Shown here in pieces: positions 1 to 64,000 of a DNA stretch of 64,000 nt (within the stretch, counting starts at the first letter, position 1; every line of letters begins with the position of its first letter). The DNA comes from Haloferula helveola. Its GTDB lineage: Bacteria > Verrucomicrobiota > Verrucomicrobiia > Verrucomicrobiales > Akkermansiaceae. The notes beneath the pieces are model-generated. The model did no database searches. It saw only the letters and a program-made list of their open reading frames with translations, and was not told where the DNA came from. The stretch is from assembly GCF_037076345.1 (NCBI RefSeq), contig NZ_AP024702.1:4030001-4094000 (forward strand), in the 5' to 3' direction. The position numbers and the translations under genes are program-made.

Positions 1-44
1 TTGTCGGAAATCGGATCGGAAACGAGAACGCGGTAGCTTGCCAT
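1..44 (-). CDS. serA: N-terminal fragment of probable D-3-phosphoglycerate dehydrogenase
   Basis: Only the first 14 codons lie inside the window. An ATG on the complement of 42-44 opens a frame reading MASYRVLVSDPISD to the edge. This fits the N-terminal strand and SDPIS turn of D-3-phosphoglycerate dehydrogenase, which oxidises 3-phosphoglycerate in the first step of serine synthesis. The gene is divergent from ilvD. No clear ribosome binding site precedes the ATG. The call rests on a very short peptide, so another 2-hydroxyacid dehydrogenase of the same fold is possible. Confidence 0.5.
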   Translation of the reverse strand, partial: MASYRVLVSDPISD

Positions 45-411
45 GTCGCGGCGGAAATAGGACGGCGCGGCGGGTGTGGCAAGCGTGGCCGACAAGCGAT
101 TGCGTCAACAGAACGCTGTCCGGAGGCGGGATTCCACCGCCTGCCGTACGCAGCTTGCCCCCGTCTCGGGCTCTTCCGATTTTCGCCAGGTGGGTTTTTG
201 CGAGTCACAAGCCGGAAAGCGGTGACTTGGCGAAAATGAGGTTGAGGTGCCGAAGCGGGGGCAAGGATATGCAAGAAACGCGGTATTTACATCTGATGGC
301 GAATGCCATTACGCAAGCGGATTCTTCGCCAATGTCGTAGAAAGTGGGATCCCGACGAGTGCTGTGCGCGCGTCTTGACGGCGATCGGTGGGAAAATCAG
401 AGTCTCCGGCC
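45..411. promoter_or_regulatory. divergent intergenic region between serA-like gene and ilvD
   Basis: These 367 bases separate two divergent starts and should hold both promoters. The short frames here show no family resemblance. The one clear structure is the two-part hairpin at 181-235, listed separately. I could not identify a convincing -35/-10 pair. Confidence 0.45.
181..235 (+). other. two-tier inverted repeat upstream of ilvD
   Basis: The outer arms are TTTCGCCA (181-188) and TGGCGAAA (228-235). The inner arms are AGTCAC (203-208) and GTGACT (222-227), around a 13-nt loop. The inner and outer 3' arms are contiguous, while the 5' side has a 14-nt bulge (189-202). As RNA it could form a bulged hairpin in a leader; as DNA it could be paired operator half-sites. 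Function unknown. Confidence 0.4.
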
Positions 412-2112
412 ATGTCTGACCCACGCCGCCCTTTTTCCTCGCCGATGCTTGATGGCCCCGACCGTGCCCCTTCTCGGGGCATGCTGTATGCGGTGGGCTT
501 CAAGAAGGAGGACTTTTCGAAGCCGCAGATCGGGATCGCCTCGACCTGGTCTCAGGTAACCCCGTGCAACATCCACATCGACCGCCTTGCCCGCGAGTCT
601 GCGAAGGGTGCCGACGCGGCAGGTGGGAAGTCGGTGATTTTCAACACGATCACGATTTCCGACGGAATTTCGATGGGGACCGAGGGGATGAAGTACTCGT
701 TGGTTTCCCGCGAGGTGATTGCGGATTCCATCGAGACCGTGGTTGGCTGCGAAGGAATGGACGGATTTGTCGCGATCGGGGGCTGCGACAAGAACATGCC
801 GGCCTGCGTGATGGCCATGGCACGAATGAACCGCCCCTCTGTTTTTGTCTACGGTGGGACCATTCTTCCGGGCTGTGCGACGATTAAGGGGGAGGAACGT
901 GATCTGGATATTGTGTCAATTTTCGAGGCGGTCGGGAAACATGCCGCAGGCGAGTACAACGATGATGAGTTGGAGACGGTGGAGTCCTGTGCCATCCCCG
1001 GAGAAGGTTCATGTGGCGGAATGTACACGGCCAACACCATGGCTTCCGCGATCGAAGCCTTGGGCATGTCGCTTCCGAACAGCTCGGCCCAGGCGGCTGT
1101 TTCGGATGACAAGATGCGCGACTGCTTCGATGCCGGGGCGGCGGTGCTGAACCTGATCGACAAGGGGATCCGGCCGCGGGACATCATGACCAGGAAAGCT
1201 TTCGAAAACGCGATTACCGTGGTGATCGCTCTCGGCGGATCGACCAATGCGGTGCTTCACCTGCTGGGTATGGCCAGTGCCGCCGAAGTTGAACTGAGCA
1301 TCGATGATTTCACCGAGATCGGGAAGCGGGTGCCGGTGCTGGCGGATCTGAAGCCGTCCGGTAAGTACGTGATGGCTGAGTTGGTGCGCATCGGGGGTAC
1401 CGTGCCGCTGATGCGGCGCCTGCTCGAGGCAGGTTTGCTGCACGGCGATTGTCTGACGGTCACGGGCAAGACCTTGGCGGAAAATCTCGCGAACTCGCCG
1501 TTGGAGTACCCTGAGGACCAGCAGATCATCCGACCGCTCGACAATCCGATCAAGAAGGACAGCCACCTCCGGATTCTTTACGGCAACCTCGCCCCCGGCG
1601 GTGCCGTGGCAAAGATCACCGGGAAAGAGGGGGAGTCGTTCACGGGCACCGCCCGGATCTTCGATTCGGAGGATGATGCGATGAAGGCGATTCTCGATGG
1701 AGCGATTGTTGAAGGGGACGTGATCGTCATTCGCCGGGAAGGTCCGAAGGGTGGCCCAGGGATGAGGGAAATGCTGGGGCCTACCAGCGCGATCATGGGC
1801 CGGGGTCTCGGGCAGAAGGTGGCTCTGGTCACTGACGGCCGCTTCTCAGGCGGAAGTCATGGTTTCGTGGTTGGGCATGTTACTCCGGAAGCGCATGAAG
1901 GTGGGCCGATCGGGCTGCTCGTCGAGGGTGACGAGATCACCATTGATGCTGCCAACAATACGATCTCGGTGAATCTCGACGACGAAGCCCTACAGGCACG
2001 ACGTGACAACTGGACCCAACCGGAGCCCCGCTACACCCGAGGGGTTCTCGCCAAGTATGCCAAGTTGGTCACCAGTGCGAGTGAGGGCGCAGTGACGGAC
2101 GCCGGACTGTAA
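412..2112 (+). CDS. ilvD: dihydroxy-acid dehydratase
   Basis: Converts 2,3-dihydroxy-isovalerate and its isoleucine counterpart to the 2-keto acids, the third common step of valine, isoleucine and leucine synthesis. Clear IlvD signatures are [13 protein letters not shown] near residue 125, [13 protein letters not shown] near 200, and the C-terminal [18 protein letters not shown] block near 475. The Cys residues in the first two blocks serve the Fe-S cluster in this family. From ATG 412 the protein is 566 aa, the usual family length. An in-frame upstream start at 388 would add only eight residues and is less likely. The gene stands alone, with a hairpin downstream at 2171-2190. Confidence 0.96.
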
Positions 2113-2170
2113 GCCGGTGGCAGAGTTAGCGATTCAGGGCGGCAGTAGCCCCGACTTATCCCGATGTTGC

Positions 2171-2190
2171 CGGATCGAGCGGTCGATCCG
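2171..2190 (+). terminator. hairpin downstream of ilvD
   Basis: A perfect 8-bp stem, CGGATCGA / TCGATCCG, closes a GCGG loop in the gap between ilvD and the convergent pilus array. It is followed by CTCTTCGTCATT, only weakly T-rich, so intrinsic termination is plausible but not textbook. Confidence 0.45.
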
Positions 2191-2257
2191 CTCTTCGTCA
2201 TTGGACGCGGCTAACCCGTGATTCGCGGCCGTGGTAGTCCCATTCCGGCGAGGAGGG

Positions 2258-2779
2258 TCAGGGTAGATCAAGCGGAGGAAGTACGCCGATCGACGTGTCG
2301 TAGGCATCCAATTCCTGGATCGGCTCCTCGACCGTGTTCAAAGGCCGGAATTGATCTGAGTGCGTGTCGACTTGGAAGCGAAGCTCCATGAGGTCGCGGT
2401 TGGTCTCGGCAATTTGGGTTCGCAGATCATTGAGGGCCCTGAGCTCGGCGAGCACCAGTTGCATGTCGGCCCCGCCAGCGTCGCCCCCTTCGTCCACCAT
2501 TCCGGTGGCGGTTGAGGAGAGAAGGGCAGCCCGGCGTTCGGCGAGGGTCGACTGCATTTCCCGGTTTTGCCGCTTGAGCTCCGACAGCAGTGAGTTGGTA
2601 TCGCTGCCGTCCACGCCGACCAAGCGGTTCCGCTCCTGTTTCAGTGATGGCAAGCCGTTCGGTCCGGTCATACCGGCGAATGCCAGCAGCTGATTTACGG
2701 AAGCGTAGTGGGATCCTGCAGCCCCGGCCATGATGGCCAGAGCGGTACCGCAGAGAATGGGCAAAGTGGCGGGTTTCAT
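2258..2779 (-). CDS. exported coiled-coil protein, last gene of the pilus array
   Basis: No family recognised. The 173-residue product starts with an export-type segment (residues 1-26: Lys, then a hydrophobic Ala/Leu/Ile run). Its middle, about residues 45-155, is rich in Leu, Glu, Arg and Gln and looks like two helical coiled-coil stretches split by a Gly/Asp-rich link near 95-105. The start codon overlaps the stop of the preceding gene (2776) by 4 bp, so the two are translationally coupled. Its position at the end of the pilus operon suggests a periplasmic accessory or structural role, but this is inference from context. Confidence 0.6.
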   Translation of the reverse strand: MKPATLPILCGTALAIMAGAAGSHYASVNQLLAFAGMTGPNGLPSLKQERNRLVGVDGSDTNSLLSELKRQNREMQSTLAERRAALLSSTATGMVDEGGDAGGADMQLVLAELRALNDLRTQIAETNRDLMELRFQVDTHSDQFRPLNTVEEPIQELDAYDTSIGVLPPLDLP

Positions 2780-3471
2780 GGTGCTTCGGGATTGGGTTCA
2801 GCAGAATCTTCAGCATCGACCTCGACAGCGGGAGAGGGGAGCGAGTCGAGCAGCTCGGCTAAGCGGCGGGCTGCCGCGTCGAGCCGGTCTCCGTTGCGAT
2901 CGAGGTCGTGGATGGTATCCGCGAGTACCGCGCCAACCGTTTCGGTCTGCGCGTAGCCAAGGGTTGGGTCGAATCCAGGCTCGGAAAGGGCAAATACCTG
3001 ACTTCCATCCGCATCGGGCACGAGAACGTGCGGCCGGATCGACAGCCGGATTTTGCTGCCGTTTGCCAAGCTGACCTGCTCAGAGATTGCCGGTGCGCTC
3101 TCCGGATGGATCAGACGCCAACCCTTCGGGGGGGAGGATAGCGGCTTTGCGGGAAACGGGGCGACGAGTTTGATGTCTTTGGCGGCGAAGTGGCTATTGG
3201 TATCGCCTCCTTCGATCTCGACCCTGACCCCGCCCGGATCCGGGGATGCGAGCTCGGGATCTTCCATGAGGTCAACATCGATCGGTGGGTTGCCGGTCAC
3301 AAGCACCGGAGCCTCGTTGAGGTCGAGGGTGACGGCGTTTTCAGGTGCGATTTCACTCCCTTCTAGAAGCGCGGTGAGCACGGGGTCTCTTTCCGAGTCC
3401 TTGGGTGCGATATCCTGGGCGGCCAGTGGTTTCGCGAGAAAAGCGACGGCAAGTAGGATCAAAGTTCTCAT
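2776..3471 (-). CDS. exported protein of unknown function in the pilus array
   Basis: A 231-residue protein with a clear signal peptide (MRTLILLAVAFLAKPLAAQ, cleavage likely after AAQ). The mature part is acidic. It has a central segment with possible beta strands (about residues 100-160) and a C-terminal helix (about 175-215) ending in a Glu/Pro-rich tail. I recognise no domain. It is coupled by 4-bp overlaps to the genes on both sides (3468 upstream, 2779 downstream). Like its neighbours it belongs to a block of small exported proteins that follows pilC. Confidence 0.6.
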   Translation of the reverse strand: MRTLILLAVAFLAKPLAAQDIAPKDSERDPVLTALLEGSEIAPENAVTLDLNEAPVLVTGNPPIDVDLMEDPELASPDPGGVRVEIEGGDTNSHFAAKDIKLVAPFPAKPLSSPPKGWRLIHPESAPAISEQVSLANGSKIRLSIRPHVLVPDADGSQVFALSEPGFDPTLGYAQTETVGAVLADTIHDLDRNGDRLDAAARRLAELLDSLPSPAVEVDAEDSAEPNPEAP

Positions 3472-4220
3472 GGATTTTCGATCTCGATAGCTTCAGTGGA
3501 TTTCAAGGGAGCGGCATCAGCGGAGCCGACACCCTGATTCTCAGGAACGGTGGGGCTGTCAGCGCGGAGCGATTCGTCCGGAATGGAGCGGATGACCAGA
3601 TCGTCCCACTCCGAGATCAACACGACGGCCTCTTCCCGGAGAGAGCGTGCGCGGTTTTGATAGTCTTGGATTCGGCTCAGTAGGGAGCGCGCCTGTTCGA
3701 CATCGTCCTGAGTCCAACGGACGGTTCCGCTTTCGTAAATGACCGGCACATCCAAGGTAATCTTCCCGAGGGGTTCGCCGGCGGGGCCGGTTGCTCCGAG
3801 AACATGCTGGATTCGGAGATTGGTCTCTTCAAAACGTTCGCCAGAGGCTTCGCTGATTGCCTCCGGGGCAACAGCTGCCGGCCGGTCGGACAGGTCACCG
3901 GGCAGGTTCGTTCCAGAGGGAACGGATGCGGCGAGCGCAGGCGTGCCTTCGTTGGCAGAAAGAGCGGGTGGCACAGCTTCGACTGTGGAGGATTCGGTGC
4001 GGATGACGGGCTTCGAGATGTAGAGATAGCAGAAAACCGCCGCCATCAGGGTGCTGCCCACAAGGAGCCAAGGATAGGCGCGATGGGTAGGGCAACTGCT
4101 GCGACGTTGGTTTGTCGAGCTTGATGTCGGACCCAACTCCAGCGTTGTGGCGACCGGCGAGTGGGAACGCTGGGACGGTGTTGGGGTGATACCTTCTGGA
4201 CTTGTGGGAAGTGGACGCAT
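3468..4220 (-). CDS. single-pass membrane protein of the pilus array
   Basis: A 250-residue protein with a Ser/Pro/Thr-rich cytoplasmic N-terminus (about 1-48), one membrane segment (about 50-70, WLLVGSTLMAAVFCYLYIS) and a periplasmic remainder. The remainder contains a conserved-looking strand segment near 140-165 and a helix with many Arg/Glu residues near 170-210. The one-membrane-anchor architecture recalls PilN/PilO/GspC-type inner-membrane assembly proteins, but I see no diagnostic motif. It sits between two exported-protein genes, with a 4-bp overlap downstream and 8 bp from the upstream gene. Confidence 0.6.
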   Translation of the reverse strand: MRPLPTSPEGITPTPSQRSHSPVATTLELGPTSSSTNQRRSSCPTHRAYPWLLVGSTLMAAVFCYLYISKPVIRTESSTVEAVPPALSANEGTPALAASVPSGTNLPGDLSDRPAAVAPEAISEASGERFEETNLRIQHVLGATGPAGEPLGKITLDVPVIYESGTVRWTQDDVEQARSLLSRIQDYQNRARSLREEAVVLISEWDDLVIRSIPDESLRADSPTVPENQGVGSADAAPLKSTEAIEIENP

Positions 4221-4228
4221 GGTGGCAA

Positions 4229-4693
4229 TCAGCGTTCGGTCGCGGTTTCGGGTGCGGGGACGGCCTTGGGAGGCGCTGCCGCCACCGCGTGGGTAATGAT
4301 AATCTGATTGGAGACACCCGGGAACGTAGTCAGGGTCAGAGTCGACTCGGTGAGTCGCAGCTGTCGCAGGACTCCACCTTTTTCCGAACTGGCCTGAACT
4401 CCCGGAACAACCTCGAGGGGGCCTCCCTTGCTCTGTTGGCGCCCGATCCCGTCGGAGCGGTAGATGCGATACTCGCTCGCGTCGTCTTTGGAGCCGGTTG
4501 CGGAAATCCTCACGCTGATGCCGTCGGTGAACGCACTCAGGCGAAGCGGCGTGATCGTCGTCTTGAGAGCCTGGCCTTCGGCAACCTTAACCCTTGAACG
4601 GACAATGAAGTCCCCGATGTGGCGGAACTCGGTGGCGGTTCCCTGAAGAGTGCCCAGAACGGCAAGTGTGCAGATGGTGATCGCCAGTCTCAT
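4229..4693 (-). CDS. small exported beta-rich protein of the pilus array
   Basis: A 154-residue protein beginning with a signal peptide (about residues 1-21, cleavage after GTATE or nearby). The mature part alternates hydrophobic and polar residues in a beta pattern and ends in an Ala/Pro-rich tail. No known domain recognised. The start overlaps the stop of the upstream minor pilin by 4 bp, so the two are probably made together. A pilus-associated periplasmic or surface role is suggested by position only. Confidence 0.6.
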   Translation of the reverse strand: MRLAITICTLAVLGTLQGTATEFRHIGDFIVRSRVKVAEGQALKTTITPLRLSAFTDGISVRISATGSKDDASEYRIYRSDGIGRQQSKGGPLEVVPGVQASSEKGGVLRQLRLTESTLTLTTFPGVSNQIIITHAVAAAPPKAVPAPETATER

Positions 4694-5100
4694 TCTCCTA
4701 CGTCCCAGAGTGAATCACTGGAGCTGCCGGAGGGGTCGTAGACCCCGCCGCCGGCCTCCAGAACGACTGGGGGAGAAACCGTCACCTTGATCGACCGCAT
4801 CGTGCCATCCAAGCCCTTCACTTGGGGGAAAGTGTTGGCCTTATCCGGAAGATAGGGGAGCAGCTTGGCCTGGGTCAGTGAACCTACCGGTGTCGTCGGG
4901 TTGTCGGCGAGGTAGGTGCGCTGTGCCACGTAAACCGAGCGGAGGATTTCCGAACCTTCGCGACCGGCCTTCCAAGTGCTGATCGCGTTCGAAAAGAAGA
5001 AGCCTGTCGACATCAGCGCGATCAGCAGAAAGATAACGATCGACATCTCGATGAGCGTGAAGCCCATCGGGAGATCCGGGTGACGGCGTTGACCTTTCAT
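4690..5100 (-). CDS. type IV prepilin-like protein (minor pilin)
   Basis: The ATG at 5100 gives 136 residues with a short basic leader and a class III prepilin signal, G-FTLIEMSIVIFLLIALM at about residues 13-30. Prepilin peptidase would cut after the Gly, and Glu is at +5 of the mature protein. The hydrophobic N-terminal helix is followed by a helical stretch and a small C-terminal domain ending in Asp/Ser/Gly-rich sequence. A longer in-frame start at 5190 is rejected because the leader would be 42 residues. It lies downstream of pilC, away from the more pilin-like gene at 14068, so it is more likely a minor pilin. Confidence 0.8.
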   Translation of the reverse strand: MKGQRRHPDLPMGFTLIEMSIVIFLLIALMSTGFFFSNAISTWKAGREGSEILRSVYVAQRTYLADNPTTPVGSLTQAKLLPYLPDKANTFPQVKGLDGTMRSIKVTVSPPVVLEAGGGVYDPSGSSSDSLWDVGE

Positions 5101-5161
5101 CGTTCGAAGAAATCGTAGGCGGTTTAGGAGAAGTGGAAAAGTAGGAAATCTTGAATATCCA

Positions 5162-5575
5162 CTATCCTTGCATGATTTCCAGGGCCTCAAGGAAGTTTTT
5201 CTTGAACTCGGGGTCGCTCCAAAGGGCCCGAATCGCGTTTGAGGCCACGAAAACTCCGATCGCGCTGATCACCATCCACGCGCACCACCAGCTGACGGAC
5301 TTGTTTTTCGGTGCAACGAACGGGATGTACCACGCTTTGCGGTCGACCACCCGGGTCGTGAACATCTGATTGTGGCTTTTGAATTCCTCGATCAAGGCAT
5401 CCGCCGCCCTCGAGCTTCTGGCAACGTAGCGGTGACGAAACCTCCGGCCGGGAGTTTCGGGAAGGTCGTGGGCGCGGATCCCGGCGGGAAGAAACTCCGG
5501 TGGGCGGAGCGAGTAGATGTGGATTTCGTGTACGAACTTCTCGCGCAGCCAACGATCAAATCGGGTGAGTTGCAT
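5162..5575 (-). CDS. small membrane-anchored protein downstream of pilC
   Basis: The ATG at 5575 gives 137 residues, mostly hydrophilic and basic in the first 90. One membrane segment follows near 98-117 (WWCAWMVISAIGVFVAS) and then a short charged C-terminus. There is no signal peptide, so the N-terminal part probably stays in the cytoplasm with a tail-type anchor. It is 32 bp downstream of pilC. No family recognised. A longer in-frame reading to 6073 runs through pilC in the wrong frame and is an artefact. Confidence 0.6.
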   Translation of the reverse strand: MQLTRFDRWLREKFVHEIHIYSLRPPEFLPAGIRAHDLPETPGRRFRHRYVARSSRAADALIEEFKSHNQMFTTRVVDRKAWYIPFVAPKNKSVSWWCAWMVISAIGVFVASNAIRALWSDPEFKKNFLEALEIMQG

Positions 5576-5607
5576 GGTTGTTGCGATGGTTGGGGTTTGT
5601 GTGCGGC

Positions 5608-6759
5608 TCAGCCTCCGAGGCCGCTCTGCATCATCTTCGGACCCATGAGGAAGATCGGAAGGAAGGTGCCGATGAAGACCGCCGCGATGAGGCAAACGGC
5701 GATGATGAGAACAATGAAGTTCACGGTGGCGGTGAAGGTTCCCATCGCGTTCTCGGCATCCTCCTCGTACATTGAGGAGAGCATCTCCAACTGGTTGTCG
5801 AGCGATGCCGACTTTTCGCCGATCGAGAGCATGTGGACAACTTGGCTGTCGACCGAAGTGTACTTCGAGAAGGCGGTCGAGAGTGGAACACCCGAGTTCT
5901 CGTATTTGTCGGCAGCCTCCCGCAGTTCGTAGTAGAATGGCGTGCCCTTGACGCTGTTGGCTGACACCCGGATCGCCTTCGCGAGGTTGATGCCGTTGGC
6001 ATGGAGAAGCCTGATGGTCGACAGGAAGGTCATCTGTCTCAGGCTCATGATGAGGGTTCGCAAAAGGCGCCACTTGGACATGGAGAGGCCCAGGATGGTG
6101 TTGCGGACCTTCTCTGATCTCCAGATCACGAAAATGATCGCGAGAACGGTAAGAACGAAAAACGGCCAGATTCGCTGGGTTGTGTGGGCTACACCGAAAG
6201 AGATCGCCGTCAGGCCATCAGGCTTCTGGCGGACCGAGTTGAGCATTTCCTCGACCTGCGGGACAATCTTCACCTGGGAGACGATGAATGCTCCGGTAAG
6301 GATCGTGATCACGATGCTTGGCATCAAGGTCGCCTTGCGAAGTGCTTTCGAGAAGTAGAGTTCGCTTGTGAACCGTGCGGCAAGGGCGCTGAAAGCCTCG
6401 TGAAGTTGGCCAGCGTCGGATCCAGCCTGGATCAGGCCGATAATCATGTCGTTGAACCGGCCGGTGCGGCGGAAGGCTTCGTGGACGCTCACGCCCGCCG
6501 CGATGTCTTCCCGGATCTGGGTGAGGGCGTCGGCCATCACCTTGTTCGGGAGACCTTGGCCATAGTATTTGAGCGCGTCTGCGGTATTGATCTGAGCACG
6601 CAGCATGGAGCTCAGGCCCCGGAAGACTCCGATAAGCTCCTTCTTGGTGAACTGCTTCGGAGTGCCACCTTTGCCGAAGGTGATCTGCTTCTTGGCTCCG
6701 CTCGGCTTTGCCGTATTGGCGTTTGCCGGGGTCTTGGCGGTGGCTGTCGCGCTAGTCAT
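5608..6759 (-). CDS. pilC: type IV pilus inner-membrane platform protein (PilC/GspF family)
   Basis: The 383-residue product has the duplicated T2SSF architecture. The first cytoplasmic helical domain is about residues 40-125, followed by membrane segments near 140-165 and 200-220. A second domain lies around 235-335, and a long hydrophobic C-terminus (about 340-375) ends in the membrane. The repeats share the typical pattern of gain-of-leverage helices with Gly at turns, such as GVSVHEAFRRTGRF. This protein is the platform on which PilB and PilT act. The N-terminal 35 residues are Ala/Thr/Lys-rich and probably disordered. Its start overlaps the end of pilB by 8 bp, consistent with co-translation. 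Confidence 0.92.
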   Translation of the reverse strand: MTSATATAKTPANANTAKPSGAKKQITFGKGGTPKQFTKKELIGVFRGLSSMLRAQINTADALKYYGQGLPNKVMADALTQIREDIAAGVSVHEAFRRTGRFNDMIIGLIQAGSDAGQLHEAFSALAARFTSELYFSKALRKATLMPSIVITILTGAFIVSQVKIVPQVEEMLNSVRQKPDGLTAISFGVAHTTQRIWPFFVLTVLAIIFVIWRSEKVRNTILGLSMSKWRLLRTLIMSLRQMTFLSTIRLLHANGINLAKAIRVSANSVKGTPFYYELREAADKYENSGVPLSTAFSKYTSVDSQVVHMLSIGEKSASLDNQLEMLSSMYEEDAENAMGTFTATVNFIVLIIAVCLIAAVFIGTFLPIFLMGPKMMQSGLGG

Positions 6760-8446
6760 CGGAATAGGTCATGTCGATTACTTTCGAAACGGCGGCGAGG
6801 TCGGTCTTCCCTTCCCGGAGAAGCCTCAGTCCGCTGCGGCGGAGGTTCGGCAAGATGCCTTCCTCCTGAATCTTCACTTCGAGTTCGTAGGGGGAAATCT
6901 CACCCTTGGAGAGCTGGTCGGATACCTTTGGGGTGATCGGAATGATCTCAAGAATCGCGGTCCGACCGCTATATCCGGTTCCCCGACACTCGGCGCAGCC
7001 ACCCTGTTTGGCGGAGTAGTTGCCAACTTTGGCCCAGCTCTCGTCGAGACTGAAGACCCGCCGGTCCTTCTCGCTGATGCCTTCATGCTGTTCCTTGCAG
7101 TAAGGGCAGAGGACCTTGATCAGGCGCTGGGCGCACGCGGCCTTCAGGGTCTGGGCGATTTTCCAGCGCTCGATGCCCAACTGCTCGAAACGCTCGATGA
7201 TCTGGGACGCCCGGGGCGTGTGAATCGTGGTAAGTACTTTGTGCCCGGTGACTGCGGCCTCGATGGCGAGTTCCGCCGATTCAGTATCACGGACCTCACC
7301 CATCAGAATGATGTCCGGGTCGCTTCGCATGAAAGAGGAGATCATCGGTTTGAACTCCTTCGGGCTTTTGAGGTCACAGTGAGTGATGCCGGCAACCTCG
7401 TCCTCGACGGGGTTTTCCAAGGTGAGAATGTTCACCTCAGGTCGGTTCAATTCACGAAGAATTGCGTTGAGCGTTGTCGACTTGCCCGAGCCTGTGGGGC
7501 CGCTCATCACGATAATGCCAGCCGGCACCTTCATGACCTTGTAGAGCTCAAACAGGGTTTCCTCGTCAAACGCAAGGGTGCCTTTGCCAAGCGTGACGTT
7601 GATATGCCCCTTGTCGAGGAGCCGCATCGTCACGTGATAGCCGCGATAGGTGCGGTGGCGCTCGTAACGAATGTCGATCGGCCGGTGGAAGTAGGAGATC
7701 GTGAAACGTCCGGAGATGCCCGGAGTGGTATTCCGGATCTCGGTAGGCAGCTTCATCAGGTTGAGAAGGAAGGCGTCGAGGCGGTCCTTCAGCTTCATCG
7801 GAATCTCGACCTTCTGCTGGAGGTCTCCGTCGACCCGGAAGGTGTAGTAGAAAACCTCCTTCTCGACCTTGAAATGGATGTCCGACGCCCGGGTTTTCAC
7901 GGCATCTGCCATGATGGTGGCGACCAGTTGCGCCATGGGCTCGGAATAGTCGGTGGTGACGTCGAAGTCGCGGATGTCGTCATCGGTGTCTTCGACATCG
8001 ATAGCCTCGAGTTCCGAACGGCTCGGACCGGAACTGGAAGCCACCGACTCAATCGCACGGCTGATCTCCGAGGCCAAGGTGACGACCTTGACGATTTCGA
8101 GATCGGGAAACCGGGGTGCCAGGTATTCTTCCGGGAGCGGGCTCCACGGGTTGGCGATTGCGACCACGAGTTTGTCACCGGTCGCGCATACCGGGCTGAA
8201 CAGTCCGCGGGTCAGGACAGTGGGGTCACAGTATGTGTGAAGTGAAGCGTCGCAGAATTCCGCGACTTTCGGGAAGAAAGGGAAGCCGTTGATCTTGGCC
8301 AAAGCGGCCATGAAGCAATTTCGCGTGACCCGGTTGCTCACCTGGTCGTGGGGGAGTTCCCCGTACTGCGGGTCATGATCGGCGAGTGCCTTCATGATGC
8401 GCTCGCTGATCAAGTCGTTGAACGACATGCCGTCGAAATCGATCAT
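6752..8446 (-). CDS. pilB: type IV pilus assembly ATPase PilB (GspE family)
   Basis: The extension motor that powers pilin polymerisation. The 564-residue protein carries Walker A GPTGSGKSTTLNA near residue 315, an Asp box and Walker B (DPDIILMGEVRD), a His box (TTIHTPRA), and the zinc-binding tetracysteine of PilB/GspE enzymes: CPYC near 446 and CAEC near 487. The N-terminal 200 residues are a divergent GspE-N-like domain. The gene overlaps the upstream small gene by 4 bp and pilC by 8 bp. The separate pilT at 14573 shows that extension and retraction are encoded by different ATPases, as in type IVa pili. Confidence 0.93.
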   Translation of the reverse strand: MIDFDGMSFNDLISERIMKALADHDPQYGELPHDQVSNRVTRNCFMAALAKINGFPFFPKVAEFCDASLHTYCDPTVLTRGLFSPVCATGDKLVVAIANPWSPLPEEYLAPRFPDLEIVKVVTLASEISRAIESVASSSGPSRSELEAIDVEDTDDDIRDFDVTTDYSEPMAQLVATIMADAVKTRASDIHFKVEKEVFYYTFRVDGDLQQKVEIPMKLKDRLDAFLLNLMKLPTEIRNTTPGISGRFTISYFHRPIDIRYERHRTYRGYHVTMRLLDKGHINVTLGKGTLAFDEETLFELYKVMKVPAGIIVMSGPTGSGKSTTLNAILRELNRPEVNILTLENPVEDEVAGITHCDLKSPKEFKPMISSFMRSDPDIILMGEVRDTESAELAIEAAVTGHKVLTTIHTPRASQIIERFEQLGIERWKIAQTLKAACAQRLIKVLCPYCKEQHEGISEKDRRVFSLDESWAKVGNYSAKQGGCAECRGTGYSGRTAILEIIPITPKVSDQLSKGEISPYELEVKIQEEGILPNLRRSGLRLLREGKTDLAAVSKVIDMTYSDD

Positions 8447-9021
8447 AGCCCGAAGTGTTTTCTGCTCAGAAATGCCCAGCTTTCGTAGTCGAGGCGGACC
8501 GCAGTAACGAAGGGGCGGATCGCGAAGCGCCGGTTGACTGAGGCAAGGATCCGGTGCCCCATGATCATCGATGCAATCGGGTTGAGTGCACCGGTCCCGA
8601 TCGCGTCGGTATCCTCAGCATAGATTACCGGGGAAAGCAGCGCCTTCGAGAGTTCATGAAGCTGGGTGTAGGCTTCGTAAAAAGCCGAGGGAGCCATGAG
8701 TTTTCCCGCGAACGGAATGAGGGGAGGGGCTTGCGGAATCACCGAGGCTACCCCCGCGGAGATTCTGGCGACCTCGATCCCCAATCGTTCTTCTTCCGTG
8801 CCTTGAAGCCGGGCGAGCAACTCCACCAAATCGATTGGTGGGTCGTCCGCTTGCCGACTCGTGAAGCGCGTGCGGAGTCTCTGAATTTCCTCACCCGTGG
8901 CCAGCTTGGCCCGGGAGAATGCCTCGACCGTGTGCTCGAGGCATTCCTTCAGGCATTCCGCGATCTCACCACCCTGTCCGTGGGTGGAATCGACTGCGCT
9001 GACTGGAGCGTGTTCACTCAT
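8443..9021 (-). CDS. conserved-looking unknown protein between secretin and pilB
   Basis: A 192-residue soluble protein with no signal peptide or membrane segment. The N-terminal 90 residues are helical and charged (Glu, Arg, Lys, with one Cys near residue 26). The second half contains Pro/Ala/Ile-rich stretches and Trp/Phe near the C-terminus. I recognise no domain. It sits 23 bp after the secretin gene and overlaps pilB by 4 bp, which strongly suggests that it works with the pilus motor, for example as a cytoplasmic regulator or adaptor of PilB. That role is inference. Confidence 0.6.
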   Translation of the reverse strand: MSEHAPVSAVDSTHGQGGEIAECLKECLEHTVEAFSRAKLATGEEIQRLRTRFTSRQADDPPIDLVELLARLQGTEEERLGIEVARISAGVASVIPQAPPLIPFAGKLMAPSAFYEAYTQLHELSKALLSPVIYAEDTDAIGTGALNPIASMIMGHRILASVNRRFAIRPFVTAVRLDYESWAFLSRKHFGL

Positions 9022-9044
9022 CGCGGGGAGAGCTTGGTAGGCAT

Positions 9045-10913
9045 TCAGTGTCGGCGAGCGCGGCTGAAACGGGCCGGACGGGCGTCCGAACCCGAATCCA
9101 CCTGATTCAGGCTCTTGGTCTCCACTCGGCGGATCTCGCGCGATTCCATCTGTTCGGCCGTAGGGTAGTATGGGGCCTCTTCCGGCCGAAGTCCACGGAT
9201 GCCGCGCCGGAGGTTCGGTTCATGGGCTGGACCCGGGTTGCGTGTGTCAACCCAGTCGTGGTCCCTGGTCAGTTGGAAAGTCGAATGGACGCGGTTCGAC
9301 TGGTAGCCCGTTTGCGAACGGCTGGTCGGATCGTAAGAGGTCGGAGTTACGATGAACACGAGGCTGGCCTGTTCCTTCACGGTTTCCCTGCTCTTGAAAA
9401 AGAAGTTGAGCAGCGGAATGTCTCCGAGGATAGGCACCTTGGTGCGATTCTTGTTCTCGACTTCCCCGTAGAAGCCACCGACGACGAGTGAGAACCCGTC
9501 CGGGACCCGAGTGAGGGACTCGATCATGGATTCGGTGACGCGCGGGTAGACGTTGTCCGTCGTCGCGCTACGGATCTGATCGGTGATCTGTGCAGAGCGT
9601 GGCCGGAGTCGCATCCGGACCGTTCCGTCAGGAAGGAGGGTGGGTGTGACCACCATCGAGATGCCGATTTCGCGGTGAGCTTCGGGGTTCTCGGTGATGC
9701 TCGGATCTCCGGTATCGATCTTGTAGCGGACCTCTTCGCTTACGCTGGAGGTGCTGGTGCCTTGGTTGGTCGTGGTGGTGATGATAGGCACGCGGTCGAT
9801 GATGGAGATGGTCCCTTGTTCGTTGTCCTCGGTGATGAGGGTGGGGTTGGAGACCTGGGTCGCCATTCCTCCTTCGGCCAAGGCACGAAGAACTCCCTGG
9901 AGCTGCACGGGGCTCAGCACGAGATTCGCGTCGGGTGCGAAATCGTATTCGATCGCGCTCGCTCCATTGGGAACCGTGGTGAGGCTGTCGCCAATACCGA
10001 ACATGGCGTTCAAGCTGCGAGCAATCTCGAGCGTCGTTCCTGATTCTCCCAGAGACGCTGACCAATTCACTCCCACGCGTTCGGCTGCCTGGCTGTTAAC
10101 GCGGAGGATCTTGGTTTCTACGATGATCTGGCCTTTCGGTTGGTCGACCTTGTGAAGGAGCTCCCTGGCTTGTTCAATGCGATGAGCGGTATCGATGATG
10201 ATGATCGTGTTGGTTTTCGGTTCGAAGTTCACGATGCCGGTTCCGGGGCTCAGCACGGGTTTGATCAGGTCCTTGATCTGCTCCATGTCAGTCGGACGGA
10301 GATACCGGAGCTGATAGCTGAACTCGGTGCTCGGTAGCTGGCTGAGCTGGGCTTGCGTGAGCGCGTATACGGTGTTGCCCTTCGTGTAGAGCATCAGTCC
10401 GTACATGAACGCCAGTTCCTCCATTTGCTGAAGGGGGTCACCGTCGTTGAGGTGACCTGTGACGCGGTAGTCGGGAGTGGCGATCTTGAAATTGTGGAAG
10501 TACTGGCGGCCCGCTTGCTTCGCCAAGAATTGGAAGATGTCGTTCAACGCCGCATCCTTGATGAGGTAACCTTCATCAGACTCCAGAATCGGATTCTCAG
10601 CGGTCGGTTCGGCGGGTGTTTCCACCGGTGGCGTCACGGGTTCGACCGCTGGCTCGCCGGCTGCAGGAGTGGTCGGGCGGATCGGCGCATCCGGTGGGAC
10701 ATTAAGGTCGTCGGGGCCTGGCTCGACAGTCCCGAGTCCCGGCAAGTCATCGGGAGCGGCGGGTGGCGGTGGCGGCAGGTCCGGGAGCTCGGACTCGTTG
10801 GCAACTGGCAGCGAGGCGGGGGTGTCAAGCGGCGAGTCGATTTCGTCCTGAGCCTTGACGAGCAAGGAGGACGAAAGGGTGATGGCTGTGAGTAGGGTAG
10901 CGGTTGTTTTCAT
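9045..10913 (-). CDS. pilQ: type IV pilus secretin (PilQ/GspD family)
   Basis: Outer-membrane channel through which the pilus is extruded. From ATG 10913 the protein has 622 residues. There is a signal peptide (about 1-22), a Pro/Glu-rich spacer (about 35-105), secretin N-domains (about 115-290), and the secretin core (about 310-540) with the family blocks NPTLITEDNEQGTISI, SLVVGGFYGE and KVPILGDIPLLNFFFKSR. The tail after 545 is rich in Arg and Ser. A longer frame to 10964 would place charged residues before the signal peptide and is rejected. The adjacent upstream genes encode PilP-, PilO- and PilMN-like proteins, as in a pilMNOPQ operon. Confidence 0.9.
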   Translation of the reverse strand: MKTTATLLTAITLSSSLLVKAQDEIDSPLDTPASLPVANESELPDLPPPPPAAPDDLPGLGTVEPGPDDLNVPPDAPIRPTTPAAGEPAVEPVTPPVETPAEPTAENPILESDEGYLIKDAALNDIFQFLAKQAGRQYFHNFKIATPDYRVTGHLNDGDPLQQMEELAFMYGLMLYTKGNTVYALTQAQLSQLPSTEFSYQLRYLRPTDMEQIKDLIKPVLSPGTGIVNFEPKTNTIIIIDTAHRIEQARELLHKVDQPKGQIIVETKILRVNSQAAERVGVNWSASLGESGTTLEIARSLNAMFGIGDSLTTVPNGASAIEYDFAPDANLVLSPVQLQGVLRALAEGGMATQVSNPTLITEDNEQGTISIIDRVPIITTTTNQGTSTSSVSEEVRYKIDTGDPSITENPEAHREIGISMVVTPTLLPDGTVRMRLRPRSAQITDQIRSATTDNVYPRVTESMIESLTRVPDGFSLVVGGFYGEVENKNRTKVPILGDIPLLNFFFKSRETVKEQASLVFIVTPTSYDPTSRSQTGYQSNRVHSTFQLTRDHDWVDTRNPGPAHEPNLRRGIRGLRPEEAPYYPTAEQMESREIRRVETKSLNQVDSGSDARPARFSRARRH

Positions 10914-10932
10914 GGCCTGTAAGGGCGGGTTT

Positions 10933-11616
10933 CTAGCGTCTTGACGAGAGAGAGTTGCCGACACCGGCTGAGATATCGATCGGGACTTCGCCGTCGTTCA
11001 CTTCAAGGCCAGCGGGCTTCGAAGGTGTTCCGGGCGTCATTCCGCCCGGCAACGGCTCGAACGTGTGAGCCGCGAGCTCGTTCGTAAGCCCATTGCGGAA
11101 GGTGACCCGATCTGTCTCGACCGACACGACGTGGACGATCAACGGCTCGGATTTTCCGGTGTTCAGCTTGAGCCGCTGTCCGATGCCGTAGCTCTGGCCT
11201 CCGATGAGGAACTTCTGTTTTCCGGGGATGATCGTGGTGATAGGGATGGCGGCTACAATGTCGGGGAACGGAGTTGCCCTCTCTTTCACGATCTGTCCGG
11301 GCTTCGGTTTGCGGGTGATCTTCGGTGCTGGTGGCTTGAAGTTCGGGTCTTGGTGACGTCCGAACGGATCACGCGCGCGGGTGCGCATCTCAAACGAAGA
11401 TGAAAGGCTTCTCAGGTACGCGTCGAGGTCGAGACCGACATACCTCGAAGGCTGGGTGATCAACTCGCCCCTATTCTCGGCAACTTTCTCCAATGCGACT
11501 TCGTTCGCGATGTCGGAGGATGCCGGATTGTTGAAATTCTCGATCGACTGGGCAGTTGCCACCGGGGCAAGAAGCGCGCAGGCAAGGAGGGCGGATGAAA
11601 TCGGGGACTGTTTCAT
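10933..11616 (-). CDS. PilP-like exported protein upstream of the secretin
   Basis: The ATG at 11616 overlaps the upstream stop as ATGA and gives 227 residues; an ATG at 11625 would add three. A signal peptide (to about residue 23, VATAQ) is followed by a helical region and a Lys/Pro-rich linker (about 95-118). A small beta domain follows at about 125-200 with the pattern FLIGGQSYGIGQRL, resembling the C-terminal GspC/PilP homology fold that docks onto secretin N-domains. There is no obvious lipobox, unlike classical PilP. Position directly before pilQ supports the call; the sequence match is moderate. Confidence 0.55.
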   Translation of the reverse strand: MKQSPISSALLACALLAPVATAQSIENFNNPASSDIANEVALEKVAENRGELITQPSRYVGLDLDAYLRSLSSSFEMRTRARDPFGRHQDPNFKPPAPKITRKPKPGQIVKERATPFPDIVAAIPITTIIPGKQKFLIGGQSYGIGQRLKLNTGKSEPLIVHVVSVETDRVTFRNGLTNELAAHTFEPLPGGMTPGTPSKPAGLEVNDGEVPIDISAGVGNSLSSRR

Positions 11617-12146
11617 TTTTCCCATGCGGTGTAGTTGACCTCGAAATTGAGGCTGTTGGAGTTGCTGCTCGGATCGATCCGGAGCTCCTGAAGTTGAAGT
11701 TGTGGCATGCGGGTCTCCAATTCGAGTAGAGCCCTTTGCATCGACCTGTAGGTGGCACGGAAAGCCAAACGGACCTGAGCGGAATTCTGTGCGGACACCG
11801 TCGCGAACCCTCCCCGTGCGGTTGGGTATTGCTGTGCGGTTTTCTGGAATTCCTTAGACGGAAGCTTTTCCTCAATCTCCCTGAGGTTGATGCTGATTGA
11901 GCTCGCGGTTTCCTTGTCGATCATCGATTCCCACCGCCCGACATCTTCACGCTTTTTGCTGATCTCCGCTTCCATGGCCAAGGCGTTGACCTTGTTCTGT
12001 TTGAAGCCCTTGAAGTGGGAGACCTTCTTGTCGAATGAGGCGGCGACCTTGCCCTTCACCGCAAATGCGGCGCCAATGACGGCAACGGCTAGCACGATCG
12101 GCAGAACAAATCCGAAGAGGGCGATGGACTGGCGGTAGAGGTTCAT
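11613..12146 (-). CDS. PilO/GspM-like inner-membrane alignment protein
   Basis: 177 residues with one N-terminal membrane segment (about 8-30, IALFGFVLPIVLAVAVIGAA), a coiled-coil rich in Lys/Glu/Asp (about 35-95), and a compact C-terminal alpha/beta part (about 110-177). That topology matches PilO and GspM, which form the periplasmic alignment complex between inner membrane and secretin. It lies between the PilMN-like gene (6 bp upstream) and the PilP-like gene (4-bp overlap), the expected operon position. In Akkermansia the equivalent locus encodes the PilO-like protein Amuc_1100; correspondence to this shorter protein is my inference. Confidence 0.6.
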   Translation of the reverse strand: MNLYRQSIALFGFVLPIVLAVAVIGAAFAVKGKVAASFDKKVSHFKGFKQNKVNALAMEAEISKKREDVGRWESMIDKETASSISINLREIEEKLPSKEFQKTAQQYPTARGGFATVSAQNSAQVRLAFRATYRSMQRALLELETRMPQLQLQELRIDPSSNSNSLNFEVNYTAWEK

Positions 12147-12152
12147 GACAAG

Positions 12153-13940
12153 TCAGGGGGCTTTGGAAGCGGTGACGGCGAGCGGATCGTCCGACTCGAA
12201 GCGCTGTGTGATCGTCAGGTCGAAAATGAACGGGTAGCTGCTCTCCATGCTCATGGTCGAATCTTCCGGAGGCATCGGCTGATATCCGGAGTTCTCCAGC
12301 GTCTTGACGTTCACCACGATGCTTCGCGTGGGAAGGTCTGTCCGGAACGCCTCATTGCCTGTCACCCTAGCGATTTCAGCGAATGCCGCAGAGATGCCTT
12401 CGCGGGTATTCAGATTGGCGAGCTTCTCAAGCGACTCTTCGCGGGCGAGGCCGTTGATGCGCCACTGTTTCACGAATCCGAGCTTCGCCTGACCGGGAAG
12501 CACCTCCGGGGACGCGGTGTGGTTGAAGGTCCGCACCAGAAATCCGCTGTGTTCCGGGAAGAACCGTGCAAGCATTTCCATCGAAACCCATGCCTTGGAG
12601 CGGTCATCGAGCAGGTTGTCCCAGTGCTGGATGCGCTTCTTCTCCACCTGTAGGGTTTCGATTCGACGCGCAACGACTCCGGCCTCGCTTTCGTTGAAGG
12701 TCCATTCAGGTCTCCTGACCATGTCGAGCATGGCAAAGCCAATCCACATGAAGGAGAGGCCGGCAATTGCCACGAGTGCGAACCTGAGATAGCGGGAGGC
12801 ACGCAGCAACTTCATCTCGCCGCGAGAAGGGTAAGTCTCTGCGAGTGGAGTTGGAACCGGAAGGAAGTCCTGAGTCGCCCATCCCTCCGTGCGGAGGGTC
12901 GTAAAAGTGTGTGATCCTGCAACCGGAGTATCCACCTCGTCGCGGAACTTTGCCGAAACCAGCATTTCCGGCGGAATTCCCGGGTGGGAATGATCCGCAA
13001 AGGCGGTGACAGACCAATCGACCTCGTTGATCAGGCAGTCTTCGAAGACGACTTTGAGTTCCTGGGACAAGTGCGGGTCCCTTTCGCCTGCCAGGGGCAG
13101 AACGAAGATCTCCGGATTTGCCATTTCGAGGGCTGCGGCAGTTGTCGAAACGGCATGCCGCAGGTTTGAGGGTCGGCGTTGTCCCCGGTGTTGGAGCGTG
13201 CGGAGCAGAAGCAGGTCACCGTGCTCGTTGAAGAACGCCAGGGTCGTGAAACGGGGATAGGGCAGGACCGCAAGGAAAGGTCTGTCCACCTGGTCGCGCT
13301 TGATTTCCGGCAGCGCCAGCAGCGCGATCAATGGGGCGCTTACTGATAGTGTGACGATGGGGAAGTTCTTCGAAGTGCCGTAAGTGCGGAGAGCATCGAC
13401 AAATTCGGCGGCGTGGCGGGAAATGGTAACTGCCGTCGCAATCGACTCGCTACCGGTTGCAGGGTATGGAACAAGGCGCCACGAATGTTCTTCCGTTGAG
13501 AGGGATGCATCGTCGAGAACCGCTGTCGGTTCGTTGGCGATCTTTTCACGGAGTTCTCCAAGAGCGCCCGGGTTGTCCAGTTCGGGCTTGATCTCGGTGG
13601 TAGCGAATTCGTCAGCAATGTGGAGAACGACTCCCACGGCATTGCTTCCCGCCTTTTTGGCAAGTGAAACCAGTTGTTCCGCGAAGGCGGGAACCTTCGA
13701 GGCGTCGAGCAGCGCCTCCTCGCTCAATTCCGGTCCCTCAGTCCAGGACTTGTCGGAAGAGCGGAAAATCCATGAGTCGATCTGATTGCCGTCGATCCTC
13801 AGGTGGACCTGGTAATCGAGATCAATCGGACTCGTATACCATCCGTCATTCGTTGCACGACTGGTGCCGCGCAGGATCGAAGAGGCCTGGCGATAGTTTT
13901 GGAGCGGGTTGAGCTCCGATGGATGTTGGTAGGCGACCAA
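12153..13940 (-). CDS. GspL-like protein (possible PilM-PilN fusion)
   Basis: About 595 residues from a proposed TTG start at 13940. The first 370 residues are soluble and have a degenerate actin-like pattern (for example a GDLLLLRTLQH segment near 250 and FVLPLAGE near 290). A single membrane helix follows (about 380-400), then a periplasmic segment with a coiled coil (about 410-450) and a PilN/GspL-like alpha/beta end. This order matches GspL, where PilM and PilN functions are fused. There is no in-frame ATG near the N-terminus. A GTG at 14039 would read through two strong hairpins, so the start is uncertain. It supplies the cytoplasmic-to-periplasmic link of the pilus complex. Confidence 0.55.
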   Translation of the reverse strand: MVAYQHPSELNPLQNYRQASSILRGTSRATNDGWYTSPIDLDYQVHLRIDGNQIDSWIFRSSDKSWTEGPELSEEALLDASKVPAFAEQLVSLAKKAGSNAVGVVLHIADEFATTEIKPELDNPGALGELREKIANEPTAVLDDASLSTEEHSWRLVPYPATGSESIATAVTISRHAAEFVDALRTYGTSKNFPIVTLSVSAPLIALLALPEIKRDQVDRPFLAVLPYPRFTTLAFFNEHGDLLLLRTLQHRGQRRPSNLRHAVSTTAAALEMANPEIFVLPLAGERDPHLSQELKVVFEDCLINEVDWSVTAFADHSHPGIPPEMLVSAKFRDEVDTPVAGSHTFTTLRTEGWATQDFLPVPTPLAETYPSRGEMKLLRASRYLRFALVAIAGLSFMWIGFAMLDMVRRPEWTFNESEAGVVARRIETLQVEKKRIQHWDNLLDDRSKAWVSMEMLARFFPEHSGFLVRTFNHTASPEVLPGQAKLGFVKQWRINGLAREESLEKLANLNTREGISAAFAEIARVTGNEAFRTDLPTRSIVVNVKTLENSGYQPMPPEDSTMSMESSYPFIFDLTITQRFESDDPLAVTASKAP

Positions 13941-13996
13941 GGTGGGACGGGGTGTAAGGGTGCATGGGGAGAGAGGGGAGGTTTGGGAGGAGAGGT

Positions 13997-14022
13997 GCCC
14001 CTCGCCCGGTCGGGCGAGGGGC
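13997..14022 (-). terminator. strong GC hairpin between pilin and GspL-like gene
   Basis: An exact 11-bp inverted repeat (GCCCCTCGCCC / GGGCGAGGGGC) closes a 4-nt loop just downstream of the pilin gene. No T-tract follows, so it may act as a partial terminator or mRNA-stabilising 3' end. Either would let the pilin be expressed above the downstream assembly genes. Confidence 0.55.
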
Positions 14023-14032
14023 GGATATCGAA

Positions 14033-14057
14033 AGATCACCTCTCAAAGAAGTGATCT
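14033..14057 (-). other. second hairpin after the pilin gene
   Basis: AGATCAC (14033-14039) and GTGATCT (14051-14057) form a 7-bp stem with an 11-nt loop. It lies between the pilin stop and the larger hairpin at 13997-14022, giving two stem-loops in series in the pilin mRNA 3' region. Confidence 0.45.
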
Positions 14058-14067
14058 GGGAATCGGC

Positions 14068-14475
14068 TTACCAACCGGTGGTGTCCGAAGGGACGTGATC
14101 CTGGGTGGCGGAGAGCGTGCAGCTCAGGACCGGGGTGCCGATCGCAGGGATAGCGACGGCTGCCGTGAGGTCAGCAGGGCTGTAGGTTCCGCCGCCCGGG
14201 CAGACCGGAGCGGTTTCGAGGAACTGGTCGGCGCCTTGGAGCTTGCCGGCCGGAACGTCGTCACCGATGGCGAGGTTGTACATGTTCTGGTACGAGCGAG
14301 CGGCTTGCTGCACGTTCCGGATGTTCATGATGCAGCCGGCGCGGTCCGAACCCTTCTTCCACGCGCGAGCGCCGATGAAGAGAATGGTGATGAGCGAGAG
14401 AAGGACGAGGATAACCACCGTCAGTTCAAGGAGGGTCATGCCCTTCGCGCGCTTCGTGTTTTTGGTCAGTTTCAT
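14068..14475 (-). CDS. type IV prepilin, candidate major pilin
   Basis: The ATG at 14475 gives 135 residues. A short Lys/Arg-rich leader (MKLTKNTKRAKG) is followed by MTLLELTVVILVLLSL, a class III prepilin cleavage site with Glu at +5. After the hydrophobic helix come a basic segment, two Cys residues in the middle and late regions (CIMNIRN; APVCPGG and LSCT) and a C-terminus ending in Trp. The leader peptide and AC-rich 5' region (about 14476-14520) argue against the longer 153-residue start. Its place directly after pilT and the hairpins downstream fit a highly expressed major pilin. Confidence 0.82.
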   Translation of the reverse strand: MKLTKNTKRAKGMTLLELTVVILVLLSLITILFIGARAWKKGSDRAGCIMNIRNVQQAARSYQNMYNLAIGDDVPAGKLQGADQFLETAPVCPGGGTYSPADLTAAVAIPAIGTPVLSCTLSATQDHVPSDTTGW

Positions 14476-14572
14476 GTGTTGGTGTGTGTTTGGGTGTGTT
14501 TGTCTTTTTCGTTTGGCAGGAGACCCCACGACCGGACCATGCCGACCATCAGGGCCTCGAGATTGTTTGTTT

Positions 14573-15865
14573 TCAGAGGACTTCGACCTCGTCGTCGCGA
14601 TTCATCCTGGCGTTTTCGAACGTGAGTTCGTCGATCAGTCCTTGGTTGAGAAGACGCTTCAGGTTGCTATCCCACTCGATGTTGCCGGCTCTGCGTATTA
14701 CGTCTTCGAGTGATCTTGCCCCGCCGTCGTAGTTGGCGATCGCGCTCGATACGGCGTCGTCGTTGTTCTGGAGGAACTCGTAGGTGAGAACGCGTCGTTG
14801 GATGCCGTTGAGGAGGCCCTGCGAGTGGATGAATACCAAGGTCTCGGCCAAGCGGTTCAACACCGCGTTGTGGCTCTCGCGGGGATAGAGCTCGAGAATC
14901 CGGCCGATGGTTTTGACGGCCCCGGTGGTGTGCAGGGTGGACAGGACCAGGTGACCGGTTTGGGCCGCCTCCATGCAGGTTTCCATGGCTTCCCGGTCGC
15001 GAATTTCCCCGAGGAGAATCACATGCGGAGCCTTCCGCAGGACGTCCTTGAGGCCTTGGCGATAAGAGTGAACGTCCCGTCCGACTTCCTGCTGGGTGAC
15101 GATGGACGGGGACGCGGTGCGGCGACCGTCGAACTCAGGGTCCTCCATGTCATCCGGATATTGATACTCGATGGGGTCCTCTACGGTGACGATGTGCTTG
15201 AAGTGGTTGCGCCGCAACCAATCGATCAATGCTGCCAGAGTCGTGGACTTACCGGAACCTGTGGGGCCTGTGACGAGGCAAAGGCCGGCACGCTTCTGCA
15301 CGGCTTGCCGGAGGATGGTAGTGGTGTCCGGATCGATTCCCAGGCTTTCGAGTTCGGGAATATAGTCGTTGAGGATCCGGCACGTGACTCCGAGTCCGGA
15401 GGAGCTGAGGTGGGCTTGAATCCGCAGACGACCGGAGCGCTCGCCGTTTTCTCCCATCGGGATGCCGTCGCAGGAGAAGTCCGCGACCTTTCGCTCGGCG
15501 AAGTCACGGATGGCATCGTTGATCTTGTCTTCGACGCGGGCGTCGAGATTGCTCTCCTCGCCGAACCCGTGGCTACCGCTCTCGCGGTTGCGGATGAGTT
15601 CCTTGAGGATCTCGTCCATGTGTGCCGAGCCCAGGATCCCGAGACGCTCGAGTTTCTCCACGCCCTTGTTGGTGTGGATGTAAACCGGGCGCCCCGAGCG
15701 CATCTGGATGTCCGAGACGCGCAGTTCGCGGCAAACGCGGAAGATGATGCCCAGCAGTTGGTTCCCGGTCATTCCGGGGACGAAATAGATCGGCGCGTCC
15801 GGCGTCCCGTTTTGTGCGGGAAGCGGCGGCGGGGTATCGTCGTGAACTGCGGTAAAGACACTCAT
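14573..15865 (-). CDS. pilT: pilus retraction ATPase PilT
   Basis: A hexameric ATPase that depolymerises pili, giving twitching motility and DNA uptake in systems where it is known. The 430-residue protein has Walker A GPTGSGKSTTLAAL near residue 200, an Asp box (VEDPIEYQ), Walker B (VILLGEIRDREAM) and His box (STLHTTGA). It is about 70-80 residues longer than classical PilT at the N-terminus, and has a roughly 20-residue insert rich in Asp, Glu and Arg between the Asp box and the conserved QQEVG segment. It lacks the tetracysteine of PilB. Its start overlaps the His-rich gene by 4 bp. Confidence 0.93.
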   Translation of the reverse strand: MSVFTAVHDDTPPPLPAQNGTPDAPIYFVPGMTGNQLLGIIFRVCRELRVSDIQMRSGRPVYIHTNKGVEKLERLGILGSAHMDEILKELIRNRESGSHGFGEESNLDARVEDKINDAIRDFAERKVADFSCDGIPMGENGERSGRLRIQAHLSSSGLGVTCRILNDYIPELESLGIDPDTTTILRQAVQKRAGLCLVTGPTGSGKSTTLAALIDWLRRNHFKHIVTVEDPIEYQYPDDMEDPEFDGRRTASPSIVTQQEVGRDVHSYRQGLKDVLRKAPHVILLGEIRDREAMETCMEAAQTGHLVLSTLHTTGAVKTIGRILELYPRESHNAVLNRLAETLVFIHSQGLLNGIQRRVLTYEFLQNNDDAVSSAIANYDGGARSLEDVIRRAGNIEWDSNLKRLLNQGLIDELTFENARMNRDDEVEVL

Positions 15866-16878
15866 GGCTTGGTGTGGCTGGCGGTTGAGTGGCTTTCGGA
15901 TTCCTTGCGCGTGATCGCGACTTCGGCCGATTCCCGGAGTTTCGAGGCGAACCTCGAGCGGCTCATGATCTCGTCCTGCCGTTGTGCGGATAGGAGGTCC
16001 CAGCTGCCCGAGTGGATGAACGTCTCGAGCAATTCGAAGTGCCGGTGGATGCAGAAGTCGATGACGCCGAGTTGGTCCCGCAGTTGCTTGACCGGGTATT
16101 TGCCGGATGAATCGAGAAGCATTCGCTCGAGGCAGTTGTAGGCTGCCGAGGCTGCGGTGAGGGCCGGACGCGGATCGTGTTGTTCCCGCAGGCAGTACCG
16201 GATCGTGTGGTCTGCCAGGGAGAAAACCAATTCGTCGGCCTGTTCTTGGCTGAGGTTGCCCGTGCCGAGCGACTGCTGGGTAATGAAGAGGTTGTAGGCG
16301 TTGTAGTTCGCGTAGTGCGAAGGATCCAAGGCATACGCGAACCGGAGCTTCTTTTCGATTTCCCGGCGGATGTAGAGTTTGTGCCCCGGGGTAGGTGGGT
16401 TGGGGTTGGTGCGAGCGTTGACCGCGTTCTCGAGCCGGGCCAGAAGAGGTCGCTTCTCCGCGGGGTGGTCGACGGCCCCGTGCCCGTGGTCGGCATGATC
16501 GTGGTCATGGCCGCAAGAGCCGTGGTCATGTTCGCAATCCCCGTGTTCATCATGCTCCGCGATGTGATCGTGGTCGCAGTCCTCGTGATCGCAATCGTGA
16601 TGCTCCGCGTCGGATGGTTCCGATGAATGGGCTTCACAGGATTCGCAGGACTCACCTGCAGGGTGATCGTGGATCTCGATCGCGCCGTGCCAGTCCGCAT
16701 CGATCGGAGTCTGGATAGCCATCGCCACGACCTGGCCATAGGGGCTCCGCTTGATGCCCAAGGGATTGGGGTCGAATTCCAGCTTGCCGCCGTCGCGCAG
16801 AGCACTGCCGGCATAGTGCCACAGGCCGGCTCCCGCGATCGCGAGGGCGGCAGTTGTGATGTGGCTACGGAGAATCAT
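15862..16878 (-). CDS. membrane-anchored His/Asp/Cys-rich protein coupled to pilT
   Basis: 338 residues. The N-terminus has one hydrophobic segment (about 8-25). Residues about 75-138 are extremely rich in His, Asp, Glu and Cys, with repeated DHDH, HDCDHEDCDHDH and CGHDHDH units typical of Zn/Ni/Co-binding loops in ZIP, CDF and SlyD-type proteins. From about 165 onward the protein is ordinary, helical and charged, with no domain I recognise. The stop overlaps the pilT start by 4 bp, so the two are translationally coupled. A metal store, sensor or chaperone linked to the pilus is suggested by this arrangement. It is not a known Pil protein. Confidence 0.65.
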   Translation of the reverse strand: MILRSHITTAALAIAGAGLWHYAGSALRDGGKLEFDPNPLGIKRSPYGQVVAMAIQTPIDADWHGAIEIHDHPAGESCESCEAHSSEPSDAEHHDCDHEDCDHDHIAEHDEHGDCEHDHGSCGHDHDHADHGHGAVDHPAEKRPLLARLENAVNARTNPNPPTPGHKLYIRREIEKKLRFAYALDPSHYANYNAYNLFITQQSLGTGNLSQEQADELVFSLADHTIRYCLREQHDPRPALTAASAAYNCLERMLLDSSGKYPVKQLRDQLGVIDFCIHRHFELLETFIHSGSWDLLSAQRQDEIMSRSRFASKLRESAEVAITRKESESHSTASHTKP

Positions 16879-16902
16879 TGGGACAGTGGATTGGAATGCG
16901 TT

Positions 16903-17670
16903 TCAAGCAGTCGCTTTCACGCGGAAGATCAGGCGGGAGAAGGCCGTGTAGAGCAGGAAGATCCCGAGAAAGTAGGCGATGAGCAGGGGGAACTGGCTCC
17001 ACTCGATAGCGCCCAGCTTGTAGCGCAGGCGCTCAGTCGGATCGGCGAAATGGTAGTGTGGAGACGCGCTCCAGAGCCACGACAGGAGAGGGTTGCCCTC
17101 GAGGGTGAGGAGCAGCTTCATGTAGCCGACCCCGTAGAGGCCGTAGAATGTGATGCCCGTCGAAACGATGAAGCCGGTGAGGCTTCCGAACCGCGATGCT
17201 GTCGCAACCGCGAGTGCGATCAGTGGTGCGACCACAATGGTGAAGAGGAGCGCGTATTGGAAATTGGTGGCGATCCACATGGCCCGCTCGTCCGGCAGGG
17301 ACGGACTTGCCGCGAAGATGCAAACCAGAGCTGCGCCGATTCCGAGCGGGGCGATGTAGACCATCAGTGCGGCCCAGATCTCGAGCAGTTGCCGGGTGGC
17401 CGAAACGCCCATGGTCTGGAAGTACTCACCGAGGCCGGAGCGCGATAGGTTCTCGCCGGTTTTGGCCGCCGCAAAGAATCCCCAAAAAGCCGCACTCAGC
17501 CAGGCCATGCCCCAGGCTGCCTGTGCCAACGCCGGCTTCAGCAGTCCCGGGTTCTCCGTGCCGCTCGAGAGTTGCGGCAGGACGAACGGCATCAGGAGCA
17601 CGAGAAACGCGCAGACCGCCCAGGATTTCCTGCGGAAGAGAGTGATCAGCGTAAGCTTGAAAAGTTTCAT
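16903..17670 (-). CDS. ABC exporter permease
   Basis: 255 residues with six predicted membrane segments (about 18-35, 50-72, 96-120, 135-160, 165-190, 225-245) and a short N-terminal cytoplasmic start typical of ABC-2-type permeases (MKLFKLTLITLFRRKSW). It lies 20 bp downstream of an ABC ATPase gene and 24 bp upstream of the His-rich pilT partner, so the three appear co-transcribed. Substrate unknown. The small size and lack of an extracytoplasmic domain fit a half-permease that would dimerise with the ATPase. Confidence 0.75.
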   Translation of the reverse strand: MKLFKLTLITLFRRKSWAVCAFLVLLMPFVLPQLSSGTENPGLLKPALAQAAWGMAWLSAAFWGFFAAAKTGENLSRSGLGEYFQTMGVSATRQLLEIWAALMVYIAPLGIGAALVCIFAASPSLPDERAMWIATNFQYALLFTIVVAPLIALAVATASRFGSLTGFIVSTGITFYGLYGVGYMKLLLTLEGNPLLSWLWSASPHYHFADPTERLRYKLGAIEWSQFPLLIAYFLGIFLLYTAFSRLIFRVKATA

Positions 17671-17690
17671 CGGGTCAAAGGCGGATGGGC

Positions 17691-18341
17691 TCAGTTCAGG
17701 AGGCTCTTGAGCTCGTTCCAGGTCTGGCTCTCTCCGGTAGTTTGAAGAATGGTCTCATCCTGAATGATGAGGGCGCTGGGCATCTCCATCGAATCGTAGT
17801 CCGGGTGGCAGCTCACCAGACGCAGGGTGTTGTTCGAGCGAGTGCGCCAGATCTCCTCGAACTGCTGGCGTGCGTAGGCGTCGAGACCGCTGAAGGGCTC
17901 GTCGAGGAGGAGGATGTTGGCCTCGGCCGGGTCGACCGAGTACTCGGCGACGATCAGGCTCGTCTTGCGGCGGTTGCCGGTGGAGAGCTTTCCGTAGGGC
18001 TTCTTAAGGTCGAGCTCGATGCGCTCCGCCAGCTGCAGGGCTTCCGCCAGATGCTTGCGGGGGATCATCGCCCGGAAGATCGCCGATGCGGAAAGCTCGG
18101 CGTCGAAGTAGAGGCCCTCCGCCATGTACTGCATGCGGCCGTGATGCCGGATTTCTCCACCCAGTTGCCGGATTGAGCGGGCGATGGTGCGCAAGAGGGT
18201 GGTCTTTCCCCGGCCATTCCTGGCGAGGAGGAAATGGGTGCCCTTGCCCAGCTGGATGGATTCAGCCGTTCGGGCAAGCGGGGCCCGGTAACCGATCGTG
18301 AGGCCGGGGCTCAGTTGGAGCTGGGGAGTGTCGCTCGACAT
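17691..18341 (-). CDS. ABC exporter ATP-binding protein
   Basis: 216 residues. Walker A ARNGRGKTTLL is near residue 40. The signature KLSTGNRRKTSL departs from LSGGQ but keeps the key Ser and Gly. Walker B with D-loop is ILLLDEPFSGLD, and the H-loop His lies in SCHPD. It is short for an ABC ATPase, resembling CcmA-like subunits that pair with small permeases such as the one encoded 20 bp downstream. It is the first gene of the leftward pilus array and is preceded by a 358-bp AT-rich control region. Confidence 0.82.
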   Translation of the reverse strand: MSSDTPQLQLSPGLTIGYRAPLARTAESIQLGKGTHFLLARNGRGKTTLLRTIARSIRQLGGEIRHHGRMQYMAEGLYFDAELSASAIFRAMIPRKHLAEALQLAERIELDLKKPYGKLSTGNRRKTSLIVAEYSVDPAEANILLLDEPFSGLDAYARQQFEEIWRTRSNNTLRLVSCHPDYDSMEMPSALIIQDETILQTTGESQTWNELKSLLN

Positions 18342-18699
18342 CTGGAACGAGGTAGGAGAATGGCTAGGTTTTTAGTGAAGATGCTTTGATATTCAAGATT
18401 AATTGAATGATCGAAGCTCCTGTTGGTTTGGCTTTTAGAAATATTTCCCATAGTTGACAATATTTTTTTGAACGTTTTGCCAATGGGGGAGTCGTGATGA
18501 AGGAGCAGATCCTTAATTATTACTGATATTTTAGATAATTTAGGCAAAATTGTTCAAAACGGTTTTGTGGGCTGAGGGTCAACGCTTGGGCGGCGGAGGT
18601 CGCGATTCTCGCTGCGCCCGACGAGATTCTCCCGTGCGGGGCTTTTCTGCGTGACGGGCAAGGGGGGGCTGTTACAACCCCGCCACCAGCAGCGAGCGC
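18342..18699. promoter_or_regulatory. AT-rich divergent control region between the ABC/pilus array and purM
   Basis: This 358-bp gap is markedly AT-rich at about 18345-18570, unlike the rest of the window, and then GC-rich to the purM start. It holds a TTGACA hexamer at 18454-18459 and T-runs at 18463-18469. Inverted segments TTGAACGTTTTGCC (18468-18481) and GGCAAAATTGTTCAA (18543-18557) pair almost perfectly, and a 13-nt palindrome CAAAACGGTTTTG lies at 18555-18567. Promoters for both transcription units probably lie here. The short frames inside look random. Confidence 0.5.
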
Positions 18700-19695
18700 A
18701 TGGGTGGAAAATTGACCTACCAGCAGGCCGGGGTGGACACGCGCAGAGCGGCCGCCTTGGTGGGAGACATTCGGAGCCACGTCGCGAGGACGCAGAAGCA
18801 GCGGCACCTCATGGGTGCATTCGGGTTATTTGCAGCCGCTTATGACCTAAGTGACTACGCGGAGCCTGTAATTGTGACGGGCTGCGACGGCGTGGGAACG
18901 AAGTTGGAGCTCTTGCTGCAGCGGGATCTGCTCGAGACCGCCGGCAAGGATTTGGTGGCGATGAGCGTCAACGACATCCTCACGACCGGTGGTGATCCGT
19001 TGCTATTCCTTGATTATGTGGGAATTGCGGCGCTGGATGAAGTCCGGATCACGCGTCTGATCGGCGGCATGGCGGACTATTTGGAGGCCTGCAACTGCAT
19101 CCTTGCGGGGGGGGAGACCGCGGAAATGCCCGGAATCGTTCCTCCGGACGTCATTGAGCTCTCAGGATTCTGCATCGGTTGCGCGGAGAAGGCGGATTTG
19201 ATCGATCCGACACAAATCCGGGTCGGCGATGTGCTGGTCGGGTATGCTTCCGACAGTATTCACGCGAACGGATTCAGTCTGGTTCGGCGGGTTCTGGCCG
19301 AGCATCCCGGTGAGCTTGCCGATGAGGAGTTGGAAGCACTTTTGAAACCGACCCGCCTGTATCATGATGTGGTGGGTGGCCTGAAGGCTTCCGGGGTTCG
19401 CCCGAAAGCCATGGCTCACATTACCGGTGGAGGGTTACCTGAGAATCTTGAGAGGCTGTTCCGCGGATGCGGGGCTGAGCTCGAAATTCCGGCGTGGAAG
19501 CTGCCTGGTATCGACAAGTTGCTCCGCCACGTGGACGCCGAGGACCGGTTCCATACGTTCAATATGGGAATCGGCTGGGTGGCCATCGTGGCTCCTGAAG
19601 AAGTCGAGCCAGCTCTGTCAGCCGGTCCCGGTGGTGTGGTGATCGGCGAAATGGTCGAGGCCGAGGGGGTCCGGGTGAAGGTCAGCGGCGAGTGA
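18700..19695 (+). CDS. purM: phosphoribosylformylglycinamidine cyclo-ligase
   Basis: Closes the imidazole ring in purine synthesis (FGAM to AIR, using ATP). The 331-residue protein shows the PurM/AIRS pattern: N-terminal YQQAGVD, TGCDGVGTKLEL near 60, the MSVNDILTTGGDPLLFLDY block near 90, GGETAEMPG near 138, and C-terminal HITGGGLPENLER. Family proteins are about 340-350 residues, so the N-terminus is slightly short. It is followed after 7 bp by purF, an expected pathway partner. The upstream leader is GC-rich with no clear riboswitch. Confidence 0.95.
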   Translation: MGGKLTYQQAGVDTRRAAALVGDIRSHVARTQKQRHLMGAFGLFAAAYDLSDYAEPVIVTGCDGVGTKLELLLQRDLLETAGKDLVAMSVNDILTTGGDPLLFLDYVGIAALDEVRITRLIGGMADYLEACNCILAGGETAEMPGIVPPDVIELSGFCIGCAEKADLIDPTQIRVGDVLVGYASDSIHANGFSLVRRVLAEHPGELADEELEALLKPTRLYHDVVGGLKASGVRPKAMAHITGGGLPENLERLFRGCGAELEIPAWKLPGIDKLLRHVDAEDRFHTFNMGIGWVAIVAPEEVEPALSAGPGGVVIGEMVEAEGVRVKVSGE

Positions 19696-19702
19696 TCATC
19701 CG

Positions 19703-21628
19703 ATGAGTGATTTTCTGAAGCACGAGTGCGGAATTGCCGCCGTCCGTCTGCGAAAGCCGCTCGAGTACTATTACGACCGCTACGGGACGGCCCTTTGGGG
19801 CTTCAACAAGCTGTTCCTCCTGATGGAGAAGCAGCACAACCGTGGGCAGGACGGAATCGGCATCGGGTGCACGAAGCTGGGAATGCCACTTGGCGAGCCG
19901 TATGTCTTCAGGCGCCGCAGTGGTGAAAGGGATGCGCTGTCCTCGATCTTCCGGAAGGAGGTCAAGGCGTTCCACAAGATGGCCAGAAAGGGGATCCTTG
20001 ATCCGAAGAGTCCTGCGGACATCAAGAAGCGGTTCGATTTCGGTGGGGAGATCCTGATCGGCCACCTCCGCTACGGGACATCGGGTGACTTCGACGAGGG
20101 ATCCTGTCATCCATACCTCCGGCGGAGCAACTGGCCGACCCGGACGCTGATGGTGATGGGGAACTTCAACATGACCAATGCGGGTGAGTTGAACCGAGTC
20201 CTCATTGAGCGGGGTCAGCACCCCGTGTTCGGAACCGACACGCAGACGGTGCTTGAGGAGATTGGCTTCCATCTCGATGAGGCTCACACCTCAATCTACC
20301 ACGAGCTCCGGGATGCCGGCGTAGCCGGCACCCGGATCCCGGATCAGATTTCCGAGCAGCTCGATCTCGAAAGGCTCATCCGCGAGTCGGCGGCCTTCTG
20401 GGATGGAGGGTACTCGATCTGCGGCGTCATTGGAAACGGCGACATGTTCGTCATGAGGGATCCTTCGGGCATCCGGCCGTGCCATGTCCTGATCAATGAC
20501 GAGGTCATTGCCATCGCGTCCGAGCGGGTTCCCCTGATGACCGTGTTCGAAGCGGAGCAGGACGAGGTGGAAGCCCTTGATCCCGGGGCGGTGCTGACGA
20601 TCAAGTCCGACGGTGGTCTCCATCGCGGCAGGTTCGCCGAGCCGGATCCTTTCCGGCCTTGTTCCTTCGAGCGCATCTATTTCTCCCGCGGCAACGACCC
20701 CGATATCTACCGAGAGCGGAAGGCGCTGGGTGCGGCATTGGTGCCCCAGGTGGTGGACGCGATCGACGGCAAGATGGAGCATGCCGTGTTCTCATTCATT
20801 CCGAACACCGCCGAGACGGCGTGGTACGGTCTGATGGACGGTTTGCGGATGCTCCGGCGGCAGCAGGTGAAGGATGCCATTCTCGACGCCCAGAGCCGCG
20901 GAGGTTTGAACGAGGAGGCGCTGGATGACCTGATCATGCGCAACTGGCCGAGGGGTGAGAAGATCGCTCACAAGGACATCAAAATGCGTACGTTCATTGC
21001 CCAGGAAAAGGGGCGGGACCAGCTGGTGTCGCATGTCTACGACATTACCTATGGGATGGTCGGCGAGAATGACGCTCTTGTTGCATTGGATGATTCGATT
21101 GTCCGCGGCACGACGCTCAAGAAGTCCATTCTCAAGATCCTTGCGAGAACCTCGCCGCGCAAGATTGTGGTGTGTTCCACGGCTCCGCAAATTCGCTACC
21201 CGGATTGCTACGGGATCGATATGTCTGAACTGGGCAAGTTCATCGCGTTCCAAGCGGCCGTCAACCTCCACCGTAAGTCGGGCGGTCAGGCGGTTCTGGA
21301 CCGTGTCTACGATGAGTGTCGTAGAGAGCTCGCCAAGCCGTATTCCGAAATGACCAACCGGGTGAAGGGGGTCTACGAGGCCTTCACTCCGGAGGAGATC
21401 TCGGCCGAGATCAGCCGGATGGTGAAGCCCGAAGAGATCGAATGGGACGGTGATGTGGTTGTGGTCTTCCAGACGATCGAAAATCTCCACGCCTCGATCG
21501 ACGGGCCGTCGGGTGATTGGTATTTCACCGGTGATTATCCGACTCCCGGCGGCTTCGCCACGGTGAACGCCGCCTATGTCCGCTGGTTCGACGGAGTGGG
21601 AGGCAGGAGTTACGATCTTCCGCTCTGA
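19703..21628 (+). CDS. purF: amidophosphoribosyltransferase, long form
   Basis: Commits PRPP to purine synthesis by replacing pyrophosphate with ammonia from glutamine. The catalytic Cys is residue 9 in HECGIAAV, implying removal of an 8-residue propeptide to expose it. The N-terminal glutaminase shows RYGTSG and GNFNMTN. The PRPP-binding loop ALVALDDSIVRGTTLKK is near residue 465. At 641 residues it is about 140 longer than E. coli PurF, with extra sequence between the two domains and at the C-terminus, like the long PurF forms I associate with Bacteroidota and Verrucomicrobiota. It forms an operon with purM. Confidence 0.92.
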   Translation: MSDFLKHECGIAAVRLRKPLEYYYDRYGTALWGFNKLFLLMEKQHNRGQDGIGIGCTKLGMPLGEPYVFRRRSGERDALSSIFRKEVKAFHKMARKGILDPKSPADIKKRFDFGGEILIGHLRYGTSGDFDEGSCHPYLRRSNWPTRTLMVMGNFNMTNAGELNRVLIERGQHPVFGTDTQTVLEEIGFHLDEAHTSIYHELRDAGVAGTRIPDQISEQLDLERLIRESAAFWDGGYSICGVIGNGDMFVMRDPSGIRPCHVLINDEVIAIASERVPLMTVFEAEQDEVEALDPGAVLTIKSDGGLHRGRFAEPDPFRPCSFERIYFSRGNDPDIYRERKALGAALVPQVVDAIDGKMEHAVFSFIPNTAETAWYGLMDGLRMLRRQQVKDAILDAQSRGGLNEEALDDLIMRNWPRGEKIAHKDIKMRTFIAQEKGRDQLVSHVYDITYGMVGENDALVALDDSIVRGTTLKKSILKILARTSPRKIVVCSTAPQIRYPDCYGIDMSELGKFIAFQAAVNLHRKSGGQAVLDRVYDECRRELAKPYSEMTNRVKGVYEAFTPEEISAEISRMVKPEEIEWDGDVVVVFQTIENLHASIDGPSGDWYFTGDYPTPGGFATVNAAYVRWFDGVGGRSYDLPL

Positions 21629-22003
21629 TCAGTCGTTCTCCCGAAGTTTCTCCAGCGCGATCCTCGTACGCTCGCGGAGCAGTGATCTTGTTGTTGCTAC
21701 TAAGACAATAGTAGAAATTCCGAAAGCTGCAGCTTCGAACGGGGTGCCGGCTGTGGGGGTTCTCGTCAGTGCGAGGAGGGCGGGAGCGCAGCGTGCCGCT
21801 CCCAGAAGCGCGAGGATCCCGCCGCCGATGATGCCGTGCCAGGTCCAGACCCGGGAAAACAGCGCGCAAATGACCCAACCTCCTCCGAGAGTCAGAGCCC
21901 CTTGGAATAAGGATGCCGCTTCAGCGGTTCCACCGAGTCTGGCGTGGGCAAGGAAGCCGAGGAGTGTCGTCACGACGCCGGCGACAAAGAGGAGGGTTCT
22001 CAT
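21629..22003 (-). CDS. small membrane protein downstream of glnD
   Basis: 124 residues with about four hydrophobic segments (near 2-20, 30-50, 56-75, 88-105) and a basic C-terminus. No family recognised. It begins 3 bp after the stop of glnD on the same strand, so it is probably co-transcribed, and its stop abuts the convergent purF stop. The real start could be anywhere near the ATG at 22003, but the overall frame looks coding by its regular hydrophobic periodicity. Confidence 0.5.
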   Translation of the reverse strand: MRTLLFVAGVVTTLLGFLAHARLGGTAEAASLFQGALTLGGGWVICALFSRVWTWHGIIGGGILALLGAARCAPALLALTRTPTAGTPFEAAAFGISTIVLVATTRSLLRERTRIALEKLREND

Positions 22004-22006
22004 GCT

Positions 22007-24748
22007 TCAGGAGGGGCGGATGGCCTCTTCGAGGAGGTAGTGCAGTTGTCTGAGCTGGCCGGGATCGGTCGCTTGTCCGCCTCCGGGAGGAGTCACATAG
22101 AGTGTGTCGACCGCGGCTCCTTTTTCAGTGCCGATACGGGCATGCACCGTGTCCAATCCGGCGGCATTGATCGCATGGAAGAGGTCGTGGAGGAGGCCGA
22201 TCCTGTCGACGGCCTGGATCTCGACGGTGGTGCACGAAGGGTGGGCTTGGTTCGAAATGTGTGCCCGGACCGGGAAAGAGATGCCGGTCTTCTCTTTCGA
22301 CTTCAGGATGTTCTTCTTCGGTTTGAGGAATTCCGCCGGGTCGTAGTGTTCGATGCGGCCCAGATGGTAGAGGGTGTCGATGAAGCCCTGGCGCTGCCGC
22401 TCGTCGGTGACAGGCCCGAAGTCCGTGGTGCAAACCCGGAACAGGTCGACGACAATGCCGTCGGTTCTCGTGTGGAAATCGGCGGAGACAATGTTGATTT
22501 CCTGGGCTGCGATCGCGCAGCAAACCTTCTGGAGAAAGTAGGGCCGGTTTCGAGAAACGATGACGAACTCGGTGTAACCTCGGTCGGGGTAGTCGAAAGA
22601 CTGGCCGGAGCACACGAATCCGCCGTCCGACTCGGATTCACGCTTGAGGAAATCCCGAACGGTGCGGATATGAACCGGAACGCTTGCCGGATCACGAAAG
22701 CGGAAGTAGCTCGCGGGCATCCGCTCGAAATGCTCCTCGATCTCGCTGGCGTATCCTTCGCCCATGGAAGTCATCACCTTCTCCTTGAGGGCCTGCTTGT
22801 CCGAGCGGAGGGAGGCGTTGAAACGTTCCTCGCCGTGGGTCAGGAACTCCTTCGCGGAGCGGTGGAGTTGTCGAAGCAGGGTTTCTTTCCAATCGTTCCA
22901 CGATTCCTCCGAGGTCGCACGGGAGTCGGCGTAAGTGAAGAGCATCAGGGCGTCGAGACGCGCCGGAGTTTTCATCAGAAGCGCGAACTCGCGAACGACT
23001 TCAGGGTCCTCGATGTTCCGGGTTGTGGCGTAGCGCCAGAATGTCAGGTGGTGATCCACCAGGAACATGATCATCCTGCGGCGCGCGCCGTGGACCTGCA
23101 GCCGGTTGCACAGACGCTGCGCGAGCATCGCGGAACCATCGATGTGCTCGCGCACGTTCTCCGAGCGTCCGGAGTCGTGCAGCAGGATGGCTAGGTAGAA
23201 GGTATACGGGTCTTCGATGTGGCGGAACAGGTCGCGGAACAGCGCCGTTCCGGGTTCGTCGGAGTCGACTAGGGCATCGATGTTCTCAACGAAGCGCAGC
23301 GTGTGCTCGTCGGCGGTGTAGCGGTGGAAAAACTCGTGCTGGACCAGACAGTCGAGGGCTCCGAACTCCGGGAGGTAGCGGCCGAGAAAACCGACGCGGT
23401 GCATCCTGCGCAGGGACCGGGCGACTTCGCCGCGCCTGCTGAGCATAGCCTCGAAAGTGTCGCGATTCTGCTTCGAGTAGCGGAACGGCCGGTCGATGTC
23501 CTCCCAGTGCTTCTTCACCAGTTTGCGCATCGGCGGGCTGAGCCGGAGGTTGCGCAGCTGCGCGTGCTGGAACAGCCGCATCAGGCGGTGGGTGTCGTGC
23601 CTGAAAATGTTCTGGTTGGCGGGATAGATCCTGCCGTCGAGGGCGATAAAGCCGTCGAACTCCTCGCGCTTCCGGCGACCGAGGTTCAGAAATGAGGTGA
23701 GGCCGGTATCCTTCTGATCGTCCTGCTCGATCTCGAAGATCTCCATCAGCGAAGTCGTGTGCTGATAGAGGTTGCGCGTGTGACGGTAGTAGTCGCGCAT
23801 GAAAGCTTCGGTCCGTCGCAGGATCGAGCGCTGAGGGTAACGGAACTCGGTGGCGACGATGCCCTGTAGCCGAAGGGTCAGTTGGTCGGAGGACTTTCCG
23901 GCTTGGTAGTGCAGTTCGTTCCGGACCCGGTTCAGGAAGTCATAGGCTTCCTCGATTTCCCGATGCGCGGTGCGGGTGAGAAGCTTCACCTCCACAAGTT
24001 TCTTCAGGTTGGCGGTCTTTCGCTTCACCCGTGTGACCCAAAGGATGTTGTGGTAATCCCGCATGCCACCGCAGCCTTCCTTCACATTCGGTTCCTGAAG
24101 AAAGACAGTCCTCGAATACTTCCGGTGCCGTCCGCGGAGATCCTTCCTCCTCAACTCGAAGAAAGCCTTCTGGCCCTTCGCCAGAGCCTCTTTTTCGAAG
24201 CGCTTGCGGAATTCCGAGAACAGGGTGCGGTCGCCCGCGATCCTGCGGGCGTCCATGAGCGAGGTCTTGTTCTCCTGATCGGCCTTGGCTTGCTGGATGC
24301 ATTCGGCGATCGAACGGCATGCATGGCCGACCTTGAAGCCGACATCCCAGAGGAGGTAGAGCACCTCATGCACGAGTTCCTCGAGATCCTTGGGCAACTT
24401 GTTGGAGGCCCGCGGCAGGAGGAAAAGCAGATCGATATCGGAGGCTGGATTGAGGGTGCCCCGACCGTAACCGCCCGTGGCAACGAGGCTGATCGGCGAC
24501 TTGCTCGTGCGTTTGAGAAGAGCGGTCTTGAAGACCGAATCGAGAACCACATCCAGGAGCTCCGAGCGGGCGCGGGCGATCTCCAGTCCACCTGCTCCTG
24601 CGCGGTGCCGGAGGCGGATCCGGTGCTCCTCGATTTTCATGAAGCGCTTGTAGAGCGCGATCCGCTCCGCCGGTGAGAGATGTCCCTGGCTGGCGGGCTT
24701 CAGGGCCTTTTTGGCGTGGGCGGCGAGGTTCTTGAGGTGGACGGGCAT
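22007..24748 (-). CDS. glnD: bifunctional PII uridylyltransferase / uridylyl-removing enzyme
   Basis: Senses glutamine and modifies PII proteins, controlling nitrogen assimilation. From ATG 24748 it is 913 residues, near the usual size. The nucleotidyltransferase motif GGYGRGTLNPASDIDLLF is near residue 90 with both catalytic Asp residues. The HD domain spans about 475-600 (DEHTLRF and LLHDSGR; many homologues have HDIGK or HDIAK here). Two ACT domains follow near 725 and 840 (VIVSRNRPYFLQKVCCAIA; VEIQAVDRIGLLHDLFHAI). A longer start at 24835 lacks support. It is divergent from rsfS. Confidence 0.93.
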   Translation of the reverse strand: MPVHLKNLAAHAKKALKPASQGHLSPAERIALYKRFMKIEEHRIRLRHRAGAGGLEIARARSELLDVVLDSVFKTALLKRTSKSPISLVATGGYGRGTLNPASDIDLLFLLPRASNKLPKDLEELVHEVLYLLWDVGFKVGHACRSIAECIQQAKADQENKTSLMDARRIAGDRTLFSEFRKRFEKEALAKGQKAFFELRRKDLRGRHRKYSRTVFLQEPNVKEGCGGMRDYHNILWVTRVKRKTANLKKLVEVKLLTRTAHREIEEAYDFLNRVRNELHYQAGKSSDQLTLRLQGIVATEFRYPQRSILRRTEAFMRDYYRHTRNLYQHTTSLMEIFEIEQDDQKDTGLTSFLNLGRRKREEFDGFIALDGRIYPANQNIFRHDTHRLMRLFQHAQLRNLRLSPPMRKLVKKHWEDIDRPFRYSKQNRDTFEAMLSRRGEVARSLRRMHRVGFLGRYLPEFGALDCLVQHEFFHRYTADEHTLRFVENIDALVDSDEPGTALFRDLFRHIEDPYTFYLAILLHDSGRSENVREHIDGSAMLAQRLCNRLQVHGARRRMIMFLVDHHLTFWRYATTRNIEDPEVVREFALLMKTPARLDALMLFTYADSRATSEESWNDWKETLLRQLHRSAKEFLTHGEERFNASLRSDKQALKEKVMTSMGEGYASEIEEHFERMPASYFRFRDPASVPVHIRTVRDFLKRESESDGGFVCSGQSFDYPDRGYTEFVIVSRNRPYFLQKVCCAIAAQEINIVSADFHTRTDGIVVDLFRVCTTDFGPVTDERQRQGFIDTLYHLGRIEHYDPAEFLKPKKNILKSKEKTGISFPVRAHISNQAHPSCTTVEIQAVDRIGLLHDLFHAINAAGLDTVHARIGTEKGAAVDTLYVTPPGGGQATDPGQLRQLHYLLEEAIRPS

Positions 24749-24885
24749 TCGGCAGGGCAAGGGTGGTGTGATTTGGGCCGGGGTCAAGGCATGGAAGCGG
24801 GCCCGTCGCGCTGTTTCCCCATTTGGAGTGGCCAAGGCGCCGGGTCGGGGTAGGATGCCGCCCCGCGACGAAGCGGGACGAACTC

Positions 24886-25248
24886 ATGGCGACCCAAGGT
24901 AAGGAACTGGCTCTGGCATGCGCGAAAGCGGCCGCGGAGATTCAGGCGGAGAATATCCGCTTGTTTGACCTGCGGGGGCTTTCGTCCCTGACGGATTTCA
25001 TGATTGTCTGTTCAGGCACGTCCATGCCCCACCTCCGTGCAATTCTCCGGGACATCCGTGGGCACGTCGAGGAGTGGACCGGGGCGAAGCCGGTGAATAC
25101 CGAAGGAAAGGCCGATACCCGATGGGTTGTTCTCGATTACATCGATGTGATGGTTCACGTGATGCACGAGGAACTCCGCGAATTCTACGGGCTTGAGACG
25201 CTTTGGGGGGACGCGAAGGAAATCGAGATTCCTTCCGCCAGCGTCTGA
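24886..25248 (+). CDS. rsfS: ribosome silencing factor RsfS
   Basis: Binds ribosomal protein L14 to block subunit joining in poor growth. From ATG 24886 it is 120 residues, the family norm. Typical segments are LRGLSSLTDFMIVCSGTS near 30, TRWVVLDYIDVMVHVM near 85 and REFYGLETLWGDAKEI at the end. A longer in-frame start at 24823 would add 21 unlikely residues. It is followed after 5 bp by cinA and is divergent from glnD across about 137 bp. Confidence 0.94.
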   Translation: MATQGKELALACAKAAAEIQAENIRLFDLRGLSSLTDFMIVCSGTSMPHLRAILRDIRGHVEEWTGAKPVNTEGKADTRWVVLDYIDVMVHVMHEELREFYGLETLWGDAKEIEIPSASV

Positions 25249-25253
25249 ACGCC

Positions 25254-26492
25254 GTGAAGGTCGAGATCCTCAACACCGGGAGCGAACTCCTTCTGGGACG
25301 GACGCTGAATACCCACGGGCACTGGCTCGGTCGCGAATTGTTCAAACTCGGCCTGAGGGTCGAACGCCTTACCACCGTGCCTGATGGTGACGCGATCCGC
25401 GACGGCATTGCCGAGGCCGTGGAACGAGCCGATGTGCTGATCGTGACCGGGGGGCTCGGCCCGACCAGTGACGACATCACCCGGGAAGCCGCCGCCGAAG
25501 TGGCCGGGCTGGAGTTGATCGAAGACGAGGCGGCGCTGCGGTCACTTGAGGCGTTTTTCGAGATCCGGGGCAGAACGATGGCGCCGGACAACCGCAAGCA
25601 GGCGCAGGTTCCGGTCGGTGCCGATGTATTGCCGAATCCCAACGGCACCGCCCCCGGGATTTTCATTCCGCCGCGGCTCAATGGTGCGGCAAACTGTGCG
25701 GTCTTCCTGTTGCCCGGGCCGCCGCGCGAACTGCAGCCGATGTATCACGCTGAGGTTGTCCCGAAGCTGACGGCCCTTGGGGGAATCGAGTCCGCGGTCG
25801 GGATCATTGAATTGAAGTTCACCGGATTGGGCGAAAGTGAAATCCATCAAGCGGTCGACGCGAAACTCGGGGCGATCGATGGGCTTGAGGTGGGATACTG
25901 TGCGAGGCTTGCCGAGGTTGACGTGCGGTTGATCGGCCCGCCGGATGCGCTCGAGTCCGGGCGGGCGCTCGTGCTGAGCCGGTTCGCCAAGCAGTGTTTT
26001 TCGGAGCTGGGTGAAGAGCTTGAAGAGGCGGTCGTGCGTGAACTCAAGCAGCGCGCCTTGAAGGTCGCGACCGCGGAGAGTTGCACCGGCGGACTCATTT
26101 CCGCCCGCATCACGGATGTCCCCGGATCCAGCGCGGTGTTTACCCACGGATTCGTGACCTATGCCAATGAGGCGAAGGTGGAGTTGCTCGGTGTATCCGA
26201 AGAAGCTCTGGGCGAATATGGAGCAGTGAGTGAGCCCGTGGCCCGGCAGATGGCGGACGGGGCGCTTTCGGCCTCCAATGCGGATATTGCTGTCGCGGTT
26301 ACCGGGATCGCGGGGCCGGATGGTGGCACCGATGACAAGCCAGTTGGAACCGTATTCATCGCCCTCGCTGCGAAGGGTCGGGAAACGATGGTTCTCCGTC
26401 AGTTCCATCCGCGCGACCGGATGGGCTTCAAGCGTGCCGTGAGCCAAGCCGCGCTCGAGTGCATCCGGCGCGCTGCGGTTGACCGCGGGTGA
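25254..26492 (+). CDS. cinA: CinA-like NMN deamidase / competence-damage protein
   Basis: The GTG start at 25254, 5 bp after the rsfS stop, gives 412 residues beginning VKVEILNTGSELLLG. The N-terminal molybdopterin-binding-like (COG1058) domain spans about 1-170, with VTGGLGPTSDDITREA near 65. The C-terminal CinA domain, known as NMN deamidase in other bacteria, begins near 255 with ATAESCTGGLISARITD and ends with AVTGIAGPDGGTDDKPVGT. Both halves are present, as in typical CinA. The upstream TTG at 25203 would overlap rsfS and is rejected. Confidence 0.92.
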   Translation: MKVEILNTGSELLLGRTLNTHGHWLGRELFKLGLRVERLTTVPDGDAIRDGIAEAVERADVLIVTGGLGPTSDDITREAAAEVAGLELIEDEAALRSLEAFFEIRGRTMAPDNRKQAQVPVGADVLPNPNGTAPGIFIPPRLNGAANCAVFLLPGPPRELQPMYHAEVVPKLTALGGIESAVGIIELKFTGLGESEIHQAVDAKLGAIDGLEVGYCARLAEVDVRLIGPPDALESGRALVLSRFAKQCFSELGEELEEAVVRELKQRALKVATAESCTGGLISARITDVPGSSAVFTHGFVTYANEAKVELLGVSEEALGEYGAVSEPVARQMADGALSASNADIAVAVTGIAGPDGGTDDKPVGTVFIALAAKGRETMVLRQFHPRDRMGFKRAVSQAALECIRRAAVDRG

Positions 26493-26495
26493 CGG

Positions 26496-26855
26496 TCAGA
26501 AGGGGATGTCGTCGGACTGGTCCGGCTCGTTGTCGAACGACGCGTCCATCGATGATCCGGGGGCCGGGGCATCATCGCCTCCTGCCGACTTGCCGAGCTT
26601 CCAGGCGACGAGATTCACGTAGAAGCGGTCCTTGTACTCGTTGCCGCGGATGTCGAAGGTCACCTGAACCCTGTCGCCCACCGAGACATCGTCGAGGATC
26701 GAGGTCTTGTCCTTCACGCACTCGAACTTGACCATTTGCGGGTATTTGCCGTCCTCGATTTCCACCACGAACTCGCGCTTGGTGAAGCCGCTGTTGAAAG
26801 TCTGCAGGTCGAAGAGGTGGCGGACGGTGCCTTCGAGTTCGAATGAGTTGGCCAT
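26496..26855 (-). CDS. DUF3127 protein with SSB-like acidic tip
   Basis: 119 residues. The body (about 1-90) matches the DUF3127 pattern: LEGTVRHLFDLQTFNSGFTK, VGDRVQVTFDIRGNEYK and FYVNLVAWKL, probably an OB-fold. The C-terminal 25 residues are Gly/Asp/Ser-rich and end in DQSDDIPF, close to the DDIPF tip of single-stranded DNA-binding protein that recruits repair and replication proteins. It starts 12 bp after folA on the same strand, so it sits in the thyA-folA operon. Family function is unknown; a DNA-binding or partner-binding role is inferred from the tip. Confidence 0.75.
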   Translation of the reverse strand: MANSFELEGTVRHLFDLQTFNSGFTKREFVVEIEDGKYPQMVKFECVKDKTSILDDVSVGDRVQVTFDIRGNEYKDRFYVNLVAWKLGKSAGGDDAPAPGSSMDASFDNEPDQSDDIPF

Positions 26856-26867
26856 GGGAGTCGTGAG

Positions 26868-27335
26868 CTAGTTTCTGCGGTATCGGTAAACGTCGAAGGC
26901 CTCGTGGCTTTCCAGCAGCTCGGGAGCGCCGAATCGATGGGTGAATTCGGGGAACCGGGTGTCACCCGTGTAATCCTCGCGCACCCGGGAAACCAGCAGC
27001 TCGTCGAGATGGGGAAGGAAGGCCTCGTAGACTTTCGCTCCGCCGATGATGAAGACCTCACCGGTGAGGTCCAGACCCGATAGGGATTCGGGCGAACCGA
27101 TCGCCTCCACGCCGTCCGCCGACCACTCCCGATTGCGGGTAATCACGATATTGCGCCTTTTCGGCAGGGGGCGCCCGATCGAGTCGTAGGTCGCTCGCCC
27201 CATCACAATCGGATGTCCGCTCGTGGTCCGTTTGAAAAACGCGAGATCCTCCGGTAGGTGCCATGGGAGGGCTCCATCCCGGCCGATGATCCGGTCGGCG
27301 GTCATGGCCACGATTCCGATCAGCTTCATCGACAT
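26868..27335 (-). CDS. folA: dihydrofolate reductase
   Basis: Regenerates tetrahydrofolate using NADPH. The ATG at 27335 (one base after the thyA stop) gives 155 residues; an ATG at 27329 would remove two. Core motifs are GRDGALPWHLPEDLAFFK with the catalytic acid Glu near residue 30, GHPIVMGRATYDSIG and GEVFIIGGAKVYEAF. Length and order match bacterial FolA. It follows thyA, whose reaction oxidises methylene-THF to dihydrofolate, so the pair forms the thymidylate cycle. Confidence 0.95.
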   Translation of the reverse strand: MSMKLIGIVAMTADRIIGRDGALPWHLPEDLAFFKRTTSGHPIVMGRATYDSIGRPLPKRRNIVITRNREWSADGVEAIGSPESLSGLDLTGEVFIIGGAKVYEAFLPHLDELLVSRVREDYTGDTRFPEFTHRFGAPELLESHEAFDVYRYRRN

Positions 27336-27336
27336 T

Positions 27337-28146
27337 TCAAACCGACACCTCGGCCTTGATGTGCGGGTGGGGGTCGTAGTCCCGAAGTTCGAAGTGCTCG
27401 AATCGGAAGTCATCGAGTTCGGTCACCGACGGGTCGATCCACATCGTCGGCAGGGGTCTGGGATCGCGGGACAACTGTTCCCGTGCCTGATCGATGTGGT
27501 TGGAGTAGAGGTGGAGGTCTCCGAATGTGTGGATGAACTCGCGAGGCTCGTATCCGCATGCCTGTGCGAGCATCAGAGTGAGCAGGGCGTATGAGGCGAT
27601 ATTGAACGGGACCCCGAGGAACAGGTCGGCCGAGCGCTGGTAGAGCTGGCAGGAAAGTCCCGGGCGTTCGGAATCCGGATCGTGAACGAAGAACTGGAAC
27701 AGGCAGTGGCACGGCGGCAGGGCCATCCGCGAGATGTCGCCCGGGTTCCACGCGACGACTAGATGTCGGCGCGAGTGGGGATCGCCACGGAGGCCGTGGA
27801 CGAGTTCGGCAATCTGGTCGACATGACGCCCGTCGGGTCCGGGAAAAGAACGCCACTGATGGCCGTAAACGGGACCGAGGTCGCCGTGCTCGTCGGCCCA
27901 TTCGTCCCAGATCCTCACGCCGTTTTTCTTCAGGTAGGCGATGTTGGTGTCGCCTTTGAGGAACCACAGCAGCTCGTGGATGATCGAGCGAAGGTGGAGC
28001 TTCTTGGTGGTGAGGCAGGGGAATCCCTGACGCAGGTCGTAGCGGACCTGCCGACCGAAAACCGCCCGGGTGCCGGTTCCGGTCCGGTCCGCCCGCTGCT
28101 CGCCGTTCTCAAGGACGTCGCGTAGCAGGTCGAGATAGGTTTGCAT
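27337..28146 (-). CDS. thyA: thymidylate synthase
   Basis: Methylates dUMP to dTMP with methylene-tetrahydrofolate. From ATG 28146 it is 269 residues, the normal length. Signatures are N-terminal [13 protein letters not shown], the catalytic Cys in [13 protein letters not shown] near 145, [17 protein letters not shown] near 168 and the C-terminal [10 protein letters not shown]. The 356-residue reading from 28407 adds unrelated sequence over the terminator region and is rejected. First gene of thyA-folA-DUF3127. Confidence 0.95.
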
Positions 28147-28403
28147 GGGGGAATTGTGAACGAGCGCGCGCGGCCGGCAAGAATTCGGTGGAGAAACCCT
28201 CCGTGATCGAATGCACGCGATCGGATGCACGTGATCACGGGGTGGTCGGTTCCGGGATTTATGGCATTCTGTGTTTGTCGGCGCGAGGCACCTCCCCCCA
28301 TCCCCCCAAAACGCCTCGAGTCGAAACAATCCCCCCGATCCCCAAGAGTCCCCGGAAGCAGGTGTCCCCCATTTGCTTCCGGGGATTTCCTTTTCCGAGG
28401 AAG
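28147..28403. promoter_or_regulatory. intergenic region between glmS end and thyA start
   Basis: These 257 bases separate two leftward units. They carry a hairpin at 28350-28384, C-rich runs on the plus strand (near 28296-28345), and short near-repeats of GATCGAATGCACG / GATCGGATGCACG at 28206-28230. The thyA promoter should be in the half near 28150-28280; I could not fix a -10. Confidence 0.4.
28350..28384 (-). terminator. hairpin downstream of glmS
   Basis: Perfect 11-bp arms CCCCGGAAGCA (28350-28360) and TGCTTCCGGGG (28374-28384) enclose a 13-nt loop, 20 bases past the end of glmS. No T-tract follows on the minus strand, so it may act as a terminator with help from Rho or as a 3' stabiliser. 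Confidence 0.6.
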
Positions 28404-30245
28404 TCACTCGACGGTGACCGACTTCGCGAGGTTCCGCGGTTGGTCGATTTCGCAGGCTCGGATCCGGGCGACGTGGTAGGCGAACAACTGGAGGGCGACC
28501 GCCGAGGGTATCGTACTCACCAAGGGGTGGCAGGCCGGGACCTCGATGACATCGTCCATGAACTCAGCGGCTTCTTTGTCTCCTTCGGTCACGACACCGA
28601 GAATCCGTGCACCGCGGGCGCGGCACTCCTCGACGTTGCCGAGCGTCTTGTCCTTGCCCGGGATGTCATTCGCCAGAGCGATGATCGGTGTGCCTTCCTC
28701 AAGCAGGGCGATCGGGCCGTGTTTCAGTTCCGCGGCGTGGTAGCCCTCGGCGTGGATGTAGGAGATTTCCTTCAGCTTGAGCGCTCCTTCGAGCGCGACG
28801 GGGAAGAGGTAGCCGCGTCCGATGAAGAAGGCGTGCTCGCTGGCGGCGTAGCGTTCCGCGAGAGCGGCGATCCGGTCGTTCTGTTCGATCGTCCGTTCAA
28901 CGAGTTGGGGGATGGCATCAATCTCCTGGGCAAGACGCATTCCTTCGTCGCGGGAGAACCGGCGGCCGCGTCCAAGCTTGAGCGCCATCATCAGCAAAAC
29001 CGCCACCTGGCATGTGAATGCCTTGGTTGAGGCGACGGAAATCTCGGGGCCCGCATGGAGATAGACGCCTCGTCCGGTTTCGCGCGCGATTGTCGAACCA
29101 ACGACATTGCAGAGCCCCATGACGAAGGCACCCTTTTGGTTGGCTTCACGGACCGCGGCGAGGGTGTCTGCTGTTTCTCCGGACTGCGAGATCGCCACGA
29201 CCAGATCGCTCCGGCTGATCAGCGGGTTGCGATAGCGGAATTCGGCCGCCTGTTGGACTTCGGCGTGGATGTCGGCCAGATCCTCGAAGGCGTACTCGCC
29301 AACGAGCCCCGCATGCAGGGATGTGCCGCAGCCGAGCAGGACGACCCGCTGGATCTCGGCGAGGTCGCGCGCCGAGGTGCCCATTCCCGAGAGGACCGAG
29401 GAGCCGAGATTGAAGTCGAGGCGGCCGCGGATCGCGTTCCTCAGAGAGTCCGGTTGCTCGTGGATCTCCTTGAGCATGAAATGCTCGAAGCCGCCCTTTT
29501 CCGCAGCCTCGGCGTCGAACCCGAGCTCGGCGAGTTCGCGGGTGACCGGCACCTGGTTGAGGTCCTTGATCTCCACACCCTCGGCGGTGACGACGGCGAT
29601 GTCGTTGTCCTCGAGGTAGATCACCTGCCGGGTGTGCGAGATGATCGCCGAGGCGTCGGAGGCGACGATGGTTTCCCCATCACCGACTCCGATCACGATG
29701 GGGCTGCCGCGTCGTGCGGTGATGATCCGCCCAGGCTCCTTCGAGGAAATGGCGGCGATGCCAAAGGTGCCCTCGACTTGGGAGAGCGCGTCGCACACGG
29801 CTTGGAAAAGATCTCCCGAGTAGACGTCTCCGATGAGGTGGGAGAGAACCTCGGTGTCGGTATCCGAATAGAAATGGTGGCCTTTGGCCTCCAGCCGCGA
29901 ACGCAGCGGGCGGTAGTTCTCGATGATTCCGTTGTGGACGAGGGCGACATCGCCAGACTGGTCGAGGTGGGGGTGGGCATTGGCCTCGGTCGGCGGCCCG
30001 TGGGTGGCCCATCGGGTATGAGCGATGCCAACGTGTGCGGAGCCGAAGCGTTCCTCCGGCCATTCCTCACGCGCCTTGTCGTGGAGCGAGGCTACCTTGC
30101 CCGGAGATTTGCTGACGACGACCGAGCCATCCTCGAGGATGGCGAGGCCTGCCGAGTCGTAGCCGCGATATTCGAGTCGGCGGAGACCGTTGATGAGAAC
30201 CGAGGGTGCCGAGGATTTGCCGATGTAGCCGACGATGCCGCACAT
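28404..30245 (-). CDS. glmS: glucosamine-6-phosphate synthase
   Basis: Makes glucosamine-6-P from fructose-6-P and glutamine, the first step to UDP-GlcNAc. From ATG 30245 it is 613 residues. The catalytic Cys2 lies in MCGIVGYIG, and the glutaminase includes [10 protein letters not shown] and HNGIIENY. Two SIS isomerase domains follow, with [19 protein letters not shown] near 350 and the end sequence LAKSVTVE. A longer frame to 30401 would place Cys internally and is wrong. It is the last gene of the glmM, GlmU-like, glmS set. Confidence 0.96.
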
Positions 30246-30285
30246 GGAAGGGTGGAATGGGAGAGGGGTTCGGGCCGAAGGCCGG

Positions 30286-31104
30286 TCAGGGTGACGGGTG
30301 GAGGTCACGCTGCACGATCTCGCCCGGCCGGGTGGATGTGCCCGGGAACAATTTCCGCCCGGGATAGATGGACGTGTTGATGCCGGTGTGCACGCCGTCA
30401 CCGACGATGCAGCCGAACTTCCGGCGGCCGGTATTCACGAGGACGTCTCCGACCATCGTCCGGTGCGTCTTTCCATCGTGACGAAGGTTCGATGTGACGG
30501 TGCCGGCGCCGAAATTCACCCGTTCGCCGAGGATCGAGTCGCCGACGTAGGAGAGATGGCCGACATTCGTATGCGAGAGCAGTATCGAGTTCTTGATCTC
30601 TACCGCGTTGCCGATGTGGCAGTGATCGCCAATGGAGGTGTTGCCGCGGATGTAGCAGTTCGGTCCGATCTTGCAGTTGGCGCCGATCACGACATTGCCC
30701 TCAATTACGACTCCGGGAAGAATGCGGGTTCCTTTCCCGATGCGGACCTTGCCTCCGATGACGGCCATCGAGTGCACGTCGCCCTCGATGACGTCTTCCT
30801 CGATCGATCCGACGTAGAGTTCGTTCGCGCGGATCAGGTCCCACGGATGAACCACCAGAAAGGAATTGTCGGCGGTATGGGTGGCCTCGAGATCCGGGTA
30901 GTTGCCGAGCCATGCGAGAGGCGCGCCTTGTGCTCCGAGAAGCGAAGTCGGCCCATCGGATGAAAGGTGCGCGAGATCTTCTGGCGAAACCCAAGCTTGC
31001 GAGTGGAACTGGACGTCATCCCGGCCGCAGAGCTTGTGGTGTTCGGAAAACGGCAGATTTCCGATTGGGAAGTCCTCGATCGCGCGTTCGGAGAAAATTG
31101 GCAT
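30286..31104 (-). CDS. GlmU-like left-handed beta-helix acetyltransferase without uridylyltransferase domain
   Basis: 272 residues from ATG 31104. Residues about 115-260 carry hexapeptide repeats (IGKGTRILPGVVIEGNVVIG, IGPNCYIRGNTSIGD, VNFGAGT) that form the acyltransferase helix of GlmU. The first 110 residues do not contain the GlmU pyrophosphorylase motif (LAAGxGTRM), but have HPWDLIRANE, as in Bacteroidota-type GlmU-family proteins. It is encoded between glmM (14 bp) and glmS (40 bp), so it probably acetylates glucosamine-1-P or a related sugar. The missing uridylyltransferase must be elsewhere. Confidence 0.75.
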   Translation of the reverse strand: MPIFSERAIEDFPIGNLPFSEHHKLCGRDDVQFHSQAWVSPEDLAHLSSDGPTSLLGAQGAPLAWLGNYPDLEATHTADNSFLVVHPWDLIRANELYVGSIEEDVIEGDVHSMAVIGGKVRIGKGTRILPGVVIEGNVVIGANCKIGPNCYIRGNTSIGDHCHIGNAVEIKNSILLSHTNVGHLSYVGDSILGERVNFGAGTVTSNLRHDGKTHRTMVGDVLVNTGRRKFGCIVGDGVHTGINTSIYPGRKLFPGTSTRPGEIVQRDLHPSP

Positions 31105-31118
31105 GGGTGGATAGGGGT

Positions 31119-32474
31119 TCAGGCGGGCACTCCGATGTCCTGTTTGACCGCGTCGGTGAATCGCTCGGTCCACCGCTGGACGGCATCGGCGTCGCGGTGC
31201 TCGACGAGGATCCGGATCTTGTTCTCGGTGCCGGAGTAGCGGATGAGATGTCGTCCCGCGTCTCCGAACTCGGCATCGGCTTCCGCCATCAGGCTCCTGA
31301 GGCCTTCGAGCTCATCTAGCGGAGGCTTCGAGAGGACGGGAAGATTCACGAGTTGCTGCGGGAATTCCTTCATGCAGGCGGCGAGTTCGGCGAGTGTGGC
31401 GCCCTTTCGCTTCATCATCGCGAGCACTTGGAGCGCGGAGAGGATTCCGTCTCCGGTAGTCGCCTGGTCGGCGAAAATCAGGTGTCCCGAATTCTCACCG
31501 CCGAAGGAGTGGCCGTGTTTGCGCAGGTGCTCGATCACGTTGCGGTCGCCCACTGCGGTGGTCGCGACCGAAATTCCCTCCCGCCGCATCGCCTCGTGCA
31601 AACCGAGGTTGCTCATCACGGTGACGGCGATCGCGTCGCCCTTGAGCAGCCCCTGTTCCTTGAGTGCGATCGCGCAGAGCGCGAGAATCCGATCGCCCGA
31701 TACGGGCATGCCGGTGGCATCGGTGAAGATCACCCGGTCGGCATCGCCATCGAAAGAGATCCCGATATCCGCCTGATGCTCACGGACGAGTGCTCCTGCG
31801 GTCTCGGGATAGAGAGCACCGCAGGCGTCGTTGATGTTGAGACCGTTCGGTGAGGTGCCGGTTTCGATTACCTCGGCACCGAGCTCGCGGAAAATGAGGG
31901 GGGCGATCGACCACGCCGCGCCGTTGCCGCAGTCCACCACGACTTTCAGTCCGTGCAGCGCGATGTTGTTGGCGGTGTGCTTGGCATACTCGATGTAGCG
32001 ACCGCGGGCGTCATCGATCCGCTTGGCCTTCCCGATCCGGTCGGGTGCCATCGCCGGTGGCTCCGCCTCGTCCCCGAGAATGTGGCGCTCGATCACCTCC
32101 TCGAGCTCATCCGAGAGCTTGTAGCCATCGGGGCCGAAGATCTTCAGGCCGTTGTCCTGATACGGGTTGTGGGAGGCGGTCAGCATGATCCCGGCGGAGC
32201 AGCCCATTGACTTCGTGAGGTGGGCGATCGCCGGAGTTGGCAAGGGGCCCGGCAGGTAGACATCCATGCCCATCGATACGAGGCCGGACGTCAGTGCGGT
32301 CTCAAGCATATAGCCGGAAAGGCGGGTGTCTTTTCCGATCACCACCCGGTTACGGTTCGCGCCGGATGAGCGGAGGACGCTTGCGACCGCCTTGCCGGCC
32401 CGGAGCGCCACTTCGGGCGTGATCGGGAACTGGTTGGCTTGGCCGCGAATGCCGTCGGTGCCGAAAAGCTTCAT
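31119..32474 (-). CDS. glmM: phosphoglucosamine mutase
   Basis: Interconverts glucosamine-6-P and glucosamine-1-P. From ATG 32474 it is 451 residues. Motifs are N-terminal KLFGTDGIRGQAN, the phosphoserine loop TASHNPYQDNG with Ser near residue 99, the Mg loop DGDADRVIF near 240 and the C-terminal phosphate-binding RYSGTENKIRI. Longer start at 32516 rejected. It leads the amino-sugar operon, followed by the GlmU-like gene and glmS. Divergent from the phosphodiesterase gene. Confidence 0.95.
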   Translation of the reverse strand: MKLFGTDGIRGQANQFPITPEVALRAGKAVASVLRSSGANRNRVVIGKDTRLSGYMLETALTSGLVSMGMDVYLPGPLPTPAIAHLTKSMGCSAGIMLTASHNPYQDNGLKIFGPDGYKLSDELEEVIERHILGDEAEPPAMAPDRIGKAKRIDDARGRYIEYAKHTANNIALHGLKVVVDCGNGAAWSIAPLIFRELGAEVIETGTSPNGLNINDACGALYPETAGALVREHQADIGISFDGDADRVIFTDATGMPVSGDRILALCAIALKEQGLLKGDAIAVTVMSNLGLHEAMRREGISVATTAVGDRNVIEHLRKHGHSFGGENSGHLIFADQATTGDGILSALQVLAMMKRKGATLAELAACMKEFPQQLVNLPVLSKPPLDELEGLRSLMAEADAEFGDAGRHLIRYSGTENKIRILVEHRDADAVQRWTERFTDAVKQDIGVPA

Positions 32475-32660
32475 GCCGGAAATGGTGCCGCCGGCGGTCT
32501 GCTGACTCAATGGCAATCAGGTGTCGAACTGTCAGGAATTCGCGTCATCGGCACTGCTTTGGAAGGGTTGTATGACAAAAAAGCGCAGGAACTCCGTGTC
32601 GCCTTCAAGACGGTTGTTGGGGCATTGTCATCGGGGGAAAGGAGTGGAAGTCTAGCCGCC
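32475..32660. promoter_or_regulatory. divergent region between glmM and the phosphodiesterase gene
   Basis: This 186-bp gap contains TTGTATGACAA at 32568-32578. The 11-mer is an interrupted palindrome (TTGT-ATG-ACAA) that recurs exactly at 56135-56145, 28 bases upstream of the LDH2-type dehydrogenase start. Its shape fits the TNGTNNNACNA half-site pattern used by FadR/GntR-type repressors. Confidence 0.45.
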
Positions 32661-34019
32661 ATGCAGCGCGTGGCGGTGATCAATGTGGTAGGCTTGTCCA
32701 AGTCCCTGCTCGGACCGTCGATGCCCCGGCTCACCCGGTTTGCGGAGGAGAACGGCAGTCAGGGCTTCCGTCCTGCTTTTCCCGCGGTCACGTGCACGGC
32801 ACAGGCATCGATGCTCACCGGCGAGTGCCCGCGGGGACACGGTATCGTGGCCAACGGATGGTATGACCGGGAGAGTGCGGAAGTCCGCTTCTGGAAGCAG
32901 AGCAACCATCTGGTGCGGGGTGAGAAAGTCTGGGAGGAACTGAGGAGGAAAAACCCCGGATTCACCTGCGCCAAGCTCTTCTGGTGGTACAACATGTATT
33001 CCACCGCCGACTACTCGATGACTCCGAGGCCGCTCTACCCGGCCGACGGAAGGAAGGTTTTCGATATCCACACGCACCCGATGGAGTGGCGGGAGGAGGT
33101 GAAGGGGGTGCTGGGCGACTTCCCGTTTCCGGCCTTCTGGGGGCCGGCCGCGGGAATCGCGTCGTCGTCTTGGATCGCGAAGGCGGCGAGGTGGACGGAG
33201 GACAAGGCCAGTCCGACCCTGAGTCTGGTGTATCTGCCGCACCTTGACTACGGACTTCAGAAGTGGGGTCCCGGCGTTCAGGAGATGGATGCCGAGTTGC
33301 GGGCGATCGACGATGTCACCGATGACCTGATCGATTACTACGAAAGTCGTAACGTTCGTGTCCTGGTGGTGTCCGAGTATGGCATCTCCGCCGTATCCCG
33401 ACCGGTTCATCTGAACCGCTTGTTCCGTGATCGTGGCTGGATCCAGGTGAAGGACGAACTCGGGCGTGAGACCCTGGACGCGGGCGGCTCCGAGGTGTTC
33501 GCCGTTGCCGATCATCAGGTGGCCCACGTGTATGTCCGCGACCGGTCACGCATCGGCGAGGTGAGGGCGATGTTGGATGGCGTCGATGGCGTCGACGAGG
33601 TCCGAACCGCGGCCGAGATGTGGGGAGACAGCGTGGCGACGGACCGTGCCGGCGATTTGATTGCCATCTCCGATGCCGATGCGTGGTTCACTTATTACTA
33701 TTGGACCGATGATGCCCGCGCGCCGGATTTCGCTCGCACGGTGGATATCCATCGAAAACCCGGCTACGACCCGGCCGAGTTGTTCATCGATCCTGAAGTC
33801 GCCCTTCCGAAGTGGGTGGTAGCGAGGTTTCTCCTCAAGAAGAAGCTGGGGATGCGTGGTTTGCTCGAGCTGATCCCGCTGGATGCCGGGCTCGTGCGTG
33901 GTTCCCACGGCAGGGATGTGGTCGACCCCGATGAGCGACCGGTGATTCTGGGGGCGGCAAGCACCGTGGAGACTGCGGAAGACGTCTACCGGGAGATCAT
34001 CCGTGCGGTCGCCGGTTGA
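32661..34019 (+). CDS. type I phosphodiesterase / nucleotide pyrophosphatase family enzyme
   Basis: 452 residues from ATG 32661. The alkaline phosphatase fold of this family is indicated by the nucleophile region AFPAVTCTAQASMLTG near residue 40 and the following RGHGIVANGW. Metal-ligand-like segments follow: LVYLPHLDY near 195, VLVVSEYGI near 235, AVADHQVAHVY near 280 and the late ligand HIS in VDIHRKPG near 360. No signal peptide is visible, so it may be cytoplasmic. The substrate is not predictable; nucleotide sugars and phosphodiesters are typical. It is divergent from glmM and convergent with the next gene. Confidence 0.8.
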   Translation: MQRVAVINVVGLSKSLLGPSMPRLTRFAEENGSQGFRPAFPAVTCTAQASMLTGECPRGHGIVANGWYDRESAEVRFWKQSNHLVRGEKVWEELRRKNPGFTCAKLFWWYNMYSTADYSMTPRPLYPADGRKVFDIHTHPMEWREEVKGVLGDFPFPAFWGPAAGIASSSWIAKAARWTEDKASPTLSLVYLPHLDYGLQKWGPGVQEMDAELRAIDDVTDDLIDYYESRNVRVLVVSEYGISAVSRPVHLNRLFRDRGWIQVKDELGRETLDAGGSEVFAVADHQVAHVYVRDRSRIGEVRAMLDGVDGVDEVRTAAEMWGDSVATDRAGDLIAISDADAWFTYYYWTDDARAPDFARTVDIHRKPGYDPAELFIDPEVALPKWVVARFLLKKKLGMRGLLELIPLDAGLVRGSHGRDVVDPDERPVILGAASTVETAEDVYREIIRAVAG

Positions 34020-34027
34020 ATTGCCGG

Positions 34028-34822
34028 TCAGAGAGTTTCGGCGCGTCGTTCCCGCCGTTCGAAGAGCTGGGTTTCCCGGTAGCCGGCAGCCTTAGCGATC
34101 TCGATCGCCGTGGGAAAGTCGCGGGCGACCTCTTCCGGCGCGTGGGCGTCGGAGGAGATGACCAGCGGAATACCGGCCTCGTGGGCGAGTTCGAGGAAAC
34201 GGGGTGCCGGATAGGCCTCCGCGCACGGCTTGTGCCTTCCGGCGGTGTTGAGTTCGATCGTGGCTCCGGATGAGGCGATGGCCTCGATCGTCGGCACGTA
34301 GAACCGGTCGAGGTCTCCCTCGGGGCGATGGGAGAATTTCTTCACGAGATCCGGGTGACCGAGGATGTCGAACAGCCCGCTCTTCGCCATGTCCGCGTAA
34401 GTCTGCCAATAGTGGATCCAGACGGACTCCACATCACACTCCGCCCAGCGGCCAAGCCACTTGGGATTGTCGAAGTCCCAGGCTCCCAGATAGTGCACCG
34501 AGCCGATCAGGTAATCCCATGGGTACTTCCCTGCGAGGTCGCGGATCCAATTCTCGCATCCCGCGAGCCAGTCGCACTCTAATCCGGCCCGCACCGGAAC
34601 GCGGTCACCGGCATAGCTGCGGGCCCGATCGATCCATTCGAAGTAGGCCGGCAGATCCGCCTCCGACATTCGCCAGTCGTCAAAAGGCTCGGGAAGGACC
34701 GGCGAGTGGTCCGAGATGCCGTACTCCGTCACGCCCGCGGCGAGGGCGGCGTCAATGAATGCCTCCGGCTCACCTCGCGCATGATGGCAAAGCGGCGTGT
34801 GGGTGTGATAGTCGGCGGGCAA
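34028..34822 (-). CDS. histidinol-phosphatase, PHP family
   Basis: 264 residues with the PHP metal ligands in order: DYHTHTPLCHHARG at the start, ISDHSP near 37, GSVHYLG near 107, LGHPDLVK near 155, ELNTAGRHKP near 190 and SSDAHAPEEV near 225. This set matches HisJ/HisK-type histidinol-phosphatases, which remove phosphate in the next-to-last step of histidine synthesis. No other his genes are nearby, so a related PHP phosphoesterase role is possible. It is divergent from pta and convergent with the phosphodiesterase gene. Confidence 0.85.
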   Translation of the reverse strand: MPADYHTHTPLCHHARGEPEAFIDAALAAGVTEYGISDHSPVLPEPFDDWRMSEADLPAYFEWIDRARSYAGDRVPVRAGLECDWLAGCENWIRDLAGKYPWDYLIGSVHYLGAWDFDNPKWLGRWAECDVESVWIHYWQTYADMAKSGLFDILGHPDLVKKFSHRPEGDLDRFYVPTIEAIASSGATIELNTAGRHKPCAEAYPAPRFLELAHEAGIPLVISSDAHAPEEVARDFPTAIEIAKAAGYRETQLFERRERRAETL

Positions 34823-34896
34823 GGTGGCTTTCGGGTTGCGACGGTTTGGAGGGGGAGGCTAATCTGCCGGCGCGTCGGGAGACGCGGCAGTTTTTG

Positions 34897-35967
34897 ATGA
34901 ACGACGACCCAAGCCAAGCCCAAGCTTCCGCTCGCTTTACCGAGCCACTCATCGAGAAACTCAAGCGCCATCCGAAGCGGGTTGTCTTCACCGAAGGCGA
35001 GGATGCGCGGGTCCTGCGGGTCGCGGAGCGTCTCGTGAAGGCCGAGGCGGTCGTCCCGATCCTTTTGGGGGACCGGGAGCGCATCCGGGCGATGGCGTCG
35101 TCGATCGGTGTGAGTCTGGATTTCGTCAAAGTCATCGAACCCTCGAAATCCTCCGACTTCGAACTCTTTTGCCGACGTTTTCAGAAGATCGAGCGCTACC
35201 GCTCCCGACCTTCCTCAGCATGCTCGGAATTCGTGGCGAAGCCTCATTATTTCGGGGCTCTGATGGCCCAGTATGGCCAGGCGGATGCGGTGGTCGGCGG
35301 AAATGTGGCACTGCCCGCAACCTTGTTCCGGGCCTTTCTGCATTCGATCAAGCCGATGCCGAACATCCCCAAGCTGTTCGGCGTCACGGTGCTATCGGCA
35401 CCGCACCTCGCGCATTTCGGAGACGAGGGGATGATTCTCCTCGCGGACTGCGGGCTGGTGCCTGAGCCGGACATCGAACAACTCGCGACCATGGCGGTCG
35501 AGACCGGAAAGCTGGCCCGGCACTTCCTCGGGCGGGAGCCGAAGGTGGCTCTATTGAGTCACTCGACGAAGGGCTCGGCGGCGACTCCCGGAGCGCAAAA
35601 GGTGGCGGCTGCTACGGTGGTCGCGCGCGAGAAGGTCTCGGCAGATTTCCTCGAGATGCGAATCGAAGGGGAGGTTCAGGCGGATGTGGCGCTCGATCCG
35701 ACTGCCGCGGAGACGAAGATCCCCGGCGACGGCTTCGGCAGCGCGGACGTGCTGATTTTCCCGAATCTCGACGCCGCCCACATCTCAATGAAGCTGCTTC
35801 AGCACTGCGGGCGGGCGATGAACTACGGTCAGATTCTCGTCGGACTCGGGCGCCCCGCCGCGCAGGTGCCGAGGACTGCCTCCGAAGAGACGATTTTCGG
35901 CACGGCCGCCGCGGTCGCCGTCGAGGCGATCAAGTTCCACGAGCTCTACCCCGACGGCGAAGTCTGA
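34897..35967 (+). CDS. pta: phosphate acetyltransferase
   Basis: Interconverts acetyl-CoA and acetyl phosphate. From ATG 34897 it is 356 residues, the size of stand-alone Pta without the DRTGG extension. Segments are RVVFTEGEDARVLRVAERLV near 27, VGGNVALPATLFRAFL near 130, VALLSHSTKGSAATPG near 220, PNLDAAHISMKLLQHCG near 290 and LVGLGRPAAQVPRTAS near 315. No ackA is adjacent. A longer start at 34759 is rejected because it would reach into the hisJ-like gene on the other strand. Confidence 0.93.
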   Translation: MNDDPSQAQASARFTEPLIEKLKRHPKRVVFTEGEDARVLRVAERLVKAEAVVPILLGDRERIRAMASSIGVSLDFVKVIEPSKSSDFELFCRRFQKIERYRSRPSSACSEFVAKPHYFGALMAQYGQADAVVGGNVALPATLFRAFLHSIKPMPNIPKLFGVTVLSAPHLAHFGDEGMILLADCGLVPEPDIEQLATMAVETGKLARHFLGREPKVALLSHSTKGSAATPGAQKVAAATVVAREKVSADFLEMRIEGEVQADVALDPTAAETKIPGDGFGSADVLIFPNLDAAHISMKLLQHCGRAMNYGQILVGLGRPAAQVPRTASEETIFGTAAAVAVEAIKFHELYPDGEV

Positions 35968-35974
35968 GGCTGGA

Positions 35975-36832
35975 TCAGGCTTGGCCGATCAGGCTGACGA
36001 CCAGTTCCTCCATCAGCCGGGCGTCATCATCCTGCTCGTTGACCGCGAAGCATGTCGCGAGTTCCTCGGTCACACGCAGCAGCAATTCCCCGGGGGTCGC
36101 GGGCCGGTGGGCGAGCAGCTGGATTTCCTTGGGATACCTGCGAATCCGGTGACGGAACTCCTCCTCCTCGATGGGCACACCTCTCGAACCGGGGTCGAGA
36201 ACCGTCGGGCCATCGTTTCCCTCCACGGAAAGGAAGAATGCGCCGGGTAGGTTGATGGCGGAGATCGACGCTCCGAGGCGTCGGGCAACCAGCAGCGTTA
36301 CGAGGCCGCAGCCGACCGCGTTGGAAGGTGCGCCCGCGGCTACAGCGGCGAGCTCCAGATGACGGGCATCGAATTCTCCCCGGGGATCGGTGCGGATGAT
36401 CCGTTCGCCCAGCAGCCGGGAAACTACGGCCGGGGCGCCGCCGCGGTAGAAGGCTTCTTCGGTATCTTCGGCGAGCAAGTCGATGGCATCGCCGAGGGGC
36501 TGCCTCAGTGCGACTCCATCGTGGAGGTAGTCCGAGAGCATGCGCAGCATCGACTCGAAGCGATCCCAGTCTTCCTCAAGGGCGGGCAGTCCCGCGACCG
36601 GAACGATCCACTCCCGGCGGAGCCGCCGTCGACGGGCGGGAAGGAGCAACTCGGAAAGGGTTTCGAGTTCCTGGTCGGAAAGTCGGACAGGGGAGTCGCC
36701 AAGCAGCTCGCTGACGTCGCCGCCGAAAGGAGCGAACGCCTCCTCAAGCGACTCGCGGACTTCCGGAGTCTCGTCGTCCAGAAGGCGTAACAGGACCGCG
36801 AGGTGATCGGGTGTGGGTGACAGGCCGGGCAT
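35975..36832 (-). CDS. SirB1-like transglutaminase-fold protein
   Basis: From ATG 36832 it is 285 residues. The N-terminal third is Glu/Asp-rich and helical. About residues 150-215 match the SirB1 transglutaminase-like pattern: NAVGCGLVTLLVARRLGA followed by LPGAFFLSVEG. Such proteins lack demonstrated enzymatic activity. A longer reading to 36904 would run across the tRNA gene, which supports the shorter start. It ends 7 bp from the convergent pta. Confidence 0.7.
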   Translation of the reverse strand: MPGLSPTPDHLAVLLRLLDDETPEVRESLEEAFAPFGGDVSELLGDSPVRLSDQELETLSELLLPARRRRLRREWIVPVAGLPALEEDWDRFESMLRMLSDYLHDGVALRQPLGDAIDLLAEDTEEAFYRGGAPAVVSRLLGERIIRTDPRGEFDARHLELAAVAAGAPSNAVGCGLVTLLVARRLGASISAINLPGAFFLSVEGNDGPTVLDPGSRGVPIEEEEFRHRIRRYPKEIQLLAHRPATPGELLLRVTEELATCFAVNEQDDDARLMEELVVSLIGQA

Positions 36833-36859
36833 GGAGAGCGCCTTGGCCGGGGAAGGAAA

Positions 36860-36934
36860 TGGTGCGCGATACTGGGTTCGAACCAGTGACCCCCACCGTG
36901 TCAAGGTGGTGCTCTACCACTGAGCTAACCGCGC
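36860..36934 (-). tRNA. tRNA-Val (GAC)
   Basis: The minus-strand sequence folds into a cloverleaf: acceptor GCGCGGT pairs with ATCGCGC, followed by discriminator A and encoded CCA (36860-36862). The D arm is GCTCAGTGGTAGAGC, the anticodon stem-loop CCACCTTGACACGGTGG holds anticodon GAC, and the T arm contains GGTTCGAACC. It is a stand-alone gene between the SirB1-like gene and the BlaI-H1 gene. Confidence 0.95.
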
Positions 36935-37126
36935 ATTGGGCCGGGTCCCTGGGGACCCCTTCCGGGCAGGCGCGGCAGACTAGGGAGCGGCCCCGGGCGA
37001 TGCAAATGCTTTTTCGCCGGAAAATGAAGAGGCGGAGGGACCTGCCCTCCGCCTCTTGAACATCTACTCAACGCGAACAGTCCAGATCACTTTCGAGCGT
37101 GACGCGGCTGTTTCGGGTTGGGGAAG

Positions 37127-37873
37127 TTATTTCTTTTTACGGGCCGTCTTTTTCTTGGCGGCCTTTTTCTTGGTCGCCTTCTTTGCTACCTTTTTCTTGG
37201 CGGCCTTCTTCTTGGCGGCCTTCTTCTTGGCTACCTTTTTCTTAGCAGCCTTCTTTTTGGCGACCTTCTTCTTTGCCACCTTTTTCTTGGCGGCCTTCTT
37301 CTTCGCTACCTTTTTCTTAGCGGCCTTCTTTTTGGCTGCCTTTTTCTTGGTGGCCTTCTTGGCTACCTTTTTCTTGGCGGCCTTCTTAGCCACCTTCTTC
37401 TTGGCAGCTTTCTTGGTGACCTTCTTGGCTACCTTTTTCTTGGTCGCCTTCTTCGCCACCTTTTTCTTGGCGGCCCGTTTCGTGGTTTTCTTTGCAGCCA
37501 TGGCTTTGTGTCGTTTGAGTTCGCGTTCGATGTTGGTTTTCTCTTCCGGCGTGAGATTGCCGGCGGAGAGCAGTGCGAGGATCGCCTCGCCGAGGCGCCC
37601 TCCAAAAGCGTTGGTCAGGAAGTCGGAAGTGGCTTCACGAAGGATGATCTCCTTCGGGTGGGCGGGCTCGTAGACATGGGCGCGTCCGCTGCGGACCCGT
37701 TTGACGAGCTTCTTGCGCTCGAGGCTCTGCATGACCGAGAGCACGGTCGTGTAGGCTCGGTCCTTCCCGTCGGGGAGGGCCTCAAGTACGTCACCCACCG
37801 TAGAAGGGCCCTCATGCCACAGGACGGAAAGCGCCTGGAGTTCGAGGTTCGAGGGATGTGAAGGAGTTGCCAT
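37127..37873 (-). CDS. BlaI/MecI-type repressor fused to a histone H1-like Lys/Ala tail
   Basis: 248 residues. The first 120 match BlaI/MecI/CopY winged-helix repressors: LELQALSVLWHEGPSTVGDV near 10, RAYTTVLSVMQSLERKKLVK near 39, RAHVYEP near 63, and a C-terminal dimerisation helix with FLTNAFGGRLGEAILALL near 84. From about residue 124 to the end the protein is a near-continuous series of AAKKK, VAKKK and ATKKK units, like the tail of histone H1 or bacterial Hc1/AlgP proteins. Typical BlaI ends near 125. No BlaR1-type sensor is nearby. A promoter and a 14-bp palindrome lie upstream (37898-37957). The tail should bind DNA without sequence preference. Confidence 0.85.
   Translation of the reverse strand: MATPSHPSNLELQALSVLWHEGPSTVGDVLEALPDGKDRAYTTVLSVMQSLERKKLVKRVRSGRAHVYEPAHPKEIILREATSDFLTNAFGGRLGEAILALLSAGNLTPEEKTNIERELKRHKAMAAKKTTKRAAKKKVAKKATKKKVAKKVTKKAAKKKVAKKAAKKKVAKKATKKKAAKKKAAKKKVAKKKAAKKKVAKKKVAKKKAAKKKVAKKKAAKKKAAKKKVAKKATKKKAAKKKTARKKK
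37130..37503 (-). repeat. 15-nt periodic low-complexity repeat encoding the Lys/Ala tail
   Basis: Plus-strand units such as TTCTTGGCGGCC and TTTTTCTTAGCAGCC recur every 15 bp over about 370 bp, giving five-residue AAKKK-type repeats on the minus strand. The units vary at synonymous positions, so selection is on the protein. Such tracts can change length by slippage or recombination. The Phe/Leu-rich frames on the other strand are shadows. Confidence 0.85.
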
Positions 37874-37897
37874 GGGAAGAACGCGATTGAAACAGTC

Positions 37898-37957
37898 ACT
37901 ATAAAGTTCGTACCGGCGGCGAACGTCAAGTTTAAATTGGCCAAAAAGTTAACTTTT
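37898..37957 (-). promoter_or_regulatory. promoter and palindromic operator of the BlaI-H1 gene
   Basis: On the minus strand a TTGACG (37924-37929) is followed by TTTATA (37900-37905, 18-nt spacer) or TATAGT (37898-37903, 20-nt spacer), 25 bases before the start codon. Just upstream lies a perfect 14-bp palindrome AAAAGTTAACTTTT (37944-37957), suited to a dimeric regulator, possibly autoregulation. It does not match the MecI consensus ACTACATATGTAGT. Confidence 0.55.
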
Positions 37958-38030
37958 CCAAAATACCCTTACCGAGCCTCCGGAGGCACGTACGGGAATC
38001 TCGTACGATAAGCCTCGTAGTTCGACCGGC

Positions 38031-38993
38031 TCAGTGACCGGAATCTTCAAGCCGCGGTTGGCGGCATTCCGGAGCGATCTTGCGAAGCTCTTTCCAGAGC
38101 TCGTCGTCGGCGGGGTGGCCGTTGAAGCGGATCTTGCCATCGGCTTCCACCAGCACCATCGACGGTGCCGATTCGATACGCAGCAACCGGCTGAGAGGCT
38201 TGTCGGCATGGTCCGCGACCCATGCTCCGGGAGCGGGCTCGGACAAGGCACCGAGAATCGCGTTGGTATCCGTCAACGCTTCGGGGCCGGGTTCACCGAC
38301 TATGCTGACCAGAGCGATGCCGTGTTTCGCGAGTTCTTTGGCAACGGCGCGGAGGTCGGCCATGCTTTCCTCACATTCCCGGCTCCATGGGGAGAAGAAG
38401 TGGAGAAGGACCGCCTTGTTGTCTCCTGCCAGCTGGCCGATGCTGGTCGGTCTGCCTGCGAGGTCGGGCAGCGGAAGGTTGAAGTCGACCCGGGCCTTGG
38501 CCATCGCGTCCTTGAGGCGGAGGCGTTCGATGTGCGGAGCGAATGCGGCGCCCTGACGGGGGCTCAGCCAGAAAGCCTCGGTGATGTGCTTCTTGAAGCC
38601 TTCGCGGTCGTCTTTCTGGAGGGCCGCGATGGCCTGGACGTACTCGACGACGGCCAGCCAGTCTTCCTTGACGGCGAAGATCTGCGACTCGGAGAGCCGG
38701 AACTTGTCCCGTTGGGCGAGCATGCCCGGAGCCATTGCCGCGAGTTCCGCGTCTTCCCGGCGGTCGACGTGGAAGAGAAAGCGGGCCTCGAGAATTGCCT
38801 GTTCGGTGGCGCCGAGCTCGCGCGCCTTTGTGATGGCGGCCTCGAGGGCTTCGGCCGACTCGCGGGTCGAGAGCATCTCCTCGACCGCGATTCCCAGATT
38901 CTGGGGAGTTGCAGCGGGTGTCTCGTCCGCCCGAAGCACGCCGCCGAAGATGGCGGCAGCCGCGAGCGCGACGGTCACACCGGTGAATCTCAC
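38031..38993 (-). CDS. exported TlpA-like thioredoxin-fold protein lacking the CxxC pair
   Basis: 320 residues with a signal peptide (about 1-21). The middle is helical, with many Ala/Glu/Lys (about 30-165). The C-terminal part (about 170-310) resembles TlpA/AhpC-TSA thioredoxin folds: DLAGRPTSIGQLAGDNKAVL, then FFSPWSRECEES where family members have W-C-x-x-C, and later SAPSMVLVEADGKIRF. Only the second Cys is kept, so it is unlikely to be a normal disulfide reductase. The upstream LysM lipoprotein gene overlaps its start by 4 bp (stop at 38990), so they are co-expressed. Confidence 0.7.
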   Translation of the reverse strand: MRFTGVTVALAAAAIFGGVLRADETPAATPQNLGIAVEEMLSTRESAEALEAAITKARELGATEQAILEARFLFHVDRREDAELAAMAPGMLAQRDKFRLSESQIFAVKEDWLAVVEYVQAIAALQKDDREGFKKHITEAFWLSPRQGAAFAPHIERLRLKDAMAKARVDFNLPLPDLAGRPTSIGQLAGDNKAVLLHFFSPWSRECEESMADLRAVAKELAKHGIALVSIVGEPGPEALTDTNAILGALSEPAPGAWVADHADKPLSRLLRIESAPSMVLVEADGKIRFNGHPADDELWKELRKIAPECRQPRLEDSGH

Positions 38994-39400
38994 TGTACGG
39001 GAATGTTGAGAGTCTGGCCGAGCCGGATGTTGTTGTCGGTGGCGGCCATCGCGTTGGCCGAGCGGATGGCATCCACGCTGACGCCGTATTTGCGGCTCAG
39101 TCCCCAGAGGGTGTCGCCCGACACCACGGTGTGGGTCGACGCGGTGGCGGCGGGAGTGGTCGGAACTGTGGGCACGCTCGGGGTCGTCTCTTCGTAGGCG
39201 GCGTTGCCGTAGGTCGGGTCGGAGGCCGGCGGGTTGACCTGTTGGTAGGGGGCGGATTCGTATCCGTCCTGGCTAGGCACTCCGTAGGGGTCTGAGGTGT
39301 CGTAGCCGGCGGTATCGTAGTTTTCATCGTCGCCGCCCAGGCCGCAGGAGGCGAGCGAGGCGCAGGCGGAAGCAAGGAAGAGGAGGCGTGTCGGTTTCAT
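38990..39400 (-). CDS. LysM-domain lipoprotein
   Basis: 136 residues with a lipoprotein signal (lipobox LASC, Cys19). A long acidic Asp/Tyr/Pro/Thr-rich linker (about 25-90) follows, with one C-terminal LysM domain (about 92-136, HTVVSGDTLWGLSRKYGVSV to IRLGQTLNIPV). LysM binds GlcNAc chains of peptidoglycan, so this is probably an outer-membrane or cell-wall anchor. Its stop overlaps the start of the thioredoxin-fold gene by 4 bp. Function of the pair is unknown. Confidence 0.88.
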   Translation of the reverse strand: MKPTRLLFLASACASLASCGLGGDDENYDTAGYDTSDPYGVPSQDGYESAPYQQVNPPASDPTYGNAAYEETTPSVPTVPTTPAATASTHTVVSGDTLWGLSRKYGVSVDAIRSANAMAATDNNIRLGQTLNIPVQ

Positions 39401-39491
39401 GTTCGGTGACGTGTGTGGGTTAGCAGGCGCTCCCGGAAATGGAAAGAAGCGAGAGATCCTTCGTGAAAGCTAACGGCGCGACCCACTCGAT

Positions 39492-40298
39492 TTATTCAAT
39501 GCCTCGGAAGAAGGCGCAGGCGGTGTCACGGGTGATCCGGGCCAGATCCTCGAGTTCCATTCCTCGGGACTCCGCAATCTTCTCGGCGATGATTCGGGTT
39601 CTTGCCGGTTCGTTCCGCTCGCCGCGGTGGGGGTGGGGCGAAAGGTAGGGCGAGTCGGTCTCCAGCATGAAGCGGTCCGCGGGCAGGGTCGACGCGAGTT
39701 CGAGGACGTCGGTCGCGTTCTTGAATGTCGCGACCCCGCCGAAGGAGACCAGTCCTCCCAGATCGAGAACCGAGCGGGCATTGTCGGGGCTACTGATGAA
39801 GCAGTGGAATACGGCGCGCACCCGTTCGGCGTGGCGGCGGTAGATCGTCAGTGCGTCCTGCAGGGACGCGTCGCCGCTGCGGTCCCGGGTGTGGATCACC
39901 ACGTTCAGTCCGGCCTCGGCGGCCATCAGGAAATGGGCATCGAGAAGTTCGCGTTGCCGGTTCCGGAAGGTCTCCTCGTCCCAGCCGTCGGGGGCCGGAT
40001 GATAGTAATCGAGTCCCGTTTCGCCGACGGCGCAGACCCTGGGGTCGCCGAGGAGGGGACGAATGAGGTCGATGACGTCCGTAGGGGCGTGATGAACATC
40101 GCAGGGATGGATGCCGATGCAGCACCGCACCTCCGGGTGGTTCGAAGCGATGGCCAGATTGGCGTCGATGTCGTCGAGACAGGTGGCAAGCGTGACCATC
40201 CGGGTCACGCCGGCATCGCGTGCCCTTCCGACCAGTTCCGGCACCTCCGATGCCGGGAACTTGTGGGAAGCGAGGTGGCAGTGGGAGTCGGTCAGCAT
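39492..40298 (-). CDS. tatD: TatD family metal-dependent DNase
   Basis: 268 residues with all TatD metal-ligand segments: DSHCHLAS at the start, GIHPCDVHH near 60, GETGLDYYHP near 92, VIHTRDR near 132, VFHCFIS near 165 and LETDSPYLSPHPHRG near 215. TatD enzymes degrade DNA ends and act in DNA repair or turnover. It precedes the POT transporter by 9 bp in coordinate terms, with both on the minus strand (the transporter is upstream). Start and length match the family. Confidence 0.92.
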   Translation of the reverse strand: MLTDSHCHLASHKFPASEVPELVGRARDAGVTRMVTLATCLDDIDANLAIASNHPEVRCCIGIHPCDVHHAPTDVIDLIRPLLGDPRVCAVGETGLDYYHPAPDGWDEETFRNRQRELLDAHFLMAAEAGLNVVIHTRDRSGDASLQDALTIYRRHAERVRAVFHCFISSPDNARSVLDLGGLVSFGGVATFKNATDVLELASTLPADRFMLETDSPYLSPHPHRGERNEPARTRIIAEKIAESRGMELEDLARITRDTACAFFRGIE

Positions 40299-40307
40299 GC
40301 GGCAACC

Positions 40308-42200
40308 CTAGTCCTGCAGATAGGTGCGGGGACGATAGACGAGAGCGAAGGGGATGAAGGCGATGGCGGTGCCCAGCATCAGCCAGGTGAAGAACCTGAA
40401 GTAGGGAGCTCCGTGCATCTTCGACTGGCCGCCGACAAAGGTCTCTTCTTCCAGCGGGCTGTCATCTTCCGCTGCTTCGGCACTCTCTTCTCCGACGCCG
40501 AGCTCGCGCTTCCGTCGCTCGAGCCACGGTTCGTCCGGATGGAGCGCGTCGGCCCAAGATTCCTCTTCGGGGGGGGCGGGCTCCGGAATGCTCACCCGGT
40601 AGCCGATGTCCCAGCGTGTGTTGGATTCGCCATCAGGACCGTCCGAGATGAGGCGTGCGGTGCGTGAGTTGAGCAGCTCGTAGCGGATGGGATTGCCCCA
40701 GGGGTCCTCACCGGCGGATTCGCCAATTTCCTCGGCGAAGTCCTCCGGGGTGGGGAGCGGTTCGCCGTCGGCGGTGAGATCGCGGAGTCGGCGAAGCAGG
40801 GTGTCGAAGGCGGCTGACTTCGGAAGTTCAAGCTCGACCAGAGTGCCTTCCTCGAGCTGTGCCATGAAGTCGTCGTCGGTGCCGGTCAGCCCGTCGTGTC
40901 CGGCAAGGGCGACGCTGCGCGGCGAGTCGCGCCAGTCGGCGGGAAGTCCCTCGATCGCCTGATCGAGTTGTTCCTGCGCCGCACTCGGAATCTGAATGTA
41001 GTGGTTGATGCCCGCGACGAGGAAATTGCCGACCGAGACCGCGCCGAGATAGAAGCACATCACCAGCGATTTCATCGTCTTCGGCGCCTGCGTGTAGGCG
41101 AACTCGAGTGCCACGATCGACACCATGATTTCGGCGGCGGTGAGCAGCGCGTAGGCCATGACCTGCCAGCCGATGTTCGGGCGTTGGCCGCCGTCGATCC
41201 ATTGTTGGACCAGCGCGACCAGAGCGAACGAGCCGGCCATCACGAAAAGTCCGAGCCCGATCTTCCGGAGCGGCGTGAGTTTCCACACCCGTCCGACCAG
41301 CGGGTAGATCACGTAGGTGAAAATCGGGATGAAGGTTAGGACGAAGACCGAGTTGATCGACTGGATCTGCGATGGCAGCCAGTTGTGACCGAGGAATTCC
41401 CGGTCCATGTCCTGAGCCTGGAAAATCCAGGTGGATCCGGTCTGGTCGAACAGGGCCCAGAAGACCGCGACGAACAGATACAGCGGGACAAGTTTGAGGA
41501 GGACCAGGATACCTCCTTCGGCAAACATCTCCTTGAAGAAGCGGAGGCCGGCGGGCGGAACGTGAATGAAGCGGTGGCGGCCCATCCAGAACACCACCGT
41601 GGCGATGGCCATCAGAACCCCCGGGACTCCGAACGCCCAGTGCGGCCCATACCACTCGAGCAGCCACGGGGTCAGGACCATCGAGACGGCCGCGCCGATA
41701 TTGATCGAGAAATAGAACCAGTTGAAGATGCGCGGCAGCAGGTGCGCGTTCTTCGATCCGAACTGATCCCCGACGTGAGCGGAGACGCAGGGTTTGATGC
41801 CGCCCGAGCCGAGCGCGATCAGTCCGAGTCCGGCGAACATCCACCATGCCGAGCTGCCGGATGTCCCCATCAGGGCGAGGGCGGCGTGACCGGCGCAGTA
41901 GACGATCGAAAGCAGGATGATCGTCCGGTACTTGCCGAGCAGGATGTCGCTCAGGAAGGCGCCGAGGAAGGGAGTCAGGTAAACGAAGGCGTTGAAGATA
42001 TGGACATTCTCGGTGGCTTCGGCGCTGCTCATCGCGGTACCGACCCGGTCGTCCATGTAGTGGAGGTAGTTCGCCATGAAAACGGCGAGCACCGCTTTCA
42101 TTCCATAGAACGAGAACCGTTCGGCGGCTTCGTTCCCGATGATGTGCGGCACGCCGGGCGGCATGCCTTCGAGGTCGGCGGGAGAGGTGCGGTAGGCCAT
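40308..42200 (-). CDS. proton-dependent oligopeptide transporter with inserted pseudopilin-like domain
   Basis: 630 residues. The first 410 are a POT/PTR-type MFS transporter: AAERFSFYGMKAVLAVFMANY near 25, FLGAFLSDILLGKYRT near 78, PCVSAHVGDQFG near 137 and FYFSINIGAA near 160. The last about 38 residues hold one more membrane segment. Between them, about residues 415-592, is a large soluble insert. Part of it (about 497-535) reads DPWGNPIRY ... ISDGPDGE ... WDIGY, a pattern I know from the C-terminal domain of GspG pseudopilins. Substrate is probably di- or tripeptides by family. The insert is probably exposed on one face of the membrane; its function is unknown. Confidence 0.82.
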   Translation of the reverse strand: MAYRTSPADLEGMPPGVPHIIGNEAAERFSFYGMKAVLAVFMANYLHYMDDRVGTAMSSAEATENVHIFNAFVYLTPFLGAFLSDILLGKYRTIILLSIVYCAGHAALALMGTSGSSAWWMFAGLGLIALGSGGIKPCVSAHVGDQFGSKNAHLLPRIFNWFYFSINIGAAVSMVLTPWLLEWYGPHWAFGVPGVLMAIATVVFWMGRHRFIHVPPAGLRFFKEMFAEGGILVLLKLVPLYLFVAVFWALFDQTGSTWIFQAQDMDREFLGHNWLPSQIQSINSVFVLTFIPIFTYVIYPLVGRVWKLTPLRKIGLGLFVMAGSFALVALVQQWIDGGQRPNIGWQVMAYALLTAAEIMVSIVALEFAYTQAPKTMKSLVMCFYLGAVSVGNFLVAGINHYIQIPSAAQEQLDQAIEGLPADWRDSPRSVALAGHDGLTGTDDDFMAQLEEGTLVELELPKSAAFDTLLRRLRDLTADGEPLPTPEDFAEEIGESAGEDPWGNPIRYELLNSRTARLISDGPDGESNTRWDIGYRVSIPEPAPPEEESWADALHPDEPWLERRKRELGVGEESAEAAEDDSPLEEETFVGGQSKMHGAPYFRFFTWLMLGTAIAFIPFALVYRPRTYLQD

Positions 42201-42250
42201 GAATGCTGGATCGTGTTATCGGTGATGCCGACTACGGAGTCCCTGGTCGC

Positions 42251-43255
42251 TTACCACTTCACCGCCGCCGCGGCCCACGTGAGTCCGGCGCCGAAGACGA
42301 CCAGCACGGCGTGTTCGCCCTTTTTGATCCGGCCGGAGCGGTTGGCCTCGTCCAGTGCGATGGCAACCGCGGCGGCCGAGGTGTTTCCGTACTTCTGGAG
42401 ATTGGTGAAGACCCGCTCGTAAGGGACGTCGAGTCGCTCCGCGATGGCGTCGATGATCCGCAGGTTGGCCTGATGGGGGACAACCAAGGCGATGTCCTCG
42501 GGTTTCAGGCCGGACCGCTCGATGACCTTTTCCGCCGATTGCTTCATCCGGGTGACCGCGTGCTTGAAGACCTCCTTGCCGAGCATCGCGAGTGTCGCGA
42601 GACGCTGGTCGGCGTTCTCGATCGTAATCGGGCAGGCAGAGCCTCCTCCCGGGATGTTGAGCAGGTGGGTCTGGCGCCCATCCGTACCCATTTCGGTGGC
42701 GAGGATCTCGCCGTCCTCCGGCTCCGTCGCTTTCTTAAGCACGGCGGCCCCCGCTCCATCGCCGAACAGGACGCAGGTCGTGCGGTCTTCCCAGTTGATG
42801 AAAGAGGAGAGCTTCTCGGCGCCGATGATGAGCGCGTTCTCGAAGGCGCCGTCGGAGATCAGGCGCTTGGCGATCTTCATCGCGTAGAGGAAGCCGGAGC
42901 AGGCGGCGGAGATGTCGAATGCGACCGCGCCCAAGGCCCCGAGATTCTGCTGCACGTAGCAGGCGGTCGCGGGAGTGAGGGTGTCGGGGGTGATGGTAGC
43001 GACGATGATCAGCTGGACGTCGTCGGCGGACAATCCGGCCTGCTCAAGTGCCCGTTCGGCGGCCTTGGTGGCGAGGTGGGAAGTGTGCTGGCCCTCGGCG
43101 GCCATCCGGCGCTCGCGGATCCCGGTGCGGGTGACGATCCACTCGTCCGTGGTATCGACGAGTTTCTCGAGATCGGCGTTGGTGAGGACTTTTTCGGGAA
43201 CGTAGCTGCCGGTGCCTGCGATGCAGACCGGTCGGACGGAGTTGTCGTCGCTCAT
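42251..43255 (-). CDS. fabH: beta-ketoacyl-ACP synthase III
   Basis: Starts fatty-acid synthesis by condensing acetyl-CoA with malonyl-ACP. From ATG 43255 it is 334 residues. Catalytic Cys lies in DISAACSGFLYAM near 116, His in VVPHQANLRIID near 258 and Asn in YGNTSAAAVAIAL near 287. The N-terminal GTGSYVPEKVLTN and TDEWIVTRTGIRERR are also typical. A longer start at 43459 would run into leuB sequence and is rejected. It lies between leuB (73 bp upstream) and the POT gene (50 bp downstream). Confidence 0.95.
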   Translation of the reverse strand: MSDDNSVRPVCIAGTGSYVPEKVLTNADLEKLVDTTDEWIVTRTGIRERRMAAEGQHTSHLATKAAERALEQAGLSADDVQLIIVATITPDTLTPATACYVQQNLGALGAVAFDISAACSGFLYAMKIAKRLISDGAFENALIIGAEKLSSFINWEDRTTCVLFGDGAGAAVLKKATEPEDGEILATEMGTDGRQTHLLNIPGGGSACPITIENADQRLATLAMLGKEVFKHAVTRMKQSAEKVIERSGLKPEDIALVVPHQANLRIIDAIAERLDVPYERVFTNLQKYGNTSAAAVAIALDEANRSGRIKKGEHAVLVVFGAGLTWAAAAVKW

Positions 43256-43328
43256 GGGCGGCAAATCTGGCCGCTGGGACCGGTAAGGGCAAGGCTTGTC
43301 CCCCCGATCCGGCAATCCCGTTCGGGGT

Positions 43329-45547
<2,219 letters not shown>

Positions 45548-45558
<11 letters not shown>

Positions 45559-46762
45559 GGGTGAAGGTGCCTCCGCCATAGGGGATCCAACCTCCACTGT
45601 AGACTGCCCACGTGTGCCGCCCGTCGACATGGGTGGCGTTTGATCCGTCGTGGCCGAGGCCGAACCTCAACAGTGGAAGTCCGTCGGTGTCGACGAGCAG
45701 CGTCGAACTGAAGCCGTGGGTGGCGTAGTAGACATAGACGATGTTGCTGACGGAGGTTGCGGCGCCGTCGAAGTAGGAGCAGGTCCCTCCCGTGCCTGAG
45801 GCGTCGAACGTAAAGGTGAAGGTCCAGCCCTGGTCGGGAGCGTCGATGAACAGCACGCGATTGCCGAGTGTGCCCGGGGCGAGGGCTCCGGCATAGTCAA
45901 CGGTGGCGAACCGGTAGAATGCCCTCGGACCGGCTCCCTCGTCGACCTTCGCCGAAAGGACAGGGGCATTGTCGTAGCCGCTGAAGACACCGGCCAAGGC
46001 TCCCCACTGGTTGAGGTTCACGCTGCGGCGGACCGCGAGAAGCGTGCCGGACGGAAGGGCGGCGGCGGGATCGAAATGGGCGACCGGGCCGGGTTCGACC
46101 CGGAACGCGCCATCGACCTCGCTGACGGTCGGCAGGCCTTGGGCATGCTCGTCAAAGGCAACCGCGCCCGGGTCGGTGCGCTCGATCGTTACAGCGGTGA
46201 TCGAACTGCCGTTGTCGCCGGCGGCGATGACGGCGTCGACCACAGCCCGGCTTGCGGGATCCGTGACGCGGCCGAGGATGGTGTGGAGGTCGTCGTAGGC
46301 CGGTATGGATATGTTGCCTGTGAAGAAGACCTGTCCACCGTTGGTGTTGGGGCCCGAATTGGCGGAAGACAACGTGTAGCCGGTGTGGCGGATGGCGGGA
46401 TCGAACTCGTCCCGGAACGTGAAGCCCGTGCTGCCGCTGTTGCTACCCGATCCGGAGCCGGTTTGGGCGAACTTCGAGAAACTGTTGTCGCCGGTGCGGA
46501 AGAACGTTTCGCCGACGTAGAGCGGGGTGTTCGTGACGGCTCCGGTCAGCGGGTCGATGCGGTTGCGAATGCCTTGCGAGAGAGTGATGAAGTTGGCGAC
46601 CGCCAAGGGGGCGGTGGCGTACTCCAACTCGGTGGTGATCACGCCCTCGGTGGTGGTGACGTGGGCGAGCAGGGCTGCTTCCGCATCGGGAAGGAGGAGC
46701 GGAGCGAGGATGAAGGCGAGTCGCACGCCGCGGATGAGAGCGGGTTGGAGCGTGGGGATCAA
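45548..46762 (-). CDS. exported cyclophilin-type peptidyl-prolyl isomerase with C-terminal beta domain
   Basis: 404 residues with a signal peptide (about 1-30, to DAEAA). Residues about 35-205 follow the cyclophilin pattern: GVITTELEYATAPLAVANFI, GETFFRTGDNSFSKFAQTG and the diagnostic SSANSGPNTNGGQVFFTG. The usual FHR is altered to FFR and the usual SQF to GQV, so activity may be reduced. The remaining 200 residues are Gly/Thr/Ser/Ala-rich beta sequence with HDGSNATHVDGRHTW, unlike the catalytic domain. It is probably periplasmic or secreted. It ends in overlap with the convergent antiporter gene. Confidence 0.82.
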
Positions 46763-46822
46763 GGGCGGTCGGAGACCGCCGGGCCATGATATGGCGCTTG
46801 AAGAACGCCACTCCGTTGCGGC

Positions 46823-48178
46823 TCAGGCCGGCTCGGCTTCGATGTCGTCGGGGTCGCCCACAGTCGATGAGTCGGGCGGGGGCGGATCCTTGATCTTCTT
46901 TTCCCAGATGTAGCGGCGGAACAGCACCTTGATCGATGCGGTCAAGGGCACAGCGAGCAAGGCCCCGATGAAACCGCCGAGGATCAGGGACCAGAAGATC
47001 ATCGAGAAGATCACGGTCATCGGATGCAGGCCGACCGAGTCGCCGACGATCTTCGGCGCGGTGACGATCGAGTTGATCTGCTGGGCGATGAAGAAGATGG
47101 CCGCCACCGCGGCGACGTAGGACCAAGGGTTGGTTCCGAGCCAACCTTGGTTCGACGGGTCCGAGTAGTGGAACCATGCGATCGTGCATGCCGGAATCAG
47201 GGTGATGATGTTTCCGACGAAGGGAATGATCCCGACGATGGCCATCATGATCCCGATCAGCAGTCCGAGCGGCAGTCCGAAGATCGTGAGCGCGATCCCG
47301 ATCAGGATGCCGTCGATGAACGCGACGAGGACCTGTCCGCGGAAGAACGAGATCATGTAGCCGTTGATCTCGGTCAGCGTCTCAATGACCTCGGTCTTGA
47401 ATCGCGAGGCTTTGAGCGGCACGTACTCGTGCCAGTGTTCCCGGATTGAGGAGGCGTCCTTGAGGAAGTAGTAGAGATAGATCGGCACCATCAGCAGGCC
47501 GAGCACGAGGCCCAGGAAGCCGAGGACTTTCGAAGTGCTGCCCTTGATCCAGTCGACGATGTCATCGCTCAGGGTCTTCAGGTAATTCCACAGCGTGGTG
47601 TTGGCGAACTTGATCCCGTGCTTCGGTTTGAGGTCTTCCGAGTTGGCCAACTTGTCGAGTTGGGCCGAGATCTCCTCACGTTTGGACGAGCGGGAAGCGA
47701 CGGGCACGGAATCGTCGACGGGAGGGGCGAGCAAGCTGTCGATGACCGGCTGCGTCCAAGGCTGTTTCTGCCGGGTGTCGACCAGCACATCGACGATCTT
47801 GTCGTCGAACTTCGCTGCCGGAGTGCCTGCGGCCGCCTTCAGCGACTTCTGCAGGCGGAACTCGTTGAGCTGATTGCCGACCATCGGAATGGTGATCGCG
47901 ACAAGAACCCCGATCGCCAGCAGGAAGGAGGCGAAGGTGACGATCACCGCCCGCAGGCGCGACATGCCCCGCTTCTGGAACCAGCGGACGACCGGGTCGA
48001 GCAGGTAGGCGATGATGCCGGCCACGGCGAGTGGCACGATCACCGGCTGCAGGAAGCCGAGCACTTTGCCGAGCAGCCAAATGAAGGCCACCAGCAGCAG
48101 GCCGAGGATTCCGATCGCGACGCCGGTGAGAGCCCGCCAGAGGGTGCGGATTTGGAAAGGGGTCGGGTGGCGCTGCAT
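46823..48178 (-). CDS. AI-2E family transporter (PerM/TqsA-like)
   Basis: 451 residues from ATG 48178. It has the AI-2E arrangement: four N-terminal helices (about 15-100), a soluble helical stretch (about 100-210) and four C-terminal helices. Conserved blocks include VIVPLAVAGIIAYLLDPVV near 40, VLVAFIDGILIGIALTIFG near 280 and MMAIVGIIPFVGNIITL near 310. The C-terminal 25 residues are Asp/Pro/Glu-rich. Some members export autoinducer-2 and others act as Na+/H+ antiporters, so the substrate is uncertain. It lies 133 bp downstream of nusB. Confidence 0.88.
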   Translation of the reverse strand: MQRHPTPFQIRTLWRALTGVAIGILGLLLVAFIWLLGKVLGFLQPVIVPLAVAGIIAYLLDPVVRWFQKRGMSRLRAVIVTFASFLLAIGVLVAITIPMVGNQLNEFRLQKSLKAAAGTPAAKFDDKIVDVLVDTRQKQPWTQPVIDSLLAPPVDDSVPVASRSSKREEISAQLDKLANSEDLKPKHGIKFANTTLWNYLKTLSDDIVDWIKGSTSKVLGFLGLVLGLLMVPIYLYYFLKDASSIREHWHEYVPLKASRFKTEVIETLTEINGYMISFFRGQVLVAFIDGILIGIALTIFGLPLGLLIGIMMAIVGIIPFVGNIITLIPACTIAWFHYSDPSNQGWLGTNPWSYVAAVAAIFFIAQQINSIVTAPKIVGDSVGLHPMTVIFSMIFWSLILGGFIGALLAVPLTASIKVLFRRYIWEKKIKDPPPPDSSTVGDPDDIEAEPA

Positions 48179-48311
48179 GGAAGGATCCAGTCTGGAGCTC
48201 CGCATTCCGAAGCTCAAGCACGCGGGCCGCGGAGTGGGGCGGGGATTGGTCTAGCAGCTCCCGGACCGCCGGGGCATTGGAAAATCCTCCGGATCTTGGA
48301 CCGCGGACGGC

Positions 48312-49196
48312 TCAGGACTTGGCGATCTTGTCGAGGATGCCGTTGACGAAGCGGCCGGAGTCAGTGGTGCCGAACTTCTTCGCGAGCTCGATGGCCTCGT
48401 TGATGGCGACCGGTGTCGGAACATCGGGATTCGAGAGAATTTCCCAAGTGCCGAGCCGCAGGATGGCGCGGTCGATCGGATCGATCCGCTCCGGTGCGAA
48501 GTTCTCGACCACGGCGTTGAGCCGCTCATCGATCTGCGGCTTTTCGGCGAGCACCGCATCGGCGATCCGGTCGCTCTTTTCGCGGAGCTCGGTGAGCGAT
48601 GCCCGGGACTCGCGGATCTTCGAGAACTCCGCCTGATCGGGAAAGTCCTCGGGGTGCTGGATCATCTGCAGCCGTTCGGAGATCCGGTCGAGGCGGTTGA
48701 TCGGTCCGGCGACGGGTTCGAGCTGCGGGCGCAGGCCCGGGTGGTCGTCGAGCACGCGCAGGAACTCCGAGCGCGCGAAGCGGAGGTCGCGGTCGATGCT
48801 GAAGAGCTTGTCAAAGCCGGCACCGAACTTCTCCGAGACCGTATCGTCCTCGTCGTCGCGCCGGATTTTGGCTAGGGCGGAAAATTGGGCCGACCAGGCT
48901 TCCTCGAGCTCGAAGATGCGGTCGAGCGCGGCGGCCGAGGACTCGAGTTCGGGGCGGGCCCGCAGCACGGCTCGGGCGTTTGGAAGTCGTTCGACCATTT
49001 CGGCGTAGCGCTCTTCGCGGCCGAGGCTGAGGTGCTGGATCAGCTTCCAGGTGGCGAGCACCAGCGCCCGGCGGTCGGACTCGGTAACGAACTGCCAGAA
49101 GGCGTCCCGGAGTGAGCTCGCCTCGGCGCCTCCTTCGATGTCGGCGCAGTAGAGGAACTGGATCACCGCCTCGCGGATCTGCCGACGGCTTGGCAT
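48312..49196 (-). CDS. nusB: NusB-like transcription antitermination factor with large internal insert
   Basis: 294 residues from ATG 49196, about twice the usual NusB length. The N-terminus begins SRRQIREAVIQFLYCAD, and the C-terminus has the NusB signature (ERIDPIDRAILRLGTWEIL near 232, PTPVAINEAIELAKKFGT near 258, FVNGILDKIA at the end). About 150 charged, helical residues (about 70-215) are inserted between these halves. NusB binds boxA with S10 and aids rRNA transcription. It starts one base after the ribH stop, the usual ribH-nusB pairing, which supports the identity despite the insert. Confidence 0.85.
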   Translation of the reverse strand: MPSRRQIREAVIQFLYCADIEGGAEASSLRDAFWQFVTESDRRALVLATWKLIQHLSLGREERYAEMVERLPNARAVLRARPELESSAAALDRIFELEEAWSAQFSALAKIRRDDEDDTVSEKFGAGFDKLFSIDRDLRFARSEFLRVLDDHPGLRPQLEPVAGPINRLDRISERLQMIQHPEDFPDQAEFSKIRESRASLTELREKSDRIADAVLAEKPQIDERLNAVVENFAPERIDPIDRAILRLGTWEILSNPDVPTPVAINEAIELAKKFGTTDSGRFVNGILDKIAKS

Positions 49197-49197
49197 C

Positions 49198-49710
49198 CTA
49201 CTTGGCGCGGGCGGGAGTTTCCGAGTCGACCGGCATGGTGCGGTCGAGTTCGTGGAAGACATCGACCATGGCGGCGGCAGCGCGGGCGGCTTCCTTGCCG
49301 CGGTTGAGCTTGGCGCCGATGCAGCGGGCGTAGGCCTGCTTCTCGTCCTCGACCAGCAGCACCTCGTTGATCACCGGCACCTTGTGCTGGATGGCGAGGG
49401 TCTGGAGGGCGCTGGTCACGGAATTCGCGATCAGATCGGCATGGGCGGTGGCGCCTTTGAGGATCACGCCGAGAGCGATCACGCAGCCCGGCTTCTCGCG
49501 GTCGAGTACCGTAGCTGCGGCGACCGGGATCTCGAAGGCGCCCGGGACGCGGATCAGGTCGATGCGGGTGGAAGGCATCAGCTCACCGATTTCCTCCACG
49601 GCGTTGTCGACCAGGGCATCCGCGAATTGCTCGTTGTACTTAGCGGCCACAATGCAGACGCGCACGCGGGGGCCGATGATCCGGGGTTTGGGCGGGAGCG
49701 CCGTGGACAT
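49198..49710 (-). CDS. ribH: 6,7-dimethyl-8-ribityllumazine synthase
   Basis: Penultimate enzyme of riboflavin synthesis, which assembles into icosahedral shells in many bacteria. 170 residues. Typical sequence: AAKYNEQFADALVDNAVEE near 23, RVPGAFEIPVAAATVL near 54, VIALGVILKGATAHADLIAN near 76 with the catalytic His, and GAKLNRGKEAARAAAAM near 135. The 14 N-terminal residues are extra but harmless. Between ribBA (50 bp upstream) and nusB (1 bp downstream). Confidence 0.95.
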   Translation of the reverse strand: MSTALPPKPRIIGPRVRVCIVAAKYNEQFADALVDNAVEEIGELMPSTRIDLIRVPGAFEIPVAAATVLDREKPGCVIALGVILKGATAHADLIANSVTSALQTLAIQHKVPVINEVLLVEDEKQAYARCIGAKLNRGKEAARAAAAMVDVFHELDRTMPVDSETPARAK

Positions 49711-49760
49711 GGGCGTCGGTATGGGTCGGGGTTACGAAAATGTCAACAGGGCGGGGAGCC

Positions 49761-50960
49761 TCAGATCCGGTGTCCCATCCGGTCGCGTTTGGTGGAGAGG
49801 TAGCGCTCGTTGTGGGGATTGGCGGGGAGGCTGATCGGGACCTGTTCGACGATTTCGAGTCCGTAGCCTTCGAGGCCGACGACTTTCTTCGGATTGTTGG
49901 TGAGCAGGCGGATTTTGCCGACACCGAGGTCCTGCAGGATCTGGGCTCCCATGCCGTAGTCGCGAAGGTCGGCGGAAAAGCCGAGGCGCTCGTTGGCCTC
50001 GATGGTGTCGAGGCCCTGCTCCTGGAGCTTGTAGGCGTGGATTTTGGCGGCGAGACCGATTCCGCGTCCTTCCTGACGAAGGTAGAGGAGGACGCCTCCT
50101 TCCTTGGAGATGTGCTCGAGGGCGGCATCGAGCTGTCCGCCGCAGTCGCAGCGCTTGGAAAGGAAAACGTCGCCGGTCAGGCACTCGGAGTGGACCCGCA
50201 CAAGTGTCGGGCGGTCACGCTGGATCTCGCCGCGGCTGAGCGCGAGGTGGTGGGTGCCGTCGGTCTCGATCCGGTAGAGGTGGCAGTCGAAGTCGCCGTG
50301 GTCGGTTGGCAGCTTGATCGTCTCCTCGCGGACCACGAGCTTCTCGGTGCGGCGCCGCCACTCGATGAGCTGGGCGATGGTGCAGGCCTTGAGGCCGTGC
50401 TTGTTCTGGAACTCGCCGAGTTCGCCGACGCGCGACATGGTGCCGTCATCGTTCATGATCTCGCAGATCACCCCGGCTGGCGGAAGACCGGCAAGGCGGG
50501 CGAGATCGACCGCCGCCTCGGTGTGTCCCGCGCGACGCAGGCAACCGCCGGGCATCGCCTGGAGCGGAAAGACGTGGCCGGGTTGGACGAAGTCATCGGG
50601 GCCGCATTGGGGCTCGGCGAGTTGGCGGATGCAGCGGGCGCGGTCGGCGGCGGAAATCCCGGTTGTGATGCCGGTGGCCGCGTCGACCGAGATGGTGAAG
50701 GCGGTTTTCTGGCCCTCCCGGTTGCGGCGGGTCATGGGCGGGAGGTCAAGCTCCTCGGCCCGCTCGCCGGTGACCGGCGCGCAGATCAGGCCGCGTCCGT
50801 GAACCGCCATCAGCGAGATGGTCTCCGGCGTGCAGAGCGAGGCGGCGGCGACGAGGTCGGCCTCGTTCTCGCGGTCCGGGTCGTCGGCCACGATCACCAC
50901 CCGCCCGGCGGCGATTTCGGCGATGATTTCATCGATGGGGCTGAACTCGAGGGCGGTCAT
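49761..50960 (-). CDS. ribBA: bifunctional 3,4-dihydroxy-2-butanone-4-phosphate synthase / GTP cyclohydrolase II
   Basis: From ATG 50960 it is 399 residues with both halves. The RibB part (about 1-200) has DPDRENEADLVAAAS near 28 and AGHTEAAVDLARLAG near 145. The RibA part (about 205-399) has SECLTGDVFLSKRCDCGGQL-like zinc Cys residues near 260-275, YLRQEGRGIGLAAKIHAYKL near 297 and RLLTNNPKK near 355. These supply the two precursors of riboflavin. I looked for an FMN riboswitch in the 94-bp upstream gap and saw none. Divergent from the SHD1-like gene. Confidence 0.95.
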   Translation of the reverse strand: MTALEFSPIDEIIAEIAAGRVVIVADDPDRENEADLVAAASLCTPETISLMAVHGRGLICAPVTGERAEELDLPPMTRRNREGQKTAFTISVDAATGITTGISAADRARCIRQLAEPQCGPDDFVQPGHVFPLQAMPGGCLRRAGHTEAAVDLARLAGLPPAGVICEIMNDDGTMSRVGELGEFQNKHGLKACTIAQLIEWRRRTEKLVVREETIKLPTDHGDFDCHLYRIETDGTHHLALSRGEIQRDRPTLVRVHSECLTGDVFLSKRCDCGGQLDAALEHISKEGGVLLYLRQEGRGIGLAAKIHAYKLQEQGLDTIEANERLGFSADLRDYGMGAQILQDLGVGKIRLLTNNPKKVVGLEGYGLEIVEQVPISLPANPHNERYLSTKRDRMGHRI

Positions 50961-51054
50961 GGGTCGCGGCAAGCGTCGGTCGGTGCAGGGACTTGGTCAA
51001 GGAGTCGGAGAATCGGGATTTGTGCCGATTCCGGAGATTTGCATCATCGGGTGC

Positions 51055-51606
51055 ATGAATGCTCCGATCCGTCCGCTCCTGCATTGGATTCTCGGGCTCG
51101 CGTGTCTGGTTTCGCCCTTGCACGGCGACGATTTCCGCGAGTGGCGGGATGCTGTCACCGGCAACACGATTGTCGCGAAGCTGATCGACAAGCGGGAAGG
51201 GGATGAAGGTCTGGAAGCGCAGTTGCTGGTCAAGGACTCGCGTCGCGCGTCGTGGGTGAATGTCGACAAGCGCCTGCTGCCCAAGGAGGCGGCCTACATC
51301 AAGGAATGGGTGAAGCCGGAGGAGCGGTTCAAGTTCATCAAGTTCGGCTACAGCACCAAGGCGCGGATGGACGCGGCGTGGTTCGCGGTGAATACCGGCA
51401 ACCACGGCATCCGCGTTTCAGTGGAGCCCACCGGCAAGCCGTCGAAGGAGTTCGTTTTTCCTGCCAAGACCAAGAAGACCGCCTACCTGCCGGTCGGGGT
51501 TTTCGCGAGGAACAAGAGCGGCGTGTCCCTCGCGACGGTCAGGGTCTACAACAAGGAGTCGGACCTGTTGCTCTTCGTGCTGCGCGACCTCGAGAACAAG
51601 GAGTAA
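51055..51606 (+). CDS. exported SHD1-like protein
   Basis: 183 residues with a signal peptide (about 1-22, LGLACLVSPLHG). The following segment (about 24-82) resembles the SLA1-homology (SHD1) domain common in Planctomycetota and Verrucomicrobiota: EWRDAVTGNTIVAKLIDK ... WVNVDKRLLPKEAAYIKEW. The rest (about 85-180) is a beta-rich domain ending in a charged tail. Secreted proteins of this type are of unknown function. It is divergent from ribBA and 69 bp upstream of the next gene. Confidence 0.65.
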   Translation: MNAPIRPLLHWILGLACLVSPLHGDDFREWRDAVTGNTIVAKLIDKREGDEGLEAQLLVKDSRRASWVNVDKRLLPKEAAYIKEWVKPEERFKFIKFGYSTKARMDAAWFAVNTGNHGIRVSVEPTGKPSKEFVFPAKTKKTAYLPVGVFARNKSGVSLATVRVYNKESDLLLFVLRDLENKE

Positions 51607-51675
51607 GTCCGACCGCTTCCGGCGCGCGCAGAATTCGTTGGCTACGCTGTGGCGACCAAGCGGATAACTGACTCC

Positions 51676-52431
51676 ATGCAACCGACACCACGTTTCGAGG
51701 AACTCGACTACCGGCAGACTCCGCTGGGTGAATTGATCCTGAGACGGCGCACCCTGCTGCCGCTGGACAATCTCGAGGTTTACGAGGTGATCCTTGGCGA
51801 TGCCTATCTGATGACCAGTCTCTTCAACGAGGTGGAGAAGGCGCTTTCGAGACTGGGGCTGGCAGCGGCGTCGGAAGCGTTCCCGGGGGAAGGGGTTTTG
51901 GATGTGGTGGTCGGTGGCCTGGGCTTGGGCTACACGGCACGTGAAGCGCTGGACCAGTCCGGCACGAAGTCACTGATCGTGGTCGATTTTCTCGAGCCGG
52001 TGATCGAGTGGCACGAGAAAGGCATGGTTCCCTTGGGGGCCGGTCTGACGGAGGACCCGCGTTGCCGTTTCGTGCATGGCGACTTCTTCGGAAAGGCGCT
52101 GGGTGACGGGTTCGATCCGGATGAATCCGGTCGGAAGTTCCATGCGGTGCTGCTCGACATCGACCATTCGCCTTCGAAGCTGCTCCACGAGGGAAACGCG
52201 GCATTCTATGCCTCCGACGGGTTGGCGAAGCTGCTGGATAAGCTTCACCCGGGAGGCGTCTTCGCCCTGTGGTCGGATGATCCGCCGGATGACGGGTTCA
52301 TGGCCGCTCTGGAGCAGGTGTTCGAAGACTGCGCTGCCCACGTGGTGACCTTCCACAATCCGCATCAGGACTGTGAGTCGGCGAGCACCGTCTACGTCGC
52401 GCGGAAGGCCGGCGGTTCCGGGGCGGACTGA
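51676..52431 (+). CDS. spermidine synthase-like / SAM-dependent methyltransferase-fold protein
   Basis: 251 residues from ATG 51676 (a GTG at 51649 would add nine). The Rossmann-type motif [16 protein letters not shown] is near residue 78, followed by [20 protein letters not shown] near 103 and [19 protein letters not shown] near 155, like spermidine synthase homologues without the polyamine-binding N-domain. A transferase using SAM or decarboxylated SAM is likely; substrate unknown. The stop codon lies inside a short repeat (GGGGCGGACTGAAGT, 52420-52434) found again at 56215-56229. Confidence 0.75.
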
Positions 52432-52434
52432 AGT
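52420..52434 (+). repeat. copy 1 of GGGGCGGACTGAAGT intergenic repeat
   Basis: The 15-bp unit is identical to 56215-56229. It begins inside the last codons of the methyltransferase-like gene. The continuation here reads GCGCG, which breaks the GCGGACT-GA-AGTCCGC hairpin of copy 2 by one base. Confidence 0.55.
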
Positions 52435-52487
52435 GCGCGGTCCATGATCACTTGTTGCGGGCGAGGGTTGCGATAGGTTGGATCGCT

Positions 52488-52697
52488 ATGAGTGATCACA
52501 TCTACAAGAAGATCGAGTTGGTCGGATCGTCGACGCAGGGAGTGGAGGATGCGGTGAACAACGCCGTCGCGAAGGCGTCGCAGAGCGTGCGCAACATGCG
52601 GTGGTTCGAAGTCGCCGAGATCCGCGGCCACCTGGAGGACAACAAGGTCGCGCACTGGCAGGTGACCGTGAAGATCGGCTTCACGCTCGACGAATGA
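52488..52697 (+). CDS. dodecin, flavin-binding storage protein
   Basis: From ATG 52488 it is 69 residues, the exact dodecin size. The pattern is [19 protein letters not shown], then [20 protein letters not shown] and [13 protein letters not shown], with the Trp that stacks on flavin. Dodecin forms a 12-mer that stores FMN or riboflavin and protects against flavin photochemistry. It lies near the riboflavin genes but is separated by two genes and a strand change. Confidence 0.93.
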
Positions 52698-52715
52698 ACG
52701 ACCTGTCGCCGGATC

Positions 52716-54266
52716 CTACTCTTTGAGCACGGGAAGCAACTCGACCACCGACTTCGGGGTGGTTCCGGGCCAGCCGTCGTTGGCTTGATCCGGTCCCGGA
52801 GTGGTGCGTCCCTTGCGGATCGCGGTGGCGAGTTCGGCGGCGAGCTCTTTCACCAGTTCCGGCTTCTTCTCCGCGAGGTTCGTTTCCTCGGCCGGGTCAT
52901 CCTTCAGGTTGAAGAGCTGGACGGGATACAGTGATTTGTCCTTGAGCGCCGCGCCGGGTTTGGGGGCGGACCAACCGCCGGAACCCGGGCACAGGCAGAG
53001 TTTCCAGTCGCCGCGGCGGATGGCGAACGAGCCGTTGATCGAGTGATGGATCGCGCTCGGGCGAACCGGTTCGGACAAGGACGCATCGCGCAGGAGCGGG
53101 ACGAGGGAGAACGAATCGACTCCGGCGTTGTCGGGGATCTTCCCGCCGAGTCCGGCGGCATCGGCGGCGGTGGCGAACCAGTCGACGGTGGAAACGGTCT
53201 GATCGCAGGTTGTGCCGGCCTTCACCTGTCCGGGCCAGCGGACGACGTAGGGAACCCGGTGACCGCCTTCGTAGATGTCCGCCTTGTGACCACGCCACGG
53301 GCCGCAGGGGTCGTGGCCCTTCTTCACGAGTCCCGGAATGTCGGCCATCGGCGAGCAGCCGTTGTCGGAAGTGAAGACGATGAGCGTGTTGTCGGCGACC
53401 CCTCGGGCGTCGAGTTCCGCGAGCACCTCGCCGACGACCCAGTCGGTCTCCATCATGAAGTCGGCGTAGTCGCTGAGTCCCGATTTCCCCTTCCACTTTT
53501 CGGACGGAACGATGGGCGTGTGCGGGCTGGTGAGCGGCAGGTAGAGGAAGAACGGCTTCTTCGCTTCCGCGCACTTGCCGATGAAGGCGCGGGACTCGCG
53601 GGCGAAGTCGGCGAGGCAGGCCGAGGCTTCGAAATCGGCCAGCGCGGCGCCCGGGCGGTTGGGGACGAGGAAGGCTTTGGTCAGGGTCGGCGTGCCGACG
53701 GGGACGTCGTCGCGCAGGTAGAGGTAGGGCGGCATGTCGAGCGATGCCGGGAACAGGAAGTTGTGGGTGAAGCCGCGGGCCAGCGGGCCGTTGTCGACCT
53801 TCTTCGAGTAGTCGAGATCCCAGCCGCCGCCTTTGGTCGGTCCAGAGTCCGCCTTGCGGGGCTTGTCGAGTTTGTGCCATCCGAGCCCGAGGTGCCACTT
53901 GCCGATCACGCTGCTGGTGTAGCCGGCCTCGCCGAGGATGCCCGCGATGGTCGGCGTGTCGGCGTCGATGAGGGCGGGGGAGGTGCCGTTAAGGACGCCC
54001 TTCTTCATCCGCGAGCGCCAGTTGTAGCGGCCGGTGACGATCGAGTAGCGGGTCGGCGTGCAGACGGCGGAAGTCGTGTGGGCATCGGTGAAACGCATCC
54101 CCTCGGTGGCGATCCGGTCAATGTGGGGAGTGGCGATTTTGCCGCCGTAGCAGGCCGGGTCACCCCAGCCCATGTCGTCGGCAAGGATGAAGATCAGATT
54201 GGGCGGAGCATCCGCGGCGCGGAGGCAGGGGAGGACGAGCAGGGCGAGCAGGAGACGGAGCTTCAT
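52716..54266 (-). CDS. exported sulfatase
   Basis: From ATG 54266 it is 516 residues with a signal peptide (about 1-17). The formylglycine motif is CTPTRYSIVTGRY near residue 70. Other ligands include ADDMGWGDPACYGG near 30, GKWHLGLG near 122, SPHTPIVPSEKWKG near 245, FTSDNGCSPM near 290 and WRGHKADIYEGGHRVPY near 316. This is the arylsulfatase type found in large numbers in marine Verrucomicrobiota, acting on sulfated glycans. It needs an anaerobic or aerobic maturase, neither seen here. Longer start to 54455 rejected because the signal peptide would be buried. Confidence 0.93.
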   Translation of the reverse strand: MKLRLLLALLVLPCLRAADAPPNLIFILADDMGWGDPACYGGKIATPHIDRIATEGMRFTDAHTTSAVCTPTRYSIVTGRYNWRSRMKKGVLNGTSPALIDADTPTIAGILGEAGYTSSVIGKWHLGLGWHKLDKPRKADSGPTKGGGWDLDYSKKVDNGPLARGFTHNFLFPASLDMPPYLYLRDDVPVGTPTLTKAFLVPNRPGAALADFEASACLADFARESRAFIGKCAEAKKPFFLYLPLTSPHTPIVPSEKWKGKSGLSDYADFMMETDWVVGEVLAELDARGVADNTLIVFTSDNGCSPMADIPGLVKKGHDPCGPWRGHKADIYEGGHRVPYVVRWPGQVKAGTTCDQTVSTVDWFATAADAAGLGGKIPDNAGVDSFSLVPLLRDASLSEPVRPSAIHHSINGSFAIRRGDWKLCLCPGSGGWSAPKPGAALKDKSLYPVQLFNLKDDPAEETNLAEKKPELVKELAAELATAIRKGRTTPGPDQANDGWPGTTPKSVVELLPVLKE

Positions 54267-54363
54267 CGGGAGGATAGGAGACGTGGAGCGGTTCGAGATT
54301 CTTGCGCCTGATCCCGTTTCCGGCGTCTTGACGGGACCGGTCCGGAAGGTGGAATCTGGGAAC

Positions 54364-54930
54364 ATGAGAACCGGGCTTCTGGCGATAGTGACGACCTTGC
54401 TTTTGGTTGGCTGCGATCGTGAACCGGAGGAACGGGAAGCGGATGGGTCCGGCAATGCGCCGCCGCCTCACGAAGGGCGCCCCGTTTCCGCGGATGCGGA
54501 TGGTGGTGAGGCGGTGACCGATGCCTCCCCGAAGATCCGTGTGCGTCCGCCGGCCGACGCGAAGCCTCGTTCGGGCAAGCCGGTGGAGGGCAGCCCGGGG
54601 TTCGTGCACAGTCCTTACACGGGTGAGGCGGTCGACATTCGGGGAGTGCTTCCCGGGACCGATATACTGGATCCGACCACGCCCGATCGAAGACTGATCC
54701 GGATTGCCGAAGGAGAGCAAGTGGTGGCGAGGCCGGCGCCAGGAAAGCCGGGCTTCGTGTTTTCTCCTTACGGCAACAGGCTCGTCGACGTGCGGGGCAT
54801 CCCGGCAGGGACGCTGGTCGCTGATCCGGAATACCCGACTTCGGAGAAGAAGTATTTCCGCGTGCCGACCCCGTGGATGAGCGAAGAGGAAATCACGATC
54901 GAGCCCGGATCGCCGGGCATCGACATGTGA
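54364..54930 (+). CDS. lipoprotein with two internal GFV(H/F)SPY repeats
   Basis: 188 residues from ATG 54364. The lipoprotein signal has lipobox LLVGC (Cys17). A Pro/Glu/Asp-rich linker (about 20-75) is followed by two related units: GSPGFVHSPYTGEAVDIRG near 80 and GKPGFVFSPYGNRLVDVRG near 128. Each is followed by a conserved GT and (D/A)DP segment. The end contains a Met-Asp tail. No family name known to me. Divergent from the sulfatase gene across 97 bp. Confidence 0.65.
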   Translation: MRTGLLAIVTTLLLVGCDREPEEREADGSGNAPPPHEGRPVSADADGGEAVTDASPKIRVRPPADAKPRSGKPVEGSPGFVHSPYTGEAVDIRGVLPGTDILDPTTPDRRLIRIAEGEQVVARPAPGKPGFVFSPYGNRLVDVRGIPAGTLVADPEYPTSEKKYFRVPTPWMSEEEITIEPGSPGIDM

Positions 54931-55030
54931 AGAGCGGCCTGTGGGGAGCGAGTCGCCCCCCCGCGTCGCAACGGTCAGGGTACGGGAAAGCTCGTGAGAT
55001 TGCGGGACGGGGGCGTCCCGCCTCCCAGTC

Positions 55031-56107
55031 TCACACCGGCTCGAGTCCGGCGTGGCCGATCTCGTCGGCGAGTTCGTTGAACTCGGCGACTTCGGCGGCG
55101 GTAAAGTGAAGCCCGCCGGCTTCGTCCGAGCGCTTGCGGGCTTCGGCCTCGAACTGGCCGGGGAGGATGCATCCTTCGTTGCCGTGGCCGAAGATGTCGG
55201 CGAGGACTTCCTTGAGGTTTGCCATCTGGTCGCGGCCGTTGGCGAAGGCATTGCCCGAGACGGCGTCGGGATGGATGACCTGGAAGTAGAACGCGGTGGT
55301 GGTTTTCTCTCCTTCAGGTGCCTGCGAGGCGCGACCACGGAGCGTCGGCAGCGAGCCACCGATCAACGCTCCGTAAACTTCGTTGAGCAGGCACATCGCG
55401 TAGCCCTTGTGGGCGCCGAAGGGCAGCAACGCGGCGACCTCGTTGGGGTTGGTCGTCGGGTTCCCGTCCTTGTCGACCGCGGCATTCGGTGGAAGCTCCT
55501 TGCCCTCGCGCTTGAGTGCCTGCACCCGGCCCATCGCGACCACCGAGGTGGCCCAGTCGCTGACCAGCGGGAAACCTACGGCATCCGTCGTAGGAAAGCC
55601 CCACGAGTGCGGGTTGGTGCCGAGCGTCGGAAACTTGCCGCCGAAGGGGACGACCTCGGCCAGAGCCGAGGTGCAGTTGGTGTAGGCGATGTAGCCGCGC
55701 TCGGCTGCTTCCATCACGTAGCCACCGCCCCAAAGGTAGTGGAAGGCGTTGTCGACCGAGACTTGGCCGATGCCGTAGCGGTCGGCCAGTTCGATGCAGC
55801 GGTCGATGGCGCGGTAGGCGACCGACTGGCCGAGCTTGCGGTTGGCGTTCCAGACCTCCGAGCCCTCGAACTTCGACGGGACGACCTCGATCTCGGCGCC
55901 CGGCACGCAGCCGCCGGTGGCCGAGCCGAACAGGTGGTCGAGGTGCAGTGCCTTGAGCGCGTGGTGGGTGCGGATGCCGTGGCGGGCCGCTTCGGCGGCA
56001 AGTTTGGCACCTTCGGCGGCTTCCTCGGCGGAGAACCCGCGGGCTTGATAGGCGGCGGAAACGAGGCGGTCGTGGGCTTCGCGGGAAACGGTCAGGAAAT
56101 CGGACAT
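55031..56107 (-). CDS. LDH2/MDH2-type oxidoreductase (malate/L-lactate dehydrogenase family)
   Basis: 358 residues from ATG 56107. The family pattern is present: SREAHDRLVSAAYQARGFSA near 7, AARHGIRTHHALK near 40, VDNAFHYLWGGGYVMEAAER near 125, VVPFGGKFPTLGTNPHSWGF near 155 and PFGAHKGYAMCLLNEVYG near 230. These NAD(P)-dependent enzymes oxidise 2-hydroxy acids such as malate, lactate or ureidoglycolate; substrate cannot be set from sequence. A TTGTATGACAA element lies at 56135-56145, 28 bp upstream. Confidence 0.85.
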   Translation of the reverse strand: MSDFLTVSREAHDRLVSAAYQARGFSAEEAAEGAKLAAEAARHGIRTHHALKALHLDHLFGSATGGCVPGAEIEVVPSKFEGSEVWNANRKLGQSVAYRAIDRCIELADRYGIGQVSVDNAFHYLWGGGYVMEAAERGYIAYTNCTSALAEVVPFGGKFPTLGTNPHSWGFPTTDAVGFPLVSDWATSVVAMGRVQALKREGKELPPNAAVDKDGNPTTNPNEVAALLPFGAHKGYAMCLLNEVYGALIGGSLPTLRGRASQAPEGEKTTTAFYFQVIHPDAVSGNAFANGRDQMANLKEVLADIFGHGNEGCILPGQFEAEARKRSDEAGGLHFTAAEVAEFNELADEIGHAGLEPV

Positions 56108-56134
56108 GGCTTGCTGAGGGAGATCCAAGCGAAG

Positions 56135-56145
56135 TTGTATGACAA
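56135..56145 (-). promoter_or_regulatory. TTGTATGACAA element upstream of the dehydrogenase gene
   Basis: Exact copy of the 11-mer at 32568-32578. The dyad TTGT-ATG-ACAA matches the general FadR/GntR pattern TNGTNNNACNA. It is 28 bp upstream of the LDH2-type start, where an operator would block transcription. Confidence 0.4.
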
Positions 56146-56213
56146 ATCAAGAGGGAAGTGGGTGCACGCTGATGCTTCGACTTTAGTCAGCTTTTTGGCC
56201 GCTCCACTCCATG

Positions 56214-56233
56214 GGGGCGGACTGAAGTCCGCG
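56214..56233 (+). repeat. copy 2 of GGGGCGGACTGAAGT repeat, with hairpin
   Basis: This copy continues to CCGCG and forms a perfect dyad GCGGACT-GA-AGTCCGC. It shares its first 15 bp with 52420-52434. Probably a small dispersed repeat of this genome. Confidence 0.55.
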
Positions 56234-56299
56234 CACCATTTTCGGTGGCAATCCCGTGGCTCCTGCATAATGGTTTAGAATCCTTAAGAATCACCAAGC

Positions 56300-56314
56300 A
56301 CTACATGATGTAGT
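56300..56314 (+). promoter_or_regulatory. BlaI/MecI-like palindrome upstream of smc
   Basis: ACTACAT-G-ATGTAGT is a perfect 7-bp dyad around one base. The MecI/BlaI consensus is ACTACATATGTAGT; this has the same half-sites with one extra central base. It lies 130 bp upstream of smc in the AT-rich part of the gap. Because the window encodes a BlaI-type repressor, it is a candidate operator, though the spacing differs. Confidence 0.4.
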
Positions 56315-56443
56315 CAAATTAAACAAGTGGCACCATATATAGAGTTTTTCTCGGAGTGAGCTTTTCCAAGCGGCGAATTCTCCTACGCTCACCCTGCTCG
56401 GAATCCCTCCCGGGCACCTGAATCCCGAAACCTCAACCTGTCG

Positions 56444-59400
56444 ATGTATCTCAAATCCCTGGATATCCACGGCTTCAAGTCCTTCGCGGACAAGACGCGC
56501 TTTGAATTTCACGAAGGTGTGACCGGCATTGTCGGTCCCAACGGCTGCGGCAAATCGAACGTGGTCGACGCCATCCGCTGGGTGCTCGGCGAGACTTCCG
56601 CCAAGGCGCTGCGTGGCGGTGAGATGGCCGACGTCATTTTCAACGGCACCGAACGCCGCAAGCCGCTCGGCATGGCCGAGGTGACGCTGACGATGGCCGA
56701 CTGCGAGGACTCGCTCGGGGTCGACTACAACGAGGTCGGCATCACCCGACGGGTGTTCCGCGACGGCAAGTCGGAGTACCGGATTAACGGCACGCTATGC
56801 CGCCTGAAGGACATCCACAACCTGTTCATGGATACCGGGATCGGTCGCACGGCCTACTCGATCATGGCGCAGGGTCAGATCGACCAGATCCTTTCGTCGA
56901 AGCCCGAGGAACGCCGGGCGGTGTTCGAGGAAGCGGCGGGGATCACCAAATACAAGCGCGAGAAGAAGGACGCGCTGCGGAAGCTCGAGTACACCGAGGC
57001 GAACCTGCTGCGGGTCAGCGACGTGCTCGCCGAGCAGGAGCGCCGGATGAATTCGCTCAAGCGGCAGGTCTCGAAGGCGCGACGTTACCAAACGCTCGCG
57101 GCCGACGTGCGGATCCTCGACACGCACCTCGCCCACAAGCGCTTTGTCGAACTCGGAGCAGAGTGCGAGGAACTCCGGACCTCGATCCGTTCGCTTGAGG
57201 CGACCGAGGCGGATCTCGAGCACAAGATGGAGCCGAAGGAGGAGGCGGTGGCCGATGCCCGTCTCGCGGCTCGGAATTTCGAAGGCGAACTGGCCGAGCT
57301 TCGCCAGGAGCTCAATGAGCACCGCAACTCGCTGGCGAGCGCCGAGGGTCGGATGGCCTTCAACAACGAGCGCCGCTCGGAGCTGGAAGGCCGGATCGGC
57401 CAGAACCGCGACGAGATCGAGGCCACCCGCGAGAAGCTTCAGAAGCAGGAGTTCGATTTCACCGCCGCCAACGAGGCGCTGGAACAACTGGCCCGCCGGA
57501 TCGCTGAAATGGAGATCCAGCTTCAGGACCAGGAAGAGCGGACTTCGGTGGCCCGTGCCGAGCGCGAGCAGATCGAGAACAAGCTCCGCGACGCCCGCAA
57601 CGAGGCGAACCGTACACAGACGATCATCGCTTCGATGCAGGCGAAGATCGAAAGCTCGATGGCGCAGCTCGAAACCAGCCGCGAGCGCGCGCGTCAACTC
57701 GCCGAGGAAGAGGAGCGGTTGAATCTCGAGCTCGACGAGGCCGGCGCGCAGGCGGAGGAGATTTCCACGCGGCTTGAGGAGCACGCTTCCCGCTCGGCCG
57801 AGCTGGAGGAGGCCTTCCAGAAGTCGGAGCGCCAGTTCCAGCACAATCGCGGCGATCTCGATGCGGCCCGATCGGCCGCTGCCGAGGCCCACCGGACTCT
57901 GGCTCAACGTTCCTCACGTCTTGATGTGCTGCGGCAGCTGGTTGCCAGTGGCGAAGGTTTCGAGGCCGGCACGCGCAAGGTGCTCGACGGGCTCGACGAG
58001 CCGGATCGTTTCAAGCCGGGCATCCACGGGGTGCTGGCGGGCTTCATTGAGGCCGACCCGGACTGTGCCCGTGCCATCGAGGCCGCACTCGGCAGTCATT
58101 TGCAGGCGGTGCTGGTCTCCGACGAAGCCTTGGCCGAGTCGCTGATCGCGCGTCTGACCGAGAAGAAGCTCGGCCATGCGGCGGTGCTTCCGCAGAGCTT
58201 CGTCGGCAGTTCGAACGGCACTCAGATGGAGTCGCTTCCGGACGGTGCCGTGGCGTGGGCTCTCGACAAGGTGAAGGTCGACGAGAAGGTCCGCAGCGTG
58301 GTCGAGCGCCTGCTTGAGCGCGTGCTGATCGTCAACGATCTGGCGACCGCGATGAAGCTTCGGGGCGATCAGCCGGGAGTGGCCCTCGTGACGCTCTCGG
58401 GCGAGTTGGTCGGCGCCGAGGGCGTGGTCAGCGGCGGTGCTGCTGGCGAAGGAAACGTCTCGGTGCTCGAGCGCCAGAATGAGGTCCGCGAACTCGAAGC
58501 CGAAGTCGCCCAGCTCGCGGAAGCCGAAGAAGCGGCGAAGGCCCGCGTGACGCATCTCGAAGGCGAACTGGTCCGGCTCCAGGAGGAGTTGGAAACCAGC
58601 CGTGACCGGATGCAGCGCCACAAGGTCGAGCTTTCTACGCTGGAAGGTCAGCAGACGCTGGCACGTCGCGAGTTGGAAAGCGTGGAGAGCAAGCTGGAGA
58701 ATGTCCGCTGGGAGCGTGGCGAACTCGAAGGTCGCGAGCAGGCGGCGGTCGAGGGCCGCAGTTCGATGGAGAGCGAGTTGCAGGCCGCCCGCGAACGACT
58801 GGAAGCCTGCGAGGCCGATCAAAGCCGCCTGAACAGCGAGCTTGAAGGTTCACGCCGCTGCGAGGCCGAGCTTTCCGAGTCGCTGAACGAGATGCGCACG
58901 GCTCTGGCCGTCGAGCGTCGGGCCAAGGAAGCGCAGGAAGCCCAGCAGCAGCCGATGGAGGCCCGCCTTGCCGAGCTCCGCGAGATCGCGGTGCGCCGTG
59001 AGACGGAGATCGAGGCTTTCCTGCAGCGCATCGAAGGCGCCAGCTCCGAGAACAACCAGCTTGCCGAGGAGGTCGAGACCCACCAGTTGGAGATCCAGGA
59101 CCTTGAGGCCGAACTCGAGTCGCGCTCGGGTCGTCGCAACGAACTGCTCGAAGCGATCGAGGAAGCCGAGTCGGCGCTGTCGAGCGCGCGCAAGGAACTC
59201 TCGAAAGCATCCGAGCAACGTGGACGCGAGGAGGTGGCCGTGACCAAGGTCGAGCTCCGCTTGGAGAACCTCGTGAACTCGATTCTCGAGCGCCACAATG
59301 TCGAGTTGGCGAACTTCGAGCCCGACGCCCACGCGCTGCTTGCCTGCATCGATTCGCAGAAGAAGGGCGGCGGCAAGGGACGGGCGCGTATCGTGGAGTC

Positions 59401-60223
59401 CTCCGAGGACAGCGAGGAGGACGAGGACGAAAACGCACCGGTGATGGTGGTCGACGCTACCGATGACGACATCGAGTTGCCACCCGCGCTGGAAGGCGAG
59501 CCCGACTGGGAGTTCGTCGAAGGCTGCGTCGGTGACCTCAAGCGCCGCCTTGATTCGATGGGCCCGGTGAACCTCGATGCGATCGAGGAGTTCGAGGAAC
59601 TCGAGGAGCGCCACAACGACGTCCGCAACAACTACGAAGACCTCGTTTCCTCGAAGGAGGAGCTTCTTCAGGTCATCGAGCGGATCAACGAGGAGACCCA
59701 GCGCCGCTTCGCCGAAACCTTTGCCCAGGTCCGGAAGAACTTCCGAGACATGTTCAAGGAACTCTTCGGAGAAAAGGGCAAGGCGGACCTCGAATTGCTC
59801 GACGAGAGCGACCCGCTGGAGTCGGGGATCGAGGTCATCGCCAAGCCGCCCGGTAAGAAGCTTCAGTCGATCGCGCTGCTCTCCGGTGGTGAGCGCTCGA
59901 TGACGGCCGTCGCGCTGCTGTTCTCGATCTACATGATCAAGCCGAGTCCGTTCTGCGTGCTCGACGAGCTCGACGCGCCGCTCGACGAGTCGAACATCGG
60001 CCGCTTCGTCAAGGTGCTCGACCGCTTCGTCGACCGCTCGCAGTTCATCATCGTGACCCACTCGAAGCGCACCATGAGCCGTGCCGACGTGATGTATGGC
60101 GTGACGATGGAGGAGTTCGGGGTGTCGAAGCCGGTCGGTATGCGGCTTACGGCTGCCGGCGGAGACGACAAGACCGAAGCCAAGAGCGCGGCGCAGAAGG
60201 CGGCCCTCAGGCTGGATGCCTGA
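56444..60223 (+). CDS. smc: chromosome segregation protein SMC
   Basis: 1259 residues. N-terminal ATPase head: GPNGCGKSNVVDAIRWVLGE near residue 32, and the arginine-finger region. Coiled coil about 170-510, hinge about 515-680 (GIHGVLAGFIEADPDCARAI), second coiled coil about 685-970, then the C-terminal head with LLSGGERSMTAVALLF near 1145 and Walker B FCVLDELDAPLDESN near 1165. Length fits bacterial SMC plus extra sequence: residues about 981-1015 form a highly acidic Asp/Glu/Ser-rich stretch before the head. It forms condensin with ScpA and ScpB (not here) to organise the chromosome. Strong terminator at 60295-60343. Confidence 0.96.
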   Translation: MYLKSLDIHGFKSFADKTRFEFHEGVTGIVGPNGCGKSNVVDAIRWVLGETSAKALRGGEMADVIFNGTERRKPLGMAEVTLTMADCEDSLGVDYNEVGITRRVFRDGKSEYRINGTLCRLKDIHNLFMDTGIGRTAYSIMAQGQIDQILSSKPEERRAVFEEAAGITKYKREKKDALRKLEYTEANLLRVSDVLAEQERRMNSLKRQVSKARRYQTLAADVRILDTHLAHKRFVELGAECEELRTSIRSLEATEADLEHKMEPKEEAVADARLAARNFEGELAELRQELNEHRNSLASAEGRMAFNNERRSELEGRIGQNRDEIEATREKLQKQEFDFTAANEALEQLARRIAEMEIQLQDQEERTSVARAEREQIENKLRDARNEANRTQTIIASMQAKIESSMAQLETSRERARQLAEEEERLNLELDEAGAQAEEISTRLEEHASRSAELEEAFQKSERQFQHNRGDLDAARSAAAEAHRTLAQRSSRLDVLRQLVASGEGFEAGTRKVLDGLDEPDRFKPGIHGVLAGFIEADPDCARAIEAALGSHLQAVLVSDEALAESLIARLTEKKLGHAAVLPQSFVGSSNGTQMESLPDGAVAWALDKVKVDEKVRSVVERLLERVLIVNDLATAMKLRGDQPGVALVTLSGELVGAEGVVSGGAAGEGNVSVLERQNEVRELEAEVAQLAEAEEAAKARVTHLEGELVRLQEELETSRDRMQRHKVELSTLEGQQTLARRELESVESKLENVRWERGELEGREQAAVEGRSSMESELQAARERLEACEADQSRLNSELEGSRRCEAELSESLNEMRTALAVERRAKEAQEAQQQPMEARLAELREIAVRRETEIEAFLQRIEGASSENNQLAEEVETHQLEIQDLEAELESRSGRRNELLEAIEEAESALSSARKELSKASEQRGREEVAVTKVELRLENLVNSILERHNVELANFEPDAHALLACIDSQKKGGGKGRARIVESSEDSEEDEDENAPVMVVDATDDDIELPPALEGEPDWEFVEGCVGDLKRRLDSMGPVNLDAIEEFEELEERHNDVRNNYEDLVSSKEELLQVIERINEETQRRFAETFAQVRKNFRDMFKELFGEKGKADLELLDESDPLESGIEVIAKPPGKKLQSIALLSGGERSMTAVALLFSIYMIKPSPFCVLDELDAPLDESNIGRFVKVLDRFVDRSQFIIVTHSKRTMSRADVMYGVTMEEFGVSKPVGMRLTAAGGDDKTEAKSAAQKAALRLDA

Positions 60224-60266
60224 GGAACGTCGAACATCGAACGCCCAACATCGAAGGACGAACGTT
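60223..60266. repeat. 7-bp-periodic GAACATC-type intergenic repeat
   Basis: Just after smc, imperfect 7-8 bp units (GAACGTC, GAACATC, GAACGCCC, AACATC, GAAGGAC, GAACGTT) follow in series. The pattern resembles low-complexity dispersed repeats; function unknown. Confidence 0.5.
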
Positions 60267-60294
60267 AGACAATTTCCGACAGGAGAGGGAAGGG

Positions 60295-60343
60295 GGGCGG
60301 TGGCGAAGACCCGGGTGGGTCGAGCTGCCGCCCTCCGTTTTTT
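60295..60343 (+). terminator. rho-independent terminator of smc
   Basis: Arms GGGCGG (60295-60300) and CCGCCC (60328-60333) enclose an inner stem GACCC-GGGT-GGGTC (60308-60321). The structure is followed by TCCG and six T residues (60338-60343). The best intrinsic terminator in the window. Confidence 0.8.
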
Positions 60344-60558
60344 CCGGATGGAGGCCGTAAACGGGGAACTACAAACCCCAATCGCGGGCCACCGGGGTTC
60401 GTTGTTCCTCCTTCAGGAGGTCGAAAGTTCCGAGGTCAAAGTGCCCTTTGCACATGGGCTGTCGCACCATCGCAACGGGTGGATTGTTCAGACTTTCGAC
60501 TTTGAGACCTTCGGCTTTCCGACGTCGACAACCGCTCAGGCAACACCATTCGGATCGG
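60344..60558. other. intergenic region with inverted GTCGAAAGT segments
   Basis: Between the smc terminator and ppnP there is a short hairpin CCTCC-TTCA-GGAGG (60407-60420). Inverted 9-mers GTCGAAAGT (near 60420) and ACTTTCGAC (near 60492) are also present, with further related AAAGT segments. No coding frame is convincing. Confidence 0.45.
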
Positions 60559-60870
60559 TCAGAGGAAACTGCAGACGTAGTGGCAGGGCTCGCCCTCGAC
60601 GGTGATGGTGAAGCCGGAGTTGGCGGGGACGTTGAAGGATCCTCCCTCGGCGATTGAGATGGAGGCGTCGGTGCCGTCGATGACATGCTCGCATGCGCCG
60701 CCGACAATCTCCATCAGCTCGGCGGCTTCGGTGCCGAAGTGATAGCTGCCCGGAAGGATCACCCCGAGCGTCTTGCGGGCGCCGTCGGCGGTGATGATGG
60801 TGTGGGAGATGACCTTGCCGTCGAAGTAGACGTTGGCCTTGGCGGTCGCGGTGACGTTCTGGAATTCCAT
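60559..60870 (-). CDS. ppnP: pyrimidine/purine nucleoside phosphorylase PpnP
   Basis: 103 residues with the PpnP (DUF1255, cupin-like) pattern: [15 protein letters not shown] near 12, [20 protein letters not shown] near 35, [16 protein letters not shown] near 76 and CHYVCSFL at the end. PpnP splits many nucleosides with phosphate to base and ribose-1-P, feeding salvage. Length fits the family. Divergent from the helicase gene across 98 bp. Confidence 0.9.
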
Positions 60871-60968
60871 ACAGCTTGGCTACTCCGCGGCGCGGTCGGC
60901 GGTCAATCGACGGCCGTGTCGCCCCGCCGCTTTTCTTTTCCGGAATCGACCCCCATGGTCGCCCGCCG

Positions 60969-63113
60969 ATGGCCACCCTTGACCCCCGGAATGTCGCGAA
61001 CCCCGCCTCGAACGACGAGATCCTCGGGGCGTTTCTCGACTACGTGATCGAGTCGGGAATCGAGCCATACGGGCATCAGGAGGAAGCGATCCTCGAGCTT
61101 TTCGCGGGGAAGAACGTGATCCTGAACACACCCACCGGCTCGGGAAAATCGCTGGTGGCGCTGGCATTGCAGTTCCGGGCGGTTTGCCAAGGGCGGCGGT
61201 CGTACTACACGGTTCCCATCAAGGCGCTGGCGAATGAGAAGTTCCTCTCGCTGTGCAAGGTCTTCGGGCCGGAGAAGGTCGGGATGATCACGGGCGACGC
61301 AACCGTCAACCCGTCGGCGCCGGTCATCTGCTGCACGGCGGAGATCCTTTCGAATCTCGCCCTGAGGGAGGGCGGGAAGGCACAGGTGGACGACGTTATC
61401 ATGGACGAGTTCCACTACTACTCCGACAAGGAGCGTGGCGTGGCGTGGCAGGTTCCCTTGCTGACCTTGCCCCAGGCACGGTTCCTCCTGATGTCGGCGA
61501 CGTTGGGTGACACGGAGTTCTTCGAGCGGGAGCTGAACGGACTCACCGGGGCGCCGACCGCATTGGTGCGTTCCGACGAGCGGCCGGTGCCTTTGGAGTT
61601 CGAATACAGCCTCACCACGCTTGAGGACCGGGTCGAGGAGCTGGTGACCGCCGGCAGGGCGCCGATCTACCTCGTCCACTTCACCCAGCTCAGTTGCGCG
61701 AAGACCGCCCAAGACCTGATGAGCCGGAATTTCTGCTCGAAGGAGGAAAAGCAGCGGATCGCGGAGGTGTTGGAGGAGGCCGACTTCAGGAGTCCTTATG
61801 GAAAGGAGATCAAGAAGCTGCTGCGCCACGGGCTGGGTATCCATCACGCGGGACTGCTGCCGAAGTATCGCGTGCTGGTGGAACGCCTCGCCCAGGAGGG
61901 CCTGCTGAAGGTAATCTGCGGCACCGACACGCTCGGGGTCGGGGTCAATGTGCCGATCCGGACCGTGCTTCTCACCCAGCTCTTCAAGTACGGCGGCGAC
62001 AGTACTGGCATCCTGACCGTGCGCGACTTCAAGCAGATCTGCGGCCGGGCCGGCCGACGGGGCTTCGATGACATCGGCTACGTGGTGGCTCAGGCCCCGG
62101 CGTATGTGATTGAGAACAGGAAGGCCGAGGAGAAGGCGGCCGCCAAGGGCAAGAAGAGCAAGGCGGTCAAGAAGCGTCCGCCGGAGAAGGGGTTCGTGAA
62201 TTGGGACGAGAAGACCTTCCAGCGGCTGCAGGACTCGCCGCCCGAGCGCTTGCAGTCGCAGTTCCGGATCAGCCACGGAATGCTGCTGAATGTTCTGGGC
62301 AGGGAAGACGAGGACGGCTGCCGTGCCTTGCTGGCTTTGGTTTCGCAGTGTCACGAAACGCCGGCGTCAAAGCAGTCGCTGCGGAGTCGCGGCTTCGACC
62401 TTTTCCGGGGCCTTGTCGAAGGCGGGGTGCTGCGGATTCTCCCCCAAAGCGAACGGTCCGGTCCCGCCAAGGTGGTGCTGCAGGACCGTCTGCCCGACGA
62501 GTTCTCCATGCACCAGACGCTCGGCCTCTACCTGCTCGATGTGCTGCCGCAGCTCGATCCGGAGGACGGTGATTATGCCCTGAACGTTCTGTCCTTGGTG
62601 GAGGCGATCCTCGAAGACCCCCGAGCGGTGCTGCGGAAGCAGACGGACAAGGCCAAGGGCGAGCTGTTGGCGCAGCTCAAGGCCGATGGAGTGGAGTACG
62701 AGGAACGGATGGAGCGATTGGAGGAAGTCGAGCACCCGAAGCCGGGCAAGGAGTTCATTTACGCGACCTACAACGAGTTCGTCGTAAAACACCCGTGGGC
62801 CAAGGAGGCGGGAGTCCGCCCGAAGTCGGTGGCACGAGAGATCGTCGAGCGCTGGGAGAGCTTCGAGGACTACGTGAAGCGCTATGGACTCGAACGGAGC
62901 GAGGGCGTGCTGCTCCGCTACCTGTCGGAGGTCTACAAGGTGCTGGTCCAGACGGTGCCTCCCGATCTCAAGAATGACCTCCTTGATCAAGCTGAAGAGT
63001 TGCTCGGCAAGACGGTGAGGGGAGTGGATTCGAGTTTGCTCGATGAGTGGGAGAGAATGCGGGAGCTGGAAATGCAACAGGATTCATCTGCGGAATTAGC
63101 CAAGGGGAGTTAG
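60969..63113 (+). CDS. Ski2-like DEAD/DEAH-box RNA helicase
   Basis: 714 residues from ATG 60969. The helicase core has [16 protein letters not shown] (Walker A) near 50, [10 protein letters not shown] (Ia) near 80, [11 protein letters not shown] (motif II, DEFH) near 145, LMSATLGD (III) near 175, [11 protein letters not shown] near 295 and [13 protein letters not shown] (VI) near 355. A Lys/Ala-rich stretch (about 385-400) precedes a long C-terminal domain like DUF3516. This family includes bacterial relatives of Ski2/Mtr4 and probably unwinds structured RNA. Longer start to 60876 rejected. Confidence 0.88.
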
Positions 63114-63134
63114 GGTCCGTTCGTTTGCTACGAT

Positions 63135-63533
63135 ATGTTTCGTAGTATCGCGATTGCAGCTGCCGGGGTCTTTGTCGCAATCCAGGTGATGGGACTGGCT
63201 CACCGGCCCGACTGGTTGATCCCATTGAATCCCGATCGTCCGTGGGTGGATTTGCCGGCCGCATCCCATGCCCGGTCGAGCCAAGCGCACAACGTGACCG
63301 AGCTGACGTGGACGGTTCGGCAGGGTTGGGTCTCCAGTGAGAGCGGGGTTTTGGCCGAGAACCAAGTCGCCTACTTCTTGGGCAAAGAGGTGGAGCATGT
63401 GAACCTAACTGGATACGCACCGATCCTCCGGCTCCGAATCCCAGCCGATGCGCCCGCACGGCACTTTGTTTCGATGGTGAACCACGCACAAAGCGCCGGT
63501 TTTGAGCGGCTTTTGGTGGCAGCCTACCGATGA
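63135..63533 (+). CDS. small anchored protein with ExbD/TolR-like C-terminus
   Basis: 132 residues with one N-terminal membrane segment (about 4-22, SIAIAAAGVFVAIQV). The C-terminal stretch YAPILRLRIPADAPARHFVSMV and AQSAGFERLLVAAYR resembles the periplasmic ExbD/TolR end, which uses similar strand-helix-strand order. No ExbB/TolQ partner gene is next to it; it follows the helicase gene by 21 bp. The match is limited to the end of the protein, so the family call is tentative. Confidence 0.5.
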   Translation: MFRSIAIAAAGVFVAIQVMGLAHRPDWLIPLNPDRPWVDLPAASHARSSQAHNVTELTWTVRQGWVSSESGVLAENQVAYFLGKEVEHVNLTGYAPILRLRIPADAPARHFVSMVNHAQSAGFERLLVAAYR

Positions 63534-63546
63534 GCCCGGGGGAACT

Positions 63547-63605
63547 TCATTCACAACTCACTCATTTTCAGCACTGCTCCCAAAGTTGTTCACAGGTTAT
63601 TCACA
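63547..63605 (+). promoter_or_regulatory. cluster of DnaA-box-like nonamers
   Basis: TTATTCACA (63597-63605) fits the DnaA-box consensus TTATNCACA exactly. TTGTTCACA (63586-63594) and TCATTCACA (63547-63555) differ by one base each. An AT-rich segment, CACTATCAATAATTTATG, follows directly. This could be a replication-linked site or a repeat-bound regulator; no dnaA gene is near. Confidence 0.4.
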
Positions 63606-63641
63606 AGTAACTCACTATCAATAATTTATGCAGATTCTATG

Positions 63642-63671
63642 TTGACGCCCCTGAAGGGCTGTGTTTAGCTA
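63642..63671 (+). promoter_or_regulatory. promoter of the structured RNA
   Basis: TTGACG (63642-63647) is followed after 17-18 bases by TTAGCT or TAGCTA (63665-63671). The preceding AT-rich sequence may act as an UP element. The transcript would start near 63680. Confidence 0.5.
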
Positions 63672-63679
63672 TTCATCGT

Positions 63680-64000
63680 TCCGCAAGGGACACTGATCTT
63701 TGACAGAACGGGAGTGCGGGAGAGGCCTTCGGGCAAGGAACGCGCTCAGGATGAGTCCGGACGAAAGTTCGGAGAATGGTCGGGATGAACTGACGTTCCC
63801 GGCCCCTTGGAAACTGCCGATTTTCGAATCATGGTGGGTCCGAGGCCAATGTCACCGGCTTCCCCGGGAAGGGTCGTTCCTTTCCGCAATCAAACGACTG
63901 GGAAGTCAGGCGGTGAGCGACGCCAGCGCGGTCCGGCCAGGACCGGCGGGCACAACCAGTCGCGAAGCCGAGTTACGCCGGAGCCTCAAGGTTGATCGAG
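63680..64000 (+). ncRNA. structured transcript, possible rRNA-operon leader (incomplete at window end)
   Basis: ATCTTTGACAGAAC at 63696-63709 resembles the boxA segment of rrn leaders. Downstream helices include GAGTGCG / CGCGCTC (63712-63718 and 63740-63746) enclosing a UUCG-loop hairpin GGCC-TTCG-GGC, CCGGAC-GAAA-GTTCGG (63758-63773), GGTCGGGA / TTCCCGGCC (about 63778-63804) and GGTCC-GGCCA-GGACC (about 63930-63944). No reading frame resembles a protein. The window ends before any 16S start, so an rRNA leader is inference; another structured RNA is possible. Confidence 0.45.

Follow-up and report, generated by a model that had tools for sequence, protein, structure and literature searches.

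In the 64,000-nucleotide stretch of Haloferula helveola DNA analysed here (the window), a gene for a BlaI-type repressor runs in frame into a histone H1-like tail, and an H1-like gene is probably nested in the same frame, starting at codon 125 of blaI, whichever transcript carries it. Two genes would thus share one frame at the locus (Table 1). The outer gene would encode a BlaI-type repressor reading through into the H1-like tail, and the inner gene, with its start at an internal ATG (codon 125), only the H1-like protein. Two conserved RNA hairpins occupy part of the final third of the BlaI-coding sequence, and the internal start would lie beneath them in a leader that is A/C-rich and without structure. 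A single mRNA would then most likely yield a tail-bearing, sequence-specific repressor and a separate, general DNA-binding H1-like protein, with the repressor probably controlling its own promoter and hence the mRNA for both products.

The tail appears primarily to be an autonomous H1-like protein, given the conserved Met at the junction, the structured RNA leader and a free homologous gene in one genus; a nested H1-like gene would account for the Met, the codon constraint, the hairpins, their joint loss and the free copies. The cell probably uses the fused repressor as well, since the in-frame reading has been kept and genes with Leu at position 125 retain a short basic tail. From these sequence features, we infer internal initiation at codon 125, DNA binding by both products, a role for the hairpins and autoregulation. 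The initial annotation had read the locus as a repressor whose tail could let it act as a local silencer. Its fusion is real and conserved, with an open frame, but the tail looks autonomous and the leader of the nested gene had been missed; a repressor with a silencer tail would be at most one of two products.

Table 1. Positions of the features of the blaI-H1 locus within the window
Feature	Coordinates	Strand	Evidence
Full ORF: BlaI-type repressor with in-frame histone H1-like tail	37127..37873	-	ATG start, 248 aa
BlaI/MecI/CopY winged-helix and dimerisation domain, residues 1-124	37502..37873	-	PF03965 match, PDB sequence matches
Proposed nested H1-like Lys/Ala gene, internal ATG at codon 125, 124 aa, start MAAKK	37127..37501	-	Junction Met, free homologues in another genus
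Promoter-like region of the whole gene, TTGACG at 37924-37929	37895..37930	-	Upstream alignment, 74 sequences
Strongest synonymous conservation, codons 89-132	37478..37609	-	Codon-shuffle test
Leader hairpin 1	37577..37602	-	RNAalifold, covariation/shuffle test
Leader hairpin 2	37540..37569	-	RNAalifold, covariation/shuffle test; like-shaped hairpin before free H1-like genes
Open A/C-rich leader, 38 nt, abutting the internal ATG	37502..37539	-	Unpaired probability, base composition

Domain structure of the fused protein

Residues 8-120 matched the Pfam family Penicillinase_R (PF03965) over profile positions 2-114 of 115, at 83.2 bits with a curated cut-off of 22.6. This whole-domain match places the window protein in the BlaI/MecI/CopY family, as had been proposed for its first ~120 residues. 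PDB sequence matches to the domain were 2g9w (which we take to be the Mycobacterium tuberculosis protein BlaI/Rv1846c), 2k4b and 1sd4, the Staphylococcus aureus penicillinase repressor. The Asn-Phe pair of 1sd4, presumably the BlaR1 cleavage site, aligns to Ala-Leu in the window protein.

The proposed Lys/Ala histone H1-like tail was borne out by composition, residues 125-248 being almost entirely Lys and Ala plus some Val, Thr and Arg. Its match to the Pfam profile for histone H1-like HC2 proteins (PF07382) was weak (E 0.038 in the protein search), scoring 14.5 bits as protein and 35.9 bits in the genome search, below the curated cut-off of 40 in both. A long antisense open frame (37118-37861, + strand) is a likely by-product of the Lys/Ala codons and was not taken as a gene. 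A second BlaI-type protein, which is tail-less, is encoded elsewhere in the same genome (G000:C1:539918-540253, + strand, locus L001).

Conservation of the fusion across relatives

An ortholog with an open frame of 250-305 codons was present in all 18 genomes of the same genus (the window's own included), with 81-89% domain identity for the other 17. Homologue searches found 507 sequences, and in all of the 120 listed the junction Met was followed by a basic tail or at least by its beginning. The tail was at least 60 aa long in 114 of these 120 and 10-55 aa in the remaining six, of which at least one, P0017, departs from the repeat early. A scan of genome contigs gave 206 confirmed stretches, the best 80 of which serve as the named loci; their titles include Haloferula, Luteolibacter and Roseibacillus, together with many MAGs labelled Akkermansiaceae, Verrucomicrobiaceae, Prosthecobacter or Akkermansia. 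In all of these best 80 loci the frame is open past the junction. The domain was matched in 45 of 57 relatives searched (own genome counted) and, in a sample of the class, in 104 of 285 genomes, many of them solely through distant BlaI proteins. Genus g3 is absent among these 104 genomes; we assume that g3 may be Akkermansia itself, which would fit this absence.

The fusion is therefore conserved and maintained, and is due neither to chance nor to assembly error. That the tail arises from a frameshift or from faulty assembly at residue 124, the doubt raised with the initial annotation, is ruled out by conservation of the fusion in the genus genomes, the named loci and the listed homologues. 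An operon of unfused BlaI and H1 genes was also sought, and no K-rich ORF was seen in the fetched stretches of 11 loci of the class (L153-L163).

More distantly, 11 of 13 genomes searched in family f3 gave a match. Eight f3 loci were of the right kind, with differing linker peptides and DNA that is A/C-rich by eye before MA[AV]KKK. BlaI and tail are in frame in seven of the eight; in the other (G044) the BlaI frame is shifted and the tail ORF is intact, where a sequencing error is possible. The R1 covariance model of the leader element had no match in these eight loci.

Since the frame stays open through the junction in the 80 named loci and the fusion is conserved, a tail-bearing repressor is plausible. 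The same open frames, in the named loci and in seven of eight f3 loci, would suit a gene that makes the full-length protein only, with Met125 an ordinary linker residue and a tail that adds non-specific DNA affinity or local compaction. The short basic tail still present in the Leu125 clade agrees with such a protein, as do the Lys/Ala tails on other proteins of the family, e.g. DksA-like and RpoD-like ones. We nevertheless consider this explanation unlikely: it accounts for the open frame only. It gives no reason for the constraint on synonymous sites or for the hairpins, for a Met that is conserved and is lost together with them, or for the existence of free H1-like genes, all described below.

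Synonymous constraint around the junction Met

The junction residue is Met in 75 and Leu in 5 of the named loci (best 80 of 206), one of the Met loci (L115) stopping at the junction with its contig. A codon-shuffle test, in which synonymous codons were permuted within each gene and excess codon identity was taken in 10-codon windows, was anchored on the junction Met in 74 loci plus the window; one sequence with below 60% identity was dropped and 74 were kept, so that Met is found in all 74 by construction. The excess was 0.35-0.45 throughout codons 89-132 and 0.00-0.23 over codons 1-88 (about codons 74-75 left out). Within the latter, a second, smaller peak of 0.23 lies at codons 40-49, and conservation is low (0.02-0.10) over codons 54-88, the rise beginning at hairpin 1.

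Among 15 sequences from the genus, the best 20-codon window of blaI-H1 starts at codon 109 and reaches 0.464. Best windows of six neighbouring control genes were 0.284, 0.308, 0.189, 0.127, 0.174 and 0.175 (8, 14, 15, 15, 15 and 13 sequences, respectively). Part of the excess is gene-wide, because the first codons of blaI-H1 already lie at 0.08-0.25 in the 15 genus genomes versus control-gene means of 0.04-0.09.

A clear Shine-Dalgarno sequence was not seen before the internal ATG in the window's genus. One gene, in G031, has lost the Met (Lys125) and retained a long tail. A conserved internal start codon with leader signals of its own, as looked for in internal in-frame starts, is present, within limits set by circularity and by the covariation data given below.

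A two-hairpin RNA leader

RNAalifold placed two hairpins at the element with an energy of -23.74 kcal/mol, of which covariation contributes a small share (-1.03), and gave 0.0 kcal/mol in 51-codon windows starting at codons 1-43. Over the 74 sequences, which also served to derive the structure and are thus biased towards it, 97.7% of cells pair, compared with 48-59% when partners are slid by 1-3 columns. The covariation score exceeds that of all 500 shuffles. Cells with both sides changed number 22, also above 500 of 500 shuffles, with slid versions reaching up to 23; pairs with both sides changed number 3, which is no excess over shuffles (165 of 500), with slid versions reaching up to 5. At pair 66-75, where both positions are synonymous sites, C-G occurs 45 times, U-A 16, U-G 7, A-U 1 and G-C 1. 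A DNA operator at this site is disfavoured and an RNA preferred, because the wobble variants read as G-U on the sense strand, whereas on the opposite strand they would be A-C.

The stretch of 38 nt from hairpin 2 to the ATG is open and rich in A and C. Averaged around codon 125, the unpaired probability is 0.62 compared with a median of 0.27 over 130 codons, and codon 125 is among the ten most open codons in 45 of 73 genes; in the same 73 genes the A/C content of the internal start region is 0.77 versus 0.55. No Rfam family matches the element.

Met125 and Leu125 genes compared

Out of 18 pairs, 13-18 are formed in the Met125 genes (80 unique sequences), a count that is partly circular because the structure was derived from 74 of those 80. 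Ten further Met125 rows (six unique) that were not used for deriving the structure form 14-18. Leu125 genes form 7-11 pairs (five unique sequences, all of one clade and so close to one event), and the Lys125 gene of G031 forms 11. The Leu125 genes have kept the BlaI domain, and their tails are short (about 25-36 aa).

Searched over 57 genomes, the R1 covariance model matched 25, once in each at blaI-H1 or its ortholog, plus one free gene (in G026); the matches at blaI reflect protein conservation too. On Leu125 loci, R1 scored 26.0 bits at L125, 19.2 at L126 and 16.1 at L127/L148, with no match in L129 or L130/L149. The score of L125 exceeds the 23.9 bits of the G026 free-gene leader.

Free H1-like genes in genus g10

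A strict search with the tail-start pattern matched 29 of 117 genomes of the family, finding the nested sites along with DksA-like, RpoD-like and other Lys/Ala-tailed proteins. Free genes, K/A/P-rich and 58-98 aa long, were found in genus g10 only. Ten g10 genomes were examined: two have Met (G026 with a long tail and G359 with a tail of ~54 aa), five Leu and one Arg, and two are without an ortholog at E <= 1e-20. The free gene is present in seven of the ten (G026, G270, G296, G342, G348, G353 and G381), including all five with Leu125; the strict pattern did not find it in G359 or in G375 (Arg125).

Folded singly, the seven free-gene leaders each show a hairpin shaped like hairpin 2 with different stem bases, followed by an A/C-rich stretch and ATG GCC GCA AAR AAA. 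Alignment was possible for six of them, the record of G381 being too short, and RNAalifold gives the same picture for these six. G026 carries both forms of the gene, and its free-gene leader is the sole R1 match outside blaI in the 57 genomes (E 0.089, 23.9 bits, ending at the ATG). By blastn, its free and nested copies align across the ORF and the ~15 nt of leader next to it, with 74% identity and an E value of 5e-25 that is inflated by low complexity.

Upstream regions of the free copies bear TTGAC boxes of their own, which would suit a variant of the nested-gene reading in which the inner gene is read from a promoter inside blaI as a separate transcript. This variant takes a minor share of the likelihood that we give to the nested gene. 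Codon conservation of just 0.02-0.10 over codons 54-88, rising at hairpin 1, argues against it. A scan for consensus sigma-70 promoters also found no site inside blaI, but the scan is insensitive, since it reported none at the gene's own promoter either.

The leaders bear as well on the idea that the element serves another task: it might act in the processing or stability of the mRNA, be bound by a protein for autoregulation, or make ribosomes pause ahead of the lysine-rich stretch. That hairpin 2 ends 38 nt before the ATG, with no clear Shine-Dalgarno sequence before it and no Rfam match, would be in keeping with such a task. Hairpins and Met have been lost jointly, however, and the hairpin and A/C-rich leader recur ahead of H1-like genes that stand free, without BlaI upstream; we regard this explanation as highly improbable.

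A block, AATTCCTAGAATTCTAGTACTTTGATGTTGAC, is conserved about 250-400 nt before the free-gene ATG in five g10 genomes, with a variant in G026 (example loci L269, L270, L273, L267 and L282), and is a candidate promoter or operator of the free H1-like genes. An operator shared by blaI and the free genes in g10 was considered and dropped, no convincing common motif being seen.

Promoter and gene neighbourhood

The region taken to be the promoter of blaI-H1, TTGACG included, shows conservation in an alignment of 74 sequences. In many of these relatives a near-palindrome, AACTA-C-TAGTT, lies over the presumed -10, and the window's copy is degenerate. Because BlaI proteins from Clostridium thermocellum use repeats to bind the promoters of their own genes, according to PMC8457756, autorepression of blaI-H1 seems a fair inference.

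Pfam identified the neighbouring genes as transglutaminase-like, thioredoxin-like, LysM and TatD, and a tRNA-Val lies just downstream of the gene in the window. Of 20 relative loci fetched, some of them truncated by the end of a contig, 17 have the thioredoxin-like gene upstream, 16 LysM, 16 TatD, and 13 the transglutaminase-like gene downstream. No BlaR1 was found by Pfam among the four neighbouring genes, in agreement with the initial annotation, and the locus lacks the adjacent BlaR1 of a BlaI-BlaR1 system over these genes.

Relation to known systems

The window protein resembles BlaI/MecI/CopY repressors (PF03965) in its whole-domain profile match and in the small near-palindrome that relatives have at their own promoters, and differs from them in its H1-like extension with a predicted nested start. 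Extracts of PMC2848022 describe Hc2-like proteins in Bordetella and Burkholderia, and those of PMC9239181 describe Pseudomonas AlgP with its histone H1-like Lys/Ala-rich repeats. The tail is like these proteins and chlamydial Hc2 (PF07382) in having Lys/Ala-rich histone H1-like repeats of variable length. Unlike chlamydial Hc2, it falls below the Pfam cut-off and is encoded inside another gene.

Internal in-frame starts that give two polypeptides are described for phage endolysins (PMC9430671), Cas11b (PMC11899642) and SpaO (PMC13059759). As in those genes, a full-length protein would be accompanied by a C-terminal product from an internal start, the second product being a prediction here. The locus differs from those genes in that its C-terminal part amounts to a whole H1-like protein, also encoded by a free gene, and in that a conserved RNA with two hairpins forms the leader. 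The initial annotation knew of no description of the architecture as a system, and none of the nested BlaI-H1 arrangement was found in the excerpts consulted from the open-licence PMC literature, including PMC6426960. What would be new, relative to these excerpts, is the product pair, a structured leader, and a genus in which the gene occurs both nested and free; genes with an internal start and two products are already known.

If the reading is true, an H1-like nucleoid protein of an Akkermansia-related family, whose members carrying the locus are environmental bacteria, has so far been annotated as a low-complexity tail on a transcription factor. One transcript would link the repression of specific genes to the general packaging of DNA, and an RNA element without an Rfam match would be added. 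Since the nested gene also occurs free within one genus, the order of events would be testable. A more speculative extension, which we hold to be possible but doubtful, is a two-output chromatin switch: an autoregulated mRNA would give a tail-guided repressor and free H1 for the bulk nucleoid, in a ratio set by a new class of structured RNA leader that perhaps senses free H1 protein or growth state.

Other Lys/Ala-tailed proteins

An HC2 search of nine genomes matched, among others, Lys/Ala-tailed RpoD-like proteins and unassignable stretches, and is therefore no clean finder of free H1 genes. In the window's own genome, outside the window, a DksA/TraR-type zinc-finger protein (by Pfam) has an N-terminal Lys/Ala H1-like tail (G000:C1:4142235, + strand, L199), with similar sequences in G014 (L200), G016 (L248) and G342 (L271). 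Long N-terminal Lys/Ala tails were also seen in genera g9, g12 and g15 (L202, L205 and L262-L266) on what we take, from their sequence, to be RpoD-like sigma factors. Three further small proteins (L255, L260 and L261) combine a Lys/Ala-rich N-terminus with a short conserved C-terminal domain, presumably DUF2934-like.
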